Shown: positions 1-64,000 of the stretch, piece after piece | Numbering within the stretch: the first letter of the stretch is position 1 | Layout of the letters: every line of letters begins with the position of its first letter | NCBI RefSeq assembly: GCF_900155545.1 | Contig: NZ_LT732526.1 | Span: 1,031,050-1,095,049 of the forward strand | Source: Clostridium sp. Marseille-P2415 | GTDB taxonomy: Bacteria; Bacillota; Clostridia; Lachnospirales; Lachnospiraceae | Length of the DNA: 64,000 nucleotides | Reading direction: 5' to 3' | The notes under the pieces: generated by a model | The model's input: only the letters and a program-made list of their open reading frames with translations | What the model was told of the DNA's origin: nothing | Databases searched by the model: none | Program-made: the position numbers and the translations under genes

Positions 1-771
1 TTCAAAGCCTGCCAGGTAATCATCTGCATACACTACCAGAAAACTCATTCCCGTTCCGCGTTTCTCAAAGTATGCTTTGTACCACAACACCAGCACATGG
101 TGCATGTAGATATTTGCCAATATCGGACTGATGATATTTCCTTGGGCGGATCCCCATTCATTCGTCTGATACCTCCCTTCTTCCAGCACTCCTGCTTTCA
201 GATACTTCTTTATCAGCCAGAGTATGTTCGGGTCTTTGATGTAGTATTCAACGAACTTCATTGTCCATTCGTGACTCATATGGTCGAAGAAACCTTTGAT
301 ATCTGCATCTACAACATAGTTGATACGCTTTCGCACGATACTGATACACATTTCTTTGATTGCCATATGACAGTCGCGTTTCGGCCGGAATCCGTACATG
401 TTCTCCTGAAACTTTGGTTCATATACCGCTTCCAATATCTTCTTTAGTCCTAATTGCACAATTTTATCTTCATAGACTGCAATACCCAGTGGACGCTTCT
501 TTCCATTTGCTTTCGGTATATACACCCGCAGGGTCGGTTTCGGCTTATATGCCTTGTTCCTAAGTCTTTTCACCAGATTTCTGATGTTTTCTCTTAAGTT
601 TTGGCTGTATTCCTCTTTTGTTATTCCATCGACTCCTGTTGCTTTCTTTCCGTCTAATTCTTTATGGCATTGAAGCAATAGTTCCTCATTCAGCAAGTGA
701 TACAGTGATGTAAATACCGGTCGGCTTTCATGAGCCGATTTGTCTGCTATTCTTTCTAATTTCGTTTGCAT
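1..771 (-). CDS. ltrA: Group II intron reverse transcriptase/maturase, C-terminus beyond window
   Basis: The open frame runs from an ATG at 771, preceded by GGAGGATAA, to the window edge without a stop (257 codons). It shows the N-terminal reverse transcriptase blocks in order: the start of the fingers (KKATGVDGIT), YIPKANGKKRPLGI, YGFRPKRDCH, then the palm segment DADIKGFFD, QGNIISPILANIY and the catalytic YADD box at residues 248-251. The thumb, maturase (X) and any endonuclease domain are outside. The protein helps the intron splice and copies it into DNA at new sites. Nothing in the visible part is broken, so it may be active. Confidence 0.95.
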   Translation of the reverse strand, partial: MQTKLERIADKSAHESRPVFTSLYHLLNEELLLQCHKELDGKKATGVDGITKEEYSQNLRENIRNLVKRLRNKAYKPKPTLRVYIPKANGKKRPLGIAVYEDKIVQLGLKKILEAVYEPKFQENMYGFRPKRDCHMAIKEMCISIVRKRINYVVDADIKGFFDHMSHEWTMKFVEYYIKDPNILWLIKKYLKAGVLEEGRYQTNEWGSAQGNIISPILANIYMHHVLVLWYKAYFEKRGTGMSFLVVYADDYLAGFE

Positions 772-1272
772 TTATCCTCCCGCCCCTGAGTGCGGTAAAT
801 GTGCCCTCAGAAAGAGTGTTATTATGCACTCCCCTTCCCTCCGCCATCATTACTGGCTTCTTTGGTACTATGAGAGTGTCCGACTGCCTGTGACTCCTTT
901 GATTTCCTCCTTGTCATCGTTGTACGTCATACCTGCATGCAGCAGTTATCTGCTTTGCAGGAAATCACAGGCTCTCTCCAGTTGACTGATTAGTCATTGT
1001 AAAACATGATTGGCCCTTGGACTCCGTCAAAGCCATAACAAACTCGCTTAACGCTTGTTATGATGTTGCCTTCCGCATGGATAAACTGCGTCGGCCTTTA
1101 AGACTTTGTAAAATTTCGAAGCTCGATAGCATTGCAACCCTGTTTCCTGACTGTCTACGCTTAGCCTTGCCTGTTACCAGACAACACCCAAGACTCGCTA
1201 ACGGTGGCTCGCTACGCCTTGCCGTATGGGATTTCCACCCACTAAACCAATCGCCCTTTTCTGGACGCGCTC
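772..1272 (-). ncRNA. Group II intron RNA, domains I to IV (5' portion)
   Basis: This stretch has no convincing reading frame on either strand. On the minus strand it is rich in short stems and purine runs, as expected for the folded domain I-III core of a group II ribozyme, and it ends in the ribosome binding site GGAGGATAA of the maturase, normally inside domain IV. No individual domain was folded by hand; the assignment rests on position between the intron 5' end and the reverse transcriptase. Confidence 0.6.
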
Positions 1273-2125
1273 ATCCCTTCACAGCCCCGGTTGTCAATCC
1301 ATCTACAATCTGGTTGCTGAAAATACTGTACACTGCTATGGTAGGTGCAATTGCTATGATTATGGCCGCAAACATCTGCACATAATTTGTCGCATAAGGA
1401 CCAACAAAATAGGTCAGAGTAACCGGTAATGTCTTTTTCATTGAATCTGAAATAAATACCATTGCTAAAAGAAGTTCATTCCAGTTACCTACAAAAGTCA
1501 TAATGCCTGCCACGAACATTCCAACTCTGGATAGAGGTAAAGCTATTTTTGCAAAACAACCATAAATAGAACAACCATCGATACAGGCGGCTTCAAACAT
1601 TTCATTTGGCATACTCTTAAAAAATCCTGCCAGCAAAAAGATTGTCATCGGAAGCGAAAATGTGATGTAAGGAATGACCAGACCGATCAAATGATTGGTT
1701 AGCTGCCATTTTGAAAAACGTACGAAAAGAGGAATCAATACACAATGGACCGGCACCATCATCCCGATCAGGAAATATTGCATGGCAAACGGTAAGAACC
1801 TCCATCTCATCCTGGCAATAGCAAAGGCCGCCATGGAACCGATCAATAAACTGATAACCAGCGCACTTCCACAGACAATCATGGAATTCAAGGTCGCTAG
1901 CCCCAGTTTTCCATTTGTCCACGCAAATATATAGTTTCCAAGCTGCAGTATTTTGGGGATCGAAAACGGTGATGTTAATACTTCCCGGTTTGTTTTTAAC
2001 GAAACACTGAGCATCCAAAGCAATGGGAACAGATATATAAAAGCCAGAATGGTAAGCGCGATATAGAGGAATATACTGACAGCGGTTATGGGTTTTCTTT
2101 GTCTTTCCATTTTATTTGTTTTCAT
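1271..2125 (-). CDS. Carbohydrate ABC transporter permease (MalG/AraQ type)
   Basis: This inner-membrane permease (284 aa) of a CUT1 sugar importer has six hydrophobic segments and, near residues 190-205, the EAA loop (EAACIDGCSIYGCF...P) that contacts the ATPase. The ATG at 2125 is preferred over an in-frame GTG three bases upstream because AGGAGG is better spaced to it. The C-terminus GLTTGAVKG is the usual end of this family, so the protein looks complete even though its TGA overlaps the first bases of the group II intron. It follows the partner permease by 11 bases. No ATPase gene is present in the window; such importers often share one MsmX-type ATPase encoded elsewhere. Confidence 0.93.
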   Translation of the reverse strand: MKTNKMERQRKPITAVSIFLYIALTILAFIYLFPLLWMLSVSLKTNREVLTSPFSIPKILQLGNYIFAWTNGKLGLATLNSMIVCGSALVISLLIGSMAAFAIARMRWRFLPFAMQYFLIGMMVPVHCVLIPLFVRFSKWQLTNHLIGLVIPYITFSLPMTIFLLAGFFKSMPNEMFEAACIDGCSIYGCFAKIALPLSRVGMFVAGIMTFVGNWNELLLAMVFISDSMKKTLPVTLTYFVGPYATNYVQMFAAIIIAIAPTIAVYSIFSNQIVDGLTTGAVKG

Positions 2126-2136
2126 CACTCCACCTC

Positions 2137-3024
2137 CTAAGTCTCATAAGTTTCTGCTTTTATGAATTTATTAATAAGAAGCGTTACAATTAAGCATAAA
2201 ATGAGCAATATAATAGAGATTGCACTGGCATATCCATACTTATAGTACTTAAATCCCTGCGTATATAAGTGTGATGCCAATACTTCTGTTATATGGTTCG
2301 GACCGCCCTGTGTCATATTGTAAATCAAGTCAAAGAATTTTAAAGAACCAATGCAATTTAACGAAAGCGTAGTAACTAACATTGGCTTGATCAAGGGCAT
2401 GGTAATATAACGGAAAGACTGTGCTTTTGATGCTCCGTCAATATAGGAAGCTTCAGAGATATCTTTTGATATACCGCTGATCTGTGCCATATAAAGCATC
2501 ATTGTCTGTCCGACATATTGCCAAAGTGCTACAAATCCAATTACCCACATGGGCAGGGAAATAAAACCGCCGGTAGAAAACAGCCAGTTCGGCCCTTTTA
2601 TTCCGAAATAGCTTAGAAGCTGGTTAATTCCTATTTTGGGATTGAATAAAAATGCCCATAACAGACCCAGCGCAGCTGAGGATAATACACAAGGAAGATA
2701 ATAAATATTTTTGAATAAATTTCTGCCTATTTTTATGTTTGTTAATAAAACTGCAAGCAACAGTCCAAGGAACTGCTGTGTTATTGCAGAAAAAAGCATG
2801 AAGAATATGGAGTTTTTCAGAGCAATCTTCATCGTATTATCATTTATAAATAAATTTATGTAATTTTTAAACCCGACAAATTCTGGTTTCGTAAGTCCTG
2901 AGTAGTCACATAATGAATAATAGATAACCTGAATAATCGGAATAAATAAAATCAGTGTAAACAAAAGGAATGCCGGTGCAATAAAAATCACAGCCGCTTT
3001 TTTATCTTCCAATAGCTTATTCAT
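2137..3024 (-). CDS. Carbohydrate ABC transporter permease (MalF/UgpA type)
   Basis: First permease (295 aa) of the CUT1 sugar importer. It has six predicted membrane segments and the EAA loop EASYIDGASKAQSFRYITMPL in its C-terminal half. The start at 3024 (MNKLLED) is chosen because AAGGAGGACAAT lies directly before it; an upstream in-frame ATG at 3054 has no ribosome binding site. It lies between the binding-protein gene and the second permease, all in one direction. The substrate cannot be read from sequence; the family carries mono- and oligosaccharides. Confidence 0.93.
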   Translation of the reverse strand: MNKLLEDKKAAVIFIAPAFLLFTLILFIPIIQVIYYSLCDYSGLTKPEFVGFKNYINLFINDNTMKIALKNSIFFMLFSAITQQFLGLLLAVLLTNIKIGRNLFKNIYYLPCVLSSAALGLLWAFLFNPKIGINQLLSYFGIKGPNWLFSTGGFISLPMWVIGFVALWQYVGQTMMLYMAQISGISKDISEASYIDGASKAQSFRYITMPLIKPMLVTTLSLNCIGSLKFFDLIYNMTQGGPNHITEVLASHLYTQGFKYYKYGYASAISIILLILCLIVTLLINKFIKAETYET

Positions 3025-3118
3025 ATTGTCCTCCTTGCAGATAATGGAAAGCATGTTTTTTCATAACGAAGGTATACGAATGCCTGATTACATCGTATAC
3101 CTCCAAAAATTCTATAAA

Positions 3119-4480
3119 TTATTTATTCCGTACATTTTTTTCATAAAAATCCTGCACTTTTTGGAATGCTTCTTCAGCGGTAGCATTTCCAAGAAAGATA
3201 TCTACCATAGCATCATCAAAAACATCCCCTGCCTCTACGCTTGCCAGTGATTCATTATAGAATCCCAGTGTACCTGTTACATTTTTCATAATATCGCTGA
3301 TGTAAGAAAACTGTTTTGGCGCTTTATTGTAATCAATTTCTACATTTGTTACAGGAATTTTACCTGCTGTTTCTGCGGTATATTTCTGAGAGGTTTCATC
3401 GGTGAACATTTTCATTAATGCAATAGAAGCTTCCGGATGCTTTGTGGTTGCGCTCATGACCAGATTGTCTGTTTTTACGATCATGCGGTTGGGATCTGCT
3501 GCTCCGTTGATTCCCGGGAATTGGAATACACCGCATTTGTCTTCAAATTCCGGATTGTTCCCATTGATCTGAGCGATTGCCCATGAGCCTTGCACAAGCA
3601 TTGCAGCATCTCCATTATAGAAGTTTGCAGTGGACTGGTCATTGGAATCCCCGGCGGCAGTATCCTGGAAGTACTGGGAAAGCTCTTTTAACTTGTTTCC
3701 GGCATCAAGGAAGCTCTCGCTCGTCCAGTCAAGTGTTCCTGCATTTGCGCCGGTTAAATTATCCGGGCCGCCTTCTCTGTCACAAAGATATCCGGCAATC
3801 ATGGACAAGCACCATGGAGTGCCGGCGGAACAGGAAATCGGTGTATAGCCTGCATCTTTTATTTTCTTACATACATCAATCAATTCATCATAGGTCTTTG
3901 GCACTTCTGCGCCGGCCTTTTCGAAGATTTCGGTATTGTAAAATACACAGGCGGCTGCAAAGTTAGTCGGAACTGCCATAATCTTTCCATCATAGGTGAT
4001 TCTTTCAAAAATTCCATCAGTGAATGTCTGATACCAGCCGGATTCCTGATTCTGTAAAATATCTGTTAAGTCTGCTGCCACACCGGAATCTACATACTGA
4101 GTCAGGTTTGGACCCGGGTTGCATATGAATACGTCCGGTGTTTGGCCAGCCGCTATCAGCGCATTTAATTTTGTATCATATTCTTCCAGATTTGTTGTGA
4201 CCACGTTGCAATAATATTTTCCCTTATACTGTTCATTAAAACGATCAATTACTTTTTTATAGCCTTTGCTGACCAAATCTTCTGTCGCTTCCAAGTCATC
4301 CCAAAACATCCATGTAATTTGTTCTTCATCCCCGGTTGCTTTGACCGTTTCTGCAGAACTCTCTGCAGAGCTTCCTGACGAGCTTTCTGCAGAGCCCGTA
4401 TCAGTTGATACGCCGCACCCGGAGAGCAGCCCCATTATAAGCCCGGCTGTTAAAAAAACTGAAATGAATCCCTTTTTCAT
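3119..4480 (-). CDS. Extracellular sugar-binding lipoprotein of ABC importer
   Basis: Substrate-binding protein (453 aa) of the importer. The N-terminus is a lipoprotein signal peptide with lipobox LLSGC, followed by a Ser/Glu-rich linker (SSGSSAESSAE) and a family-1 solute-binding domain (WMFWDDLEAT..., later WAIAQINGNNPEFEDKCGVFQFPG). It should be anchored on the outer face of the membrane and deliver a sugar to the two permeases encoded downstream. The ATG at 4480 is used because GAGGAGG sits six bases upstream; an ATG at 4495 overlaps that site. It is transcribed away from the AraC gene across a 316-bp AT-rich gap, which suggests AraC control. Confidence 0.93.
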   Translation of the reverse strand: MKKGFISVFLTAGLIMGLLSGCGVSTDTGSAESSSGSSAESSAETVKATGDEEQITWMFWDDLEATEDLVSKGYKKVIDRFNEQYKGKYYCNVVTTNLEEYDTKLNALIAAGQTPDVFICNPGPNLTQYVDSGVAADLTDILQNQESGWYQTFTDGIFERITYDGKIMAVPTNFAAACVFYNTEIFEKAGAEVPKTYDELIDVCKKIKDAGYTPISCSAGTPWCLSMIAGYLCDREGGPDNLTGANAGTLDWTSESFLDAGNKLKELSQYFQDTAAGDSNDQSTANFYNGDAAMLVQGSWAIAQINGNNPEFEDKCGVFQFPGINGAADPNRMIVKTDNLVMSATTKHPEASIALMKMFTDETSQKYTAETAGKIPVTNVEIDYNKAPKQFSYISDIMKNVTGTLGFYNESLASVEAGDVFDDAMVDIFLGNATAEEAFQKVQDFYEKNVRNK

Positions 4481-4708
4481 ACCTTTCCTCCTCAATTTAT
4501 ATTCGCGTTTATTTGATACTTTTACTTTAGCAGAAACCTATCATGATTTCTTTAAAATTATTGCCTCTGTGTTGTTAATTATTGCTATTATTCATTTTTC
4601 ATTTTTATAAGTTTTTTTATGTTATACACAAAATATGTTTAATTATTCTTGCGTTTTTATAATTTTTAATCATTAAGATTTACAAAAATAATACTTTTAT
4701 ATTTAATA

Positions 4709-4737
4709 TTGAAATTTTAATGCATATATTTTATAAT
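4709..4737 (+). promoter_or_regulatory. Sigma-A promoter of the AraC regulator gene
   Basis: TTGAAA (4709-4714) and TATAAT (4732-4737) are separated by 17 bases and lead to the AraC start at 4797 with a leader of about 50 nt. The rest of the 4481-4796 divergent gap is very AT-rich; no clear promoter for the binding-protein gene and no obvious catabolite-repression site were found in it. Confidence 0.65.
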
Positions 4738-4796
4738 ATTTTTTAAATGATAAAGCAATTTTTTGAAGCAATATTTTTCGCAAAGGGGCCATTTAA

Positions 4797-5657
4797 ATGA
4801 TAGAAAATCTAAAAGGAATCCACGAAACGGTTAACTATAAAGAATATACCAATATACGCCTTTATGATAACACAGAGGCAGAAGACTATCCCTCACACTG
4901 GCATACTCCTCTTGAAATTATTATGCCTCTTACAAATACATACTCCGTTTTGTATAACTCACATGCTTTTGAACTGAAACCGGGTGAAATCATCTTAATT
5001 TGTCCGGGAGTGATCCACTCTCTAAAGGCACCTAAGGCGGGAAGACGGATTATTTTTCAGGCAGAACTTCCAATGTTTCATGAAATGAAAGAATTAGAGT
5101 CTATCCTGTTCCTGTTGAATCCAACCTTTATTATCACTCCTGAAACCTTCCCTGCAATACATGATAAACTCTATCACTGCATGCTTGAAATAATGGAGGA
5201 ATACAAAAAAGATTTACCGCTTACCGAAACTAAGATATACTCAATGCTTTTAGAAATGTTTGCATTAATCGGCCGCAATCATACCGAAAATGTGCACTTA
5301 TTGGATGCTGCAAACATCCGGCAAAAGAAATATACGGAAAAGTTTATTTTTATATGCAATTATATCAGCAGCCACTGCACGGAAGAACTGACCTTAGAAG
5401 AAGTGGCTTCTTTGGCTGGTTTCAGTAAATATCATTTTACCCGCCTGTTCAAACAATTTACGAATGTATCCTTTTACAAATATGTAAATAAAAAACGGAT
5501 TGCCATTGCCGAAACATTGCTGATTAATCCTCAGCTTTCCATTACAGAAGTTGCTCTGCGTTCCGGTTTTTCCAGCCAATCCGCTTTTATTCGCATGTTT
5601 AAAATAATAAAATCCTGTACTCCGACTGAGTTCCGTCAGATGTACACTCAAAGTTAA
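4797..5657 (+). CDS. AraC family transcriptional regulator with cupin sensor
   Basis: A 286-aa regulator. The N-terminal half (about residues 20-150) is an AraC-type cupin sensor with the typical SHWHTPLEI strand and LKPGEIILICPG turn. Residues about 185-286 carry two helix-turn-helix motifs (LEEVASLAGFSKYHFTRLFKQ and ITEVALRSGFSSQSAFIRMFK). AAAGGGG precedes the ATG. It is divergent from the sugar ABC transporter genes and most likely activates them when the sugar is sensed. That is the usual arrangement, but it is inferred from position only. Confidence 0.93.
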   Translation: MIENLKGIHETVNYKEYTNIRLYDNTEAEDYPSHWHTPLEIIMPLTNTYSVLYNSHAFELKPGEIILICPGVIHSLKAPKAGRRIIFQAELPMFHEMKELESILFLLNPTFIITPETFPAIHDKLYHCMLEIMEEYKKDLPLTETKIYSMLLEMFALIGRNHTENVHLLDAANIRQKKYTEKFIFICNYISSHCTEELTLEEVASLAGFSKYHFTRLFKQFTNVSFYKYVNKKRIAIAETLLINPQLSITEVALRSGFSSQSAFIRMFKIIKSCTPTEFRQMYTQS

Positions 5658-5850
5658 TCATTATATAGCGGCTTTACTGGATAGCAAAACTAAAAAAGGA
5701 ATTCATAGATCGAAGTAAAAAAGCATTCAAAAAGAGCTGGACACCAGCTGATTTTAATCAACTGGTGCGACAGCCCCATAAAAAAGTATTACAGATGATT
5801 ATATATAAAAGTACATTATCCAGCTTTCATGGAATCCAAGATACATTCAA

Positions 5851-6030
5851 TTATCTGGCTAAATATTTTTCCGCCTTTTTATATGCGTTAGCATAACGAT
5901 AATGATTCTCTTCTATCCTATTATCGGCTTCTTTTACTAATTCTTCATATTTTTTACCAGTTTTTAATTTTCCTTTTCTTGCACCTTGTATTCCTTTTTG
6001 AGAAGCCTGACTCAAAATAAGTTTTGCCAT
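5851..6030 (-). CDS. Small basic protein of unknown function
   Basis: A 59-aa lysine-rich soluble protein that I do not recognise. It begins MAKLILSQASQKGIQGARKG and the C-terminal half looks helical and charged (YEELVKEADNRIEENH). The ATG at 6030 is preferred over one at 6036 because AAGGAG is six bases upstream of it. It lies in the AT-rich patch next to the structured repeat, downstream of the peptidase/winged-helix operon and in the same direction. A good ribosome binding site is the main support. On the opposite strand a 75-codon frame without a start codon (5669-5896) overlaps its end. Confidence 0.55.
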   Translation of the reverse strand: MAKLILSQASQKGIQGARKGKLKTGKKYEELVKEADNRIEENHYRYANAYKKAEKYLAR

Positions 6031-6100
6031 ATTCATCTCCTTCTTTCTCTACACTCTTATTATTATATGAATCTCACGATATAAATGCAAGTAATTTGTA

Positions 6101-6190
6101 TTTACGCGGGCAACGAGCCAAATACAAGCTGGCTTGCATCTGGCGACTGCCGCGATAACTTAGAAACTCGCAAAGCGTGTTTCTAAGTTA
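6101..6190 (-). repeat. Dispersed two-hairpin palindromic repeat, copy A
   Basis: Read on the minus strand the element starts at the stop codon of the gene before it. Hairpin 1 is TAACTTAGAAAC-aCGCtttGCGa-GTTTCTAAGTTA, a 12-bp perfect outer stem. Hairpin 2 pairs GCGGCA..GCCAgATgCAAGC with GCTTGtATtTGGC..TTGCCCGC. A second copy lies at 45861-45955 on the other strand. The internal segments are almost identical in the two copies, while the outer stem of hairpin 1 and the tip of hairpin 2 differ yet stay complementary. It could be a REP/MITE-like element or a structured RNA. Confidence 0.85.
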
Positions 6191-6751
6191 GTGTTTCCGA
6201 ATCAGGATTGCTTCACACATGCTATATTTTCCAGCTTCTAACTTAATTGTACCAATTTTTTCAAGTTTACTCAATGCCGTCTTTACATCTTTTTTATTAA
6301 TTTCGATATTAATTTCCTCCGTCTTAACTGTTTCAATGTAATCAATAATTTCTTCGCACGTTGCACTACGCAATCTATATAAGCTAAATAAAACTACTGC
6401 CTCATTTTCATTAAGCTTGACCTCCATGTCAGAGATAAGAAATACAATTGCCTTTAATAATGTCAATACCAGCCATATTCCTTTCGCATCGAGTAATGAC
6501 TTAAATGAAAATATTGAATTAAATGCAAATTTTAAATTAATTCTTATATTACTAGGTTTTACACTCACTGCGGATGACATATCTTTGGAATCTAATATTG
6601 CCACTGAAGCTGTTGGTGGTTCTGGTTCTAATAATTCCATACTTCCACGAATCAAACTATTAACCGTTACCATATCTAACTCATGCTCTTTTACAAATGA
6701 TTTAAGCATATTTTCAATTGCCGTATACTCTGGCGCAATGTAACTTGACAT
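6188..6751 (-). CDS. Unknown protein with winged-helix-like C-terminus
   Basis: A 187-aa protein that I cannot place in a family. Residues about 60-110 are hydrophobic in patches (FNSIFSFKSLL, GIWLVLTLLKAIVFLI). Residues about 115-185 read like a winged helix: NENEAVVLFSLYRL, then CEEIIDYI, then KKDVKTALSKLEKIGTIKLEAGKY, which is a recognition-helix and wing pattern. It starts 12 bases after the stop of the cysteine-peptidase-like gene with AGGAGG before its ATG, so the two form an operon. Its stop codon is the first triplet of repeat copy A. The base composition is AT-rich compared with the flanking metabolic genes. Confidence 0.75.
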   Translation of the reverse strand: MSSYIAPEYTAIENMLKSFVKEHELDMVTVNSLIRGSMELLEPEPPTASVAILDSKDMSSAVSVKPSNIRINLKFAFNSIFSFKSLLDAKGIWLVLTLLKAIVFLISDMEVKLNENEAVVLFSLYRLRSATCEEIIDYIETVKTEEINIEINKKDVKTALSKLEKIGTIKLEAGKYSMCEAILIRKH

Positions 6752-6763
6752 TTATATTTCCTC

Positions 6764-8179
6764 CTAATATATCTGTTCAAGATTATTCGTGTACATTCTA
6801 TATGGATTCATCTTTACCTTTACAGAATAAACAATATTCGGATCATTATCATAATCTCTATATTCAATTCTTTCCAAATCATGCCGTAATATCCACGGTT
6901 CGGCTTCCCAGGTTGCACTGGTCGCATCAATAATGATTTTACCTGATGTCAGATGATTTTTATAGTTTTCTATTCCAGATAAATCGATACACCATACAAA
7001 CTTTGGTAATGAAAGATTAATTACAGCATCTTTTAGTTCCTGAGTCATCGTTTCGGATTCTGCGGCATTACGCTTTAATGAATTAGAAGATGCAATGTAT
7101 ATTCTGCATACATTTATTTCTTCCCAATTCATTACTTTCGCCTTAATCCATGTTAGCATACGTGCATATACTTCACTATATACTAATTGCATCTGGTTGT
7201 ATAAAGGTACAACTGCATAATATAGCTCATTAATTCCATATTCTACATCACTTTCCTTATTTGGTAAACCTACTGGAACCTCCATATAAGGAAAATATCG
7301 ATCATCCATTACATAAATTGAACTTATCAGCCTTGTATGAGGTATGACTTTTACCTCTTTATCTGCTAGTTGTTCTATCATTTCCGTATTCTCTAATATG
7401 CTATAATTGATTTTGCCATGTCCAATGATGGATATTGCATGTTCTAATGGTGATAAAAAACCTACCATCGGGAGTCCTGATTCAATATACGACATTATTT
7501 CATCAATAAATTGGTAATCAATTCGTTTTTCTCCTCCCACTATTAAGGGACTGAAACCATACTCTTTGAAGATATCAGAAATTTGAACTGGATTCAATCC
7601 TAAGGAAGGTGTTTTCCTTCCCCAATCATTTTTTATTTTTTCTACGATGCTTCCTATTGTTGTATCCGCATAATTCTTATATTTGTTTCCAAAATATCGG
7701 ATTACGGTCCATGTAGCTGTGTGCGCACAGACTGAAATATCAGTTTGCTGGCGCTGCCAGGGAAAGCATTTAATATCAAAATTTTGTCCTGAAATATGGG
7801 CTTCATATTTTTCAAGCATTAAATATGCTTCTTTATCCAGTAACAAATGGGGATCAATATAAGTTTTTCCAAGCTTTGTCCCACTAACAGTCGGACGTAA
7901 TGTGATATAACCATAATAATTATCAGCCTTTTCCAAGTGTAGTCTACAACAGCATTTTTCATATTTTTTAAATTTCTGTGAATAATGTTCGTAATATGTA
8001 CTTAAATAATCGCTATCATAATATGGATATTCTATCGTGATGGTATCACACTTCAAACCCACATAATTTCTTAAACGCTCTATTACATCATTATCTATTA
8101 AATATGTAGGGATTTCCCTTTTTAGTACTTCATCATAATCTCTCTCACTTTTAATAGTAATAACTGTAAATTTAATCAC
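6764..8179 (-). CDS. C39/papain-like cysteine peptidase-fold protein
   Basis: A 471-aa protein whose middle part carries papain/C39-type motifs: the oxyanion glutamine and nucleophile in RQQTDISVCAHTATW (Cys about 151), the histidine in SPLEHAISIIGHG (about 247) and an acidic pair in IYVMDDRY (about 292). A 140-residue N-terminal region and a 180-residue C-terminal region have no fold that I recognise. There is no signal peptide or ABC module, so it is not a bacteriocin exporter peptidase. The start is taken as GTG at 8179 with AGGAG seven bases upstream; the ATG at 8200 would begin about five bases from the predicted transcription start. It is the first gene of an operon with the winged-helix-like protein. 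Confidence 0.75.
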   Translation of the reverse strand: MIKFTVITIKSERDYDEVLKREIPTYLIDNDVIERLRNYVGLKCDTITIEYPYYDSDYLSTYYEHYSQKFKKYEKCCCRLHLEKADNYYGYITLRPTVSGTKLGKTYIDPHLLLDKEAYLMLEKYEAHISGQNFDIKCFPWQRQQTDISVCAHTATWTVIRYFGNKYKNYADTTIGSIVEKIKNDWGRKTPSLGLNPVQISDIFKEYGFSPLIVGGEKRIDYQFIDEIMSYIESGLPMVGFLSPLEHAISIIGHGKINYSILENTEMIEQLADKEVKVIPHTRLISSIYVMDDRYFPYMEVPVGLPNKESDVEYGINELYYAVVPLYNQMQLVYSEVYARMLTWIKAKVMNWEEINVCRIYIASSNSLKRNAAESETMTQELKDAVINLSLPKFVWCIDLSGIENYKNHLTSGKIIIDATSATWEAEPWILRHDLERIEYRDYDNDPNIVYSVKVKMNPYRMYTNNLEQIY

Positions 8180-8211
8180 TTTTGATCTCCTGACAAACAT
8201 GTTATAGTTTT

Positions 8212-8240
8212 ATTGTATTTCATATTTTATTAATTTTCAA
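8212..8240 (-). promoter_or_regulatory. Sigma-A promoter of the peptidase/winged-helix operon
   Basis: On the minus strand TTGAAA (8240-8235) and TACAAT (8217-8212) are 17 bases apart. Transcription would begin near 8205, leaving a leader of about 25 nt to the GTG at 8179, which supports that start. The promoter lies just upstream of, and divergent from, the AraC remnant on the plus strand. Confidence 0.6.
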
Positions 8241-8252
8241 CATATTTATTTT

Positions 8253-8372
8253 ATGGTACTATTTTCTGAATTGCATACACAGATTGAAACAGATAAAAAA
8301 ATCGGAGAGATTGCGAATCTCTCCGGTTTCAATAAAATCAGCTACTATAATCGGGTATTTTTTACTTTCCGG
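8253..8372 (+). pseudogene. Remnant of an AraC-family regulator C-terminus
   Basis: In the plus frame beginning at 8253 the text TDKKIGEIANLSG followed by FNKISYYNRVFF fits the second helix-turn-helix of AraC proteins almost perfectly (I..IA...GF....Y..RVF). The usual upstream part of the domain is missing, and the frame continues as unrelated sequence into the end of etfA. The fragment is therefore a decayed gene end. The palindromic part of this coding sequence is the terminator of the butyrate operon on the other strand. It may instead be a chance match, but the run of conserved positions is long. Confidence 0.5.
8294..8325 (-). terminator. Rho-independent terminator of the butyrate operon
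   Basis: On the minus strand, 37 nt after the etfA stop, CGGAGAGATT and AATCTCTCCG form a 10-bp perfect stem around a three-base loop and are followed by ATTTTTTTAT. This ends the thl-crt-hbd-bcd-etfB-etfA transcript. The stem coincides with the AraC remnant on the plus strand. Confidence 0.9.
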
Positions 8373-9405
8373 CCTTTGCAGCCAGAAGCTGCTTCGTCAT
8401 CTCCGGTACTATTTTCTTCCAATCTCCAACAATACCGTAATCAGCGACCTCAAAAATGGGAGCGCTCTCATCCTTATTGATTGCAATAATCAGATCAGAC
8501 TCTTCCATGCCTGCCACATGCTGAATCGCCCCGGAAATTCCAATCGCAATATATACATTGGGGCGAACCGTCCTGCCGGTCTGGCCGACCTGCATATCCT
8601 TCGGCTTCCAGCCCGCATCCACAACGGCTCGTGAGCAGCTGACCTCACCTCCGAGTGCGCCGGCCAATTCTTCCAGAACACGGAAGTTTTCCGGGCATCC
8701 CATGCCGCGTCCGCCTGACACGAGGATATTGGCATCCATGATATCCACTGTTTCATTTACAGATTTGACAACATCCAGGATCTCTACATAATTCCGGTTC
8801 TGTGTAAAGCCCGGATTAAACGCTTCAACCGAAGCCTTTGCCCCGTCTATTCTTTCGATCGCACGCATCACGCCCGGACGGACCGTAGCCATCTGAGGAC
8901 GGTGGTTCGGGCAGGCGATGGTAGCTATGGTATTGCCGCCAAAAGCCGGTCGTGTCATCAGAAGCTGATTATGCTTCTGCTCCCTGCCAGAGATCGGATT
9001 CAGCGGGAAATCCCCGATTTCCAGTTTCGTACAATCAGCCGTAAGCCCTGTAGCAACTCTGGCGGACACCCGCGGCCCCAAGTCCCTTCCAATGGCAGTT
9101 GCTCCTATCAAAACAATTTCCGGCTTATAGTTCCTGATCACGGAAGCAAGAGCATGGGCATAGGGCTCCGTCCTGTAATCTTTCAGCTCCGGATCATCCA
9201 CCACAATGACCTTTTGTGCTCCATATGCAGCCAGTTCATCAGCCAGTCCCTTAACGCCGGATCCAATAAGCACTGCTGTTACATCAGTATTTAAATCCTC
9301 TGCAAGATCTTTTGCTTTCCCAAGTAATTCGAAAGCAATGCAGTTTAATTGATTGTCCGCCTGCTGCGCAAAAATATATACGCCTCTATATTCTTCTAAC
9401 CCCAT
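8362..9405 (-). CDS. etfA: Electron transfer flavoprotein alpha subunit
   Basis: EtfA (347 aa) carries the FAD domain of the flavoprotein that pairs with EtfB and butyryl-CoA dehydrogenase, the bifurcating complex of butyrate producers. The C-terminal FAD signature is clear: GRGMG, VGQTGRTVRPNVYIAIGISGAIQH and AINKDESAPIFEVADYGIVGD. The N-terminal half is the usual Rossmann-like Etf domain (LIGATAIGRDLGPRVSARVATGLTADCT). The ATG at 9405 follows AAAGGTGGTGA; the longer frame opens with a TTG that lacks a ribosome binding site. It is the last gene of the operon. Confidence 0.96.
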   Translation of the reverse strand: MGLEEYRGVYIFAQQADNQLNCIAFELLGKAKDLAEDLNTDVTAVLIGSGVKGLADELAAYGAQKVIVVDDPELKDYRTEPYAHALASVIRNYKPEIVLIGATAIGRDLGPRVSARVATGLTADCTKLEIGDFPLNPISGREQKHNQLLMTRPAFGGNTIATIACPNHRPQMATVRPGVMRAIERIDGAKASVEAFNPGFTQNRNYVEILDVVKSVNETVDIMDANILVSGGRGMGCPENFRVLEELAGALGGEVSCSRAVVDAGWKPKDMQVGQTGRTVRPNVYIAIGISGAIQHVAGMEESDLIIAINKDESAPIFEVADYGIVGDWKKIVPEMTKQLLAAKAGK

Positions 9406-9429
9406 TCTGTTCACCACCTTTCTTTTCAA

Positions 9430-10212
9430 TTAAATGATATGCCTTTCAGTTAATTTTCCCATAATATATGCGACGGATTCCTGTGGATCTAAGTTCACCA
9501 CTTCTCCTTTTCCTTTTCTCACTTTATCGGAAGCCTTGGCAATCTGGGTAGGAGAACCTTTTAATCCAATGTTACTGTCAGACACATCTTTTAGATCCTG
9601 TCTTCCCCATACCGTGATGTCCGCATCATAAGCATCAAATATCCCGCCGGGAGTCATGTAACGGGGCTTATTTAATTCTGAGAGTGCTGTGATGAGGCAG
9701 GGCATCTTTGCCTTGAGAACGTGGTATCTGTCCTCAAACTGCCGCTCGACAATAACGCTGTCACCTTCCATTTGGATTTTCTGGGCATAGGAGATGACCG
9801 GAATATTCAAATGCTCGGAAATCTGAGGCCCGACCTGGGCCGTATCTCCATCAATGGCCTGACGTCCTGTAATGATCAAATCATATTCCAGGTTTCTGAT
9901 CGCACCGGCCAATGTTGAGGAGGTGGCCCATGTATCGGCTCCTCCCAATACCCTGTCGGTTATTAAAATCCCTTTATCCGCCCCCATGGCCAATGCCTCG
10001 CGCAAGACTTCATCCGCTTTAGGAAGCCCCATGGTGATCGCTGTTACTTCTGCCCCGTATTGTTCTTTTAATCTTAAGGCTGCCTCAAGTCCTGCTTTAT
10101 CATCCGGATTCATGATCGCTGACATTGCACCTCGGTCCAGAGTACCATCCGGATTGAATTTTACCCCGGTTTTTGTATCAGGTACCTGTTTTATACAAAC
10201 AACAATTTTCAT
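9430..10212 (-). CDS. etfB: Electron transfer flavoprotein beta subunit
   Basis: EtfB (260 aa) begins MKIVVCIKQVPDTK and shows the family signature LAMGADKGILITD and the segment ITGRQAIDGDTAQVGPQISEHL. With EtfA it forms the heterodimer that takes electrons from NADH and passes them to crotonyl-CoA and, in clostridial Bcd/Etf complexes, to ferredoxin. AGGAGG precedes the ATG. It lies between bcd and etfA in the conserved clostridial order. Confidence 0.96.
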   Translation of the reverse strand: MKIVVCIKQVPDTKTGVKFNPDGTLDRGAMSAIMNPDDKAGLEAALRLKEQYGAEVTAITMGLPKADEVLREALAMGADKGILITDRVLGGADTWATSSTLAGAIRNLEYDLIITGRQAIDGDTAQVGPQISEHLNIPVISYAQKIQMEGDSVIVERQFEDRYHVLKAKMPCLITALSELNKPRYMTPGGIFDAYDADITVWGRQDLKDVSDSNIGLKGSPTQIAKASDKVRKGKGEVVNLDPQESVAYIMGKLTERHII

Positions 10213-10223
10213 GACAAGTCCTC

Positions 10224-11375
10224 CTATTTCAAAATATCCCCGGAAATAACCATACGCTGAACTTCCGAGGTCCCTTCGTAGATTTCCGTAATCTTAGCAT
10301 CACGCATCATGCGCTCCACACCATAATCCCTGATATATCCGTAACCGCCATGAAGCTGGACAGCCTCTGTCGTCACATCCATAGCAGCTTCAGTGGCGTA
10401 TAATTTCGCCATAGCCGCCTCTACGCTGTATATCTTCTGGGTAGCCTTTGCCATGGCCGCCTTATATACAAGCATCTTTGCTGCTTCAACCTTTGTTGCC
10501 ATATCAGCCAACTGAAACTGAGTATTCTGGAACTGGCCGATGGTACGGCCAAACTGTTTTCTTTCCTTAACATATTTTACAGCGGATTCAAGCGCTCCTT
10601 CCGCAAGCCCCAGGGCCTGGGCGGCAATACCGATGCGTCCGCCGTCCAGGGTATGCATGGCAATATTAAAACCTTTTCCCTGCAATCCCAATAGGTTTTC
10701 TTTCGGAATGCGGCAGTCAGTAAAAATCAATTCGTAGGTTGAGGAACCACGGATACCCATTTTCTTTTCTTTTGTTCCAAAATAAAAGCCAGGTGTGCCC
10801 TTTTCCACGATAAAAGAAGAAATTTCCTTCAGTTTTTTCCCCCGCTTTTCAATTATACCGGTCACAGCAATGATGATGTAAACATCTGCCTCTTTTCCAT
10901 TGGTGATAAAACATTTGGAACCATTTAACACCCACTGATCCCCATCTAAAACTGCTTTTGTCTGCTGTCCCTGAGCGTCGGTTCCAGCCCCTGGTTCCGT
11001 CAGTCCGAAAGCACCAAGCTTTCTTCCGGAAGCAAGATCGGGAACGTATTTCTGTTTCTGTGCATCCGTACCATATGTAAGAATCGGATCAATACACAGG
11101 GATGTATGGGCGGATACAATAACAGAAGTGGTTGCGCATACCCTGGCAAGCTCCTCCACACACATTACGTATGTAAGAGGATCGCAGCCCTGACCTCCAT
11201 ATTCCTTCGGAACCGGGATACCCAGCATGCCATACTTTGCCAGTTTTTCTACCGTTGATCCCGGAAATTCCTCTGTCTCGTCAACTTCCTGTGCCAATGG
11301 CTTTACTTCATTTTCGGCAAAGCTCCTGTACAGGGATTGTGCGAGAAGATGTTTTTTTGATAAACTAAAGTCCAT
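10224..11375 (-). CDS. bcd: Butyryl-CoA dehydrogenase (acyl-CoA dehydrogenase)
   Basis: A 383-aa acyl-CoA dehydrogenase that reduces crotonyl-CoA to butyryl-CoA. FAD and substrate motifs are present (AFGLTEPGAGTDAQG, CFITNGKEADVYI) as is the catalytic base Glu367 in EIYEGTSEVQR. The ATG at 11375 is used because GGAGG lies eight bases upstream; the in-frame ATG at 11390 overlaps that site. Together with etfB and etfA downstream it would form the Bcd-Etf complex. Specificity for C4 is inferred from the operon. Confidence 0.95.
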   Translation of the reverse strand: MDFSLSKKHLLAQSLYRSFAENEVKPLAQEVDETEEFPGSTVEKLAKYGMLGIPVPKEYGGQGCDPLTYVMCVEELARVCATTSVIVSAHTSLCIDPILTYGTDAQKQKYVPDLASGRKLGAFGLTEPGAGTDAQGQQTKAVLDGDQWVLNGSKCFITNGKEADVYIIIAVTGIIEKRGKKLKEISSFIVEKGTPGFYFGTKEKKMGIRGSSTYELIFTDCRIPKENLLGLQGKGFNIAMHTLDGGRIGIAAQALGLAEGALESAVKYVKERKQFGRTIGQFQNTQFQLADMATKVEAAKMLVYKAAMAKATQKIYSVEAAMAKLYATEAAMDVTTEAVQLHGGYGYIRDYGVERMMRDAKITEIYEGTSEVQRMVISGDILK

Positions 11376-11401
11376 GTTCTGCTCCTCCATTTTCTAATTG
11401 C

Positions 11402-11444
11402 ATTATCCAGCCTGATTCAGTTTTTTTGAAGGAGGCTGGATAAT
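11402..11444 (-). other. Hairpin between hbd and bcd inside the operon
   Basis: ATTATCCAGCCT and AGGCTGGATAAT form a perfect 12-bp stem with a loop of about 19 nt. On the transcript it lies just after the hbd stop and ends about 20 nt before the bcd ribosome binding site. No U-run follows, so it is not a standard terminator. It may protect the end of one mRNA segment or tune the hbd/bcd ratio. Confidence 0.7.
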
Positions 11445-11449
11445 TTCAG

Positions 11450-12289
11450 TTATTTTCTATAATCGTAAAAACCCATACCGGTTTTTTGGCCCAATTTGCC
11501 GCCGCGTACCATTTTTCTTAACAGCGGATGAGGGCGGTACTTTGGGTCTCCGGTTTCTGCCTGAAGCACTTCCATGATGGCAAGCACCACATCAAGGCCG
11601 ATCAAGTCGCCTAAGGCCAGCGGTCCCATTGGATGATTCGCCCCCAGTTTCATCGCATTATCAATGCCTTGAGCGCTGGCAATCCCATCTGCATAGATAC
11701 CAATTCCCTCATTGATCATGGGGATGAGAATCCTGTTTACTACAAATCCGGCTGCTTCTTCTACCTGTACCGGAACCTTACCGATCTCCTCCGCTATTTT
11801 CTTGATGATGTCAACCGTCTCCGCCGGGGTATTTAAGCCTGCTGTCACCTCCACCAGCTTCATGACCGGTGCAGGATTGAAAAAGTGCATACCTGCAACC
11901 GGCCGGTCAAGCCCGGCACCGATTTCCGTGATCGAGAGCGATGAGGTATTTGTTGCAAACAAACAGTCCTTTTTACAAATGTCCTGAAGTTCCTTAAAAG
12001 TCTGTTTTTTGATGGCCAGATTCTCTACAGCCGCTTCCACAACCAGATCACAGTCCGTACAAATATCCTTTACGCCTGTTGTAATCCTTGACAGAGCCGC
12101 ATCTGCCGCTTCCTGTGTCATCTTGCCTTTGGCAATCCTCTTTTCAAAACCACGGGCAATCTTTTTCTTTCCATTTGAAGCGAATTCTTCGTTAATATCG
12201 CATAAGCACACTTCATATTCTTCTACCTGGGCAAATGCCTGGGCAATTCCTGAACCCATAGTTCCGGCACCAATAATGCCAACCTTCAT
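11450..12289 (-). CDS. hbd: 3-Hydroxybutyryl-CoA dehydrogenase
   Basis: A 279-aa NAD(P)-dependent dehydrogenase that reduces acetoacetyl-CoA to 3-hydroxybutyryl-CoA. The Rossmann motif [12 protein letters not shown] starts at residue 6. The family signature follows further on ([14 protein letters not shown], then the catalytic His in [16 protein letters not shown]), with the C-terminal domain closing in [12 protein letters not shown]. The length is typical of the clostridial single-function enzyme. AAGGAGG precedes the ATG. Confidence 0.96.
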
Positions 12290-12342
12290 GATGTAGTCCT
12301 CCTTAAACTTTTATATGTATCCGGGCCAACCGCTCCGTGTTC

Positions 12343-13119
12343 TTATTTATTAATGAAATTTTTTTCTTTTCTCTTTTCAAGAAATGAGCTCATCCCTTCT
12401 TTCTGGTCATGGGTTTCAAAGCAGGCACCAAACAGCTTTTCTTCTATCACGATTGCCTGGTCCATGTTCATCTGAAGGCCGTCATTCATTGCCTTCTTGC
12501 AATTTCTCACTGCAATCGGCCCATTTTTTGCAATTTCCTCTGCCATCTTCCTGGCCGCTCCCAGAAGTTCCTCCTGCGGATATACGGCATTTACAAGGCC
12601 GATCCTGTAAGCTTCTTCTGCCTTTATATTTCTTGCAGTATAAATCATCTGTTTTGCCATACCCACTCCGATGATCCTCTCCAGCCTCTGAGTTCCGCCA
12701 AAGCCGGGAGTAATGCCCAGCCCAGCCTCAGGCTGACCGAATACCGCGTTGTCGGAACAGATGCGAATATCGCAGCTTAAGGATATTTCGCAGCCGCCTC
12801 CAAGAGCATATCCATTGACTGCCGCTATGACCGGAACCGGAAATGTTTCCAGTCTGCGGAATACTTCATTTCCTTTTTTTCCGAGCGCTTCTCCTTCCTC
12901 CCTGGTCAGAGTACTCATCTCGGCGATGTCCGCACCGGCCACAAAAGATTTATCTCCGGCCCCTGTAATAATCAAAGCTCTGACCGTATCTAGATCAACG
13001 CTGTTAAGGGCCATATCAAGTTCTTCCAAAACCTGTTTGTTTAACGCGTTCAACGCTTTGGGACGGTTGATCGTAATGATTCCCACCTGTCCTTCCGCCT
13101 CATACATAATAAACTCCAT
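12343..13119 (-). CDS. crt: Crotonase (3-hydroxybutyryl-CoA dehydratase)
   Basis: A 258-aa enoyl-CoA hydratase of the crotonase fold that dehydrates 3-hydroxybutyryl-CoA to crotonyl-CoA. The oxyanion-hole segment AGADIAEM, the signature AAVNGYALGGGCEISLSCDIRI and the two catalytic glutamates (in GGGCE and FGQPEAGLGITPG) are all present. It lies between thl and hbd; the intergenic gaps of about 50-60 bp contain only ribosome binding sites. Confidence 0.95.
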   Translation of the reverse strand: MEFIMYEAEGQVGIITINRPKALNALNKQVLEELDMALNSVDLDTVRALIITGAGDKSFVAGADIAEMSTLTREEGEALGKKGNEVFRRLETFPVPVIAAVNGYALGGGCEISLSCDIRICSDNAVFGQPEAGLGITPGFGGTQRLERIIGVGMAKQMIYTARNIKAEEAYRIGLVNAVYPQEELLGAARKMAEEIAKNGPIAVRNCKKAMNDGLQMNMDQAIVIEEKLFGACFETHDQKEGMSSFLEKRKEKNFINK

Positions 13120-13181
13120 ACTTTTAACACCTCAATTTTACTTTTCCTGATGATAGTTCCCCTGCATAGATTCTTGATTTA

Positions 13182-14363
13182 TCAGTCACGTTCAACAATC
13201 GTCGCGCATCCCATGCCGCCGCCGATACAAAGGGTTGCCAGCCCCTTTTTCGCATCGCGTTTTTCCATTTCATGCAAAAGGGTAACAAGAATACGGCAGC
13301 CTGACGCACCTACCGGATGTCCAAGGGCGATTGCGCCTCCATTCACATTTACTTTTGACATATCAAATTTAAGTTCACGGGCTACCGCCAGGGACTGGGC
13401 TGCAAATGCCTCATTCGCCTCAATCAGATCGAAGTCCTTAATGTCCATTCCGGTCTTATCCATAACCTTCCTGGTGGCGGCCACCGGGCCTATGCCCATG
13501 ATTTCCGGAGCCACTCCGGCAAGAGCACCTGCTACCCATGTTGCCATCGGCTTAACTCCAAGCTCTTTTGCCTTTTCTTCACTCATCACCACGATAGCTG
13601 CCGCGCCATCATTGATACTGGATGCGTTTGCTGCTGTTACCATGCCGTCCTGTTTAAATGCCGGGCGCAGTTTTGCGATTCCTTCCTCTGTGGTTCCCGG
13701 ACGCAGGCCTTCATCCGTATCAAATACGATTGTTTCTTTTTTCTTCTTGATTTCCACCGGAACGATTTCATCTTTGAACCGGCCGGATTCCGAAGCCGCG
13801 CATGCTTTCTGCTGGCTGGAAGCGGCGAACCTGTCAAGTTCTTCCCTTTTAAGCCCCCATTTTTCACCTACATTTTCAGCTGTTATTCCCATATGGTAAT
13901 CATGAAAGGCATCCCATAATGCATCATTTACCATGCTGTCAATAATTTGTCCATTGTTCATACGGTAACCGAAACGCGCATTTTTTAAAAGATACGGAGC
14001 AAAAGACATATTTTCCGTACCTCCTGCAACTACAATGTCCGCTTCCCCGCACATAATCAACTGAGCTGCCAAATTAACGCAATTTAAACCGGAACCACAT
14101 ACAACATTAACGGTAACTGCCGGAGTCTCAACCGGAATCCCTGCTTTCAGGGAAGCCTGACGGGCAACGTTCTGTCCCAAACCAGCCTGGATGACACATC
14201 CCATATATACATGATCAACCTGCTCCGGCTTAACGCCTGCCCTCTTCAAGGCCTCCCTGATGACGATTGCTCCCAGTTCCTGGGGCGGAACCGTACTTAA
14301 AGCTCCTCCCATGCTTCCGATCGCAGTACGGCAAGCGCCTGCTAAAACAATTTTTTTTGCCAT
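13182..14363 (-). CDS. thlA: Acetyl-CoA acetyltransferase (thiolase)
   Basis: A 393-aa thiolase that condenses two acetyl-CoA to acetoacetyl-CoA, the first step to butyryl-CoA. The nucleophile Cys89 lies in NVVCGSG, the histidine in [16 protein letters not shown], and the second cysteine in CIGGGMGCA near the C-terminus. GAGGAGG precedes the ATG. It is the first gene of the core operon and begins 72 bases after the LysR gene. Whether it has its own promoter could not be settled from this short gap. Confidence 0.95.
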
Positions 14364-14435
14364 TTGTAATCCTCCTCTTAAATTAGATATATTAAAATGT
14401 TCTTACAATTACCATAACCATAACCTGTTCTCCCG

Positions 14436-15335
14436 TTACTGCTGCTGCACTTTACCTTCCAGCATATACTGCAGCTGTTTTGCAGCCGAACTTAAAGGGC
14501 TTCGGTTATCGCTGACTATACAGATGTACCGTTCTGGTATCCGTTCGTACAGCTTTATCTCTACGATTTCACCTTCCTCAAGCGCCGGCTGGGCCAGCTC
14601 TTCGGGAACAAATCCGATCCCTAAGTTTTTCGCGATTACCGGAAGAACCATATCAATTGCAGCCACCTCAATGGCCGGCTGCATCGTCAAACCACAAGAA
14701 TGGTAAAATTCCTGAAAAAAGGCAAAGGTGGTTGTAGTGCTGGACATGGTAATCAGCGGAAGCTTCGCAAGCTCCGAAAGATACATGGTCCCGGTGCCGT
14801 ATTCCGCATACCTGCTTCCTCCCACCAATATGCTGTTAAAGGGTTTCACTTTAACAGCCTTTAATGTCAGATTACAGTCAAACGGCGTTGTGATAATGGC
14901 CAGATCAATCTTGCCGGCTTTCAGTTCGTTCAACGTCTGCGGTGTATTATAATTAAAAATGTTCAGCTTGACCTGTGGAAACCGTTCCTGAAACCGGTTC
15001 AGTACTGTTAACAGATAGGTGTGCATGGCCATCTGCGTAGCTCCCACGTTAATACACTCATGCTGTTCTCCCAGGCTCTCTCTTAACGCTTCTTCCCCTT
15101 GAATCAGTTTTTTGCAGGCAGGAGCAACATAACTGTAAAGCAGTTCTCCCTCAGTAGTCAGAGTAACGCCTTTTCTTGACCGTATAAACAGCTTGCAGCC
15201 CAATGCGTTTTCAAGATTATGCATGTAACATGTAATAGATGGCTGGCTTGTTAAAAGGGCGTTTGCAGCCCTTGTGAAATTTTGATACTTTGCTACATAA
15301 TAGAAAATTTTATAATATTCATAATTAGCAGTCAT
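14436..15335 (-). CDS. LysR family transcriptional regulator
   Basis: A 299-aa LysR regulator. The N-terminal helix-turn-helix (YYVAKYQNFTRAANALLTSQPSITCYMHNLENALG, then LFIRSRKGVTLTTEG) is intact and is followed by the effector-binding domain (about residues 90-295). It lies between the CoA-transferase and thl, all in one direction. It probably regulates the CoA-transferase/butyryl-CoA genes in response to a pathway metabolite, but effector and targets are not visible. The 148-bp gap upstream contains small CTATCAGTAG-like dyads that could be its own site. Confidence 0.92.
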   Translation of the reverse strand: MTANYEYYKIFYYVAKYQNFTRAANALLTSQPSITCYMHNLENALGCKLFIRSRKGVTLTTEGELLYSYVAPACKKLIQGEEALRESLGEQHECINVGATQMAMHTYLLTVLNRFQERFPQVKLNIFNYNTPQTLNELKAGKIDLAIITTPFDCNLTLKAVKVKPFNSILVGGSRYAEYGTGTMYLSELAKLPLITMSSTTTTFAFFQEFYHSCGLTMQPAIEVAAIDMVLPVIAKNLGIGFVPEELAQPALEEGEIVEIKLYERIPERYICIVSDNRSPLSSAAKQLQYMLEGKVQQQ

Positions 15336-15483
15336 ACCAATTGCTTCCTTCTCCCATATTTTTTGCCTGTCTGCTATTCCTGATTGACAAGCTTTCTACT
15401 GATAGACTATTTCAAAAGAAGGTTCATTATGAATAACCACGATGAGAAAGTATGCCGCTTAAATATCGCTCCAATCCGTTTTT

Positions 15484-16800
15484 CTACACCTTCCGATATT
15501 TTTCAGCAAACCGTTTTTCAAATTCTTCCGCAAGGACGTCCTTAAACTCAGGGGCTGCGATTCGGATGAGCTGGCGGGCTCTGTCTCTCAGCGTATGCCC
15601 TTTCATCCTGGCAATTCCGTATTCCGTCACGATATAGTCCACATCATTTCTGCATGTCGTTACGGTTGCACCCTGGGTCAAAAACGGCACGATCTTTGAA
15701 ACGGTTCCTTTCCTGGCCGTCGAGGGAAAGGCGAGGATGGAACGCCCTCCTTTTGAAAAGGAAGCTCCGCGGATAAAGTCCACCTGTCCGCCGACCCCGG
15801 AAAACTGTTTCAGTCCCATGGCTTCCGAACATGCCTCTCCCATTAAATTCACTTCCACAGATGAATTAATGGATACCAGATTGTCATTGCGGCCAATTAC
15901 CACAGGGTTATTGACATAATCTACAGGAGCCATATAAATGCACGGGTTATCATCTGCGAAATCATATAACCGCCTGCTTCCCATGAGGAATGACACTACC
16001 ATCTTATCCCGGTTAAAATTCTTCGCCCTGCAGTTGATCACGCCTTTCTCGTATAAATCAACAACACCGTCCGATATCATTTCAGAATGGATCCCCAAAT
16101 CCTTTTTGTTGCCCAGGAATTTCAAAACCGCATCCGGAATCGCACCGATTCCCAGCTGCAGGCAATCTCCATCCTTTACTAAAAACGCAATATGTTCGCC
16201 GATGGCCATCTCCACATCCCCGATTTCAGGAATCGGCAGTTCCGGCACAGACGTGTCATCTTCTACGATCACATCAATATTACTGATATGTATAAAGCTG
16301 TCTCCCAGCGTCCGGGGCATATTGGTGTTCAATACCGCAATTACCTTTACCCCATCTATCTCTGCTGCAGGTTTTGTATAATCGCAGGATACGCCGAAGC
16401 TGCAGTAACCGTGCTCATCCGGCAGGGATAAGGTAGCCAGAAGTACATTAGGCTTTAACGAGTAACGGAACAGATCCGGAATCTGATAAAAAAAGCAAGG
16501 TGTAAAATCTCCCCGTCCGCTGTTTACACATTCCCTGGTTCTGACGCCTACAAATAAGCTGTTTTCTCTGAAATGTTTTTCCATTCCCGGCTGGGCGTAA
16601 AGAGAGTGCCCCATATCTACCTGCTGGTTAATTTCAATATCTTTCAGACCGGCCTTTACAGCATAATCTACCATTGCATCCACCAATTTTACAGGTTCCC
16701 CTGCCGCATGGCCGATTACCACCCTGTCGCCGGATTTTATGATTTTCACTGCTTCTTCCATGGTTTTAAGCTTTGATATGTACAGTTCTTTCCAATCCAT
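15484..16800 (-). CDS. Acetyl-CoA hydrolase/transferase family; 4-hydroxybutyrate or butyryl-CoA:acetate CoA-transferase
   Basis: A 438-aa CoA-transferase. It matches what I recall of Clostridium aminobutyricum AbfT along its length (MDWKELY start, LGIGAIPDAVLKFL, LGIHSEMISDGVVDLYE with the active-site glutamate, FSGVGGQVDFIRGAS, SKIVPFLTQGATVTT, DYIVTEYGIARMKG). It probably moves CoA between acetate and butyrate or hydroxybutyrate, closing the butyrate pathway. The exact substrate cannot be told from sequence. The ATG at 16800 follows GGGAGGTG; the longer frame has no such site. It is upstream of LysR and thl on the same strand. Confidence 0.9.
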   Translation of the reverse strand: MDWKELYISKLKTMEEAVKIIKSGDRVVIGHAAGEPVKLVDAMVDYAVKAGLKDIEINQQVDMGHSLYAQPGMEKHFRENSLFVGVRTRECVNSGRGDFTPCFFYQIPDLFRYSLKPNVLLATLSLPDEHGYCSFGVSCDYTKPAAEIDGVKVIAVLNTNMPRTLGDSFIHISNIDVIVEDDTSVPELPIPEIGDVEMAIGEHIAFLVKDGDCLQLGIGAIPDAVLKFLGNKKDLGIHSEMISDGVVDLYEKGVINCRAKNFNRDKMVVSFLMGSRRLYDFADDNPCIYMAPVDYVNNPVVIGRNDNLVSINSSVEVNLMGEACSEAMGLKQFSGVGGQVDFIRGASFSKGGRSILAFPSTARKGTVSKIVPFLTQGATVTTCRNDVDYIVTEYGIARMKGHTLRDRARQLIRIAAPEFKDVLAEEFEKRFAEKYRKV

Positions 16801-17030
16801 ACTTGCACACCTCCCTGGCAAAAATTACGACTTATTTAATGGTGAAAATTTTAACATTCTTTCTGCTTTTTATTTTAACTCCATTTATTATTAATGAAAA
16901 ATACTAATTATTTATCATGAACGATAGGATTTTCATATGACATTTGACATATTTTTGCTTTTAATTCCGTTTTAGAACCGTCATTTTCAATAAAATTCTT
17001 TTTGAATACAAAAATTCCGGCCATTTAGTT
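16801..17030 (-). promoter_or_regulatory. AT-rich leader/promoter region of the CoA-transferase gene
   Basis: No gene is visible here. On the minus strand it holds the ribosome binding site GGGAGGTG and AT-rich text with short dyads (ATATGTCAAATGTCATAT and CTATCGTTCATGATAA), the second of which has a LysR-like T-N11-A core. No promoter with good boxes and spacing was found, so the exact start of transcription is open. Confidence 0.3.
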
Positions 17031-17073
17031 AAAAAAATAGCAATCTTTAGACTTGTCAGGTTCCAAAGATTGC
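17031..17073 (-). terminator. Rho-independent terminator, possibly ending a small RNA
   Basis: On the minus strand GCAATCTTT and AAAGATTGC form a 9-bp stem with a loop of 16 nt, followed by TATTTTTTT. It lies about 55 nt beyond the terminator of the MarR gene, and in between two further small stems occur (GCCCtctGGGC and TGCGtagaCGCA). It is either a second back-up terminator or the 3' end of a short structured RNA (about 17031-17125). Confidence 0.65.
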
Positions 17074-17127
17074 GTCTACGCATCCTGCCCAGAGGGCTTT
17101 TTTATCTCAAAGGACGTAATTTTCCAT

Positions 17128-17157
17128 AAAAAAAACCGTCAGAATTAAACTGACGGT
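17128..17157 (-). terminator. Rho-independent terminator of the ABC exporter/marR operon
   Basis: ACCGTCAG and CTGACGGT form a perfect 8-bp stem around a seven-base loop and are followed on the minus strand by TTTTTTTATGG. It lies 21 nt after the marR stop. Confidence 0.9.
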
Positions 17158-17178
17158 CCATTTTATATAAAATATTTT

Positions 17179-17625
17179 TTATTGGTCACAGGAATTTTTA
17201 TAGGCTTCCAAATTTTCGCACATTTTCATTAACACCTTGCGAAAGATTGCTATTTCATCTTCTGCAATATCACAACATGCAAGATCCTCAAATCTTTCAA
17301 AAACTTTTCTTATTTTCACAGCCTCAGTTAATCCTTTTTCCGTGAGACAGATCTGAAAGGAACGTCTGCTGTCAGGATTATTTTCCCTTGTGAGCAGTCC
17401 CATATCCTCTAATTTATCAATATTCCTTGACATGGTGGCTGTATCAAAATGACAATTATCTGCAATTTCTTTTTGCGTGATATGATCTTTCTGCAAAAGA
17501 TAGTATAAAATCCTGGCCTGACCCTGCCCTGGCGTTAATCCAATATTTGACAGAAGCGGAGAAATAATCTGTTTTCTTGCCTTTTCTTCACGAATCAACA
17601 GTTCTCTTATATTTTGGCGTAACAT
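17179..17625 (-). CDS. MarR family transcriptional regulator
   Basis: A 148-aa winged-helix regulator. The DNA-binding part is seen as QKEIADNCHFDTATMSRNIDKLEDMGLLTRE followed by the wing DSRRSFQICLTEKG. The ATG at 17625 is preferred because GAGGTGAGG precedes it; an ATG at 17652 overlaps the exporter's stop codon without a ribosome binding site. It is the last gene of the exporter operon, so it probably represses that operon and is relieved by an exported compound. A palindrome at the operon's promoter (21263-21288) is the likely operator. Confidence 0.92.
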   Translation of the reverse strand: MLRQNIRELLIREEKARKQIISPLLSNIGLTPGQGQARILYYLLQKDHITQKEIADNCHFDTATMSRNIDKLEDMGLLTRENNPDSRRSFQICLTEKGLTEAVKIRKVFERFEDLACCDIAEDEIAIFRKVLMKMCENLEAYKNSCDQ

Positions 17626-17651
17626 ATACCTCACCTCTTTTCTTTTATCCA

Positions 17652-19508
17652 TTATTCCAGTTCAAACAGGCCTGTATGCAGCTGATAATACTTCCCCTTT
17701 TCCTGAAGCAATTCATCATGGCTGCCCCGTTCAATGATCTCACCTTTTTCAAGAACCAGAATCGCGTTGGAGTTCCTGACGGTTGAGAGCCTATGGGCAA
17801 TAACGAATACAGTCCGGTCTTTCATCAGTGCATCCATGCCTTTTTCAATCAGTTTTTCAGTCCGGGTGTCAATGGAACTGGTAGCTTCGTCCATAACCAG
17901 GACAGGAGGCTGGGATATGGCAGCTCTGGCTATGGCAATCAGCTGCCGCTGGCCCTGTGATAAATTGCTGCCGTCGCTTTCCAATAAAGTATCGTATCCA
18001 TTGGGAAGACGCCTTATAAAGGAATCCGCATTTGCGATCTTTGCAGCAGCCAACACATCTTCATCAGAAGCATTAAGCCGGCCATACCGGATATTATCCG
18101 CAATGCTTCCGGTAAACAGGTGCGTTTCCTGAATGACTAAGGAAATTGAACGCCTTAAGTCATCCTTTTTTATATTTTTGATATCAATTCCATCGTAGGT
18201 GATTGTTCCACCATTTAATTCATAGAATCGGTTGACCAGATTGATGATCGTCGTTTTACCGGCACCGGTGGATCCGACAAATGCTATTTTCTGGCCGGGC
18301 TTTGCATACAGGCTAATGCCATTTAATATGGTGTTTCCCTTTGTATATCCGAACACCACATCATGGAAACGGACATCTCCTTTGAGCGGAACCAGATGAT
18401 ACCCATGATCCTGGTCAGGCACTTTCCAGGCAAAAAGACCGGTATAGGCATCCGTTTCCTTAAGGCTGCCATCTTCCTCCCGGGCTGCTTTGCATAAGGT
18501 AACGGTTCCTTCATCCGATTCCGGCTCTACTTCCATCATATCAAAAATTTTTTCTGCACTGGCAAGTGCTACCATAAGAAAATTAATCTGCATGGTAAAC
18601 TGATTCATTGGCATGGCGCTTTGCCTGACATAAACCAGATAAGATGCCAGTGTTCCCAGATTAATAAGTCCTGATAGCGCAAATAATCCCCCGATACAGG
18701 CAGAAACGGCATAATTAATGTAAGAAAGGGAAACGATCGTTGGGATGGTAATGCCGGTAAAGGTAGTTGCCATCGTGGAGGATTCCCTCAGTTTTTCAGT
18801 CAGCTCACAAAATTTCCGTAAATCCTGCTTCTCATGCCGAAAGATCTTTTCGACCTTCTGTCCTTCCACCATTTCTTCAACAAATCCATTTATATTGCCG
18901 AGATTTTTCTGCTGTTCTGTAAAATATTTTTTGCTCAGTCTCCCATTGTGCCGGATATATATTAACATGATCAGGAGAAAAAATACAACAATCAGAGAAA
19001 GCCGGAAGTCCAGCAGAATTAACATGATAACCGTTCCTGCCGATGTAATAAAGCTTTGGATCAATAATGTGAAGCTGTTGTTGAGCGCTTCTGAGATCGT
19101 ATCCACATCGTTTGTAAAATGGCTCATTAAATCTCCATGGGTGTGGGCATCAAAATATTTCAGAGGAAGCTTTTGGGTATGGCGAAACAAGTCAATACGG
19201 ATATCGCTGACCACCTGCTGGGAAATGTGGACCATCATCCGGTTATAGCACAGACAGGACAGAGCTCCTGCCAGATAGATCAGTCCCATCAGAAAAATCA
19301 TCCGGATCAGTCCGGAAATATCTCCAGGCAAAATATATTTATTCATAACAGGCTTAAGCAAATAGGTTCCCATAATTCCGGAAAGTGCACTGATGCATAC
19401 TAGAATTGCGATCAATAATATTGAGAATTTGTAATGTCCTATGTATTTTAAAAGATGCACAAGGGTTTTTCTTGTATTTTTGGGTTTTGCATGTCCGGTA
19501 TTTTTCAT
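17652..19508 (-). CDS. ABC exporter half-transporter, catalytic subunit (LmrCD/TmrAB-like heterodimer)
   Basis: A 618-aa exporter with an N-terminal six-helix membrane domain and a C-terminal ATPase: Walker A GSTGAGKTT at 412-419, signature LSQGQRQ, Walker B VLVMDEATSSID with the catalytic glutamate. Between the two domains an insert of about 45 residues (about 330-378) occurs, as in many heterodimeric exporters. Its start overlaps the stop of the upstream half-transporter by 4 bases (ATGA), so the two are translated together. The cargo is unknown, with drug or peptide efflux the common role. Confidence 0.94.
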   Translation of the reverse strand: MKNTGHAKPKNTRKTLVHLLKYIGHYKFSILLIAILVCISALSGIMGTYLLKPVMNKYILPGDISGLIRMIFLMGLIYLAGALSCLCYNRMMVHISQQVVSDIRIDLFRHTQKLPLKYFDAHTHGDLMSHFTNDVDTISEALNNSFTLLIQSFITSAGTVIMLILLDFRLSLIVVFFLLIMLIYIRHNGRLSKKYFTEQQKNLGNINGFVEEMVEGQKVEKIFRHEKQDLRKFCELTEKLRESSTMATTFTGITIPTIVSLSYINYAVSACIGGLFALSGLINLGTLASYLVYVRQSAMPMNQFTMQINFLMVALASAEKIFDMMEVEPESDEGTVTLCKAAREEDGSLKETDAYTGLFAWKVPDQDHGYHLVPLKGDVRFHDVVFGYTKGNTILNGISLYAKPGQKIAFVGSTGAGKTTIINLVNRFYELNGGTITYDGIDIKNIKKDDLRRSISLVIQETHLFTGSIADNIRYGRLNASDEDVLAAAKIANADSFIRRLPNGYDTLLESDGSNLSQGQRQLIAIARAAISQPPVLVMDEATSSIDTRTEKLIEKGMDALMKDRTVFVIAHRLSTVRNSNAILVLEKGEIIERGSHDELLQEKGKYYQLHTGLFELE

Positions 19509-21235
19509 AAAGCCTGGCTGACTCCTTTCTGCTGAGAATAATAAATATCCTGGTAAATTTCATTATTGGCCAATAATTGCTCATGAGTTCCGATGGCATT
19601 TATCTTTCCATCATCAAGGATGATAATCTGGTCCGCATGCATGATAGAGGAGATCCTTTGACTGATGATGATTTTTGTCATGTCCGGAAGCGTTTTTTCC
19701 AGACCTTCTCTTATTTTTGCCTCTGTCGCAGTGTCAAGGGCGCTGGTGGAGTCGTCCAAAATAAGGATCTTAGGAGCCTTCAGGATTGCTCTTGCTATGC
19801 ACAGCCGCTGCTTCTGACCTCCTGAAACATTGACGCCGCCCTGCCCCAGCTCCGTATCGTAGCCATGATCCAGCCGGTCAATAAATTCATTTACGCAGGC
19901 AATGCTGCAGGCTCTTTCTATTTCTTCATCCGTGGCATCCTCATTTCCCCAGTAAAGATTTTCTTTTACCGTACCGGAAAAAAGGGTATTTTTTTGAAGT
20001 ACCATGGCAATGGAATCTCTTAAATGATCCTGTGTATATTCGTAGATCGGATGGTCATCGATATAAATATTTCCCGATGTCACATCATAAAGTCTTGGGA
20101 TCAGCTGTACCAGTGTACTTTTGGCAGCACCTGTCTGGCCAATGATGCCAATGGTCTGACCGGAACTGATTTGAAAGGAAATATCGGAAAGTACATATTC
20201 TTTGGCGCTGTCCTTGTATTTAAAAGATACGTTTTCAAAACGGATATTTCCGTTAGTAATATAAATATCCTTTGCACGGTCATCATTGATGATGGGTTTC
20301 TCCTCGAGAACCTCTGAAATTCTCCTCCATGATGTTAAGGAACGGGTAAACAAAAGAAAAACATTGGAAAACATCATAAGGGAATTCAGCACCTGCAGCA
20401 CATAACTTAAGAAGCTGGTCAGAGCACCGACTTTCATATTGCCCAACATAACAAGATTTCCGCCGAACCACAAAATACTCAATATGGTCCCATACATAAC
20501 AAACTGCAAAGCAGGCATATTTAAGGCTGCCAGAGCGAAGGATTTTTCAGAGGAACTCTGCAGGTTCGCGTTTCCCTCTTTGAACTTATTTAATTCATGA
20601 TCTCCCCGAACGTAAGCCTTCACCAGACGGATCGCTATCAGATTTTCCTGTATGATCCGGTTTACAAGATCAATGGCTCCCTGCATTTTGGCATATAACG
20701 GCCTTACATTTTTGATAATGGTAAATAAAATCATAGCCAGTATTGGCGCTGCAATGAAAAATATCACAGCCAGTTCGGCATTTAGCTTAAAAGAAACGAT
20801 CATAGCTGTCATCATCATGACAGGCGAGCGGAAACCAGGGCGCATTCCGCTTACTATGGAATTCTGAATTGTGGTAATATCGCTTGTGAGCCTGGTTACC
20901 AGAGAAGGAGTGCTGAAACGATCCGTGTTTGCGAAAGAATACGTCTGCATTTTCTGAAACTCGGCGATCCGGATCTGTGCACCAACGCCATTACCAAAGA
21001 TTGCGATATACCGGGCACATGCATGTCCAAGACCAAGAGAAATGATAGCAAAGATCACCATTTGGCAGCCTTTTAGCAGGATATAATTCTTATCGCCGTT
21101 GGCAACACCAACATCTATGATATCAGCCATGATCATTGGAATTATTAATTCAAATATGGTTTCTGCTTCAATGCAGATAACTGCCAGAATGAATTCTTTT
21201 TTATATTTTTTGGTATAATGCAATAAGTTTTTCAT
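19505..21235 (-). CDS. ABC exporter half-transporter, degenerate-site subunit
   Basis: A 576-aa partner of the exporter encoded downstream, with membrane domain and ATPase. The Walker A reads GQTGAAKST, with alanine where the last glycine of GxxGxGKS is usual. The Walker B ends LILDDSTSALD, with aspartate in place of the catalytic glutamate, while the signature VSGGQKQR is intact. This is the pattern of the degenerate-site subunit in heterodimeric exporters rather than damage. It is the first gene of the operon; GGGGAG precedes its ATG. Confidence 0.94.
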   Translation of the reverse strand: MKNLLHYTKKYKKEFILAVICIEAETIFELIIPMIMADIIDVGVANGDKNYILLKGCQMVIFAIISLGLGHACARYIAIFGNGVGAQIRIAEFQKMQTYSFANTDRFSTPSLVTRLTSDITTIQNSIVSGMRPGFRSPVMMMTAMIVSFKLNAELAVIFFIAAPILAMILFTIIKNVRPLYAKMQGAIDLVNRIIQENLIAIRLVKAYVRGDHELNKFKEGNANLQSSSEKSFALAALNMPALQFVMYGTILSILWFGGNLVMLGNMKVGALTSFLSYVLQVLNSLMMFSNVFLLFTRSLTSWRRISEVLEEKPIINDDRAKDIYITNGNIRFENVSFKYKDSAKEYVLSDISFQISSGQTIGIIGQTGAAKSTLVQLIPRLYDVTSGNIYIDDHPIYEYTQDHLRDSIAMVLQKNTLFSGTVKENLYWGNEDATDEEIERACSIACVNEFIDRLDHGYDTELGQGGVNVSGGQKQRLCIARAILKAPKILILDDSTSALDTATEAKIREGLEKTLPDMTKIIISQRISSIMHADQIIILDDGKINAIGTHEQLLANNEIYQDIYYSQQKGVSQAL

Positions 21236-21262
21236 GTTAGGCTCCCCATGTCAGTTATTAAA

Positions 21263-21288
21263 GCAATAATTGCAAATGCAACTATTGC
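21263..21288 (-). promoter_or_regulatory. Palindromic operator candidate for MarR
   Basis: GCAATAATTGC, four bases, then GCAACTATTGC: the two 11-base arms are inverted repeats with one mismatch. The palindrome begins about 10 bases downstream of the -10 box of the exporter operon, overlapping or just following the transcription start, where a repressor would block RNA polymerase. Binding by the MarR protein of the same operon is inferred. Confidence 0.6.
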
Positions 21289-21298
21289 ATATACAACA

Positions 21299-21326
21299 AT
21301 TATATTCCAATTCCTGAAATTGTCAA
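21299..21326 (-). promoter_or_regulatory. Sigma-A promoter of the ABC exporter/marR operon
   Basis: On the minus strand a perfect TTGACA (21326-21321) and perfect TATAAT (21304-21299) are 16 bases apart. A promoter this close to consensus normally needs a repressor, in keeping with the palindrome next to it and the marR gene in the operon. Confidence 0.8.
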
Positions 21327-21383
21327 TAGAAGGTATGAGTATTTGTCCAGGAATCAAAGAAAAGGACTTCCTTGATAAGATTA

Positions 21384-21428
21384 AAAAACGCCTTACCCGA
21401 AATGTAAAATTTACGGATAAGGCGTTTT
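21384..21428 (-). terminator. Terminator after the M20 peptidase gene (bidirectional shape)
   Basis: CGCCTTA-c-CCG and CGG-a-TAAGGCG form a long stem, with A-runs on one side and T-runs on the other. On the minus strand it ends in GGCGTTTTTTAATC and closes the two-peptidase unit before the exporter promoter. Confidence 0.85.
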
Positions 21429-21501
21429 TCAGCTTTTTATTATTTTTAAAGAGACCCGGAAAGGCTGACGCTGCTTTGCCCTCTTCTGCCTGAGCCATGA
21501 A

Positions 21502-22623
21502 TCAGCAGTAGCTCAGTACCGTTTCAAAGGCAACTTCATACCCCATGGACAGGGAAGCCTTTTCCACGTACTCTTCCCTTGTATGTGCGCCATCTCCGTA
21601 ATAGGTACCGTAGCAGACGCTGGGAATCCCCATGGACAGAGGGATATTGCAGTCAGTGGAGCCGGGACGTCTGACCGTTTTTTTTCCTGTCACACGCTCC
21701 AGCAGCTCTTCTGCCCTGCAAAGAAGCGCTTCTCTCCTGCTGTTTTCTTCCGCGGAAAGGTTCTCACAGGGTCTTATCCCTGTCACTTCCACGGTCACGC
21801 CCTCCTTATTAAAGATTTCCTCAAATTTCTTAGCCATGAACTCCAGGCCCTTTCTGCTGTCGGAACGGAATTCGCAGAGCATACTGGCATTCTGCGCAAT
21901 GGTATTAACAGAGGTTCCGCCTTCGATGGTTCCCACGTTGTAAGTCGTCTTTCCTTCCTTAGGCACCTGAATCTGATAAATCTCCTCCACCAGATCCGCC
22001 AGCTTTTGAATGGCGTTGGCATTGCCGAAGCTGCCATAGGAATGCCCTCCTTCCGTATTCACAGTCACCTTGAACCGGCTGGAGCCCACAGCCCGGTCCA
22101 CGACTCCGTCTAACCCGCCGTCCAGGCTGTAAAACGCTCTGATTTTCCCCTTGTAGGTCTCACATATCTTTCGGCTTCCCTTTAAATTGCCCAGGCCTTC
22201 CTCGCCGGAGTTGCAGACAAATACCAATCCCGCATCCTTTGGCCGGATCTGCTTCTGTGTCAGATATCTGGCAGTCAGCAGGATATTTACCAGGTTTGCC
22301 GTATCATCCCCGATGCCCGGGCAGCATAACCTTCCGTCCTCTTCCTTAAAAGGCAGAGGGGCGGTATCCGGGAATACGACATCCATATGTGCCATAAATA
22401 TGACCACCGGCCTGTCATCCGTCACACAGTAGGGGTATACCACATTCAGCGCTTCATCGGTATATACCCCCTCAGCTCCCGCAGCTTCCAGCCAGTTTTT
22501 ACAGAACTCCATCCGCTTCTCTTCCTGGTTCGAGGGTGACGGAATCCGGGCAATGGTCTTTAACAGCTCATATGCCTCTTTTTCGTGTTCTTTGATATAC
22601 TGCTTTACTTCCTGTGATATCAT
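21502..22623 (-). CDS. M20 family zinc peptidase (tripeptidase-like)
   Basis: A 373-aa M20 metallopeptidase. The zinc and catalytic positions are visible: MAHMDVVFPD (His, Asp), GIGDDTANL (bridging Asp), NSGEEGLGN (catalytic and metal Glu), and a C-terminal His in YYGDGAHTREEYV. It probably cleaves di- or tripeptides in the cytoplasm or deacylates a small amide; the substrate is not determinable. It follows pepT by 38 bases with AGGAGG before its ATG, so both appear to form one peptide-use unit. Confidence 0.9.
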   Translation of the reverse strand: MISQEVKQYIKEHEKEAYELLKTIARIPSPSNQEEKRMEFCKNWLEAAGAEGVYTDEALNVVYPYCVTDDRPVVIFMAHMDVVFPDTAPLPFKEEDGRLCCPGIGDDTANLVNILLTARYLTQKQIRPKDAGLVFVCNSGEEGLGNLKGSRKICETYKGKIRAFYSLDGGLDGVVDRAVGSSRFKVTVNTEGGHSYGSFGNANAIQKLADLVEEIYQIQVPKEGKTTYNVGTIEGGTSVNTIAQNASMLCEFRSDSRKGLEFMAKKFEEIFNKEGVTVEVTGIRPCENLSAEENSRREALLCRAEELLERVTGKKTVRRPGSTDCNIPLSMGIPSVCYGTYYGDGAHTREEYVEKASLSMGYEVAFETVLSYC

Positions 22624-22661
22624 TGCTTATCCTCCTGAAGCCAAATCAATAAAACCGATCT

Positions 22662-23891
22662 TTATTGTCCTTCTGTAAATTTTTCTACGATCTTGAGAAG
22701 GAGTTCCACTACCTTTTCCATGGATTGAACCGGTATGAACTCAAATTTCCCATGAAAATTATAGCCGCCTGTACACAGGTTCGGACAGGGAAGGCCCTCA
22801 TAGGATAAACGGGCTCCGTCGGTACCTCCGCGGATCGGAGTAACCAGAGGCTCTACCCCAATTTCTTCCATGGCTGCCTTTGCTATGTCGATCAGGTACA
22901 TATGGGGCTCTATTTTTTCCTTCATATTATAGTAACTGTCCTTTAAGATCAGCTCCACGGTACCGGTCGGATAACGGTCATTTAAATACTCAGCTGCCCG
23001 CTCCATAAATGCCTTTTTTGCTTCAAATTTTTCCCTGCTGTGGTCACGGATTATATATTCCAGACGGGCCTCTTCCACCGTTCCGCTCATCAAATCCAGA
23101 TGGTAAAATCCCTCATATCCTTCCGTATACATGGGGTTCTCAGCAACAGGCAGCATGTTATGAAATTCCATTGCCATGAGCAGTGCGTTTCTCATTCTCC
23201 CTTTGGAAGACCCCGGATGGATGCTGGAGCCGTGAACAATGACCCTGGCTGATGCCGCATTGAAATTCTCATATTCCAGTTCGCCTAAGCCGCCGCCGTC
23301 AACCGTGTAAGCCACATCGGCGCCAAACCCCTTTACATCAAAGAAATCGGCACCCCGGCCGACCTCTTCATCCGGTGTGAAACCAATGCGGACCGTTCCA
23401 TGGGGAATCTCCGGATGTGCCAGGAGAAATTCTGCCATAGTCATGATTTCAGCCACTCCGGCTTTGTCATCCGCTCCCAGAAGAGTGGTTCCGTCGGTGG
23501 TAATGATATTCTGTCCCTTATATTTTAAAAGATCAGGAAAATCGCTGACTTTCATGGTCAAACCGGTTTCCTGATTCATCAGGATATCACCGCCGTCATA
23601 ATTTCTTACGATTTTTGGTTTTACATCCGCTCCGGAATAGGCAGGTGAAGTATCCATATGAGTAATAAAACCCAGAACCGGAACCTTTTTTTCCATGGTA
23701 GCAGGTATGGTAGCATAAACGTAGCTGTGTTCGTCAATTCTTACATCTACGGCCTTCATTGCCTGCAGTTCATTGGCCAGTTCCTTTGCCAGTACCCGCT
23801 GCTTTTCCGTACTGGGAACAGCCTCCACCCCATCCCTGGACTGCGTGTCAAAGGATATATACTTTAAAAAATGATTTAAAACTTCTGACAT
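22662..23891 (-). CDS. pepT: Peptidase T (tripeptide aminopeptidase)
   Basis: A 409-aa peptidase T that removes the N-terminal residue of tripeptides in the cytoplasm. Motifs in order: [14 protein letters not shown] (metal His/Asp), [13 protein letters not shown] (bridging Asp), [15 protein letters not shown] (catalytic Glu and metal Glu), then [20 protein letters not shown] and the final YNFHGKFEF (metal His). All metal ligands are present and the length is normal for the family. Confidence 0.97.
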
Positions 23892-23925
23892 GATAGGATC
23901 GCCTCTTTTTCTATTTTTCTTTTTA

Positions 23926-25428
23926 TCAATTCGACATTCTCAAAATTTCCTTAATGGCGCTTGCGCTGGACCAGACAGACAGGCCATAACCGATAGCAAG
24001 ATCAAGAAAAAAGCCCCTCCACAAATCCATATCGGACATCAGCCCGCCAAAATTCAGGAAAACATAAGCCAGGGTTTCAAAGCTTGCTTCATATTGGAAA
24101 TATGCCCGCACCATGGAAACTGCATAATCCAGGAAATTGGCACCCAGTATCATTCCGGCTGCAATCATGAGACAAATAACAGCTCCCTTTTTATCCAATG
24201 ACCTCCCAAGCTTCTGATAACCGCTTAAGGCAAGCTTCAGCATGACAAATCCGGCAATTCCGGCAATAAATCCGATTTGGCCGATCAGAACCCACAGCCC
24301 TACTCCTACAAGGGATCCGAACAGTGCTCCGATGATTCCAAGAAACATATTCCCCTGTTTCTTATCCAGAGCCGCGGACATTTGAAAGAGCGCTTCCATG
24401 TCCGCATTCGCCAGGCCCGTCTGATATTCTGCGGCCGGTGGATTTTCCGGCAGTTCTTCTTTTTTAACCGCAATTTTCTTCTTGACCTGATTGACAAATT
24501 CCTGAAATGCTTCCTGATTTTTGTGTCCGGCACCCTTTACCAGCGCCAGAGTATGGTACTTTTGGTCCCTGGTTTCCGCCATAAGACGTTTTCTTGTGCC
24601 GGTAACCGTATCGTAGACCCGCTCAATGTCCCCATACGGAATGATTTCAAATCCTTCTGCATTGGTAACGATATAATCATTTGTCAAATATAGCCGTTCT
24701 TTCTCATAAGCAGCCGTAGTGACCTGCATAAGCTGCCTGTCCAGTGCAAGAAGATTTTCTTCCGGCCAGGCTTTCAGCGTAGCACGGCCTCTTTTTAACT
24801 TTTGACTTTTCAGATTCCATGCAAGAAGCAGGGTTGCGATCGACACCAGCATGAAAGTAAATGAAAAAAACAAATAAACATGATCTGCGACCGGATATCC
24901 CGGCTTTCTGGTCGTATCCAGATAGTATTCTCCAAAATAGTCCGAAAAATTATCCTCTGTTACAAGCTCCTCGCCCCACATGTCGTTGTAGCTTTCTATT
25001 GCGTATTCCCGGATATCATCCTCAATGGGAGCCGACATGCCATAAAACATCACAGGCTCAGGCGTTTCATCGGATTCATCATACAGGTATGACTGAACTT
25101 TTAAACATTCTTCGGAAAGTTCTCCATGTACCTGTACAATGTAAGGCAGCAATTCCTCATCATAAGCAAAATAATAATGATTGGTTTCCTTAAAATCGGA
25201 GGCAAATTCACGTGTCATCATCTTTGCCTTTAAACTGCTGTAAATGTCCTCCCCATTGTACACGTTAAACTTTTCCGGCATCCCATCAGGTTTTGTATTT
25301 CCTATAAACATCAGGCCCAGACCTGCTAAAAAGAAGGAAATTGCAATGCCGTACAGCAAGATGACCGGTATTACCCAGCGGTATAGCTGTGTCATACGTT
25401 TCATTTTACTGGACATCTGTTCTCTCAT
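23926..25428 (-). CDS. Multi-pass membrane protein of unknown function
   Basis: A 500-aa protein. One membrane segment lies near the N-terminus ([18 protein letters not shown]), followed by about 130 residues that should be outside, a second segment ([19 protein letters not shown]), a cytoplasmic stretch rich in charge, and four more hydrophobic segments in the C-terminal third. I do not recognise a family. The ATG at 25428 is used: GGGAGG precedes it, and the upstream ATG at 25461 lies within the -10 box of the predicted promoter. It has its own promoter and is not obviously linked to the neighbouring genes. Confidence 0.8.
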
Positions 25429-25459
25429 ATTCATAGCCTCCCATAATCTCAATTTTTTC

Positions 25460-25488
25460 ATTATACCATAGAGCAGTCACACTGTCTA
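25460..25488 (-). promoter_or_regulatory. Sigma-A promoter of the membrane-protein gene
   Basis: On the minus strand TAGACA (25488-25483) and TATAAT (25465-25460) are 17 bases apart. Transcription would start near 25452, giving a leader of about 24 nt. Confidence 0.65.
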
Positions 25489-25501
25489 TGGTTGTATACA
25501 A

Positions 25502-25541
25502 ACAAAAAACGCAGGGAAATTCTGTTCACTTCCCAGCGTTT
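25502..25541 (-). terminator. Terminator of the histidine operon
   Basis: AAAAACGC-a-GGGAA and TTCCC-a-GCGTTTTT form a long stem-loop eight bases after the hisIE stop. On the minus strand it ends in GCGTTTTTTGTTTG. Confidence 0.9.
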
Positions 25542-25549
25542 TTGTCGGG

Positions 25550-26839
25550 CTAACGGTTGGCCAGCTCCCTGGTTATGTCTTCCCAGGTCACTCCCTTATG
25601 TGCCATCAGCACCATCATATGATAGAGGAAATCTGAGATTTCGTATTTCACTTCCTCAGGATTGGGATTTTTCGCTGCTATAATGATTTCCGTAGCCTCT
25701 TCTCCCAGCTTCTTTAATATCTTATCCATTCCCTTATCGAACAGGTAATTGGTGTAGGAGCCCTCTTTCGGGTTTGCCTTCCTGTCCAGTATTACCTGAA
25801 ATACTTCTTCAAACACCTTAAGGGGATTGGTTTCCTGATATTCTTTCTTCACCAGATTCTGATAAAAACAGCTTCTTGCCCCTGTATGGCAGGCGGCCCC
25901 GATCTGGTTCACCTTTGCAAGCAGCGTGTCATTGTCGCAATCCAGGGAAAGGGATTTTACATACTGATAATGGCCGGAGGTCTCTCCTTTTAACCAAAGG
26001 CTCTTCCGGCTCCTGCTGTAATAGGTCATACGGCCGGTTCTCAAGGTTTCATGAAAAGCCTCTTCATTCATATAGGCCAGCATCAGCACCTCTCCGGTCC
26101 GGTAATCCTGTACAATGACCGGGATCAGCCCGTCGGAATTATGTTTAAACCGGTCAAAGCTTACCGGGCTTTCAAAGGTGTCGACTCCAATTCCCCGGGC
26201 TTTCAAATCCTGTTTTAAATCCATACAGCCGGACTCCCCGTCAAAAACCCCGATAAAACCGGCTGCATTATCCTTTTGAAGCACCAGTGACGGCAGAGAG
26301 GCGTCTGTGCCGGTGCCTGTAATCAAAAAGATCTCCTCACAGGCAGAAACCGCCCTGAGTTTTTCCTCTGTAATTTCAGTATCTCCCAAAATCATTATGG
26401 AAGCACCGAGCTGGGCATACTCCTTTGTCCGTTCCAGATATGAGCAGTCCGGAAGATAAGCATAAATCTTATCATCGCCGAACCGGTCCGCTGCCTCTTT
26501 CATCAGATCCACATTTTCATCCAGACTTACATCAAGAAAAGCTGCCTTTGCTCCTGCATACAGATATTTCTTCATATCTTCCAGCCGCTTTACTCTCCCT
26601 CCTGCAATTACCGGAGCATCAGAAAGTCTTGCAATTTCTTTTATAAGGCCGATTGTCCGTTCATGTTCGTCATCCGACTCCGATAAATCGTATATAAAAA
26701 GTTCATCGGCTCCGCTGTCACCATAAAAGCAAGCCAATTCCAAAAGACTTTTTTCATAACAAACCTTAAAATCATCAAGTCTTAAGGCATTGCCCTCCCG
26801 AATTCCAAAACCTGCAATTATTTTTTTACATTCCATCAT
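25550..26839 (-). CDS. hisIE: HisF-like domain fused to HisIE (phosphoribosyl-AMP cyclohydrolase/phosphoribosyl-ATP pyrophosphatase)
   Basis: A 429-aa fusion. Residues about 1-220 resemble the HisF barrel ([18 protein letters not shown], then [29 protein letters not shown]), but the N-terminal catalytic segment CLDVKDG of HisF is replaced by GFGIREG, so this domain is unlikely to be an active cyclase. Residues 228-330 are HisI with the metal motifs DCDND (300-304), CHTG (317-320) and Cys324. Residues 341-429 are HisE ([29 protein letters not shown]). HisE and HisI carry out the second and third steps of histidine synthesis. Its ATG overlaps the hisA stop by one base. Confidence 0.93.
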
Positions 26840-27579
26840 TATTTCCTCCCCTGATGGTCCTGTTTTTCAAAGGCATCTATGGCTTCTTTTAAATCAATCC
26901 GTTTTTCATACAGAGCCTTCCCAATGATCGCACCATGAACGCCTGACTCATAAAGCTGTCTTAAATCTTCCATGGAAGACATACCGCCTGAGGCGATAAT
27001 ATCCATCCCGGTATCCTCTGTCAGTTTCTTCGTATAGGCTACATTAGGTCCTGTCAGCATCCCGTCTCTGGATATATCGGTGTAAACGATATGGCGGATA
27101 CCGTAAGCCTTCATACGGCTGCAAAGCTCTGATGCGGTTATCCCGCTGATCTTTTCCCAGCCTTCTACCGCTACCATGCCGTCCTTTGCATCCACGCCTG
27201 CCACAATCCGTTCCTGCCCGAACTTTTTCACCATATCCCGGATAAATTCCGGATTCTCTGCTGCCTTCGTTCCAATGATCACCCTGGAAATCCCCAGGGA
27301 AAGCATGGATTCTATCGCGGCTTCGCTTCGGATGCCTCCTCCGATCTCAATCGGTATGGAAACCGCGGCCGCAATTTTTTTTATCACATCCTCATTCACA
27401 GAACGCCCGGCCAGGGCGCCGTCTAAGTCCACCAGATGGAGGAATGTGGCTCCCTGGGACTGCCAGAAGGCGGCTACCTCTTCCGGTGCATCGGAATATA
27501 CGGTGATTTCTTTAAATTCACCCTGTTTCAACCGGACGCACTGCCCGTTTTTTAAATCAATTGCCGGATAAAGCTGCAT
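26839..27579 (-). CDS. hisA: Phosphoribosylformimino-5-aminoimidazole carboxamide ribotide isomerase
   Basis: HisA (246 aa) is the barrel isomerase that opens the ribose of ProFAR to give [22 protein letters not shown] places the catalytic Asp near residue 8; the second half has [15 protein letters not shown] and [14 protein letters not shown], the two phosphate-binding repeats. The length is standard. Its product PRFAR is the substrate of HisF/HisH, which are not encoded in this cluster. Confidence 0.96.
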
Positions 27580-27591
27580 ACGGATTCTCCT

Positions 27592-28179
27592 TTACAATGT
27601 TCCCTTGGCAGACAGGACTCCGGTTATTCTGGGGTCGGTTAATGCCGCCTCATCCAAAGCCTTTGCAAAGGCTTTGAACATTCCCTCGATGATATGGTGA
27701 TTATTTTCCCCTGCCAGCTTCCTGATATGCAGATTCATTTCCGATGCATAGGAAACAGCATAGAAAAATTCCTTTGCCATCTCTGTCTCAAAATCTCCTA
27801 CCCGTTCGGCTGTAAGCGGCACATCATAAGCCAAATACGGCCTGCCGGATAAGTCGATGGCACAGAGGACCAGAGTTTCATCCATAGGAAGTATCATGCT
27901 GCCATACCGTTTTATGGATTTCTTATCTCCAAGTGCCTGCCTGATGGCTGACCCAAGAACAATGCCGGTATCTTCGATGGTATGGTGGGTATCTACCTCC
28001 AGATCCCCCTTTACCATAAGATTTAAGTCAAAAAAGCCATGACGGGCAAAGCTGTTCAGCATGTGATCAAAAAAACCGATTCCTGTGTCGATCTCAGCCT
28101 TTCCGCTGCCATCAAGGTCAAGCTTTATCCGGATATCCGTCTCCCGGGTTACCCGCGAAATGTCTGCACTTCGTCCCAT
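27592..28179 (-). CDS. hisB: Imidazoleglycerol-phosphate dehydratase
   Basis: HisB (195 aa) is the manganese-dependent dehydratase, single-function form. The metal-binding motifs DHMLNSFARHG, DTHHTIEDTGIVLG, the related YASEMNLHIRK and ENNHHIIEGMFKAFAKAL are all present. It dehydrates imidazole glycerol phosphate to imidazole acetol phosphate. It lies between hisD and hisA with gaps of 12-23 bp. Confidence 0.97.
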   Translation of the reverse strand: MGRSADISRVTRETDIRIKLDLDGSGKAEIDTGIGFFDHMLNSFARHGFFDLNLMVKGDLEVDTHHTIEDTGIVLGSAIRQALGDKKSIKRYGSMILPMDETLVLCAIDLSGRPYLAYDVPLTAERVGDFETEMAKEFFYAVSYASEMNLHIRKLAGENNHHIIEGMFKAFAKALDEAALTDPRITGVLSAKGTL

Positions 28180-28202
28180 GTTCCGTTCTTCTCCCTTTTC
28201 CT

Positions 28203-29504
28203 TTAAGATTCCTGCCCTTCAAACCGTACTTTCACAGAATTTGCATGGGCGGTCAGATGCTCAGCCTCAGCAAACGCTTCTATATCCTTATGGACCTCTT
28301 CCAGGGCCTCTCTGGAATAATAAATGATGCTGGACTTTTTAACATAGTCATCGACGCTTAGTGCCGAGAAAAATTTAGCTGTCCCATTGGTGGGAAGCAC
28401 ATGGTTTGGTCCGGCAAAGTAATCCCCCAACGGCTCGGAACTGTACTCTCCGATAAAAATGGCCCCTGCGTTGTGAATTTTCGTCATATCCTCAAACGGA
28501 TTTCTTGTAACGATCTCCAGATGCTCCGGAGCGATCTCATTGACTGTGGCAATGGCCTCTTTCATCGTATCAGCCACCAGAATGTATCCGTAATGATCGA
28601 GAGATTTCCGGATGATCTCAGCGCGTGACAGCTCCTTTGTAAAGTTTTCTGCTTCCTTAGACACTTTTTCTGCCAGTTCCATACTGGTTGTTACCAAAAT
28701 AGCGGAAGCCAGTTCATCGTGCTCTGCCTGAGATAATAAATCCGCCGCTACAAAACGCGGATTGGCGCTCTCATCCGCAAGGACCAGGATCTCACTGGGG
28801 CCTGCAATGCTGTCTATGCTCACATGTCCGTAAACCGCCTTTTTGGCCAGGGCCACAAAAATATTGCCAGGTCCTACAATTTTGCTGACCCGGGGGATGG
28901 ATTCCGTTCCAAATGCCAGTGCTGCCACCGCCTGCGCTCCGCCTACCCTGTAAACCTCGGTGACACCTGCCAGATGTGCTGCCGTTAAGGTAACCGGGTC
29001 CACTTTTCCATCCTTCCCCGGAGGAGTCACCATGGCAATGCGGCCCACGCCTGCCACTTCTGCCGGAATGATATTCATCAGGACCGAAGACGGGTAAGCC
29101 GCTTTCCCTCCCGGAACATAGACGCCCACGCTTTCCAAAGGGGTTACCTTCTGTCCCAGAATGGTTCCATCCGCCTTACTGTCAAACCAGCTGTACTGTC
29201 TCTGCTTCTCGTGAAACTGACGGATGTTTTTCATGGACTTTTTCATCACTTCCAGAAGCTTCGGGTCCACTTCCTTCATGGCTTCTTTCATTTCCTCATC
29301 TGTCACCCGTACATTTGAAGCATTGATGTCCGCCCGGTCAAATTCCTTCGTATAAGCAAAGACAGCTTCATCCCGGTCCCGCTTTACCGTTTCCACGATC
29401 TTCTCTACCGTATCGGCATAGGTGTCATAATTGTTCGGATCTCTTTTTAACAGATCGGCAAGTATATTCTGTCTGGATGCTTCGTCTAGTTTTATAATCC
29501 TCAT
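28203..29504 (-). CDS. hisD: Histidinol dehydrogenase
   Basis: HisD (433 aa) is the zinc enzyme that oxidises histidinol to histidine in two NAD-dependent steps. The family signature is seen as [30 protein letters not shown], with further conserved blocks [15 protein letters not shown] and the zinc-site segment [10 protein letters not shown] and GPNHVLPT. The ATG overlaps the hisG stop by four bases, indicating coupled translation. Confidence 0.97.
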
Positions 29505-30151
29505 TGGTTTTCCTCCTGCAGCAAGGTACGGAGATCACGGATCAGCTTTGTGATCCTGTCATTCTCCCGTTTCATGCTTACCTGATTGACCACCATGCGG
29601 GCGGAAAGGGGAGAAATTTCCTCCAATACGGTAAGCCCGTTTTCCCTCAGTGTGGTTCCCGTTTCCACAATGTCCACGATGACCTCGGAGAGCCCTACGA
29701 TGGGTGCCAGCTCTATGGAACCGTTCAGCTTGATGATTTCCACGGTCTGATGCTTTTTATTGTAAAAATAGTCCTTCGCAATGGCCGGATACTTGGTGGC
29801 CACACGGATTCTTTCATGGTGCTTTAAAAGTTCGCCGGCTGACTGGGGACCGCAGACGCACATACGGCAGTTTCCGATTCCCAGATTCATGACCTCATAC
29901 AGCTTTCTTCCTTCTTCCAGAATGGTGTCCTTACCGACTATGCCAAGATCGGCGGCACCGTATTCCACATAAGTGGGTACATCACTGGCTTTTGCAAGAA
30001 AGAAGCGCATCCCCAGCTCCTCATTGGTGAAGATCAGCTTTCGGGAATCCTTATCCTTCATTTCTTCGCAGGTGATTCCGATTTTTTCAAACATTTCAAG
30101 TGACTGTTTCGCCAGGCGCCCTTTTGCCAGGGCAAATGTCAAATATCTCAT
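29501..30151 (-). CDS. hisG: ATP phosphoribosyltransferase, short form
   Basis: HisG (216 aa) makes phosphoribosyl-ATP, the first step of histidine synthesis. It is the short form lacking the C-terminal regulatory domain, which needs HisZ. Motifs include [20 protein letters not shown], the [13 protein letters not shown] loop, and [27 protein letters not shown] around the PRPP site. It follows hisZ with a gap of 12 bp. Confidence 0.97.
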
Positions 30152-30163
30152 ACGTTCCCCCGA

Positions 30164-31426
30164 TTATTTTAAATATTCCGACAGCGGTATTTCATCCGTG
30201 CGGCCCAAAACAAGATTCATGACTTTTACGGAAAATCCGCTGTTATCCAGATACAGCAGATTATTTAAATCCCTGCGGGCGGCATAAGCCTGATAGGCCT
30301 CAAGGGAACGTTCCTGCCTTTTTAACTGAAGCTGGACGGCCATGCCGGCGTTCCGGAAATGGTCTGCAAGGCGGATGGCATTCTCCCTGGACTCCTGCTC
30401 ATAAAGGATCATGGTGTTTACCAGGTCAACTTCTGTCTCGATTTTCTGTCTGGAAAGGGCAAGCAAAAGTTCATCTACGGATATTCCGAAGCCCACGGCA
30501 GGGGAATCCTTTCCGAACTGTTCCAACAGCCTGTCATATCTGCCTCCGTTGACAATATAATCCCCGGTCCCATAGGTGTAAGCTTTAAAAATAATACCGG
30601 TATAATACTGATACTGGCTTAACATGCCCAGGTCATAGGAGACGTAATCCGAAAGGCCATAATGCTCCAGAATCCGGCTCACCTCTTCCAGGCGTTCAAT
30701 GGCCTTTAAGGCCCTGGGGTTGGCAGTCAGTTCTTTTGCTGCCTGAATCTGATCCAGAGAACCGAAAAGTTCCGGAAGCTTTAAAAATACCTGCTTCAGC
30801 TCTTCTTTCATTGGCTGAAGCCTGACCAGTTCTTCCACGCCGAAATAATTCTTGTTTTCGATAAGCTCCCTTAAGGCCTCTTCCATTTCCCCATCCATGC
30901 CGGCGTCTTCCAAAAGTCCTTTGAAAAAATCCACTTCGCCTAATTCCACCTGGAACTCGGTAAGGCCTGCTGCTTTCAAAGCCCGGATTACCATGGCCAG
31001 GATCTCCCCATCCGCATCTGCCGAATCATCGCCGATTAACTCTGCCCCGGTCTGGCTGGATTCCTTCAGCCTGCCCTGATAGCTGGAGTTATTGATGAAC
31101 GTTCTTTCAATATAGCAGAGACGGATGGGCATATCCTCATCCAGAAAATATTTGGCCGCACACCTGGCAATGGCAGGCGTTTCATCCGGACGGAGCACCA
31201 GCGTGTGGTTATCCCGGTCAAAAAACTTAAACATCTCCCTCGCTTTGACGCTGCCCCGGGATTCGTTGAAGATATCAAAAAATTCAAAGGTGGGAGTTTC
31301 AATGTCCTGATACCCGCACAGATGAAAGACCTTTAACATTTTTTCCTGTACCGCAGCCTTTCTCGTGCATTCTATTCCATAGATATCCCGGACCCCGTCC
31401 GGCGTATGTAACAGTTTGTTTGCCAT
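30164..31426 (-). CDS. hisZ: ATP phosphoribosyltransferase regulatory subunit
   Basis: HisZ (420 aa) is a histidyl-tRNA-synthetase-like protein without aminoacylation function that completes the short HisG. Class II motifs are recognisable (motif 2-like RLCYIERTFIN with ESSQTGAELIGDD, and the motif 3 region GGRYDRLLEQFGKDSPAVGFGISVDELL). It is the first gene of the operon; CGGAGGG precedes the ATG. Histidine feedback is expected to act through HisZ. Confidence 0.95.
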   Translation of the reverse strand: MANKLLHTPDGVRDIYGIECTRKAAVQEKMLKVFHLCGYQDIETPTFEFFDIFNESRGSVKAREMFKFFDRDNHTLVLRPDETPAIARCAAKYFLDEDMPIRLCYIERTFINNSSYQGRLKESSQTGAELIGDDSADADGEILAMVIRALKAAGLTEFQVELGEVDFFKGLLEDAGMDGEMEEALRELIENKNYFGVEELVRLQPMKEELKQVFLKLPELFGSLDQIQAAKELTANPRALKAIERLEEVSRILEHYGLSDYVSYDLGMLSQYQYYTGIIFKAYTYGTGDYIVNGGRYDRLLEQFGKDSPAVGFGISVDELLLALSRQKIETEVDLVNTMILYEQESRENAIRLADHFRNAGMAVQLQLKRQERSLEAYQAYAARRDLNNLLYLDNSGFSVKVMNLVLGRTDEIPLSEYLK

Positions 31427-31559
31427 AACACCCTCCGTCCTGTAACTGGTTTTCCCATGAAAGCCGCCTTAGAGAAAGCAGCCAAGAAAATCTTTTTCAC
31501 AGTTTACTGTTTTTTGCCACTTTCTTGTAGTAAAGTGATAATTCAATAACGTGTAGTTA

Positions 31560-31588
31560 ATTATAGGGGACAAATCCGTAATTGTCAA
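31560..31588 (-). promoter_or_regulatory. Sigma-A promoter of the histidine operon
   Basis: On the minus strand TTGACA (31588-31583) and TATAAT (31565-31560) are both perfect and 17 bases apart. The -35 box lies over the last codons of recU. A leader of about 126 nt reaches the hisZ start; it contains the hairpin CACTTTactacaagAAAGTG but no T-box sequence, His-rich leader peptide or terminator. Confidence 0.8.
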
Positions 31589-32118
31589 TCTCTTCGATCC
31601 AAATCTTTTTGAATCATTTCCAGATAGTGGACAAAAATGTCCCTGCAGCTTCGGATCCGCCAGGTTTTATCCACTTCCTCATAAGTAAAGCTTTTCCGCC
31701 CTCCATCTTCCATCCTTTTTAAGAACTGTTTCATCCGGTCAAAGGGCAGATAATAGATTTCATTTTTCAGAGTATAGGACAGGATGATAAAGGCAATGCC
31801 TCCCTGGCTTTCAAACTCTTCCATAAAAGCGATCTGATGTGGATGGATGTTCTGTAACGGAAAGGTGCCTGCTGCACATTCCTTTGCGTCAAAGCATACC
31901 GGAATTCCCTGGACAGCGCCAATATAATCCACCGTACTTTTCTGGTCAAAATAAGCCAGGGTAATGTGGCGGCTTTCCTTATCAATGGAAATGGGGGTGA
32001 TTGGTGTGGGAATCTTCTGGATCAAAGCCAGCCCTTTTTCCCGATAGCTTTCATTGCTGCGGTTAATCAGTTCCTCCAGGGTGGAACCTCTTAATCCTCT
32101 TGTATTCCAGGTTCCCAT
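31585..32118 (-). CDS. recU: Holliday junction resolvase RecU
   Basis: A 177-aa RecU-type nuclease that cuts four-way DNA junctions. The fold's core STVDYIGAVQGIPVCFDAKE (catalytic Asp, Glu, Lys) is present with the N-terminal GLRGSTLEELINRSNESYR and the C-terminal SFTYEEVDKTW. The ATG at 32118, with AGGAGG just upstream, gives the usual start MGTWNTRG; the frame is open 49 codons further but that part is inside the neighbouring gene. It overlaps the rluA-type gene by 28 bases. Confidence 0.92.
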   Translation of the reverse strand: MGTWNTRGLRGSTLEELINRSNESYREKGLALIQKIPTPITPISIDKESRHITLAYFDQKSTVDYIGAVQGIPVCFDAKECAAGTFPLQNIHPHQIAFMEEFESQGGIAFIILSYTLKNEIYYLPFDRMKQFLKRMEDGGRKSFTYEEVDKTWRIRSCRDIFVHYLEMIQKDLDRRD

Positions 32119-33089
32119 GGCGCCTCCTGTTTCCAGTCGCTGCAGATTTTTGTAAATGTTTTCGGCAAAGGTGCGTGGAACGTATTGCCTGATAAATACG
32201 TAAGCGGTTCCGGCAGTTCCGGGAATATCACCTGATAGGAATGAAGGAGCTGGGAATGAATGCAATAGAGCCTCTTCGCTTCCTCATTGGTTTTCCTGTC
32301 TCCATACTTAAAATCGCCTACGATCGGGTGGCCGATGGAAGAAAGATGGGCCCGGATCTGATGGGAGCGCCCTGTGATCAGCGTAACCTTTAAAAGGGTA
32401 TAACCTTCATAAACGTGTATGGGCTCATACTCTGTCATAATGGGTACGCTGCCCGGCACCTCCAGCTTGTGGACCGTTACCTTGTTGGATGCTTCATCCT
32501 TTGTTAAAAATCCCGTGATCACCTGTTTTTCTGCAATCCGGCCCTTTACCACGCACTGATAGTATTTATGAATGCTCCGGTCCTTAAAGACAGCGGACAT
32601 AAGCTGAAGCGCCGGGAGGGACTTTCCGCATACCACCAGGCCGCTGGTATTGCGGTCCAGACGGTTGCATACCGAGGGGCGGAAGCTCCTTAACTGGTCC
32701 TTAGATAACTGGCCGCTTGAAATCAGGTAATCGATCATGTATTCCACCAGAGATTCATCCGATTCCTTTGCTTTCTGAGACAGCATCCCGGCCGGTTTGT
32801 TCACCAGGAGAATGTGTTCGTCCTCATAAATGATATTTAAAGAAATTTTTTTTACATCGGGGATCCTGATTTCGGAAAATTTCCCAATGGTCTCATCCGA
32901 AAGAAAAAGCCGGATCTCATCCCCTTCCGCCAGTTTTTCCGAACCATCACACTTTTTTCCATTTAAGGTGATGTTCTTCTTTCTCATCATCTTATAAAGA
33001 AAGCTCTTCCCTGCCAGATTTAAATATTTGGCCAGCAGCTTATCCAAACGCTGCCCTGATTCATTTTTCGATACGATCAAAGACTGCAT
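32091..33089 (-). CDS. RluA family 23S rRNA pseudouridine synthase
   Basis: A 332-aa protein with an N-terminal S4 RNA-binding domain (RLDKLLAKYLNLAGKSFLYKMMRKKNITLNG) and a RluA catalytic domain. The catalytic aspartate lies in CNRLDRNTSGLVV, and TGRSHQIRAHLSSIGHPIVGD is the second conserved block. It converts uridines of ribosomal RNA to pseudouridine; the exact position is not deducible. Confidence 0.93.
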   Translation of the reverse strand: MQSLIVSKNESGQRLDKLLAKYLNLAGKSFLYKMMRKKNITLNGKKCDGSEKLAEGDEIRLFLSDETIGKFSEIRIPDVKKISLNIIYEDEHILLVNKPAGMLSQKAKESDESLVEYMIDYLISSGQLSKDQLRSFRPSVCNRLDRNTSGLVVCGKSLPALQLMSAVFKDRSIHKYYQCVVKGRIAEKQVITGFLTKDEASNKVTVHKLEVPGSVPIMTEYEPIHVYEGYTLLKVTLITGRSHQIRAHLSSIGHPIVGDFKYGDRKTNEEAKRLYCIHSQLLHSYQVIFPELPEPLTYLSGNTFHAPLPKTFTKICSDWKQEAPWEPGIQED

Positions 33090-33114
33090 AATCCGTCCTT
33101 TCTGTCCTGCCGCT

Positions 33115-33684
33115 TTACATTGACAGGCTTTTTAACAGCGTAACCGTATATTCCACGCTGCCGTCATCTTCATACTCCGCTTCCGGTTTTAAGCTGTTAA
33201 GACGGTTAAAAAACGCCTTTTCATCCAGAATCAGCTTTACATTGGGCTCCAGCTTATGGCCTGAAAACATATCTTTGAAAAAACGTTCTGCTTTGGCTGT
33301 GTCAATTTTTCCTGCGGTACAATAGGCATACACGCCTGTAGGATGGACCGCGATCACATCCATAGGCATGAGCGCATCCTTGGAGGTAATGATCAGATCA
33401 TAGAGGATCCGGCATTTTCCTTCATAAGCGGCCGCTTTCTTAAAAAGTTCCGGCCGCGGGGTTTTGTACCGCCAGGCTGCCAAAAGCGGAGAAGCCGCAT
33501 TGGCAGCCGGAAGTACGGAAAGGATCGCCATAACGGTCAGAATATTCTTCCAGGACGTGCTGTCCACAAAAGCCCGGAGCGTTAACTGGGCGAGTATGAG
33601 GGCTGCTCCGATGCAGACCTTCCCGAGTTCCATTTTCTTATGGTAATTACGGTAACCGTACTGTCCCTTCCTGTATCGTTTCAC
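33115..33684 (-). CDS. Conserved membrane-associated protein, unknown
   Basis: A 189-aa protein that I do not recognise. Two closely spaced hydrophobic segments occupy about residues 22-70 (VCIGAALILAQLTLRAF and ILTVMAILSVLPAANAASPLL), followed by a soluble C-terminal domain of about 115 residues (CRILYDLIITSKDALMPMDVIAVHPTGVYAYC). Translation probably starts at GTG 33684 with AAGAGGA upstream. It is co-directional with the rluA-type gene, 25 bases away. Confidence 0.8.
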   Translation of the reverse strand: MKRYRKGQYGYRNYHKKMELGKVCIGAALILAQLTLRAFVDSTSWKNILTVMAILSVLPAANAASPLLAAWRYKTPRPELFKKAAAYEGKCRILYDLIITSKDALMPMDVIAVHPTGVYAYCTAGKIDTAKAERFFKDMFSGHKLEPNVKLILDEKAFFNRLNSLKPEAEYEDDGSVEYTVTLLKSLSM

Positions 33685-33715
33685 TTTCGTATTCCTCTTC
33701 CCTTTGTCTTCTTTT

Positions 33716-34486
33716 TTAAGTGGTCTTCATGAGCCCCCTCATGAGGCGTAAAACCATGCTGTGAGGCATTAGTTTGCACAAAAGCCGCAATGACTTCATG
33801 GTGATCCCATATACGGAAACCGGCCGCCCCATCATGCTGTCCCGAAGAGCCAGACGGACTACTTTCTTCGGGTCAGCCATCACGACCTTTTTATAAAGCG
33901 GGATCCGGCCTGTCGTTTCAGCCACATCAAAAAATTCTGTCCTTACAGGGCCGGGACAGACCGCCGTAACAAGGATTCCTCTGGGCTTTAGCTCTTCGTT
34001 GAGCGCCCGGCTGTAGCTTAGTACAAAGGATTTGGTGGCTGCATAGATGGCAAACTTCGGCTGTGGCAGAAAAGAAGCCGCAGACGAAAACTGAATGATA
34101 CGGCTGTTTTCTGTCATATAGGGAAGCACCATGTGAGTCACGGCACAAAGGGCTTTGCAGTTTAAATCCAGCATGCCTGCCTCGTCTTCCATGCTTACCG
34201 AACCTACCGTACCGATTTTTCCATAGCCTGCTGCATTGATCAGCCACTTAACCTCGGGCTTTTCTTCAAACAGGGTATCCTGTAAGCGCATGAGCTTACG
34301 TTCATCGGTCAAATCAATTGCAAAGGGCCTGAGCTTTACCGGTACAAGGGGGGATAGTTCTTCCATGCGTTCCTTCCTTCTGGCAATCGCCCATATTTCT
34401 CCGATTCCATTAAAACGGTCGGCAATCTGCATGATAAATTCTCTTCCCATGCCGGAAGATGCACCAGTTACAATCGCAATCTTCAT
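33716..34486 (-). CDS. Short-chain dehydrogenase/reductase
   Basis: A 256-aa classical SDR. The cofactor loop is GASSGMGREF at residues 8-17, NAAG occurs near residue 88, and the catalytic Ser...Tyr-x3-Lys is in FSSAASFLPQPKFAIYAATK. The C-terminal half (RGILVTAVCPGPVRTEFF) is typical of the DltE/YqjQ-like branch. The substrate is unknown. AAGGGA precedes the ATG. Confidence 0.92.
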   Translation of the reverse strand: MKIAIVTGASSGMGREFIMQIADRFNGIGEIWAIARRKERMEELSPLVPVKLRPFAIDLTDERKLMRLQDTLFEEKPEVKWLINAAGYGKIGTVGSVSMEDEAGMLDLNCKALCAVTHMVLPYMTENSRIIQFSSAASFLPQPKFAIYAATKSFVLSYSRALNEELKPRGILVTAVCPGPVRTEFFDVAETTGRIPLYKKVVMADPKKVVRLALRDSMMGRPVSVYGITMKSLRLLCKLMPHSMVLRLMRGLMKTT

Positions 34487-34518
34487 ATTGATCCCTTCTT
34501 TTCATAAAATTTTGATTT

Positions 34519-36408
34519 TTATTTTTTTACTGCTTTTTTGTGAACATTCCGGATCGTCTTTTTTTTGCGCTCACGCTGTTTTCCTGCAGTTTGCACATCG
34601 GTTCTTGCTCCTGCTTTCGGACGGATCAGGCATTTCTTATCATACCCGATCAAATCGGTCCGTCCGGCCAGTTTCAGGGCCTCCAGTACCAGGTCGTAGT
34701 TTTTCGGATTCCGGTACTGGATAAGCGCCCTCTGCATGGCCTTTTCATGAGGATTGTCAGGTATATACACTTTTTCCATGGTGCGCGGATCGTATCCGGT
34801 ATAATACATACAGGTGGATATGGTAGAAGGGGTTGGATAAAAATCCTGTACCTGTTCCGGCATGTATCCCAGATCCCGCAGATATTCCGCAAGCTCAATG
34901 GCTTCGGAAAGCCCGGAGCCCGGATGAGAGGACATTAAATAGGGGACCAGATACTGCTTCATGCCAAGCTGCCCGTTCATTTCGTTATATTCCTTTACAA
35001 ACCGGCGGTAGACTTGATTCTGAGGTTTTCCCATTTTCGAAAGGACTTTATCCGACACATGCTCCGGAGCAACCTTTAACTGACCGCTGACGTGGTACTG
35101 GCAAAGTTCCTTCAAAAATTTTTTTGATGGGTCTGCCAGCACATAATCAAACCGGATTCCGGAACGGATAAATACTTTTTTTACCTTTGGAAGGCTTTTT
35201 AGTTTTCTCAGCAGTTCGATATAGTCCGTATGATCCGCATTTAAATTCTTGCATGGTTCCGGGAACAGGCACTGGCGGTTCGGGCAGGCCCCTTTGGTTA
35301 TCTGCTTTTGGCAGGCCGGGGAACGGAAATCTGCCGTGGGTCCGCCTACATCATGGATATATCCCTTAAAATCCGGCTCTTCCGTTAAAATCCTGGCTTC
35401 TTCCAGCAGGGAATCATGGCTTCTGGCCTGTATGATCCTGCCCTGATGGAACGTAAGCGCACAGAAGCTGCAGGCACCAAAGCAGCCCCGGTTGCTGATC
35501 AGACTGAATTTGATCTCCCGGATAGCGGGCACTCCGCCAAGCTCCTCATAGGAAGGATGGTAATTCCGCATATAGGAAAGTGCATAAACCGCATCCATTT
35601 CCTCCATGGAAAGCGGTTTCGCCGGAGGATTCTGAACTACGAACAGATTGTCCTTATATGGTTCCACCAGGCGTTTTCCGATAAAGGGATCCGTATTGCC
35701 GTACTGGATATAATAGCTTTTTGCATATTCCAGCTTATCCGCCTTCATGCTGTCAAAAGAGGGAAGCGTCAGGGCATTATACACAGATTCCAGACTGTCT
35801 GTCTTATAAACGGTACCGTCAATAAAGGTAATATCCTGAATGGCAATGCCGCTGTTTAATGCATCTGCAATTTCCACAATGGATTTTTCTCCCATCCCGT
35901 AGGATATGAGATCCGCCTGGGAATCGATCAGGATGGAGTGCTTTAGCCGGTCCGACCAGTAATCATAATGGGCCAGCCGCCTTAAGCTGGCCTCAATGCC
36001 GCCGATGATGACAGGCGCTTTTTTGTATACGGACCGGATCAGGTTGCAGTAGACCGTAGTTGCATAGTCGGGACGTTTGCCCATTACTCCGCCCGGCGTA
36101 TAGGAATCCTGCTGTCTTCGCTTTTTCGAAACAGAATAGTGGTTAACCATGGAATCCATGTTCCCGCCGGTAACCAAAAACCCCAGGCGCGGCTCTCCCA
36201 ATATCTGAATGCTCTTCGGATCCTTCCAGTCGGGCTGGGATATGATTCCCACCTTATATCCATGGGCCTCCAAAAGCCTGCTGATGATGGCGTGTCCGAA
36301 GGAGGGGTGGTCTACATAGGCATCTCCGATGATGTAGACAAAGTCACATTGCTTCCATCCCCTGATATTCATATCCGACCGGCTGATGGGAAGATAATCG
36401 TGCATCAT
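34519..36408 (-). CDS. YgiQ family radical SAM protein
   Basis: A 629-aa protein with the N-terminal domain of the family (YLPISRSDMNIRGW, HPSFGHAIISRLLEAHG), the radical SAM cluster site CFGACSFC near residue 310, and a C-terminal domain ending in a Lys/Arg-rich tail (KKKTIRNVHKKAVKK). The biochemical role of the family is not established. Its ATG overlaps the stop of the HAD gene (ATGA), so translation is coupled. Confidence 0.94.
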   Translation of the reverse strand: MMHDYLPISRSDMNIRGWKQCDFVYIIGDAYVDHPSFGHAIISRLLEAHGYKVGIISQPDWKDPKSIQILGEPRLGFLVTGGNMDSMVNHYSVSKKRRQQDSYTPGGVMGKRPDYATTVYCNLIRSVYKKAPVIIGGIEASLRRLAHYDYWSDRLKHSILIDSQADLISYGMGEKSIVEIADALNSGIAIQDITFIDGTVYKTDSLESVYNALTLPSFDSMKADKLEYAKSYYIQYGNTDPFIGKRLVEPYKDNLFVVQNPPAKPLSMEEMDAVYALSYMRNYHPSYEELGGVPAIREIKFSLISNRGCFGACSFCALTFHQGRIIQARSHDSLLEEARILTEEPDFKGYIHDVGGPTADFRSPACQKQITKGACPNRQCLFPEPCKNLNADHTDYIELLRKLKSLPKVKKVFIRSGIRFDYVLADPSKKFLKELCQYHVSGQLKVAPEHVSDKVLSKMGKPQNQVYRRFVKEYNEMNGQLGMKQYLVPYLMSSHPGSGLSEAIELAEYLRDLGYMPEQVQDFYPTPSTISTCMYYTGYDPRTMEKVYIPDNPHEKAMQRALIQYRNPKNYDLVLEALKLAGRTDLIGYDKKCLIRPKAGARTDVQTAGKQRERKKKTIRNVHKKAVKK

Positions 36409-37070
36409 GCTTCTGCTCCATTTCTGTTTAATATCTGATGATAGTCGTAGATAAAGTAGTCAGCTAACCGTCTTTTTTCCTCTTCCATTTCTCTGGAAAA
36501 TTCATCGTCAACGGCACAGACCGTCATTCCTGCCCGCTTCCCTGCCAGGATGCCGGCAGGAACATCCTCGAATACCAGACAATGAGCCGGAGATACGGAC
36601 AGCTCCCCTGCCACCTTTAAATAAATATCCGGCGCAGGTTTCCCAGCGGTTACTTCACATGCGGTTGCCACTACCTGAAAATATTGACCGATTTTCAGGG
36701 AATCAATCACCGCATCCACCATCTGCCTGCCATTGCTGGTGGCAATTCCGGCCCGGATCCCTTTCGAAGCAATGTACGCAAGGAATTCACCCGCTCCCGG
36801 CTTTAAGGGAACTTCATTCCGGTATTTTTCAATGGACATTTCCGTCCAGACGGACTTGATTTCATCAAGGGATTCCTTTAGCTTGAACCGTTCCTTAAAA
36901 TAAAATGCAGTTTCCGAAAAACTCATCCCTTCAATTTCCTTCTGCAGATCCTCCGGGCATGCAAGTCCTCTGCTGCCTAAAAATTCTATATCAATGGATT
37001 TCCACATCCACATGGAATCAACCAGCGTTCCATCCAGATCAAAAATCACAGCCTTCCTCTCATCTAACAT
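36405..37070 (-). CDS. HAD family hydrolase (phosphoglycolate phosphatase/beta-phosphoglucomutase type)
   Basis: A 221-aa HAD phosphatase. Motif I FDLDGTLVDS lies close to the N-terminus, motif II is IATSN, and motifs III/IV are AGKPAPDIYLK and LVFEDVPAG. The start is taken as ATG 37070; the longer frame to 37121 lies within the end of the pseudouridine synthase gene and adds a basic tail not usual in the family. The small-molecule substrate is unknown. Confidence 0.9.
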   Translation of the reverse strand: MLDERKAVIFDLDGTLVDSMWMWKSIDIEFLGSRGLACPEDLQKEIEGMSFSETAFYFKERFKLKESLDEIKSVWTEMSIEKYRNEVPLKPGAGEFLAYIASKGIRAGIATSNGRQMVDAVIDSLKIGQYFQVVATACEVTAGKPAPDIYLKVAGELSVSPAHCLVFEDVPAGILAGKRAGMTVCAVDDEFSREMEEEKRRLADYFIYDYHQILNRNGAEA

Positions 37071-37086
37071 CTTCTGTTTCTTCCTT

Positions 37087-37812
37087 TCAACGGCTTTTGA
37101 GCTTCTGGATTTCTGCCTCATTAAGGGGACGGTACTCTCCAGGCTTTAACGCCTCATCTAATGTAAGGCTGCCCATAGACAACCTCTTTAAGTATACCAC
37201 ATGACACCCGAGGGTTTCAAACATCCGCTTTACCTGATGGAATTTTCCTTCCCGAATGGTAAGGCGGATTTCAGAAGGTTCCCCGCCCTTTCCGGGTTCC
37301 AACACTTCTAAACGGGCCGGAAGGACCGGTGTCCCATCCGAAAGCACAAGGCCGTCTTCCATGCGCTCCTTCGCATCATCCGGTATCTCTCCTTCCACCC
37401 GTGCAAAATAAACCTTATCCACATGCTTTTTCGGAGACAGAAGCTGATGAGCCAGATCTCCGTCATTGGTGATAAGAAGAAGGCCTTCCGTATCAATATC
37501 CAGCCGCCCCACCGGAAAAAGATCATCCCGTTTCCGGTCCGTTATGAGACCGACCACCGTTTCATGCAGGGAATCCTGGGTGGCAGAAACCACGCCGCGG
37601 GGCTTATTTAACATGTAATATTCATATTCCGCATAGGAAACTAAGCGCCCATCCACGGAAACCTTATTTTGCTCCGGGTCGATTTTGCGGTCCGTTTTTT
37701 TTTCCGGAATCCCATCTACGGCAATCCTGCCTTTTCTGGCCATTTCTTTGATCTGGCTCCGGGTTCCATTGCCCATATCCGCCAGGTATTTATCCAGCCT
37801 GATTTCTTTCAT
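37087..37812 (-). CDS. RsuA/RluB family rRNA pseudouridine synthase
   Basis: A 241-aa protein with an S4 domain (RLDKYLADMGNGTRSQIKEMARKGRIAVDG) and the RsuA-type catalytic core with the aspartate in FPVGRLDIDTEGLLLITNDG, then GKFHQVKRMFETLG. The ATG at 37812 overlaps the stop of the methyltransferase gene (TGATG), which is the reason for choosing it over the longer frame. Two rRNA modification genes are thus directly coupled. Confidence 0.93.
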   Translation of the reverse strand: MKEIRLDKYLADMGNGTRSQIKEMARKGRIAVDGIPEKKTDRKIDPEQNKVSVDGRLVSYAEYEYYMLNKPRGVVSATQDSLHETVVGLITDRKRDDLFPVGRLDIDTEGLLLITNDGDLAHQLLSPKKHVDKVYFARVEGEIPDDAKERMEDGLVLSDGTPVLPARLEVLEPGKGGEPSEIRLTIREGKFHQVKRMFETLGCHVVYLKRLSMGSLTLDEALKPGEYRPLNEAEIQKLKSR

Positions 37813-39176
37813 CACTGCCACCGCCATCCCGGATAGTATTTGTTTTTTAAGGAATATCCGGTTCCCTTGGCAAAGCCCAGAGGGAATCCGTCCACACAGA
37901 CCAGGCACCAGCCCTTTACCGGCCCCTCCTCTTCCTTTAAGGAAATGGTTTCTCCTTTTAAATAACGGATCACCCTCTCATCCTGCTTTTCCCAGGAAAT
38001 GGACTGTTTAAATTGCTCCGGCTTTAAGGCCATGGCAAATGCCTGTCCCGGCTCAAAGCGCCCTTTCTTCAATTCCCCCAGCAAAAGACCGGTCCTTAAA
38101 TAGCGCAGACCTCCGGCTTTTTCCGGAAAGTGCTCCGGCATATAGTAAACGGCATCGTTCTTCACACGGATGCGGGAACGTTCCAGGGGCTTTAAGACCA
38201 TGGAAAGAAAACCGGAAAGTTCTTCGGGAAGAGCAGGCTCTTTTTTCGTCTCCTTGCTGATAATGGTTTTCCCTGCAGCCGAATCCTTCTTTTTTAAAAG
38301 TGCCATAAAATGCCCCTCTCCCTTTATCTTATGGGGAAAGAGACGCAGGCAGCCGGTAAGGCCGATTCCGTCACTGGCTCCTTCAAAAAGAGGAAGTCTC
38401 ACTAACTCCATTTCCTCATGCTGTTCCAAGACCCAGCGAATGATCTCTTCATCCTCGCAAACAGAAAAGGTACAGGTGGAATACAAAAGGAGTCCGCCTG
38501 GAACCAGCATGTCTGCCGCCTGGCAGACAATTTCCTTCTGTATTGCAGCATAATACTCCGGTCCATGCTTTTCATAGCTTTTTACCATATCTGCATCCTT
38601 GCGGAACATTCCTTCTCCGGAGCAGGGCGCATCAACCAGGATCTTATCGAAAAATTCCCCAAACGTTTCCTTTAGCTTCCCCGGTTCCTCGCTGGTGACA
38701 CAAATATTTTCAATTCCCCACAGCTCCAGATTTTTAAGAAGGGCCTTTGCCCTGGAATTGCTGATATCATTGGCTGCCAACAGCCCTTTCCCCTTAAGCT
38801 TTATACCAAGCTCTGTACTTTTGCCTCCCGGAGCCGCACATAGATCAAGGACTCTGTCCCCCGGAGTGACAGGGAGTAAATTTGCCGGCGTCATGGCACT
38901 TGGTTCCTGCAGATAATAAAGCCCCGCATAATAATAGGGATCTTTGGCCGGCCGGTCTTCTCCTTCATAATAAAATCCATTGTAGATCCAGGGAACAGGC
39001 TTAAGCTTAAAAGCAGTTATTCCCATAAATTCTTCCGGGGTAATTTTAAGAGTATTCACGCGCAGTCCATAGAGCCGTTCCTCCTCAAAGCTCTTTAAGT
39101 ATGCCTGATAATCCTCTTCCCCTAACAAATCCCTCATTCTGTTTAAAAATTCTTCCGAAATCTTGATTTCCTTCAC
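37812..39176 (-). CDS. RsmF/RsmB-type 16S rRNA m5C methyltransferase
   Basis: A 454-aa NOP2/Sun-family methyltransferase. SAM-binding and catalytic motifs are LDLCAAPGGKST, VDAPCSGEGMFRK (motif IV Cys) and LLYSTCTFSVCEDE (motif VI Cys, the nucleophile). The C-terminal 150 residues form the RNA-binding domain seen in the Gram-positive RsmF-like members. It starts at GTG 39176 with AGGAG upstream. It methylates cytosines of rRNA; the position is not deducible. Confidence 0.92.
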   Translation of the reverse strand: MKEIKISEEFLNRMRDLLGEEDYQAYLKSFEEERLYGLRVNTLKITPEEFMGITAFKLKPVPWIYNGFYYEGEDRPAKDPYYYAGLYYLQEPSAMTPANLLPVTPGDRVLDLCAAPGGKSTELGIKLKGKGLLAANDISNSRAKALLKNLELWGIENICVTSEEPGKLKETFGEFFDKILVDAPCSGEGMFRKDADMVKSYEKHGPEYYAAIQKEIVCQAADMLVPGGLLLYSTCTFSVCEDEEIIRWVLEQHEEMELVRLPLFEGASDGIGLTGCLRLFPHKIKGEGHFMALLKKKDSAAGKTIISKETKKEPALPEELSGFLSMVLKPLERSRIRVKNDAVYYMPEHFPEKAGGLRYLRTGLLLGELKKGRFEPGQAFAMALKPEQFKQSISWEKQDERVIRYLKGETISLKEEEGPVKGWCLVCVDGFPLGFAKGTGYSLKNKYYPGWRWQ

Positions 39177-39219
39177 GTTTTCGCTCCTGTTTTGTATCTA
39201 TGTAAGCAATCTTAATATA

Positions 39220-40038
39220 CTAATAAGAATATTTCAACCGGTATTTCTCCAGATATTTTAGGACCCAGTACGGATTCACGCTCATTTCTTTGTTATGATC
39301 GGTCCTCAAATAAATTCCTACATGGAGGTGGACATCAAAGTTTCCGGTAGTCCCCTCTACCTTACTGTATCCGGTATCCCCCATGAATCCCAAAAGTTCT
39401 CCGGCTTTTACCTCGTCTCCTTCCTTCCACTGCCTGCTGTAGCCGTAAAGATGGGCATAATACAGGTACGCACCTTTCGGTGCACGGATTCCGATGCGCC
39501 AGCCTCCCTTTTCCAGCCAGCCTATTTTTTCCACCTTTCCATCGCTCATGCTTACAACCGGATAATATCCCCTTGGCATTGACTTTCCCATGATGTCACA
39601 TCCTTCGTGCCCCCGTTCCCCGCCATAGGTGCGGGTTTCCATCCAGCCGTTCTGAAAATTCACATCCGGAGAATCCTGATTGACATTTACGGGGACCGGA
39701 AAAAACTTCAAGTCATTTAGAATGGTCTCATATGCCTGTTTGAGTTTCCGGTACTCTTCCGGCTTCACCTTCATGAGCCGGGCGGTATTATGATCCCCGT
39801 CTGTAACTTTGGTCAGATCATACTGGTGTTCCACCATCAGAGAGGTCAGCGCTTCGTAATCGATGGAATCCCACTCCGCCACCATTTTACCAAGCTTTAA
39901 GCTTCTGAAATCATCACTTTCCCAGGTATAGGCATCTAACTGGTAAAAAGTAGGATTGTTATACAGATAATCGATCATGGTCACATGGAAAACAGAAAGG
40001 ATAAGAATGAAAAAAAGAATCACCATCATATCAATCAT
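39220..40038 (-). CDS. M23 family (LytM-type) cell-wall metallopeptidase
   Basis: A 272-aa protein with an N-terminal membrane anchor (MMVILFFILILSVFHVTMI) and a C-terminal M23 domain. Zinc ligands are visible in GHEGCDIMG (HxxxD) and in DVHLHVGI (HxH), with the conserved YYAHLYGYS and GFMGDTGYS turns. It is expected to cut peptide cross-links of peptidoglycan outside the membrane or to act as a regulator of such cutting. It is divergent from the ylbJ-like gene with only about 40 bp between them. Confidence 0.9.
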   Translation of the reverse strand: MIDMMVILFFILILSVFHVTMIDYLYNNPTFYQLDAYTWESDDFRSLKLGKMVAEWDSIDYEALTSLMVEHQYDLTKVTDGDHNTARLMKVKPEEYRKLKQAYETILNDLKFFPVPVNVNQDSPDVNFQNGWMETRTYGGERGHEGCDIMGKSMPRGYYPVVSMSDGKVEKIGWLEKGGWRIGIRAPKGAYLYYAHLYGYSRQWKEGDEVKAGELLGFMGDTGYSKVEGTTGNFDVHLHVGIYLRTDHNKEMSVNPYWVLKYLEKYRLKYSY

Positions 40039-40080
40039 GCCCTTTCATATAATTGTATAAAATAATCTATTCAGGTGCAT

Positions 40081-41007
40081 ATGAAAAAATCCTTTTTCCG
40101 CCTGCTTTCCGTAGCCGCACTGGTTCTGCTGCTCTTCTATCCGTCCACAGCCTCCGCAGGGGCCAGAAACGGGCTGATCCTCTGGGGCTCTGTGGTGGTT
40201 CCCACCCTGCTTCCCTTTATGATATGCTCCAACATCATTGTATCCCTGAATGCAATCCATATCCTTATTTTTCCGGTCAGGCGGCTTCTCCACCGGTTTT
40301 TCTGCCTCTCTGATGCCGGGAGCTATACCCTTATTTCCGGCCTTCTTTGCGGTTATCCCATGGGGGCCAGGAACTGCAGCGATTTCATGGATCAAAAACG
40401 GATATCCGAAAAAGAGGGGAGGTATCTTCTGGCCATCTGCAATCACCCCAGCCCCATGTTCCTGTTAGGCTATGCTGCTTCCAGACTTCCTTCATCGGTA
40501 CCGGTCTGGCTCCTTCTGACTTCCATTTATCTGCCCATACTCCCTATTTCCTGGGCAGCACGGAAATATTACGGCATAAAAGAGCCTGCCCGTTCCCTTC
40601 CCGTTACCAGGGAGTCTTACCAGTCCTTTGACGACAGCCTGATGGACTCCTGCGAAGTTATGGTAAAAATCGGAGGGTATATCATGCTCTTTTCCATTCT
40701 GGCTCTGTACATAACAAGGCTCCCCATAAACGCTCCGGAGCAAAAAGCCGTTCTCTTAGGCTTTGTAGAAATCACCACCGGAATCAAGGCCATATCAGAG
40801 GCATTTCCCGGCATCTTAAGCGGATTATGGATCGGAACCGTTACTGCTTTCGGCGGTTTGTCCGGCATCTTTCAAACAAAGAGTGTCATAAAAAATGCCG
40901 GATTATCCATCCGGCACTATGTAGCTTGGAAAGCCGTTCACAGCCTCCTTACCATCATCCTTTTTATTCTGCTGTCCCGCTGCCCTCTGCTTCTGCCGGC
41001 GGCATAA
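40081..41007 (+). CDS. ylbJ: YlbJ-like sporulation integral membrane protein
   Basis: A 308-aa multi-pass membrane protein with about eight hydrophobic segments. The Gate/nucleoside-recognition pattern is seen in SGLLCGYPMGARNCSDF, ICNHPSPMFLLGY and VTAFGGLSGIFQTKSV. The family includes the sporulation protein YlbJ of Bacillus, needed for spore maturation. A start at 40081 or six bases upstream is equally possible. It is one of the few plus-strand genes, and its end overlaps the convergent coiled-coil gene by 44 bases. Confidence 0.85.
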   Translation: MKKSFFRLLSVAALVLLLFYPSTASAGARNGLILWGSVVVPTLLPFMICSNIIVSLNAIHILIFPVRRLLHRFFCLSDAGSYTLISGLLCGYPMGARNCSDFMDQKRISEKEGRYLLAICNHPSPMFLLGYAASRLPSSVPVWLLLTSIYLPILPISWAARKYYGIKEPARSLPVTRESYQSFDDSLMDSCEVMVKIGGYIMLFSILALYITRLPINAPEQKAVLLGFVEITTGIKAISEAFPGILSGLWIGTVTAFGGLSGIFQTKSVIKNAGLSIRHYVAWKAVHSLLTIILFILLSRCPLLLPAA

Positions 41008-41545
41008 CCGCTCCGGTCAGTTCCTGACGGTTGGAGGATACGATATCATAGCTTGACTGCATGGAGGTCATAAAAGCGTCAAAGCGGCCCTGAGCGCCTT
41101 CCATGGAGTGGCTGATAATCGTCTGCAGGCTTTTTAACATGTCATCGGTATACTGAACGGAGCTCTGCCGGATCCCATTAGCATCAGCTACCGCTTTTTC
41201 TACAATCTGCTGCGCCTGCTGATTGGCCTGTTCGATGATATCATTGGCCTGGGCATATGCTTTCTGCATGATCTCATGTTCATTGACCAGCTCATTTGTC
41301 TGGGCATTGGCCTGGGCCAGAATAGAATCCGCCTGCTGGCGGGCCTCACTCATAATGGCATCCCGGTTGCTGATGATCTTCTGGTACTGTTTGATCTCAT
41401 CCGGAATCCTCAGGCGCAGTTCCACCAAAAGTTCTTCCAATTCATCCCGGTTTACCACGATCTTGCTGTTTGAAAGAGGCTGGTATTTACAGCTGTCAAT
41501 ATATTCTTCAATTTCGCCGATTAACTGTTCAATCCTACTCATCAT
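40964..41545 (-). CDS. Coiled-coil protein (DivIVA-like/ATPase-like annotation)
   Basis: A 193-aa mostly helical protein. Residues about 55-125 are a long Gln/Ala-rich coiled coil (SEARQQADSILAQANAQTNE, YAQANDIIEQANQQAQQIVE) like those of DivIVA/GpsB-type or F-type ATPase b-subunit proteins. The N-terminus (IEQLIGEIEEYIDSCKYQPL) carries a conserved short segment; the C-terminus is disordered (PPAEAEGSGTAE). It is conserved beside coaD and rsmD in this group of bacteria as far as I recall. Its function is unknown, possibly cell division or envelope scaffold. Confidence 0.85.
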   Translation of the reverse strand: MMSRIEQLIGEIEEYIDSCKYQPLSNSKIVVNRDELEELLVELRLRIPDEIKQYQKIISNRDAIMSEARQQADSILAQANAQTNELVNEHEIMQKAYAQANDIIEQANQQAQQIVEKAVADANGIRQSSVQYTDDMLKSLQTIISHSMEGAQGRFDAFMTSMQSSYDIVSSNRQELTGAVMPPAEAEGSGTAE

Positions 41546-41565
41546 AATACGAACACTCCTTACTC

Positions 41566-42054
41566 TTATTTCATTCTATCTTCCATCTTCTTCATCACAC
41601 GTTCTGCAATGCCGGCAGGCACAAACGCGTTTATCTCTCCGCCGTAGGCAGCAATCTCCTTCACAATGCTGGAACTCAAGTAAGAATATTTTAAATTCGT
41701 CGTCAAAAACACAGTGTCCACTTCCGGGGCTATGACCCGGTTTGTCTGTGCGATCTGCAATTCATATTCAAAATCTGTTACAGCGCGAAGCCCGCGAATG
41801 ACCGCATCCGCCTGATTGGCTCGTACAAAATCCACCAAAAGCCCTTCAAACGCTTTCACTTCCACGTTTTGAAAATCTCTGGTAATGCTCTTTAACATAT
41901 TAACACGTTCTTCTACAGAAAACAACGGCGTTTTTGAATTATTATTTAAAACTCCTATGATCAAATGGTCTGACATCCTGGCGGAACGCTCGATGATATC
42001 CAGATGACCAAAAGTTACCGGATCAAAGCTTCCCGGGTACACTGCTTTTCTCAT
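41566..42054 (-). CDS. coaD: Phosphopantetheine adenylyltransferase
   Basis: CoaD (162 aa) adds AMP to 4'-phosphopantetheine in coenzyme A synthesis. The nucleotidyltransferase motif [14 protein letters not shown] is at residues 8-21 and the second motif [13 protein letters not shown] near residue 125. Its ATG overlaps the rsmD stop by four bases; rsmD-coaD is a widely conserved pair. Confidence 0.97.
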
Positions 42055-42632
42055 ACTGTCTCTTCCTTTTCCTTCGGTTTTTTCTTTGTTACAAATACAT
42101 GTTTATTGGTCTTATAATTCTTTTCCCGAATCATCCGGTACCCCATGGATTCCAGGTAGTCAAAGGAGGTTTCCAGAGCCGCCTCAATAATAATGGCAGT
42201 ATCTTCCGCGGTCAGCCGGGAATGAATCAGATATTGCAAAACCTGTTTTTCCCATTCGTTATGATATGGAGGGTCCATAAACACAAAATCAAATACATAT
42301 CCTTTGCCCTCCAGCCGGCGGAGTCCTGTCATAACATCGCAGTTCATCACAATGGCGTCTTCTTCCAATCTGGTGGCTTTTAAATTCTCACGGATGCATT
42401 CTGCCGCTTTCGGATTCTGTTCAATCATGACTGCCAGTCTGGCTCCGCGGCTTAATGCTTCGATTCCAATGGCTCCGCTTCCGGAAAAAAGGTCCAAAAA
42501 GCAGCAGCCCTGCATGTCCCCATGAATCATATTAAAAAGCGTTTCCTTAATTCTATCTGTCGTGGGCCTGGTATCCTGCCCTTCTATGGTCTTTAAAACA
42601 AGCCTTCTGGCTTTCCCTGCTATTACTCTCAT
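42051..42632 (-). CDS. rsmD: 16S rRNA (guanine966-N2)-methyltransferase
   Basis: RsmD (193 aa) methylates G966 of 16S rRNA. The SAM-binding motif is [20 protein letters not shown] and the catalytic motif is [11 protein letters not shown]; the N-terminus [13 protein letters not shown] is typical. GAGGA precedes the ATG. It is translated together with coaD. Confidence 0.96.
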
Positions 42633-42699
42633 GATAAATCCTCACTTTATTTTTCCAGATCATTATAGTATGAATCAGCACGGAGCGCAACCCATTCCG

Positions 42700-42762
42700 A
42701 AAAGAAAGGAGCCATAGCCCCGCAACTGATAATCAGTTACAAAGCTACAGCTCCTCTTTTCT
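42700..42762 (-). terminator. Terminator after the SASP gene
   Basis: AGGAGC...GCTCCT closes a long stem that also contains AACTGATaATCAGTT. On the minus strand the end is GGCTCCTTTCTTTTC. The plus side ends in a longer pyrimidine run, but no plus gene precedes it. Confidence 0.75.
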
Positions 42763-42786
42763 TTTTTTCTTTTTTTGTTTTACAGA

Positions 42787-42990
42787 TTATTTACCTGCCA
42801 TCTGTCTTTCCTGGGCTTCGATCATTTTCTTAACCATATAACCGCCTACGGAACCATTCTGAGCGGAAGTTAAGTTACCGTTATAACCATTCGTTAACGG
42901 AACACCAATTTCGTTGGCAACTTCCATTTTGAAACGATCCAGTGCTTCTTTTGCTTCTGGTACATTTGTAGTGTTAGATCTTCCTGACAT
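42787..42990 (-). CDS. Alpha/beta-type small acid-soluble spore protein
   Basis: A 67-aa SASP that coats and protects DNA in dormant spores. Family motifs are EALDRFKMEVANEIGVPL (including the GPR protease cleavage region) and GYNGNLTSAQNGSVGGYMVKKMI. AAGGAGG lies nine bases before the ATG at 42990; the earlier ATG at 43011 overlaps that site. It is a single gene with its own terminator, normally transcribed by the forespore sigma factor G. Confidence 0.96.
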   Translation of the reverse strand: MSGRSNTTNVPEAKEALDRFKMEVANEIGVPLTNGYNGNLTSAQNGSVGGYMVKKMIEAQERQMAGK

Positions 42991-43199
42991 AATGTTATGC
43001 CTCCTTTTCATCTATTCACCATGCATTTGTTGAAATAATTCATGGTGTGTTTTGTGCTACACTCCTATTATGGCTGTATCAGAATGAAATACACTAGAAG
43101 GTTTTTCGTAAAATGTCATATTTTAGTAATATTTTTAGCCTTTATAATCGTTCTTATACAGGCGCTGTTTTCGCTGATAAAAACAGCAAAAAAGCCCTG

Positions 43200-43814
43200 T
43201 CAGCCGGTCTCCAGGATCTTCTCTATATTGGTCTTTACAAGCTGGAAAGCCACCTCATTCATGCCGCTGTTGATGATAACATCTGCCAGTGATTTCGTAG
43301 GTTCCACATATAAATAATGCATGGGCTTGACGGTAGTGAGATACTGCTCCACAACGCCCTCAATGTCTCTGCCCCGCTCCTTTACATCCCGGATCACACG
43401 GCGGAGTATCCGCTCATCCGCATCAGCCTCCACAAAAATCTTAATATCAAACATATTTCTCAAACGCGCATCCGCAAAAACCAGGATTCCTTCAACCAGG
43501 ATGACCTTTTTCGGCTCCACCTTCACCACCATCTGGGAACGGTTATGCCTGGCGTAATCATAAACAGGACATTCAATTTCTTTCCCTTCCCTCAGCATGC
43601 GAAGCTGATCTAACAAAAGCTCTGTTTCAAAAGCCTCCGGATGGTCGTAATTCATCTTTTTCCGTTCTTCAAAAGGAATCCCATTTTGTTTTTTATAATA
43701 ATTATCATGATAGAGAACTGCAATATTGTCACAAAACGCATCCTTTAGCCGGTTGGTAAAGGTTGACTTTCCGGATCCGGTTCCACCGGCAATCCCTATT
43801 AAAACACACTTCAT
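43200..43814 (-). CDS. udk: Uridine kinase
   Basis: A 204-aa uridine/cytidine kinase. P-loop GGTGSGKST at residues 9-17, then VLYHDNYYKKQNGIPFEERKKMNYDHPEAF (substrate site) and VEGILVFADARLRNMFDIKIFVEADADER. It salvages uridine and cytidine with ATP or GTP. The ATG at 43814 is used; an ATG nine bases upstream is too close to AGGAGG. Confidence 0.94.
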   Translation of the reverse strand: MKCVLIGIAGGTGSGKSTFTNRLKDAFCDNIAVLYHDNYYKKQNGIPFEERKKMNYDHPEAFETELLLDQLRMLREGKEIECPVYDYARHNRSQMVVKVEPKKVILVEGILVFADARLRNMFDIKIFVEADADERILRRVIRDVKERGRDIEGVVEQYLTTVKPMHYLYVEPTKSLADVIINSGMNEVAFQLVKTNIEKILETG

Positions 43815-43876
43815 CCCTTGCATTCCTCCTCATTTCCTAAATGTAAAACAACACGCACCGATCCATAATCATATGA

Positions 43877-45763
43877 TTAATGTATTGCCGTCACTTTATC
43901 GTTCAGCACCCGGTAATTTTCAATTGGGTTATTGGTACAGGTAACCGTTTTCAATTCTGTCAGGTTTGCAAGGGGCTTTAAATCCGTCACATAGTTTTCA
44001 CTGATATTAAGGCTTTCAAGCAAAGGAAGCGATGAGGCAAAAGCAATCCCTGTTAAGGTATTATCCGCCAAACTAAGCTTCTTAAGACCTGGAAAATTCG
44101 TCAGGAAGCCGGTATTTTCATCCAGAGAAACTTTGTCATAATCCACATAATAGATCCCGCCGCTTCCGCTGATCTGTACGTTGGTATAGAGCTTCATCCC
44201 ATCCATTTCCAGAATTTTAAGGGATTCATTTGGTTTTATTTTTGCAAAATTTATCTCACATTCCACACCGTTTAAATACAATTCCTGCAAAGCAGGGATC
44301 CCAAAGAGGCCGGATATATCTTCATAAGTAGACATCCCGTTTACATTTAAGTATTCCAGAGACGGAATGCTGTTTATAAAGCTTAAGCCGGGGAAATCTC
44401 CGGAAAGCCGGAAGCAGCTTAACCGTTTTAAGCCTGTAAGTCCCGAAAACACATCGTTATTGTTGATTTTACAGCCTTCCAGTAAAAGGCTCTCAAGAGA
44501 CTTCATATTCTGCAGGAACCCCATATCTTTAGCCCCGGATATCGATAGGCTGGTAAGCCCGGTAAGGCCGGAAAGATCGGGCTGGGGACAGTTATAAGGG
44601 ATATCTAAAGAAAGTCCGGTAAGACCGGAAAGGCCCGCAATACCGCTTAAATCCTTTATTTCATCGCAATCGTCAATGGTCAGGGAGGTAAGGCCCGTGG
44701 CTGCCAGATCATTCACCTCAAGCACCTGGGCATCTGTCAGGGAAAATGCTTTTAAATTCGGCAGGTTGGATAAAAATCCGATATCGCGGACTGCTTCCGA
44801 TTCCACAGAAAGCTCCTCCAGCCATGGCATGACAGACAATACGGTAAAATCAGTGACATCATCACAGTTCATCAGATTTAAGCTCTTTAAGCTCTTCATA
44901 TTAACAAGGTCCTTGATATCCGATAAATTAGAGCCTTCCAAAGTCAGGCTTTCCAGGTTCTGAAATCCGTTCAAACCGCTTAAGTCTTCCAGCCCTGCCA
45001 CAAAATTGATTTCCTTTAAGCCTGCCGCATCAACCGATAGTTCCGCAATATCTGATGGTGAATTTGCGAAACAGGAAAGACCTTCCAGAGAGAGGCCTTT
45101 TAGTGATTCTACAGGCAGGTATCCCGCTACATTTAACTTTTTTAAGCCGGTAAACCGGGAAAGCTGTTCATATTCATTTCCACTTCCGTCTCTGGGAAAA
45201 GACAGCCACACAAGTTCTGCATGAGCATCTTCATAAGGGTTCTCAAAGCTGTATCCAAGCTGGAGCTCATCGGATTCGTATTTTAATTCCAGCCACTTAA
45301 ATCTGGAAAGCTCTTCTTCACTCAGTTCTGTTGCAGGCCTGCCGAAAGCTGTTTCCGCCATGGAAGCCAGAGCTCCTGTTAACGGAACGCCGGATTCCTC
45401 TGTGCTGCTTTCCACTGTCAAACTATTCCTGCCTGCCATGGCAGCCGCTTCTTTCTCCGCCTTATTATTCTGATACTGGTACAGGGCACCTCTTAAGCCA
45501 AATGTAATTATAAAAAAGAGAGCACAGGCTGCAAAGATTGCAATTCTTTTGCCATTCCCTCCTGTCTCGCCTTCAAGAATAACTGATCCCCGGGAGGCAT
45601 TCTGATTCTTTTGATTTTCCATGCTTAAATGAACATTCTGATTTCCGTCTTTCTCTATCACATACCGGGTATTGCAATATTCGCAAACCGCTATATGTGG
45701 GTTCTCCTCACTGATTTTCAGCGTTCCATTACAGGACGTACACTTTAATTCCGTTATTTTCAT
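43877..45763 (-). CDS. Zinc-ribbon, single-pass membrane protein with leucine-rich repeats
   Basis: A 628-aa protein. The N-terminus is a zinc ribbon (Cys8, Cys11, Cys27, Cys30), followed by a low-complexity linker and a membrane segment at about 73-90. The rest, likely outside the cell, is a leucine-rich repeat array from about residue 200 to the end, with many LxxLxL units of 20-23 residues (for example LEELSVESEAVRDIGFLSNL). Such proteins bind other proteins or carbohydrate at the surface. It has its own promoter. The repeats resemble internalin-type LRRs, but no sorting motif is present. Confidence 0.88.
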   Translation of the reverse strand: MKITELKCTSCNGTLKISEENPHIAVCEYCNTRYVIEKDGNQNVHLSMENQKNQNASRGSVILEGETGGNGKRIAIFAACALFFIITFGLRGALYQYQNNKAEKEAAAMAGRNSLTVESSTEESGVPLTGALASMAETAFGRPATELSEEELSRFKWLELKYESDELQLGYSFENPYEDAHAELVWLSFPRDGSGNEYEQLSRFTGLKKLNVAGYLPVESLKGLSLEGLSCFANSPSDIAELSVDAAGLKEINFVAGLEDLSGLNGFQNLESLTLEGSNLSDIKDLVNMKSLKSLNLMNCDDVTDFTVLSVMPWLEELSVESEAVRDIGFLSNLPNLKAFSLTDAQVLEVNDLAATGLTSLTIDDCDEIKDLSGIAGLSGLTGLSLDIPYNCPQPDLSGLTGLTSLSISGAKDMGFLQNMKSLESLLLEGCKINNNDVFSGLTGLKRLSCFRLSGDFPGLSFINSIPSLEYLNVNGMSTYEDISGLFGIPALQELYLNGVECEINFAKIKPNESLKILEMDGMKLYTNVQISGSGGIYYVDYDKVSLDENTGFLTNFPGLKKLSLADNTLTGIAFASSLPLLESLNISENYVTDLKPLANLTELKTVTCTNNPIENYRVLNDKVTAIH

Positions 45764-45807
45764 CCTACATTCCCTTTAATTTTGTCTCTTAAATGCACAT
45801 ATTCCAT

Positions 45808-45836
45808 ATTTTAACAGAATCAAAAGCTTTATTCAA
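45808..45836 (-). promoter_or_regulatory. Sigma-A promoter of the LRR gene
   Basis: On the minus strand TTGAAT (45836-45831) and TAAAAT (45813-45808) are 17 bases apart, about 45 bases before the ATG at 45763. Repeat copy B begins 25 bases upstream of the -35 box. Confidence 0.55.
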
Positions 45837-45860
45837 TTCTTTTCCTGTACTTTATCTGAA

Positions 45861-45955
45861 AACCGGAAGAAACACGCTCTGCGAGTTTCTACGGTTATTG
45901 CGGCAGTCGCCAAATGAACATGTTTACATGTTCGCTTGGCTCGTTGCCCGCATAA
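45861..45955 (+). repeat. Dispersed two-hairpin palindromic repeat, copy B
   Basis: Second copy of the element at 6101-6190, here on the plus strand. Hairpin 1 is AACCGgaAGAAAC-aCGCtctGCGa-GTTTCTaCGGTT, and hairpin 2 pairs GCGGCA..GCCAAatGAACATG with CATGTTCgcTTGGC..TTGCCCGC around a TTTA loop. AGAAACACGCTYTGCG, GCGGCAGTCGCCA and TTGGCTCGTTGCCCGC are shared with copy A, whereas the variable stems differ but still pair. It lies in the 250-bp gap between the LRR gene and the DUF975 fragment. Confidence 0.85.
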
Positions 45956-45996
45956 ATAAAAACAAAGGTTCAACCCCTTAAGAAAAGAGTTGAACC
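45954..45996 (-). terminator. Terminator after the DUF975 fragment
   Basis: GGTTCAAC and GTTGAACC form an 8-bp stem, followed on the minus strand by TTTGTTTTTATTT. It lies just after the DUF975 gene and next to repeat copy B. Confidence 0.8.
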
Positions 45997-46007
45997 CATT
46001 GGACCGT

Positions 46008-46457
46008 TTATTCGAACACAGCCGTTTCCTCATATACAACGGTTTTTGGTTTTATGGCATTATAATAATTAGCATAGGTAACCATCATATAGGGATATAC
46101 GTAGATATTAGCCAGAAAACAGGTAACCAGTACCAGAAGCTGCCATAGGATAAAAGAAAGTTCCAGAACAAAGAACTCCCATTTATGGCCGACCATCATT
46201 TCCCTGCTTTCACAGATGCACTGCATCACGCCCTTATCCGGGTTCTCAACCAGAACAAAAATCGCCTGAGAGTAACGGTAAGCGGCTATAATGCCCGGAA
46301 TAAGAAAAAGCAAGGACCACAATATGGTAAACAATGCGATCATAATGGACAGTCCCAATGCTTTCAGCAAATACTTTGTGCTTGCAAACAGGTCCCCATA
46401 TGACATGGTGCTATCCCGGTTGGCAACCTTTAAACAGTAAGACTGATATCCAAACAT
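46008..46457 (-). CDS. DUF975 family membrane protein, N-terminally truncated
   Basis: A 149-aa protein with three to four hydrophobic segments. The C-terminal blocks of DUF975 are clear: SYGDLFASTKYLLKALGLSI, LLFLIPGIIAAYRYSQA, SREMMVGHKWEFFVLELSFI and YVYPYMMVTYANYYNAI. As I know the family, members are about 200-250 aa and begin with two further membrane helices, which are missing here. The frame is preceded directly by the recG stop and an AT palindrome, and the ATG has no good ribosome binding site. It looks like a gene that lost its 5' end. Confidence 0.65.
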   Translation of the reverse strand: MFGYQSYCLKVANRDSTMSYGDLFASTKYLLKALGLSIMIALFTILWSLLFLIPGIIAAYRYSQAIFVLVENPDKGVMQCICESREMMVGHKWEFFVLELSFILWQLLVLVTCFLANIYVYPYMMVTYANYYNAIKPKTVVYEETAVFE

Positions 46458-46468
46458 TTTCCATAAAT

Positions 46469-46491
46469 GTAATAAAATTGAATTTTATTAC
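46469..46491 (-). other. Perfect AT palindrome across the recG stop codon
   Basis: GTAATAAAATT, one base, then AATTTTATTAC: 11-base arms without mismatch. The recG stop codon lies in the right arm. It could be a weak terminator or the scar of the event that removed the start of the DUF975 gene. Confidence 0.6.
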
Positions 46492-48539
46492 AGATTCAGT
46501 CTATCATAGCTTTTATCCAGATACTCCTGCAGTTTATTACGAAGCTCCCGGTGTTCCTCTTTTTCCAGTTCCGGATCTTCGTGAAACAGCCGTTTTACTT
46601 CCTCTGATACTGTTTTTAACAGGTTTGCATCTGTAAAAATATCCCCCAGCTTAAATTCCAGATCCCCGCTCTGCCGGATCCCGAAAATATCCCCTGGGCC
46701 CCGAAGCTTTAAATCCTCTGAGGCAATCAAAAAGCCGTCATTGGAATGATTTAGTATATCCAACCGCTCTTTGGTTCCTTCCTGGTCAGAGCCATTGACC
46801 ATAATGCAATAAGACTGGTATTTTCCACGCCCTACACGTCCCCTGAGCTGGTGAAGCTGCGCCAGTCCAAACCGCTCCGCATTCTCGATCATCATTACCG
46901 TTGCATTGGGTACATTCACTCCCACTTCGATTACCGTAGTCGATACCAAAACCTTGATCTCCCCGCCGGCAAACCGCTCCATGATCCCGTTTTTTTCCCT
47001 GGGCTTCATTTTTCCGTGAAGATATTCGATAGAAATGCCCGGCAGAGCATCCCGCAGGGTTTTTGTATAATCAACTACATTTTCTGCATCGATCATCTCA
47101 CTGGCTTCCACCATAGGGCATATGACGTAGGCCTGACGGCCGTCAGCGACTTCTCTTCGTATAAAATCATAAGCCTTACCCCGGTAGCCGGTATCTACAA
47201 CGCAGTTTTTTATAGGCAGGCGGTTTGCAGGCAGCTCATCAATAACAGAAATGTCCAGATCCCCGTAAATAATAATGGCCAGGGTCCGGGGGATAGGTGT
47301 GGCACTCATAACCAGCACATGGGGCTCTTCCCCTTTTTTTCCAAACATCTCCCGTTGGCTGACTCCGAACCGGTGCTGTTCATCGGTAATCACCAAAGCC
47401 AGATTGTTATATACAACCTTCTCCTGAATCAGTGCATGGGTTCCGACGATGATATCCGCTTCGTGAGATGCAATTTTCTCGTAGGCAATCTTTTTTTCCT
47501 TTGCTGTCATGGAGCCCGTAACAAGTATGGGCTTTTTATCAATCTTATGCTCCGCAAACAGCTCTGACATGGATTCAAAATGCTGTTTTGCCAGCACTTC
47601 CGTTGGTACCATTAAAGCTCCCTGATATCCGTTGTAAGCTGCCTGTAAGAGGGTCAGAATGGCGATGATGGTCTTACCCGAACCAACATCCCCCTGGATC
47701 AGACGGTTCATTACCCGGCCTTCTGTCAGATCACCGTATACTTCTGAAAGAACATTCTGCTGGGCTTTTGTAAGAGAGTAAGGAAGGCTTTCCTTTAACG
47801 CCTCCACCACCGGGGACAGATGCAGGGAATAAGAACTTGTTTTTTCTCCTCTCTGCTCCTTTAACCGCCGGACCGCCATGAGAAAGAGAAAAAACTCATC
47901 AAAAACCAGCCGCTTTCTGGCAAATAAAAGCTCTTTCCTGTCTGTCGGAAAATGAATATGTTCAATTGCAAAATTATATTCCGCCAATTCATGCTTTTTG
48001 CGCAAGTCTGCAGGCATGTAATCCCGTATCATCCGGCGCAGGCTTAAAGCCTGTTTTTCTGCTCTGACAATGGTCTTGTTGCTGAGCCCCTTGGTCTGGC
48101 CATAAACCGGCTGCATGGAATGAACCACCTGTTCATAGGCTTCCGCCGTAAATACCTCCGGCTGTTCCATTGTAAGGCGGCCGCTTTTCTTCACCACACG
48201 GCCCCGTAAAACAGCCCGCATCCCGGCTTTTAAGGTAGCATGAAGATAAGGCATGTTATACCAGGTCAGCTTAAGGGTCCCTGTCATATCCTTCAGGGTC
48301 GTTGTTATGACCTGGATGTGGCTGTAACGTTTGATATCCGGAGTCTTATAAAGCATCCCGGCCACCGTCATGACCGTATCCGGTTTCAGCTCTCCGATAA
48401 GCGAAGGTTCTTCATAAGTATCATACGCTCTTGGATAGTATTCCAGAAGATCATCTACGGTGAAAACTCCCATCTTTTGAAATAATTTTCCCGTTTTTTC
48501 TCCAATTCCCTTTAAAGAATCAATGGATTCCCGGTTCAT
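46488..48539 (-). CDS. recG: ATP-dependent DNA helicase RecG
   Basis: RecG (683 aa) reverses stalled forks and migrates branched DNA. Domains in order: wedge/OB domain (about 1-240), then helicase motifs I GDVGSGKT, II DEQH(RFG), III SATPIPRT, IV-VI including STTVIEVGVNVPNA and QLHQLRGRVGRG, and the C-terminal TRG region. The ATG at 48539 is preferred to an in-frame GTG at 48551, which sits directly on the AGGAGG. Confidence 0.97.
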   Translation of the reverse strand: MNRESIDSLKGIGEKTGKLFQKMGVFTVDDLLEYYPRAYDTYEEPSLIGELKPDTVMTVAGMLYKTPDIKRYSHIQVITTTLKDMTGTLKLTWYNMPYLHATLKAGMRAVLRGRVVKKSGRLTMEQPEVFTAEAYEQVVHSMQPVYGQTKGLSNKTIVRAEKQALSLRRMIRDYMPADLRKKHELAEYNFAIEHIHFPTDRKELLFARKRLVFDEFFLFLMAVRRLKEQRGEKTSSYSLHLSPVVEALKESLPYSLTKAQQNVLSEVYGDLTEGRVMNRLIQGDVGSGKTIIAILTLLQAAYNGYQGALMVPTEVLAKQHFESMSELFAEHKIDKKPILVTGSMTAKEKKIAYEKIASHEADIIVGTHALIQEKVVYNNLALVITDEQHRFGVSQREMFGKKGEEPHVLVMSATPIPRTLAIIIYGDLDISVIDELPANRLPIKNCVVDTGYRGKAYDFIRREVADGRQAYVICPMVEASEMIDAENVVDYTKTLRDALPGISIEYLHGKMKPREKNGIMERFAGGEIKVLVSTTVIEVGVNVPNATVMMIENAERFGLAQLHQLRGRVGRGKYQSYCIMVNGSDQEGTKERLDILNHSNDGFLIASEDLKLRGPGDIFGIRQSGDLEFKLGDIFTDANLLKTVSEEVKRLFHEDPELEKEEHRELRNKLQEYLDKSYDRLNL

Positions 48540-48574
48540 CCTTTCGTTCACCTCCTGTCTTTCCTGCTTTACGG

Positions 48575-48612
48575 TAAAAAAACCGGACAGACGGGACCTT
48601 CGTCTGCCCGGG
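48575..48612 (-). terminator. Terminator between fakA-type gene and recG
   Basis: CCGGaCAGACG and CGTCTGcCCGG form a GC-rich stem, followed on the minus strand by TTTTTTT. It would separate or attenuate recG from the upstream gene. Confidence 0.9.
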
Positions 48613-48635
48613 ATAAAAAAGCTGCCGGCTCTTCT

Positions 48636-50309
48636 TTATTCTACGGATAACAGATAATAATAAATTGGCTGGCCGCCGGCGTGAAGCTCTACTTCGCAGT
48701 CAGAAAACAGCTCTTCTGCTTTCCCTTTTAATTCTTCTGCATCCGCTTCCCTTACATCTTTTCCATAATATATGGTCACCAACTCCGACTCTTCTTCCAC
48801 CATGGACTTTAAGGCTTCCAGCACTGTGGTTCCAAGGTCTTTTCCGACAGCCAGAATCCCTTTGTCCCCAAGTGCCATGATATCACCTTCCCGGATCGCG
48901 GTATCATCGATCGTGGTATTGCGGACCGCATAGGTAACCTGTCCTGTCTTAACACGAGCCATCTCTTCTGTCATGATTTTTTCATTATCTTCCGGAGACA
49001 GATCCGGTGCAAAATTTATGATGGCAGTGATTCCCTGGGGTATGGTCCTTGAAGGGATAACGATCACCTTTTTGTGCTCCACCAGGCTCTTTGCCTGCTG
49101 GGCTGCCAGGATGATATTCTTATTGTTCGGCAGGATGTAAATGGTATCGGCATTTACCCGGTCAATGGCGTTTAACATGTCTTCCGTGCTTGGGTTCATG
49201 GTCTGACCGCCCTGAATCAGATAATCTGCACCGATCCCCCGGAAAATCTCATCAAGGCCATCTCCTGCAGATACGGAAATAAAGCCATATGGTTTTCTCG
49301 GCTCCGCCTTCTTTTCTTCCTCCGCCTTTTGCTGTGCCGCCAGTTTTTCCGATTCCTTAATTAATTTTTCCTGATGCTCTTCCCGCATATTATCGATCTT
49401 CATCCGGGATAAGGAGCCATAGGTCAGAGCTTTCTGGATCGCAAGGCCCGGATCGTTGGTATGGACATGTACTTTCACCATATCATCGTCTGAAACAACG
49501 ACAATCGAATCACCGATCGATTCCAGATACCCCTTGAATTCGTGCTCTTCCTTTTCGTCATAATGTTTTTCCAGATTAATGATGAATTCGGTGCAATAAC
49601 CGAATTTAATATTAAAATCATCCTTTTTTGCCGTATAAACTCCCGAAATGGCTTCGGTTCTTTTTACGCCAAGGGCGGATAAGTCAACCTCCTTGCCCGA
49701 GAGGCAGTCAAAGGCCCCCTTCATTACCTGCATGAGTCCCTGACCTCCGGAATCAACCACTCCGGCCTGTTTTAATACCGGAAGCATTTCCGGTGTCTGG
49801 CTTAATACATAGTCACCGTATTCAATCACTTTCTGACAAAACTCAAGCACATCCTCTGTCTCAGTAACCAGTTCCGCGGCCTTTTCAGCCATACCTTTGG
49901 CAACGGTAAGAATGGTTCCTTCTTTTGGTTTCATAACAGCTTTGTATGCGGTTTCGGTAGCTCTGACGAAGGAATTAGCCAAAATAGTGGCAGTCACCTG
50001 GTCGGCAGCCGCGATCTCCCTGGTGAATCCGCGGAACAACTGGGATAAGATAACACCGGAGTTACCTCTGGCACCTCTTAAAGAGCCGGAAGAAATTGCC
50101 TTGGCCAGAGCTTCCATAGTAGGATTTTCAATGGCAGCCACTTCCTTTGCTGCTGACATAATCGTCATCGTCATGTTTGTTCCGGTATCTCCATCCGGTA
50201 CCGGAAACACATTCAGTTCATTGATCCATTCTTTTTTTGCTTCCAGTCCTTTTGCACCTGCCAGAAATGCCTTCTGGAGCATTTCTGCGTCTATATACTT
50301 CATACCCAC
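48636..50309 (-). CDS. fakA: DAK2 domain fatty acid kinase FakA-like protein
   Basis: A 557-aa protein. The N-terminal DhaL/DAK2 domain (about 10-205) carries the Mg-ATP site FPVPDGDTGTNMTMTI and GARGNSGVILSQLFRGF; the middle and C-terminal FakA domains follow (YGFISVSAGDGLDEIFRGIGADYLIQGGQTMNPS). With a FakB partner, not in this window, such proteins phosphorylate exogenous fatty acids. The start is a GTG nine bases after AGGAGG. It follows the asp23 gene by 14 bases, a conserved pairing in Firmicutes. Confidence 0.93.
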   Translation of the reverse strand: MGMKYIDAEMLQKAFLAGAKGLEAKKEWINELNVFPVPDGDTGTNMTMTIMSAAKEVAAIENPTMEALAKAISSGSLRGARGNSGVILSQLFRGFTREIAAADQVTATILANSFVRATETAYKAVMKPKEGTILTVAKGMAEKAAELVTETEDVLEFCQKVIEYGDYVLSQTPEMLPVLKQAGVVDSGGQGLMQVMKGAFDCLSGKEVDLSALGVKRTEAISGVYTAKKDDFNIKFGYCTEFIINLEKHYDEKEEHEFKGYLESIGDSIVVVSDDDMVKVHVHTNDPGLAIQKALTYGSLSRMKIDNMREEHQEKLIKESEKLAAQQKAEEEKKAEPRKPYGFISVSAGDGLDEIFRGIGADYLIQGGQTMNPSTEDMLNAIDRVNADTIYILPNNKNIILAAQQAKSLVEHKKVIVIPSRTIPQGITAIINFAPDLSPEDNEKIMTEEMARVKTGQVTYAVRNTTIDDTAIREGDIMALGDKGILAVGKDLGTTVLEALKSMVEEESELVTIYYGKDVREADAEELKGKAEELFSDCEVELHAGGQPIYYYLLSVE

Positions 50310-50323
50310 AGGTAGTTTCCTCC

Positions 50324-50680
50324 TTAATCAATCACTCTTACGCCTTCGACAAAGATGTTAATTTTATCTACCGCCATACCGGTGAATTCTTCTACTTTGT
50401 ATTTTACATTTTCAATCAGGTTATCAGCCACCGCGGAAATGCTGATTCCGTATGCAACGATAACATGGAAATCAATGGTGATATGGTTGTCCTGTATGTT
50501 TACATTAATTCCGTGAGTCAGGCCTTCCCGTTTTAAAAGCTTTACGAGTCCGTCTTTCATGCTGACAGCCGCCATGCCGACAATACCAAAGCATTCTACT
50601 GCCGTAGTTCCGGCATACATGGCGATAACATCAGGGCTTACCTGGATTTCGCCCAGTTTATTATTGATATAACCCTTCAT
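50324..50680 (-). CDS. Asp23/Gls24 family protein
   Basis: A 118-aa Asp23/Gls24 (DUF322) protein: ISPDVIAMYAGTTAVECFGIVGMA-like N-terminus and the repeated IDFHVIVAYGISI and VEEFTGMAVDKINIFVEGVRV strands. Members coat the inner membrane and link to cell-envelope stress. GAGGTAGAG precedes the ATG. It is transcribed with the fakA-type gene and is divergent from rpmB. Confidence 0.93.
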   Translation of the reverse strand: MKGYINNKLGEIQVSPDVIAMYAGTTAVECFGIVGMAAVSMKDGLVKLLKREGLTHGINVNIQDNHITIDFHVIVAYGISISAVADNLIENVKYKVEEFTGMAVDKINIFVEGVRVID

Positions 50681-50759
50681 AGTCTCTACCTCCGTTCTTT
50701 CTGTCTGGTTTAATTATACATGATTTTTCCAAAAAAAGAAACAAATTTTTATTTTTCAC

Positions 50760-50788
50760 TTGCAAATCATAGCGTTTTCTGTTATCAT
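50760..50788 (+). promoter_or_regulatory. Sigma-A promoter of rpmB
   Basis: TTGCAA (50760-50765) and TATCAT (50783-50788) are 17 bases apart, about 55 bases before the rpmB ribosome binding site. Confidence 0.55.
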
Positions 50789-50848
50789 ACATTTGTTGTG
50801 GATTTTTCAACCATAAAAAATCCAAGTAGCTTTTAAGGAGGTGCAATC

Positions 50849-51034
50849 ATGGCAAAATGTGCAATTTGTGAAAAAGCTGCTCACTTTGGCAACGCAGTGA
50901 GCCATTCCCATAGAAGATCCAATAAGATATGGAAAGCAAATGTGAAGTCCGTTAAAGTAAAAGTTAACGGCGGCGCTAAGAAGATGTACGTATGTACTTC
51001 CTGCTTAAGATCCGGATTAGTTGAAAGAGCTTAA
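50849..51034 (+). CDS. rpmB: 50S ribosomal protein L28
   Basis: L28 (61 aa): begins MAKCAICEKAAHFGNAVSHSH and ends YVCTSCLRSGLVERA. The two CxxC pairs (Cys4/Cys7 and near residue 50) show the zinc-binding form. AAGGAGGTG precedes the ATG. It is a single-gene transcript with its own promoter and terminator. Confidence 0.98.
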   Translation: MAKCAICEKAAHFGNAVSHSHRRSNKIWKANVKSVKVKVNGGAKKMYVCTSCLRSGLVERA

Positions 51035-51043
51035 TCGAAGGAA

Positions 51044-51077
51044 ACTCCTGGCTGATGTCAGTCAGGAGTATTTTTTT
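51044..51077 (+). terminator. Terminator of rpmB
   Basis: ACTCCTGgCTGA and TCAGtCAGGAGT form the stem, followed by ATTTTTTTATT, 10 nt after the rpmB stop. Confidence 0.92.
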
Positions 51078-51086
51078 ATTTTTTTC

Positions 51087-51121
51087 ACAGGGCCCGGCCT
51101 TTTTTCAAAGGCGGGCCCTGT
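51087..51121. other. GC-rich hairpin between convergent units
   Basis: ACAGGGCCCG and CGGGCCCTGT with the inner pairs CCTTT/AAAGG form a very stable stem between rpmB and the small membrane-protein gene. Neither side has a long T-run, so it may work as a transcription barrier or a weak terminator. Confidence 0.6.
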
Positions 51122-51144
51122 TTATGATTAATAGCAATGCTCTT

Positions 51145-51282
51145 TTAGCAGCAGAACAGGTTATATCCCAGTACCAGACATCCAATTATAAACAGAATCG
51201 TAACGATAGTCGCCGGGATAAAAAGCAGGATTGCCATACCTGCTCCGAAACAGAACAGCATCAGTCCGCATACTCTTCTCAT
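51145..51282 (-). CDS. Small hydrophobic membrane protein (45 aa)
   Basis: A short frame downstream of gerW on the same strand. It begins MRRVCGLMLFCFGAGMA, continues as a second hydrophobic stretch (TIVTILFIIGCLVLGYNL) and ends in FCC. The start at 51282 is preferred because GAGGG lies five bases upstream; a start at 51315 would add 11 residues. Two short membrane helices fill nearly the whole protein. The function is unknown; the place after the sporulation gene gerW suggests a spore or envelope role, which is only inference. Confidence 0.6.
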   Translation of the reverse strand: MRRVCGLMLFCFGAGMAILLFIPATIVTILFIIGCLVLGYNLFCC

Positions 51283-51336
51283 ATCATCCCTCAATCCATT
51301 CAGGCTATATGACATCCTATGCGGCTTATCCCTTTC

Positions 51337-51777
51337 TTATTCTTCTGCTTTTTTATTATCTTCTGCGGCCGCCATCTCTTCTGCCACCTTTAAGGCTTCC
51401 GGAGAAACCTCTTTTGCTCCGCCGGCAAATTTATTGACAAAATCCGGAACCATGTCCAAAATCTTTGTTACAGCATCCTGCTGTTTGATGTTAACCAGCT
51501 TTGTCACTCCGTTCTGGATGATCAAAACTGCACTGGGACTCATCTTTGCGTGCATACCGCCGGCACCATTTTGTTTTGCATTTTCTGCAAAGGAACCGGC
51601 TGCCATACCGCAGGTTACATCCACCAAAGGCAAAATAATCGTATCATCCACCTTTACCGCATCTCCTACTACCGTTTTTGTCGCCACAAAAGCATCCATT
51701 CCCTTAAATAGCGCCTCAACCGTAGATGTAAAATAATTCTCTGCCACTTTAAACAATTCCTCCTTTATCGAAGCCAT
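51337..51777 (-). CDS. ytfJ: GerW family sporulation protein YtfJ
   Basis: A 146-aa GerW/YtfJ protein. Conserved blocks are FKGMDAFVATKTVVGDAVKV, TIILPLVDVTCGMAAGSF and GAGGMHAKMSPSAVLIIQNG. In Bacillus the protein is needed for normal spore germination. Its start overlaps the end of the DUF2953 gene by 13 bases; the same ytfI-ytfJ order occurs in Bacillus subtilis. Confidence 0.95.
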   Translation of the reverse strand: MASIKEELFKVAENYFTSTVEALFKGMDAFVATKTVVGDAVKVDDTIILPLVDVTCGMAAGSFAENAKQNGAGGMHAKMSPSAVLIIQNGVTKLVNIKQQDAVTKILDMVPDFVNKFAGGAKEVSPEALKVAEEMAAAEDNKKAEE

Positions 51778-52640
51778 CTCTTTAACAGAAGCCTGAAATT
51801 TTTATCCAGTAACATCCGGATTCCAATGAGAAGAACAGTTCCCAACCGAACCCTTCCCCGGAAAGTTCCTTCTGCCGTAAATACGTTCCGGTCGAATACC
51901 GGATACAGATTCAGATGCTTATGGCACAGCGGATAAATCACGCTTGCATACGTCAGCACCTGTCCGGTCAAATAAGGGTCATCAAAACCAAATGTAATAT
52001 TTCCTTTTCCCCGGCGGGGAAGGATATGCCGAATCAGTTTTTTGGCCTGCTTAAAAAACAGTTTTACTGTTTTCTGATTATCCTTATCGGAAACCCAGGC
52101 ACATAGTTCTGTTTTTTTCTCTTTCACCGCTTTTAGTGTATCATAAATCCTATGGAAAAAAAACTTAAGTTTTGATAAAACCCTGAGGACTTTCCTCTTA
52201 AGCCTGGAAAGCCAGAGACAAAGTCCCGGCTTCTTTCCATGTTTCGTCTCTTCCTTTGGCGGTGGAAGCTGGCCTTTGGGTTTCTCACGGATTTCTTCTT
52301 TCACTTCCCTTAGAGCTTCCGGTTCCCTTATCTCCATGGTCTGAACCATGATATCTTTTGCCTCTTCGAGCTCTGCCTCCAGTTTCTTAGGCTTTAAAAT
52401 ACGAAATCCGAAAAGGCGGACCGCCATGGTTAAATCTTTTTCGTATGAGACCGTTACGGTAAGGATATGTAACAGCCAGGAAAATCTGGCATGCCCCTTT
52501 ACCTTCCCGTAATAAGACCCTTCCGCCCGATACCGGACCGGTACCAGAAGGACCAAAAGAAACACCGACAGAATAAGACCTAAAACGATGAGTACGAAAA
52601 GCCCTAAGATTTTTAATAGTAACAAAATTATATGAAGCAT
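51765..52640 (-). CDS. ytfI: DUF2953 domain protein (YtfI-like)
   Basis: A 291-aa protein with one N-terminal membrane helix (LLKILGLFVLIVLGLILSVFLLVLLV), a basic central stretch and the DUF2953 core at the C-terminus (ITFGFDDPYLTGQVLTYASVIYPLC, then GTFRGRVRLGTVLLIGIRML). The ATG at 52640 follows GAGGTG. The family is a partner of YtfJ in spore formers; its action is unknown. Confidence 0.88.
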   Translation of the reverse strand: MLHIILLLLKILGLFVLIVLGLILSVFLLVLLVPVRYRAEGSYYGKVKGHARFSWLLHILTVTVSYEKDLTMAVRLFGFRILKPKKLEAELEEAKDIMVQTMEIREPEALREVKEEIREKPKGQLPPPKEETKHGKKPGLCLWLSRLKRKVLRVLSKLKFFFHRIYDTLKAVKEKKTELCAWVSDKDNQKTVKLFFKQAKKLIRHILPRRGKGNITFGFDDPYLTGQVLTYASVIYPLCHKHLNLYPVFDRNVFTAEGTFRGRVRLGTVLLIGIRMLLDKNFRLLLKRWLR

Positions 52641-52647
52641 GAACACC

Positions 52648-52977
52648 TCACACCTTACCGGCCTCTTCCCCTATAAAAGAAGGCAGGTCGAAGCCTCCAG
52701 TTTTCCGGTACATATCATTTACAATACGCCCGGCTACCTCCAGCGCTTCCCAGTAATCAGACGCAATGCCCATAATGAGAAATGCCTCTTCCCGGTAAAA
52801 GGGCAGTACCAGTGCTGTCCACGGGTAGATATCAAGTATATTATTCCCATTAGAAGCAGGTGTAATCACATAAACACCTGGTTGTGGCTTTAACCTGCGA
52901 ATTCCCTGAATGATCCGGTAACGTTTCTTTTTTGCTTTTTCCCCTACATACAGATGATCAAACCAGCTTATTTTCAT
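52648..52977 (-). CDS. Conserved protein of unknown function
   Basis: A 109-aa soluble protein that I cannot assign. It contains YRIIQGIRRLKPQPGVYVITPASNGNN and LVLPFYREEAFLIMGIASDYWEALEVAGRIVNDMY, a compact alpha/beta pattern. Its start overlaps the preceding gene by 20 bases, and the ytfI-type gene follows it after seven bases, so the four genes from 54298 to 51337 appear to be one unit. Confidence 0.82.
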   Translation of the reverse strand: MKISWFDHLYVGEKAKKKRYRIIQGIRRLKPQPGVYVITPASNGNNILDIYPWTALVLPFYREEAFLIMGIASDYWEALEVAGRIVNDMYRKTGGFDLPSFIGEEAGKV

Positions 52978-54298
52978 AATCCATCAGCTCTTCCAGCAAT
53001 TCCTTGCAAGTTTCCTTTTCCGCTTCGTCCAGACAGCTTTCCAGACTTCCTCTGATGTATGCCTGTATTTCGTCAATGGAGTTAAAGTAGACGGGGATAT
53101 CGGATAAAACCTTAGCCATAATCGCCCGGACCACTGGCTTGGAAGCACCGGAGAACACCTCTTCCAGTTCTTTAAAATATATCCCAGCCGCTTCCTCTAA
53201 ACAGGAACGGTCAACAACCGTCTCTTCTCCGGTGATCACAGTTTCTGTTTCATCGCTCCGTTTTTTCAATTCCGCAAAGCTGCTGCCTGATAAAAGCCTG
53301 TCAATGTTGACCGCTTTTATAAAATCCGGGTCAGCCTTTAATGCATCGCTCTCCTCCGGAAGTTCCGTCTTTAAATAGCGCTCATAGTATGCTTCCTGTC
53401 TTCCCTCTAACCGGGTGAGCTTATCAAAAAATTCTTCGTTTTCAGGAGAATAATCCTCTTTATCAAACTTTTCAATAATCTCCGTCACCAGGGAGCAGTA
53501 AAACGCTTCTTCCTTCCCGTCAATAACTGCTTCCGGCCGGGCAAACGTAAGGACACAAAAATCATTGATGATTTCCTGCAGCATCAAATAAAGCCCGGAT
53601 TCATCCATAAGGCCCTCACTGGCAAGGATAAGCCTGTCGGATGCCTCTTCATAGCCTTCTTTGGTCATACTGTGGTAATCGGTATGCCGGAACTGTTCCA
53701 ATGTTTCATAAAAATCCTTATGTCCCTCATCCATGCCTGCCGGTAATTTTGCCATGGATTCGGTACGCAGGGTATACAGCATATCCTTTAAGTTTTCCTT
53801 AGGAGAACCGATGTAAACCGAAAGTCCTTCCATAATAAGACAAAAAAATTTCTGCTTCGTCAAGCGGACCGGAAGCTGACTGATTATCTGTTTGATCCTT
53901 TCATTCATAACAGCCGCTTCTTCGGCATCCGCTAAAAATTCCATCAGCCGCCTTGTAAAGTTTTCATCATCAAGCCCTGTTTCCGGCAATGTCTTAAATT
54001 TCCGTTCCAGCCTGTTTATGACATATTCATAAATCTGAAAGCAGTCGGTGTAGGATGTCAGGACTTCCACTTCATGAGTGATGTCCTTTCTAAGGTCCAG
54101 CAGCCCCTCTTCCACATCATTTCCGGAAAAGTGATTCTTAAGCAGATGATTAAGCCGCCGGCAGTAAGCGGTAATCCGCTCTGAAACCACAGTCTCCTCT
54201 GATATGGTTTCAAATAAAGTATAATAATTCAGCGTCAGCCTGACATAAGAGTATTGGTACGCTGCAGTCATCTGTTTTTTCAGTAAACGGGTTTCCAA
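52958..54298 (-). CDS. Conserved mostly helical protein, unknown
   Basis: A 446-aa protein that is charged and helical throughout, without signal peptide or membrane segment. I recognise no catalytic motif. The start is taken as TTG 54298, six bases after GGGAGGAG; a TTG at 54340 would overlap cinA and has no ribosome binding site. It lies between cinA and the 109-aa gene of the ytfI-gerW unit. A role with the sporulation genes is possible but inferred from place only. Confidence 0.8.
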   Translation of the reverse strand: METRLLKKQMTAAYQYSYVRLTLNYYTLFETISEETVVSERITAYCRRLNHLLKNHFSGNDVEEGLLDLRKDITHEVEVLTSYTDCFQIYEYVINRLERKFKTLPETGLDDENFTRRLMEFLADAEEAAVMNERIKQIISQLPVRLTKQKFFCLIMEGLSVYIGSPKENLKDMLYTLRTESMAKLPAGMDEGHKDFYETLEQFRHTDYHSMTKEGYEEASDRLILASEGLMDESGLYLMLQEIINDFCVLTFARPEAVIDGKEEAFYCSLVTEIIEKFDKEDYSPENEEFFDKLTRLEGRQEAYYERYLKTELPEESDALKADPDFIKAVNIDRLLSGSSFAELKKRSDETETVITGEETVVDRSCLEEAAGIYFKELEEVFSGASKPVVRAIMAKVLSDIPVYFNSIDEIQAYIRGSLESCLDEAEKETCKELLEELMDYENKLV

Positions 54299-54320
54299 TT
54301 TTCTCTCCTCCCGGAATATA

Positions 54321-55568
54321 TCATGAATGGTAATTGGCAAGGATGGAACGGCGCAGTAAATCCAATGCCTTTACAACGGACTGTTCCCTGATCTTTTCCC
54401 GATTTCCTTTAAAATGGTATTCCTCCACCTTAACCTTATCCTTCATATAGCAGGAAATATAAACAAGCCCTACCGGCTTTTCGCCGTCTGAATCAGGTCC
54501 TGCAATTCCGGTTACGGCGATGCAGACATCCGCATCGGTGGCAAAAACGCCTCCGGTGGCCATTTCCTTGGCGGTCTGCTCGCTGACCGCACCGTATTTT
54601 TTCAAGGTGCTTTTGCTTACATCGAGAAGCTTTCTTTTCGCTTTGTTGGAATAGGTAATAAAACCTTCCCGGAACACTTCGGATGCCCCCGGGACATTTA
54701 CCAGCCGTCCGGCAATCAGACCACCGGTACAGGATTCTGCAGTCGTTACGGTCAAATCATATTTTTTAAGAAGACGGACAACTGTCATTTCAAGGGTTTC
54801 CTCTTCTTTCGTGGTATAAACATCGTTTCCGAAACGGTTTTTAATCTCTTTTACCACAGGCTTTAACAGACTCTTGGCCTCTTCCTCGCTTGATGCCTTG
54901 GCTGTAACTCTTAAATGGACCTCAGCCGTCTTTGCATAAGTGGCAATGGTTGGATTGGACTGTCCATCGATCAGGTCAAGAAGCTTGTCCTCCACCTGGC
55001 TCTCTCCGTGACCGCAGATCTTTATCATTTGGGAACGGATCACTTCCGGCTGAAGCTTCTGAAGGTAGGGGAATACCTGGTCACGGAAAAGAGGTTTTAA
55101 TTCATTTGGCGGTCCGGGCAGTAATATCGCAGCTTTCCCGTCTTTTTCCATGATCAGTCCCGGAGCGGTACCGTTGTCATTTTCAAGAACAATTGCCCCA
55201 AGGGGAACAAGAGCCTGTTTCCAGTTATTGTCCGGAATCTCTTTGTATATGCTGTTCTTAAAATACTTTTTTATCCGCTCTTTTGTATGGGCATCTTCTT
55301 CCAAAGAAAATCCCATGACCTCAGCACAGACCTCTTTTGTCAAATCATCCTCCGTAGGTCCCAGGCCTCCGGTCAAAATAACAACATCCGATCGGTTTAA
55401 GGCATTTGTTAATACCTCCGAAAGGCGTTCCCTGTTATCTCCTACTGTAACCTGATGATACATGGAGAGTCCCAAAAGAGCACACTTCTCCGCCAGATAC
55501 TGGGTATTGGTATTCACGATATTACCAAGAAGAAGCTCTGTTCCAACCGAAATCAGTTCAACTACCAT
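54321..55568 (-). CDS. cinA: Competence/damage-inducible protein A (CinA, NMN deamidase domain)
   Basis: A 415-aa two-domain protein. The N-terminal MoeA/COG1058 domain shows ELISVGTELLLGNIVNTN and DVVILTGGLGPTEDDLT; the C-terminal CinA domain (about 255-415) shows TAESCTGGLIAGRLVNVPGAS and AVTGIAGPDSDGEKPVGLVY, the nicotinamide-nucleotide amidase core. The ATG at 55568 is preferred over a GTG at 55574. It follows pgsA directly. Confidence 0.95.
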   Translation of the reverse strand: MVVELISVGTELLLGNIVNTNTQYLAEKCALLGLSMYHQVTVGDNRERLSEVLTNALNRSDVVILTGGLGPTEDDLTKEVCAEVMGFSLEEDAHTKERIKKYFKNSIYKEIPDNNWKQALVPLGAIVLENDNGTAPGLIMEKDGKAAILLPGPPNELKPLFRDQVFPYLQKLQPEVIRSQMIKICGHGESQVEDKLLDLIDGQSNPTIATYAKTAEVHLRVTAKASSEEEAKSLLKPVVKEIKNRFGNDVYTTKEEETLEMTVVRLLKKYDLTVTTAESCTGGLIAGRLVNVPGASEVFREGFITYSNKAKRKLLDVSKSTLKKYGAVSEQTAKEMATGGVFATDADVCIAVTGIAGPDSDGEKPVGLVYISCYMKDKVKVEEYHFKGNREKIREQSVVKALDLLRRSILANYHS

Positions 55569-55570
55569 AA

Positions 55571-56113
55571 TCACATACTCCCTTCCATAAGAACACGATA
55601 ATTCTTTGCTATATAATCAATCAGCGAAACCACAGTAAGTACGGCAGCGATCCAGATAAATACTGCCGTAACAGGCGACAAAGCCGGAATATTCAAGATT
55701 AAGAGAACCGACATGATCATCTGTGATGCTGTTTTGAATTTTCCCCAATAGCTTGCCGCGATCACAACGCCATTGTCGGAAGCTACCAGGCGAAATCCGC
55801 TGATAATGAATTCACGGCTTATGATCACGATGACGATCCAGGCCGGTAGCTGGCCCAAAGCCGTAAAACAAATCAGTCCCGCACACACTAACAGCTTATC
55901 CGCCAGCGGATCCATAAACTTGCCGAAATTGGTCACCAGGCCATATTTTCTTGCGATCTTTCCATCTAACATATCCGTAAAGCTGGCGATAATGAACACA
56001 ACAGCAGCAATGTAACGGTATGCTGCATTCGAGCCACCGTCAAGCAGCAGAAACAGAACAAAAAACGGAATCATGATAACCCTTAAAATCGTAAGTTTAT
56101 TCGGTAAATTCAT
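55571..56113 (-). CDS. pgsA: CDP-diacylglycerol--glycerol-3-phosphate 3-phosphatidyltransferase
   Basis: PgsA (180 aa) is a membrane enzyme that makes phosphatidylglycerol phosphate. The CDP-alcohol phosphotransferase motif is complete: DMLDGKIARKYG...FGKFMDPLADK (D-x2-D-G-x2-A-R-x8-G-x3-D-x3-D type). There are four to five hydrophobic helices. It overlaps rimO by 17 bases; rimO-pgsA-cinA is a common order in clostridia. Confidence 0.96.
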   Translation of the reverse strand: MNLPNKLTILRVIMIPFFVLFLLLDGGSNAAYRYIAAVVFIIASFTDMLDGKIARKYGLVTNFGKFMDPLADKLLVCAGLICFTALGQLPAWIVIVIISREFIISGFRLVASDNGVVIAASYWGKFKTASQMIMSVLLILNIPALSPVTAVFIWIAAVLTVVSLIDYIAKNYRVLMEGSM

Positions 56114-57437
56114 TTTCCAACTCTCCTATCAAATCATATTCCATGGCACCCGTCACACGGACCCTGGCAAAATCACCTGACATCAGTTCTTCTCCGGTCT
56201 GAACAAAAATCATTCCATCCACACCCGGACCATCCATATAGGTTCGGCCTACATAAGCGCTTTCATCAGCCACTTTTCCTTCAATCATTACTTCCAGTAT
56301 CTTTCCGGTCATGGACTGGGAATGGTCATAAGATATTTCCTGCTGAAGCTCCATAATGGCATCACGGCGTTCCACCTTGACCTCTTCCGGAACCTGATCC
56401 GGAAATTCTGCGGCCGGCGTATCCTCCTCAGCAGAATATGCGAATACTCCAAGGCGTTCAAACTCCATCTCATCAACAAATTCCATCAGTTCTTCGTGAT
56501 CCTTCTCCGTTTCCCCCGGGAATCCGGAAATCAAAGTGGTGCGCAGGGCCATATCCGGGATTTCTCTCCGGAGCCTTTCCACGATCTCCCGAAGCTGGGC
56601 CTTTGTGGTCCTCCGTCCCATGCGTTTTAAGATGCGGTCACTGGCATGCTGAATCGGCAGATCCAGGTAATGGCATATCTTCTCCTCTTCTTTTATGGTT
56701 TCAATCAGCTCGTCCGTAATTTCCTCCGGATAACAGTACTGGATCCGGATCCACTGAATTCCGGGTATGCGGCACAGTTTTTTAAGAAGCTCAGGCAGAG
56801 CCTTTTTCCCATATAGATCCACACCGTAAAGAGTTGTTTCCTGTGCTACCAGAATGAGTTCTTTTACCCCTTTCTCCGCCAGCCCTTCCGCTTCCTTAAT
56901 CAGACGCTCCATAGGAATGCTGCGGTAATTGCCGCGCAGGGTCGGTATGATACAGTAGGTACAATGCTTGTCACACCCTTCTGCAATCTTTAAAAAGGCA
57001 TAATGACCTCCTGTTGTAAGTACACGGTCTGTTTTTAACTCCGGGAGCCCGTCCAGCTCGTGAAAGCACTGTACATGCTCTTTGCCCCCCAGAGCCTCAC
57101 TTAAAACGCGGGAGATCTCGTCATAGGTCGATGTCCCTAAAATCCCATCCACTTCGGGGATCTCGTCAATGATCTCCTGTTTGTACCGCTGAGCCAGGCA
57201 GCCTGTTACAATCAGTGCCTTACAATTGCCGTCTTCCTTCCTCCGGGCCATTTCCAGAATGGTATTCACGCTCTCCTCTTTGGCATCACCGATAAAACAG
57301 CACGTATTGATCACAATGACATCCGCCTCATATTCATCATCAGTAAAAGTATATCCGTCTTTATTCAGAAGGCCCAGCATCATCTCCGTATCAACAAGAT
57401 TTTTATCGCAGCCCAGTGAAATACATAATAACTTCAT
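56097..57437 (-). CDS. rimO: Ribosomal protein S12 methylthiotransferase
   Basis: RimO (446 aa) adds a methylthio group to an aspartate of ribosomal protein S12. It has the N-terminal UPF0004 domain with cluster cysteines (SLGCDKN, NTCCFIG, VTGCLAQRY), the radical SAM site AEGCDKHCTYCIIP, and a C-terminal TRAM domain. AGGAG precedes the ATG. Confidence 0.96.
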   Translation of the reverse strand: MKLLCISLGCDKNLVDTEMMLGLLNKDGYTFTDDEYEADVIVINTCCFIGDAKEESVNTILEMARRKEDGNCKALIVTGCLAQRYKQEIIDEIPEVDGILGTSTYDEISRVLSEALGGKEHVQCFHELDGLPELKTDRVLTTGGHYAFLKIAEGCDKHCTYCIIPTLRGNYRSIPMERLIKEAEGLAEKGVKELILVAQETTLYGVDLYGKKALPELLKKLCRIPGIQWIRIQYCYPEEITDELIETIKEEEKICHYLDLPIQHASDRILKRMGRRTTKAQLREIVERLRREIPDMALRTTLISGFPGETEKDHEELMEFVDEMEFERLGVFAYSAEEDTPAAEFPDQVPEEVKVERRDAIMELQQEISYDHSQSMTGKILEVMIEGKVADESAYVGRTYMDGPGVDGMIFVQTGEELMSGDFARVRVTGAMEYDLIGELENEFTE

Positions 57438-57465
57438 GTTCTAACTCCTGTCATTCTTTTTTGCA

Positions 57466-57506
57466 AGTAAAGGAAAGGCCATCTCTGCCAAAAGGGAGAC
57501 GGCCTT
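57466..57506 (-). terminator. Terminator after rpoZ
   Basis: AAGGCCgtCTCC and its complement around a short loop form the stem, followed on the minus strand by TTTCCTTT. It lies within 45 nt of the rpoZ stop and before the rimO ribosome binding site. Confidence 0.7.
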
Positions 57507-57510
57507 CTTC

Positions 57511-57768
57511 CTAATTATCGTCTTCTTCTGTAGCGTCCGCTTCGCTCAAAATCTTCACTTTGCCTTCATACAATTCCTCTACGGCAACAGAAAGCGGTTT
57601 CTTGCCTGCTCCCGGTATCTCAGGCTCTGAGCCGCCGATGATCTGTCTCGCTCTTTTTGATGCGGCGATTACGATGGAATAACGGCTCTGCACTACCGGA
57701 GCCTCTCCCGGCTCTACCTCGCTGTTTACTACATTGATCAAATCTGAATAAGATGGATGTAACATCAT
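57511..57768 (-). CDS. rpoZ: RNA polymerase omega subunit
   Basis: An 85-aa omega subunit: SRYSIVIAASKRARQIIGG is the family core and KPLSVAVEELYEGKVKIL its second helix. It helps assemble RNA polymerase. The gene follows gmk in the conserved yicC-gmk-rpoZ order. Confidence 0.93.
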   Translation of the reverse strand: MMLHPSYSDLINVVNSEVEPGEAPVVQSRYSIVIAASKRARQIIGGSEPEIPGAGKKPLSVAVEELYEGKVKILSEADATEEDDN

Positions 57769-57791
57769 TCTTTCCCCTTTCTAAATGGAAT

Positions 57792-58412
57792 CTATATATT
57801 CTTTAATTCTTCCCGGATCTGGGATAAAAATGCCATATTATTGGAAGCCCGGTTATGCTGGACTGAAATCATACGGTGCATTTCTTCTACACAGGTATCA
57901 ATCTCATCGTTGATAAGGATATAGTCGTAGGCTTCCATACCTTCCGCTTCCTCAGCTGCCCTGCGGAGTCTGGCGTTTATTACATCCATACTTTCCGTAC
58001 CCCGGCCGATGAGACGGCGTTTTAACTCCGACCCATTGGGCGGCATTACAAAGACTAAAATCGCCTCCGGAAAACACTTCTTCACCTTAAGCGCCCCCTG
58101 AATCTCAATTTCCAGGATGACATCCTTGCCCGTTTTCATCTGGTTTAAAACATATTCCTTAGGCGTTCCATAATAATGGTTGACGTACTGGGCATATTCA
58201 ATCAATTCATCTTTCTCTATCATACTCTGAAACCGTTCTTCTGTCACGAAGAAATATTCCCTGCCATCTGCTTCACCCTCCCTGGGTTTTCTGGTAGTGG
58301 CTGAAATGGACAGTGCGTAATTATCATACCGTTTCAGAAGTTCCTTCATTATAGTTCCCTTGCCAGCTCCTGAAAAGCCGGATACAACTACCAACATGCC
58401 GTGTTCATTCAT
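57792..58412 (-). CDS. gmk: Guanylate kinase
   Basis: Gmk (206 aa) phosphorylates GMP to GDP. P-loop VSGFSGAGKGT near the N-terminus, GMP-binding ISATTRKPREGEADGREYFF and YAQYVNHYYGTPKEYV follow. ATG 58412 is chosen; a TTG at 58436 would overlap yicC further. It directly follows yicC; the remA (DUF370) gene often found between them is absent. Confidence 0.95.
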   Translation of the reverse strand: MNEHGMLVVVSGFSGAGKGTIMKELLKRYDNYALSISATTRKPREGEADGREYFFVTEERFQSMIEKDELIEYAQYVNHYYGTPKEYVLNQMKTGKDVILEIEIQGALKVKKCFPEAILVFVMPPNGSELKRRLIGRGTESMDVINARLRRAAEEAEGMEAYDYILINDEIDTCVEEMHRMISVQHNRASNNMAFLSQIREELKNI

Positions 58413-58428
58413 GTTTTTGCTTTTCTCC

Positions 58429-59307
58429 CTACTCAATATTCTGGATTTGTTCCCGAACCTTTTCGATCTCGGTTTTTAATGCGATGGCTTTGTCGGAAAT
58501 CTCCAGGTCATTGGCCTTGGAAAGAATGGTATTCGCTTCCCGGTTCATCTCCTGAGCGATGAAATCAAGTTTTCTTCCCACACTTCCTCCTGCTTCCAGC
58601 TCTGTCCGGGTATTCTCAATGTGGCTTCTTAACCGCACGGTCTCCTCATCCACACAAATTTTGTCTGCAAAAATCGTAACTTCTGTGGCAATTCTGCCTT
58701 CATCAATGGAAGCACTTGCCAATAATTCCTTTACCTTGTCCTCCAGCTTGGCCCGGTATTCTGAAAGGATCTTCGGAGACCGCTCTTCTATAAATTCCAA
58801 AAGCCCGGTCATATATTTAAGCTTTCCAAGGAGATCGTTCTTTAAATTCTCTCCTTCTGTCACTCGGGTTTCCACAAACCGTTTTGCGGCTTCCTCAATG
58901 GTATCCGAGAGGAGCTTCCACATCTGCTCTTCATCCTCCGGTACCTCATCCATGGTGATAACTTCCGGGCATTTCGCTAAGGCTGATACATTGATGTCGT
59001 TATGAATCCCGAACTGTTCCTCCATCTTGGCGAAATAATCCATGTATTCAGCAGCCAGCGCGCTGTTATACTTTAAACACAATTTATTCTCCGTGTAATC
59101 CTCATAGCTGATGAATACATCAACCTTTCCGCGCTGGATATAATTTTTTAACAGATTCCTGATCCCTGCTTCAAAGAAATTAAACTTTTTCGGCATCTTT
59201 ATGCTCAAATCCAAATATCTGTGATTTACAGCTTTCATCTCGACGGAAATCTTATACTCATCCGTGACGGTTTCGTACCTGCCGAAACCTGTCATGCTCT
59301 TAATCAT
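58429..59307 (-). CDS. yicC: YicC family endoribonuclease
   Basis: A 292-aa YicC protein. The N-terminal SMTGFGRYE and VEMKAVNHRYLDLSIKMP blocks and the C-terminal GGSVGRKLDFIAQEMNREANTILSKA are characteristic. Recent work on the family describes a ring-shaped RNase. The ATG at 59307 follows GAGAGG; the longer frame to 59343 starts inside the promoter region. It is the first gene of the yicC-gmk-rpoZ unit. Confidence 0.94.
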   Translation of the reverse strand: MIKSMTGFGRYETVTDEYKISVEMKAVNHRYLDLSIKMPKKFNFFEAGIRNLLKNYIQRGKVDVFISYEDYTENKLCLKYNSALAAEYMDYFAKMEEQFGIHNDINVSALAKCPEVITMDEVPEDEEQMWKLLSDTIEEAAKRFVETRVTEGENLKNDLLGKLKYMTGLLEFIEERSPKILSEYRAKLEDKVKELLASASIDEGRIATEVTIFADKICVDEETVRLRSHIENTRTELEAGGSVGRKLDFIAQEMNREANTILSKANDLEISDKAIALKTEIEKVREQIQNIE

Positions 59308-59341
59308 TGCATATGCCTCTCTTTCGCCATAGATATTATCC

Positions 59342-59370
59342 ATTATAAGTCATAATAAAAAACAAGTCAA
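59342..59370 (-). promoter_or_regulatory. Sigma-A promoter of yicC-gmk-rpoZ
   Basis: On the minus strand TTGACT (59370-59365) and TATAAT (59347-59342) are 17 bases apart. Transcription would begin about 28 bases before the yicC start. Confidence 0.8.
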
Positions 59371-59382
59371 TTGGTTTTAAAT

Positions 59383-59411
59383 TTTACAGAACAGCGTTTC
59401 TGTGCTATACT
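59383..59411 (+). promoter_or_regulatory. Sigma-A promoter of rqcH
   Basis: TTTACA (59383-59388) and TATACT (59406-59411) are 17 bases apart. The promoter is back to back with that of yicC, with 12 bases between the two -35 boxes. Confidence 0.7.
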
Positions 59412-59450
59412 GTTTCTATTATATAGACCATTTACCGGAGGAATCAAACA

Positions 59451-61190
59451 ATGGCATTAGACGGAATTGTTATGGCAAATCTCGCAGCAGAAATGAAAAA
59501 CCGGTTGGAAGGCGGTAAAATCGCAAAGATCGCCCAGCCGGAAAAGGATGAACTGCTGTTTACCATTAAAAATCAAAAAAACACCTGGAGGCTCTTAATT
59601 TCGGCCAGCGCCAGCCTCCCCCTGATTTATTTTACAGAAGCAAACAAACAAAGTCCCATGACTGCTCCGAATTTCTGTATGCTCTTAAGAAAGCACATTG
59701 GAAACGGACGCATTATTCGGGTGAGCCAGCCTGGCCTGGAGCGGATCCTGTGCATGGAAGTAGAACACTTAGATGAATTAGGTGACAGGCAGACAAAAAA
59801 ATTAATCATTGAAATCATGGGAAAACACAGCAACATCATCTTCTGCAATGAAGAGGACCTGATTATAGACAGCATCAAACACATTTCCGCTCAGGTCAGT
59901 TCCGTTCGCGAGGTTCTTCCAGGCAGGACCTATTTTATTCCGCAGACCATGGATAAAAAGGACCCTTTAAATATCACTCAGGAAGAATTCATTGATGTGA
60001 TCGGTCATACTGCAGCTCCCGTACAAAAAGCGCTGTATATGAAGCTGACCGGTTTAAGCCCTGTTATGGGCCACGAACTCTGCCATCTGGCTTCCATTGA
60101 CGGCGATTACTCTGCCAATGAAATGAGCGAGTTGGAGCTGGTCCATTTGTATCGCATGTTTACTTTATTGATGGATGACGTAAAACAGGGACATTTCTCC
60201 CCAAATATTGTATATAGGAAGGAAGAACCTGTGGAATTCTCTGCTCTTCCCCTGACCTGCTACGAAGGGGAGGGTTATGAGGCGGAGCACTTTGATTCCA
60301 TTAGCTCTCTTTTAGAAAGCTATTATGCATCGAAGAATACCATCACCAGAATCCGTCAGAAATCTATGGACTTACGAAAAATCGTACAGACCGCATTGGA
60401 ACGGAATTATAAAAAGTATGATTTGCAGACAAAACAGCTTAAGGATACGGAGAAACGGGACAAGTATAAGATTTACGGGGAACTTTTAAATACCTATGGA
60501 TATGAAATAACGGTCGGGGAAAAACAGTTTACCTGCCTGAATTATTATACCAATGAGGAAATCACCATTCCTCTGGATGACCAGTTATCCGCTAAGGAAA
60601 ATGCCCAGAAATATTTTGATAAGTACAATAAGCTGAAACGTACCTTTGAGGCTTTGGCAGAACAAATTACGGAAACCAGGCAGGAAATCGACCATTTGGA
60701 ATCTGTCAGCGCCGCTCTGGACATTGCCTTAATGGAGGAGGATCTGGTGCAGATCAAAGAAGAGCTGATGGAATACGGCTACATCAAGCACCGCCGTGCC
60801 GGCGACAAGAAGCCCAAAATCACAAGTAAGCCCTTCCACTACCTTTCTTCAGACGGCTTCCATATCTATGTGGGAAAGAATAATTACCAGAATGAAGAAC
60901 TGACCTTTAAAGTTGCAAGCGGCAATGACTGGTGGTTCCATGCAAAAGGAATCCCAGGTTCCCATGTGATCGTAAAGGCAGAAGGTAAGGAGCTTCCGGA
61001 CCGGGTATTTGAAGAAGCCGGGGCCCTGGCAGCCTACTATTCCAAAGGCCGGGAAAATGACAAGGTTGAAGTGGATTATGTTCAAAAAAAGCAGATCAAA
61101 AAGGTAACCGGAGCAGCACCTGGTTTTGTTATATACCACACCAATTATTCCATGGTCGCAGAACCTCAGGTACTTTTGGAAGAATGTTAG
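59451..61190 (+). CDS. rqcH: Rqc2/NFACT family ribosome quality control protein RqcH
   Basis: A 579-aa NFACT protein (older name fibronectin-binding protein). The NFACT-N domain occupies about 1-190 (ANKQSPMTAPNFCMLLRKHI, IEIMGKHSNII), then a helix-hairpin and coiled-coil middle (about 270-440) and the C-terminal NFACT-R domain (DGFHIYVGKNNYQNEELTFK, DWWFHAKGIPGSHVI). It binds split 50S subunits and directs alanine tailing of stalled chains. The site that I align with the DR motif reads Glu97-Arg98. CGGAGG precedes the ATG. Confidence 0.94.
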   Translation: MALDGIVMANLAAEMKNRLEGGKIAKIAQPEKDELLFTIKNQKNTWRLLISASASLPLIYFTEANKQSPMTAPNFCMLLRKHIGNGRIIRVSQPGLERILCMEVEHLDELGDRQTKKLIIEIMGKHSNIIFCNEEDLIIDSIKHISAQVSSVREVLPGRTYFIPQTMDKKDPLNITQEEFIDVIGHTAAPVQKALYMKLTGLSPVMGHELCHLASIDGDYSANEMSELELVHLYRMFTLLMDDVKQGHFSPNIVYRKEEPVEFSALPLTCYEGEGYEAEHFDSISSLLESYYASKNTITRIRQKSMDLRKIVQTALERNYKKYDLQTKQLKDTEKRDKYKIYGELLNTYGYEITVGEKQFTCLNYYTNEEITIPLDDQLSAKENAQKYFDKYNKLKRTFEALAEQITETRQEIDHLESVSAALDIALMEEDLVQIKEELMEYGYIKHRRAGDKKPKITSKPFHYLSSDGFHIYVGKNNYQNEELTFKVASGNDWWFHAKGIPGSHVIVKAEGKELPDRVFEEAGALAAYYSKGRENDKVEVDYVQKKQIKKVTGAAPGFVIYHTNYSMVAEPQVLLEEC

Positions 61191-61225
61191 AAGATATTAA
61201 GAAAATTCTGGCTTTTATAGTACAA

Positions 61226-61275
61226 AAAGCAGGTATAGGGGAGAAAACCGTTTTCTTCCCAGTACCTGCTTTAAA
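61226..61275 (+). terminator. Terminator of rqcH
   Basis: AAAGCAGGTA and TACCTGCTTT close a long stem that also contains GGGAgAAAAC and its partner. It lies 36 nt after the rqcH stop. Confidence 0.85.
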
Positions 61276-61309
61276 TATTCCGGATCAAATTTTTTGAATC
61301 TGAATTCGT

Positions 61310-61495
61310 TTATACCTCACTAATTTCTAAAACGGTTTTCCTTTCCGGTATTACCGTTATCACTTCTATGAAATATTCTTCTGGAATGATCTTTCTCTTT
61401 CTGCGCTTTGATATGATACTCTTTAGCGCAGAAGCATCTGCCATTTTCTCTTCCAGTTTTAGAATTTTTCGAAACAAATTCTCTCTCATTCGCAT
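61310..61495 (-). CDS. Small basic protein, unknown (uncertain)
   Basis: A 61-aa frame with helical, charged N-terminal half (MRENLFRKILKLEEKMADAS) and a Lys/Arg-rich middle (KRRKRKIIPEEY). TAGGGGATA lies before it, giving starts at 61495 or 61489. It has no family that I know. It is downstream of agrBD on the same strand and might be cotranscribed, but the distance of about 330 bases argues against it. An overlapping frame of 101 codons exists on the same strand, so the coding status is open. Confidence 0.35.
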   Translation of the reverse strand: MRMRENLFRKILKLEEKMADASALKSIISKRRKRKIIPEEYFIEVITVIPERKTVLEISEV

Positions 61496-61827
61496 TATCC
61501 CCTAATCTATCGGATATAACCAACTGCCTTTTGAAATCATTCAAAAGGCAGCAATTTTTTGACCTTATGACCATTGAAAGAAACAAATAAACTTCTAAAA
61601 AGGAAAAAATACTATAAATATACAATATTCATTAATTGAAATTATATTTATTCAAAAAGAAGTTCCCCCTAGTTTCTTTCATGACTAATAGCGCTTTTTC
61701 TTTTTCAACGATCGTATAACTATCGTGTTACTCATACCGGATTTGTTTATCAGTATTTACAGGAATACGACTGTAAAATACCTTTTAATAACTTTTGCTT
61801 ATTATGTATCAAATGATTTAAATAGAT
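61496..61827. other. Intergenic stretch downstream of agrD
   Basis: About 330 bases of AT-rich sequence with no frame that I can support. It contains one strong hairpin in the plus direction (separate entry) and a weak dyad near 61707-61727 (ACGATCG...CTATCGT). The agrBD transcript must end here or run on into the 61-aa frame; no clear minus-strand terminator was found. Confidence 0.5.
61524..61561 (+). terminator. Orphan plus-strand terminator-like hairpin
   Basis: CTGCCTTTTGA and TCAAAAGGCAG form an 11-bp perfect stem around six bases, followed by CAATTTTTTG. No plus-strand gene lies between it and the rqcH terminator, so it would end an unannotated transcript or be fortuitous. Confidence 0.6.
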
Positions 61828-61983
61828 TTAACCTTTCATTTCCTTGTTACCGTCTTCAAATTTTTTTAATACTTCTTTTGGTATCTCTCTTTCATACATC
61901 GTTGCAGGGATACTTCTTCCAATTGAATTAATAGAAACCTTCACCAATGCCTTCTGTAATCCTTCTACAATTTTTCCCTTCAT
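61828..61983 (-). CDS. agrD: AgrD-like autoinducer precursor peptide lacking cysteine
   Basis: A 51-aa frame that starts five bases after the agrB stop; AAAGGAG inside the end of agrB is its ribosome binding site. It has the AgrD layout: an amphipathic N-terminal helix (MKGKIVEGLQKALVKVSI), a central segment NSIGRSIPATMY and a charged tail EREIPKEVLKKFEDG in the place of the usual PxxPEEL-type tail. There is no cysteine, so a thiolactone cannot form; Ser19, Ser24 or Thr28 could make a lactone as in some staphylococci. Processing by the adjacent AgrB is inferred from position. Confidence 0.7.
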   Translation of the reverse strand: MKGKIVEGLQKALVKVSINSIGRSIPATMYEREIPKEVLKKFEDGNKEMKG

Positions 61984-61987
61984 AACT

Positions 61988-62551
61988 TCATTCTCCTTTC
62001 GCAGCTGTATTATTTTCAGGAAGTAATGTTAGAACTTCCAAAGTAACCGGATATACTAGTAATTCCCGCAAACTCTCATTCATATATGCAATTACCATTA
62101 TTAATGTTAATATCACTAAAGACACAAATTTCTTTTTTAATTTTGATGAATATGTAAAGTGACTTATATTTTTACTTCTAGGTGCACGATAAGCTACAAC
62201 AATTGCGCAAATAACATAAAGCAAAATCAAAAAAGGTACCTTGATTTTTATAAACACGCTTCCAACTAGTGATAATCCCCAAACCAATATCATCCCTAAG
62301 CTGCATCCAATATTCGTCCTTGCATGTATTCCTCCTGCTTGTAGACGCAACAAGCAAAAAGAAAATAATATAATAAAGGTCTCCCAACCTTTTCCTAAAA
62401 ATGCTCCTAACATTTGAAGAAAGAATAACTTTATTATATTATCTAAAATTAATTCAAAACCATATTGGATTGCTATATTATCTTCATCGCTTCTTGGATT
62501 AATTTTATTCAACAAACCACAAAGAATGGCTGAAAACTTTGTTATAACCAT
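61988..62551 (-). CDS. agrB: AgrB family peptide-processing membrane protein
   Basis: A 187-aa accessory gene regulator B protein, a membrane cysteine endopeptidase that trims AgrD and forms its ring. The catalytic pair is visible in LQAGGIHARTNIGCS (His76 and Cys83 from this start). It is hydrophobic, with four to six membrane segments. The ATG at 62551 follows GGTGGTGA. It is followed at once by the AgrD-like peptide and is divergent from the AgrC-type kinase. Confidence 0.93.
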   Translation of the reverse strand: MVITKFSAILCGLLNKINPRSDEDNIAIQYGFELILDNIIKLFFLQMLGAFLGKGWETFIILFSFCLLRLQAGGIHARTNIGCSLGMILVWGLSLVGSVFIKIKVPFLILLYVICAIVVAYRAPRSKNISHFTYSSKLKKKFVSLVILTLIMVIAYMNESLRELLVYPVTLEVLTLLPENNTAAKGE

Positions 62552-62613
62552 CTTATCACCACCAGACAATGTCATTTTACCACAAATATTGAATTAGATA
62601 TGTTTTCGCAATT

Positions 62614-62654
62614 TTCGTTGTATTTTTCTTCCTAAACGTTAATTGCCCGTTATT
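62614..62654 (+). promoter_or_regulatory. Possible LytTR (AgrA-type) binding repeats
   Basis: AACGTTAAT (62635-62643) fits the LytTR consensus in all nine positions. A weaker TTCGTTGTA starts 21 bases upstream (62614), the usual distance of AgrA repeats, and CCCGTTATT lies 11 bases downstream. They lie between agrB and agrC, where AgrA normally binds. The response regulator itself is not in the window. Confidence 0.35.
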
Positions 62655-62669
62655 TTAGTACAATTTTAC

Positions 62670-62698
62670 TTTACTTTTTCCCATAGGAATTGTAGAAT
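62670..62698 (+). promoter_or_regulatory. Promoter candidate for agrC
   Basis: TTTACT (62670-62675) and TAGAAT (62693-62698) are 17 bases apart, about 30 bases before the ATG. The boxes are weak, as is common for promoters activated by a LytTR regulator. Confidence 0.45.
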
Positions 62699-62728
62699 AT
62701 TAGTACCTACAAAAAGAGGTGCCAGAAT

Positions 62729-64000
62729 ATGACTTACTTTATATATTCACTAACAGGAAGCCTATGCAGTTACTTTTCTTGTGTCAATCTGCTGCCATAT
62801 AAGTTTTCCGCAGTAAAAAGATGCCTCCTGTTTTTTTATATTTTTATTACAGTTTACTTTTTTAATAAAACTTTTGGGCAGACAAGTACTTTTTTGACCT
62901 ATGGAGGAATTCTGCTCTTTACTTTTTATTTCTCAAAATATGATTTTTTCAGCCTATCCTGCAATCTTTTTGGATATTTGTATGCGGTTACTCTTAATTA
63001 TGTAATCATGTGGCTAACTGGTTCTTTATTAAAAATGAATATGGTAGAACTATTATCCCACAGTGAACTGACAATAGCTTTTTCCTGTATTTATTGTTTG
63101 TTTTGCGGGTCTACAACCAAGTTATTAGGTTGGTTTCTGCACATGAAATTAAATCTTTCCCAATATCTGGCCAACCGCCACCTTGTGAAAACTATTTTTA
63201 TTGACCTGTTTCTCCTGGTGTTCTTTTATATTTTTAATTTTTCCTATGGGGAACGTCTCGGCTACAATTACGGTGTCATTGCATTAAACGGAATTATATT
63301 CCTATTACTATTTGCAATTACAGTTTTCCTCATGTACTCTATCTATAAGATCACTGTGGCAGAACAGGCTTATAAACACCGCATGGCTCAATTTGAAAAC
63401 CTTCGGCTCTATACGGACAGACTGGAAGAATCCTATGGAGTTATGCGTAAATTCAAACACGACTACATAAATATCCTTAGCACATTATCCGGATATATAA
63501 ACGAAAAAGACATGGAAGGTTTAAAGGAATATTACGGTGACAGAATCCTTCCTATCAGCCATGCATTTACGGAATCAGATACCAAACTGGGAGCGCTTTC
63601 CAATATTAAGAATACAGCTTTGAAAAGCCTGCTCTCCTCCAAATTTATATATACGATGGAAATAGGAATTCAAGCGGAAATAGAGCTGACCGAGCCAATC
63701 GACAAATTGTTCATAGATTCTCTGGACCTCTCGCGAATTATCGGTATATTTTTAGACAATGCCATAGAAGCTGCTATGGAAACAGCAGAAAGAGAATTAC
63801 GTTTCTGTATGTTTTATAAAGAGAATGATCTTTATCTTATCATTCGGAATACCGCCCTTCCTCCAGCTCATGCCATAACTGATCTTAATAATCAAGGCGT
63901 TTCAACGAAAGGCGAAAACCGGGGTGTCGGACTGTTCAATGTAGTTATGATCTTAAAAAATTATGAAAATGCCATTTGGAATACAACATACGAAGAACCT
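62729..64000 (+). CDS. agrC: AgrC-type sensor histidine kinase (C-terminus beyond window)
   Basis: The frame is open for 424 codons to the window edge. Six hydrophobic segments fill residues about 1-208 and form the peptide-sensing domain. The kinase follows: H-box KFKHDYINIL with His244, N-box FLDNAIEAA at about 341-349 and G-box KGENRGVGLFN at about 394-404, the HPK10/GHKL pattern without a canonical D-box, as in AgrC. Only a few residues should be missing. AGAGGTG precedes the ATG. It should sense the processed AgrD peptide; the response regulator is probably just beyond the edge. Confidence 0.93.
   Translation, partial: MTYFIYSLTGSLCSYFSCVNLLPYKFSAVKRCLLFFYIFITVYFFNKTFGQTSTFLTYGGILLFTFYFSKYDFFSLSCNLFGYLYAVTLNYVIMWLTGSLLKMNMVELLSHSELTIAFSCIYCLFCGSTTKLLGWFLHMKLNLSQYLANRHLVKTIFIDLFLLVFFYIFNFSYGERLGYNYGVIALNGIIFLLLFAITVFLMYSIYKITVAEQAYKHRMAQFENLRLYTDRLEESYGVMRKFKHDYINILSTLSGYINEKDMEGLKEYYGDRILPISHAFTESDTKLGALSNIKNTALKSLLSSKFIYTMEIGIQAEIELTEPIDKLFIDSLDLSRIIGIFLDNAIEAAMETAERELRFCMFYKENDLYLIIRNTALPPAHAITDLNNQGVSTKGENRGVGLFNVVMILKNYENAIWNTTYEEP

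Follow-up and report, generated by a model that had tools for sequence, protein, structure and literature searches.

What kind of object is a short, structured sequence that recurs on opposite strands at two intergenic sites, almost 40 kb apart, in one bacterial genome? We addressed this question for a stretch of 64,000 nucleotides from Clostridium sp. Marseille-P2415 (the window), in which a first-pass annotation made from the letters alone had noted such a repeat and had offered two readings of it, a REP/MITE-like element moved in trans or a structured RNA domain. The two copies and their parts lie as follows.

6100-6103, + strand: target motif ATTT directly 5' of copy A (sequence)
6104-6190, + strand: copy A, whole element (covariance model, 83.7 bits, E 2e-17; limits refined)
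6105-6154, + strand: copy A hairpin 1, a conserved base with an ACGA/GAC internal loop and a variable tip (folding, alignment, covariation)
6156-6190, + strand: copy A hairpin 2, TAACTTAGAAAC/GTTTCTAAGTTA around CGCAAAGCG (folding, alignment, covariation)
45861-45953, - strand: copy B, whole element (covariance model, 112.9 bits, E 6e-25; limits refined)
45957-45954, - strand: target motif ATTT directly 5' of copy B (sequence)
45899-45952, - strand: copy B hairpin 1 (sequence, folding, alignment)
45861-45896, - strand: copy B hairpin 2 (sequence, folding, alignment)
45967-45997, - strand: terminator-like hairpin, then a T tract, just upstream of copy B (sequence; z -4.5, locus L004)

Anatomy of the element

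The positions and the opposite orientation of the two copies were confirmed, and the conserved blocks interrupted by arms that differ and still pair, which had drawn attention to the repeat, are real in the alignment. Copies A and B and eight further full copies in the own-genome alignment have a common plan consisting of ATTT or TTTT, hairpin 1 and hairpin 2; the ATTT motif is also seen in the empty sites of other copies. Hairpin 1 of the full copies in this genome reads RYGCGGGCAACGAGCCAA, a variable tip and TTGGCGACTGCCGCG with small variation, and it retains the ACGA/GAC internal loop along with one unpaired base. Hairpin 2 reads AACCGGAGAAACTCGCARAGCGTGTTTCTTCCGGTT or a variant, with the core CGCARAGCG kept in most of these copies. 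The element has a length of about 90-190 bases and no gene of its own, and no terminal inverted repeats are present at its ends in the own-genome alignment. Copy A folds with a z score of -2.95 on the + strand of the window and -6.01 on the - strand, copy B with -4.58 and -5.74, respectively, in each case better than 200 of 200 shuffles.

The surroundings bear out the initial description in part. Damaged or unusual genes were said to adjoin both copies, and this holds for copy B, where the truncated upstream open reading frame (46008-46457, - strand) is only the C-terminal piece of a DUF975 protein by Pfam; the frame adjoining copy A has no Pfam match. The statement that no transposase is near stands in that none was found beside the copies, and is qualified by pieces of a group II intron in the first 1.2 kb of the window. 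Specifically, positions 1-681 and 1012-1235 (- strand) hold a piece of a group II intron reverse transcriptase (RT) and an RF02005 intron domain, which follow immediately on the stop codon of a gene that looks, by eye, ABC-permease-like. Eight places in the genome give this same RT score (334.2 bits, 432 aa frame).

Full-length and shortened copies in the genome

The 14-mer CGGGCAACGAGCCA has 10 exact occurrences in the 5.25-Mb genome (G000), and 37 occurrences with at most two mismatches versus 11 for a backwards control. When the first 30 of these 37 places were judged, 24 were real copies, 11 full-length and 13 shortened, and six (L021, L022 and L026-L029) were taken as chance matches; the seven other places, which had no locus, were left out. 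A covariance model built from ten copies gave 41 matches at E<=1 in the same genome, 11 of them at >=83 bits, with some of the weak matches being opposite strands of strong ones. A hairpin-2 pattern search revealed additional shortened copies. The genome thus holds many copies beyond A and B, with a tally of 11 full-length and at least 13 shortened.

Among the shortened forms, L008 joins the hairpin 1 left arm directly to the hairpin 2 right arm, and L007 and L019 may, from their sequence, be decayed forms of the same kind. An identical internal junction is present at separate sites in L395, L396 and L401, and likewise in L009 and L018, which suggests that shortened forms may move too. An enlarged form also exists, with a palindrome of about 56 bases nested in the hairpin 1 tip of L002 (G000:C9:844636-844789), bringing that element to about 154 bases.

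Insertion junctions and empty sites

Comparison with homologous empty sites mapped the insertion point to the 3' side of ATTT in this genus and of TTTATT in other genera. The resolved empty sites show no target duplication and no base loss, and the orientation of the element is fixed 5'-to-3' relative to the T-rich target. At a site beside a tRNA gene the element is absent from all nine homologues aligned (15 were fetched), with eight reading CTCATGATTT^CTCATGG and one reading CTCATGATCT^CTCATGG (ATCT for ATTT). This site is filled exactly at the junction in G000 and five other species, and the CTCATG repeat found there predates the insertion. At a second site, beside a gene named by eye as adk, seven homologues were aligned, five of which are too changed for base-level reading; the remaining two (L373 and L382) read GTGTTATTT^AACCTTAAG, and the site is filled in G001 between ATTT and AACC.

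In other genera, comparison of L141 with L333 gives an exact junction, GGATTTAT^TGGGAG. Two further copies, L167 in Hungatella (compared with G094) and L182 in Blautia parvula (compared with G148), are consistent in length and reading frame with TTTAT(T)^; their homologues are 87% and 74% identical and do not contain TTTAT itself. Homologues of L132 are too diverged at the junction to read. The L182 copy interrupts an IS200-like transposase gene. Two sites are not clean. At L012, compared with G008 across flanks that are 95 and 99% identical, three bases of the expected left flank are missing. L023 has TTTAT on both sides, and nine of its ten relatives are empty while one (L270) aligns poorly.

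The junction is also visible in the copies themselves. TTT precedes all 24 copies in this genome and ATTT precedes 18 of them, and most start with RYGCG. Other genera have (T)CCCGCG-like ends, as in TTTATT^CCCGCG; in 60 such copies, chosen by their end motif, one upstream position is T in 60/60 and conservation ends right behind the chosen end.

Terminator-like hairpins and genomic context

The 55 bases upstream of the copies in this genome fold with a mean z of -4.58, with z<=-2 in 21/24, versus a mean of -0.24 and z<=-2 in 2/24 downstream. The last G-C pair of the upstream hairpin is 4-13 nt from the insertion point, with a median of 9 (23/24 copies). Copy A is an exception with no strong upstream hairpin (z -0.2). 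In other genera, for the 114 of 123 core matches that have enough flank, z<=-2 was observed upstream in 37/114 and downstream in 4/114. This lower rate of upstream hairpins suggests that the T-rich motif is the basic requirement. The terminator preference may reflect recognition of folded DNA, survival where insertions are least harmful, or both.

Two of the 20 loci scanned lie behind riboswitches and before the next gene, L012 behind a TPP riboswitch and L023 behind a glycine riboswitch. Six species share orthologous copies at the tRNA gene, and five share them around recD2. Scores are lower for the recD2 copies, whose decayed look is what dead insertions would show; the tRNA-gene copies are better kept.

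Covariation of the stems

In a first set of 56 matches (51 distinct), aligned by fitting to the structure and with one row being the opposite strand of another match, 196 cells changed on both sides of a stem versus 58.5 in shuffles, with 0 of 500 shuffles reaching the observed value. In a second set of 112 hairpin-1 matches (100 distinct), drawn from 100 of 119 loci and informative mainly in the tip because the core is fixed by the search pattern, the count was 217 versus 69.4. The covariation on which the first-pass annotation relied is therefore strong, but it need not reflect selection on structure, since copying from one palindrome arm to the other during repair (template switching) would also give paired changes.

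In an RNA, G-U pairs would be expected to be accepted more readily than A-C on the transcribed strand itself. The G-T and A-C stem mismatches number 91:83 in the first set (p 0.60) and 32:29 in the second (p 0.80), counted in alignments fitted to the structure and over cells that are non-independent events. As the two mismatch types are equally common, no RNA strand is visibly preferred, and this symmetry leaves the proposal of a structured RNA domain unsupported. The element also has no match in Rfam 15 at the gathering score, and the loose-threshold matches (mir-2012, snoRNAs, HOTTIP) were taken as chance level.

Distribution among genomes

With the first covariance model (R1) the element was found in 11 of 61 genomes comprising our own and its relatives: eight of the 25 genomes of the genus, our own among them, and a single genome from each of three further genera; a later model (R2) added one weak match, in G029. 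Of the 397 genomes sampled from the family, 177 (158 of 334 genera) are matched by a hairpin-1 model built from 29 sequences; in the class the figure is 13 of 391, with five of these lying outside the family. Since only 13 or 14 candidates were scored per genome, the copy numbers are minimum values. The search of other Lachnospiraceae that the annotation had called for thus answered the objection that no further copies might exist, as the lack of an Rfam match answered the one that the repeat might belong to a known Rfam family.

The exact hairpin-1 core pattern is present in at least 119 stretches of named genomes. Among the matches listed (80), most labels are Lachnospiraceae or its genera, including Blautia, Dorea, Hungatella, Eisenbergiella, Acetatifactor, Lacrimispora, Enterocloster and others; further labels among them are broad (Clostridia, Eubacteriales), and one is a Muribaculaceae bin of 880 bases. 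From the labels of the named matches, the sampled family appears to be Lachnospiraceae. Neither subtype matched any plasmid record; one subtype matched one of 50,697 phage records, and the exact core appeared in one stretch of the viral contigs.

All five matches outside the family have, by eye, a second palindrome after hairpin 1. That of L441 has the same hairpin-2 core as our genome, those of L442 and L445 are related, and those of L444 and L440 are other sequences. Within the family and outside the genus, hairpin 2 is usually GTCAAATACCCCGC...GCGGGGTATTTGAC(T), sometimes with extra hairpins. These differing hairpin-2 sequences behind the same hairpin 1 indicate that hairpin 1 is the constant part and hairpin 2 the changing one. 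Tandem or closely spaced hairpin-1 units are seen at L146, L191, L222, L123 and L207, an arrangement that resembles modular repeats.

Search for the enzyme that moves the element

The first-pass annotation had proposed to look for RAYT or IS200-type transposases; no adjacent partner was found, and Y1 presence does not track the carriers. Specifically, Y1 transposase (PF01797) is present in 7/11 carriers and 30/50 non-carriers, and carriers G008, G014, G025 and G035 have no match to PF01797. Two of these, G008 and G014, are single-contig genomes with 15 and 10 copies that look old. Six of the 13 Y1 loci of our own genome were examined, with no adjacent copy and only 4-mismatch chance matches to the element. 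Group II RT (E<=1e-30) is present in 5/11 carriers and 26/50 non-carriers. These carriers are those of model R1; counting G029 (R2), the values become 8/12 versus 29/49 for Y1 and 6/12 versus 25/49 for RT. We therefore rejected both as demonstrated partners, Y1 for want of an adjacent gene and of correlation with carriers, and group II RT for want of correlation.

The open reading frames beside 120 loci were clustered and the 25 largest clusters were inspected by eye; Pfam on representatives of the five largest identified kinases, ABC transporters, MatE and LysR, and no transposases. Inverted copy pairs about 2.43 kb apart in five genomes were considered as the ends of an autonomous transposon and rejected, as the copies are diverged and recD2 is the gene enclosed, as read in two of the five pairs (L098-L102, each from a different species of the genus). 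A closer pair at L180, 1.45 kb apart, encloses no transposase among its open reading frames by eye. A non-exhaustive search at 6 of the 13 own Y1 loci and beside the element loci found no autonomous tnpA/tnpB element sharing these ends.

Discussion

The dispersed copies, exact ends, empty sites and absence of a resident gene support that part of the first-pass annotation which held the repeat to be moved in trans. We consider it most probable (at roughly 0.55) that this is a non-autonomous two-hairpin DNA element moved by enzymes that act on folded DNA, most likely of the IS200/IS605-like (Y1/HUH) type. Enzymes of that type place their elements 3' of a short, fixed, T-rich motif and leave no duplication, and these elements carry a hairpin at each end; the same combination in our element is what favors this chemistry. 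An enzyme provided in trans would recognize the folded hairpins, whether single-stranded or extruded as a cruciform, and would cut at both feet and rejoin the strand 3' of the target motif, in the way of IS200/IS605-type Y1 (HUH) transposases. Hairpin 1 would be the constant recognition part and hairpin 2 interchangeable, and in older copies host repair may have cut back or corrected the palindromes.

Several observations speak against this reading. Folding of only one strand predicts more G-T than A-C mismatches, and the equal counts argue against it. The two unclean empty sites (L012 and L023) and the position of copy A without a strong upstream hairpin also count against it. As hairpin 1 begins at the insertion point, there is no room for an IS200/IS605 guide sequence; the absent guide stretch and the absent enzyme are real weaknesses of the IS200/IS605 reading.

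The most intriguing alternative, although an unlikely one, is that class C group II introns supply the machinery of retromobility and that the element exploits it, being a SINE-like parasite or relic that the intron RT copies from RNA into the same single-stranded terminator targets; a similar target geometry speaks for it. Our elements lie 4-13 nt behind a hairpin and seven group II introns 6-11 nt behind one, a comparison that serves as illustration only as these introns are 7 of 10 loci tried in our own and related genomes, with ends picked by GTGYG plus a preceding hairpin and with domains assigned by Rfam that identify them only as group II introns. Group II introns have GTGYG as their 5' ends, and the RYGCG start of most own copies resembles it. 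According to PMC10190682, the target of the E. rectale class C intron seen by cryo-EM is a 12 bp DNA stem, a short spacer and C-T-T-T^T, and PMC8919778 places class C introns directly behind terminators. The lack of target duplication also fits, and G000, which has the youngest-looking copies, has 12 RT matches. However, Rfam detects no intron domain in the element, so reverse-splicing should be impossible, and RT was found in only 5/11 carriers and in 26/50 non-carriers. In other genera the junction is TTTATT^CCCGCG and a strong hairpin in front of it is mostly lacking, and the stem mismatches reveal no RNA strand. The specific version of this idea, in which a SINE-like parasite with neither ribozyme nor RT uses the intron RT and its preference for folded terminators across the whole family, appears quite doubtful.

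It is rather improbable that the mover is another trans-acting recombinase or an unknown single-strand integrase; that neither Y1 nor group II RT tracks the carriers would be in keeping with such an enzyme, for which there is no positive evidence. Movement of a true REP sequence by a RAYT (TnpA-REP) transposase would explain multi-copy imperfect hairpins with conserved mismatches and the tandem arrays at L146, L191 and L222. This is nonetheless very unlikely, given that Y1 presence does not follow the carriers, that no RAYT gene was found flanked by the element, and that hairpin 1 is nearly constant across a family, unlike REPs, which are reported to be species-specific (PMC6006769). Highly improbable is an RNA whose structure serves the host, as a leader, spacer or processing element, and which spread by duplication. 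The strong covariation, the orthologous copies at the tRNA gene and recD2 and the two riboswitch neighbors would suit it; set against these are mismatch counts that are nearly equal (91:83 and 32:29), exact insertion with empty sites, recD2 copies that look decayed, and no Rfam family.

Judged against Rfam 15 and the open-access literature only, this is a real, widespread two-hairpin mobile repeat for which we found no name or description; among the literature matches listed for the short string ggggtatttgac, the texts concern work on animal or human cells, many of them dealing with microRNAs. The element is carried by nearly half of the sampled genomes of one family, by match labels a main gut-bacterial one. 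As it inserts next to terminators without duplication, in two cases behind riboswitches, it is likely to contribute regulatory variation and offers a natural marker for tracing strain history. Identification of the mover would either widen HUH single-strand transposition to include a new architecture or uncover a bacterial retroelement parasite.

Comparison with known systems

Membership in REP/RAYT, MITE, group II intron or Rfam families fails on the features tested. REP and REPIN sequences with their RAYTs resemble our element in being numerous short hairpins with conserved mismatches and no gene that are thought to be moved in trans. They differ in that our element is a unit of two unlike hairpins, has no partner transposase that we found, and is conserved over a whole family plus some genomes beyond. 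The REP foot is GTAG or GTGG, whereas our 5' ends are RYGCG-like or (T)CCCGCG-like, and a partner gene flanked by the repeat is not seen, with 4/11 carriers devoid of PF01797 and no adjacent copy at any of the six Y1 loci, of 13 in G000, that were examined. Class C (IIC) group II introns likewise lie behind terminator hairpins at a similar distance, with a T-rich target, no duplication and a GTGYG-like end; in contrast, our element has about 90 bases, no RT and, by Rfam, neither domain V nor catalytic domains, and in other genera the upstream hairpin is mostly missing. A classical MITE is at variance with the lack of terminal inverted repeats and of target duplication.

BOX, ERIC and RU are small, modular, palindromic repeats that form variant families with interchangeable parts. 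Our element is likewise modular and palindromic with interchangeable parts, a likeness drawn from description and between different hosts. PATEs are non-autonomous derivatives of IS200/IS605. As in PATEs, hairpins lie near both ends, there are no terminal inverted repeats, and, apart from the two unclean sites, the target is a short, fixed, T-rich motif that lies just 5' of the insertion and is not duplicated. The differences are that no tnpA/tnpB-bearing element with these ends was found, and that IS200/IS605 ends carry a guide sequence 5' of the hairpin foot (PMC6006769), whereas in our element the foot is at the junction and the guide stretch is absent. By this comparison, the element would work most like a non-autonomous IS200/IS605-type element that does without the guide-sequence feature.
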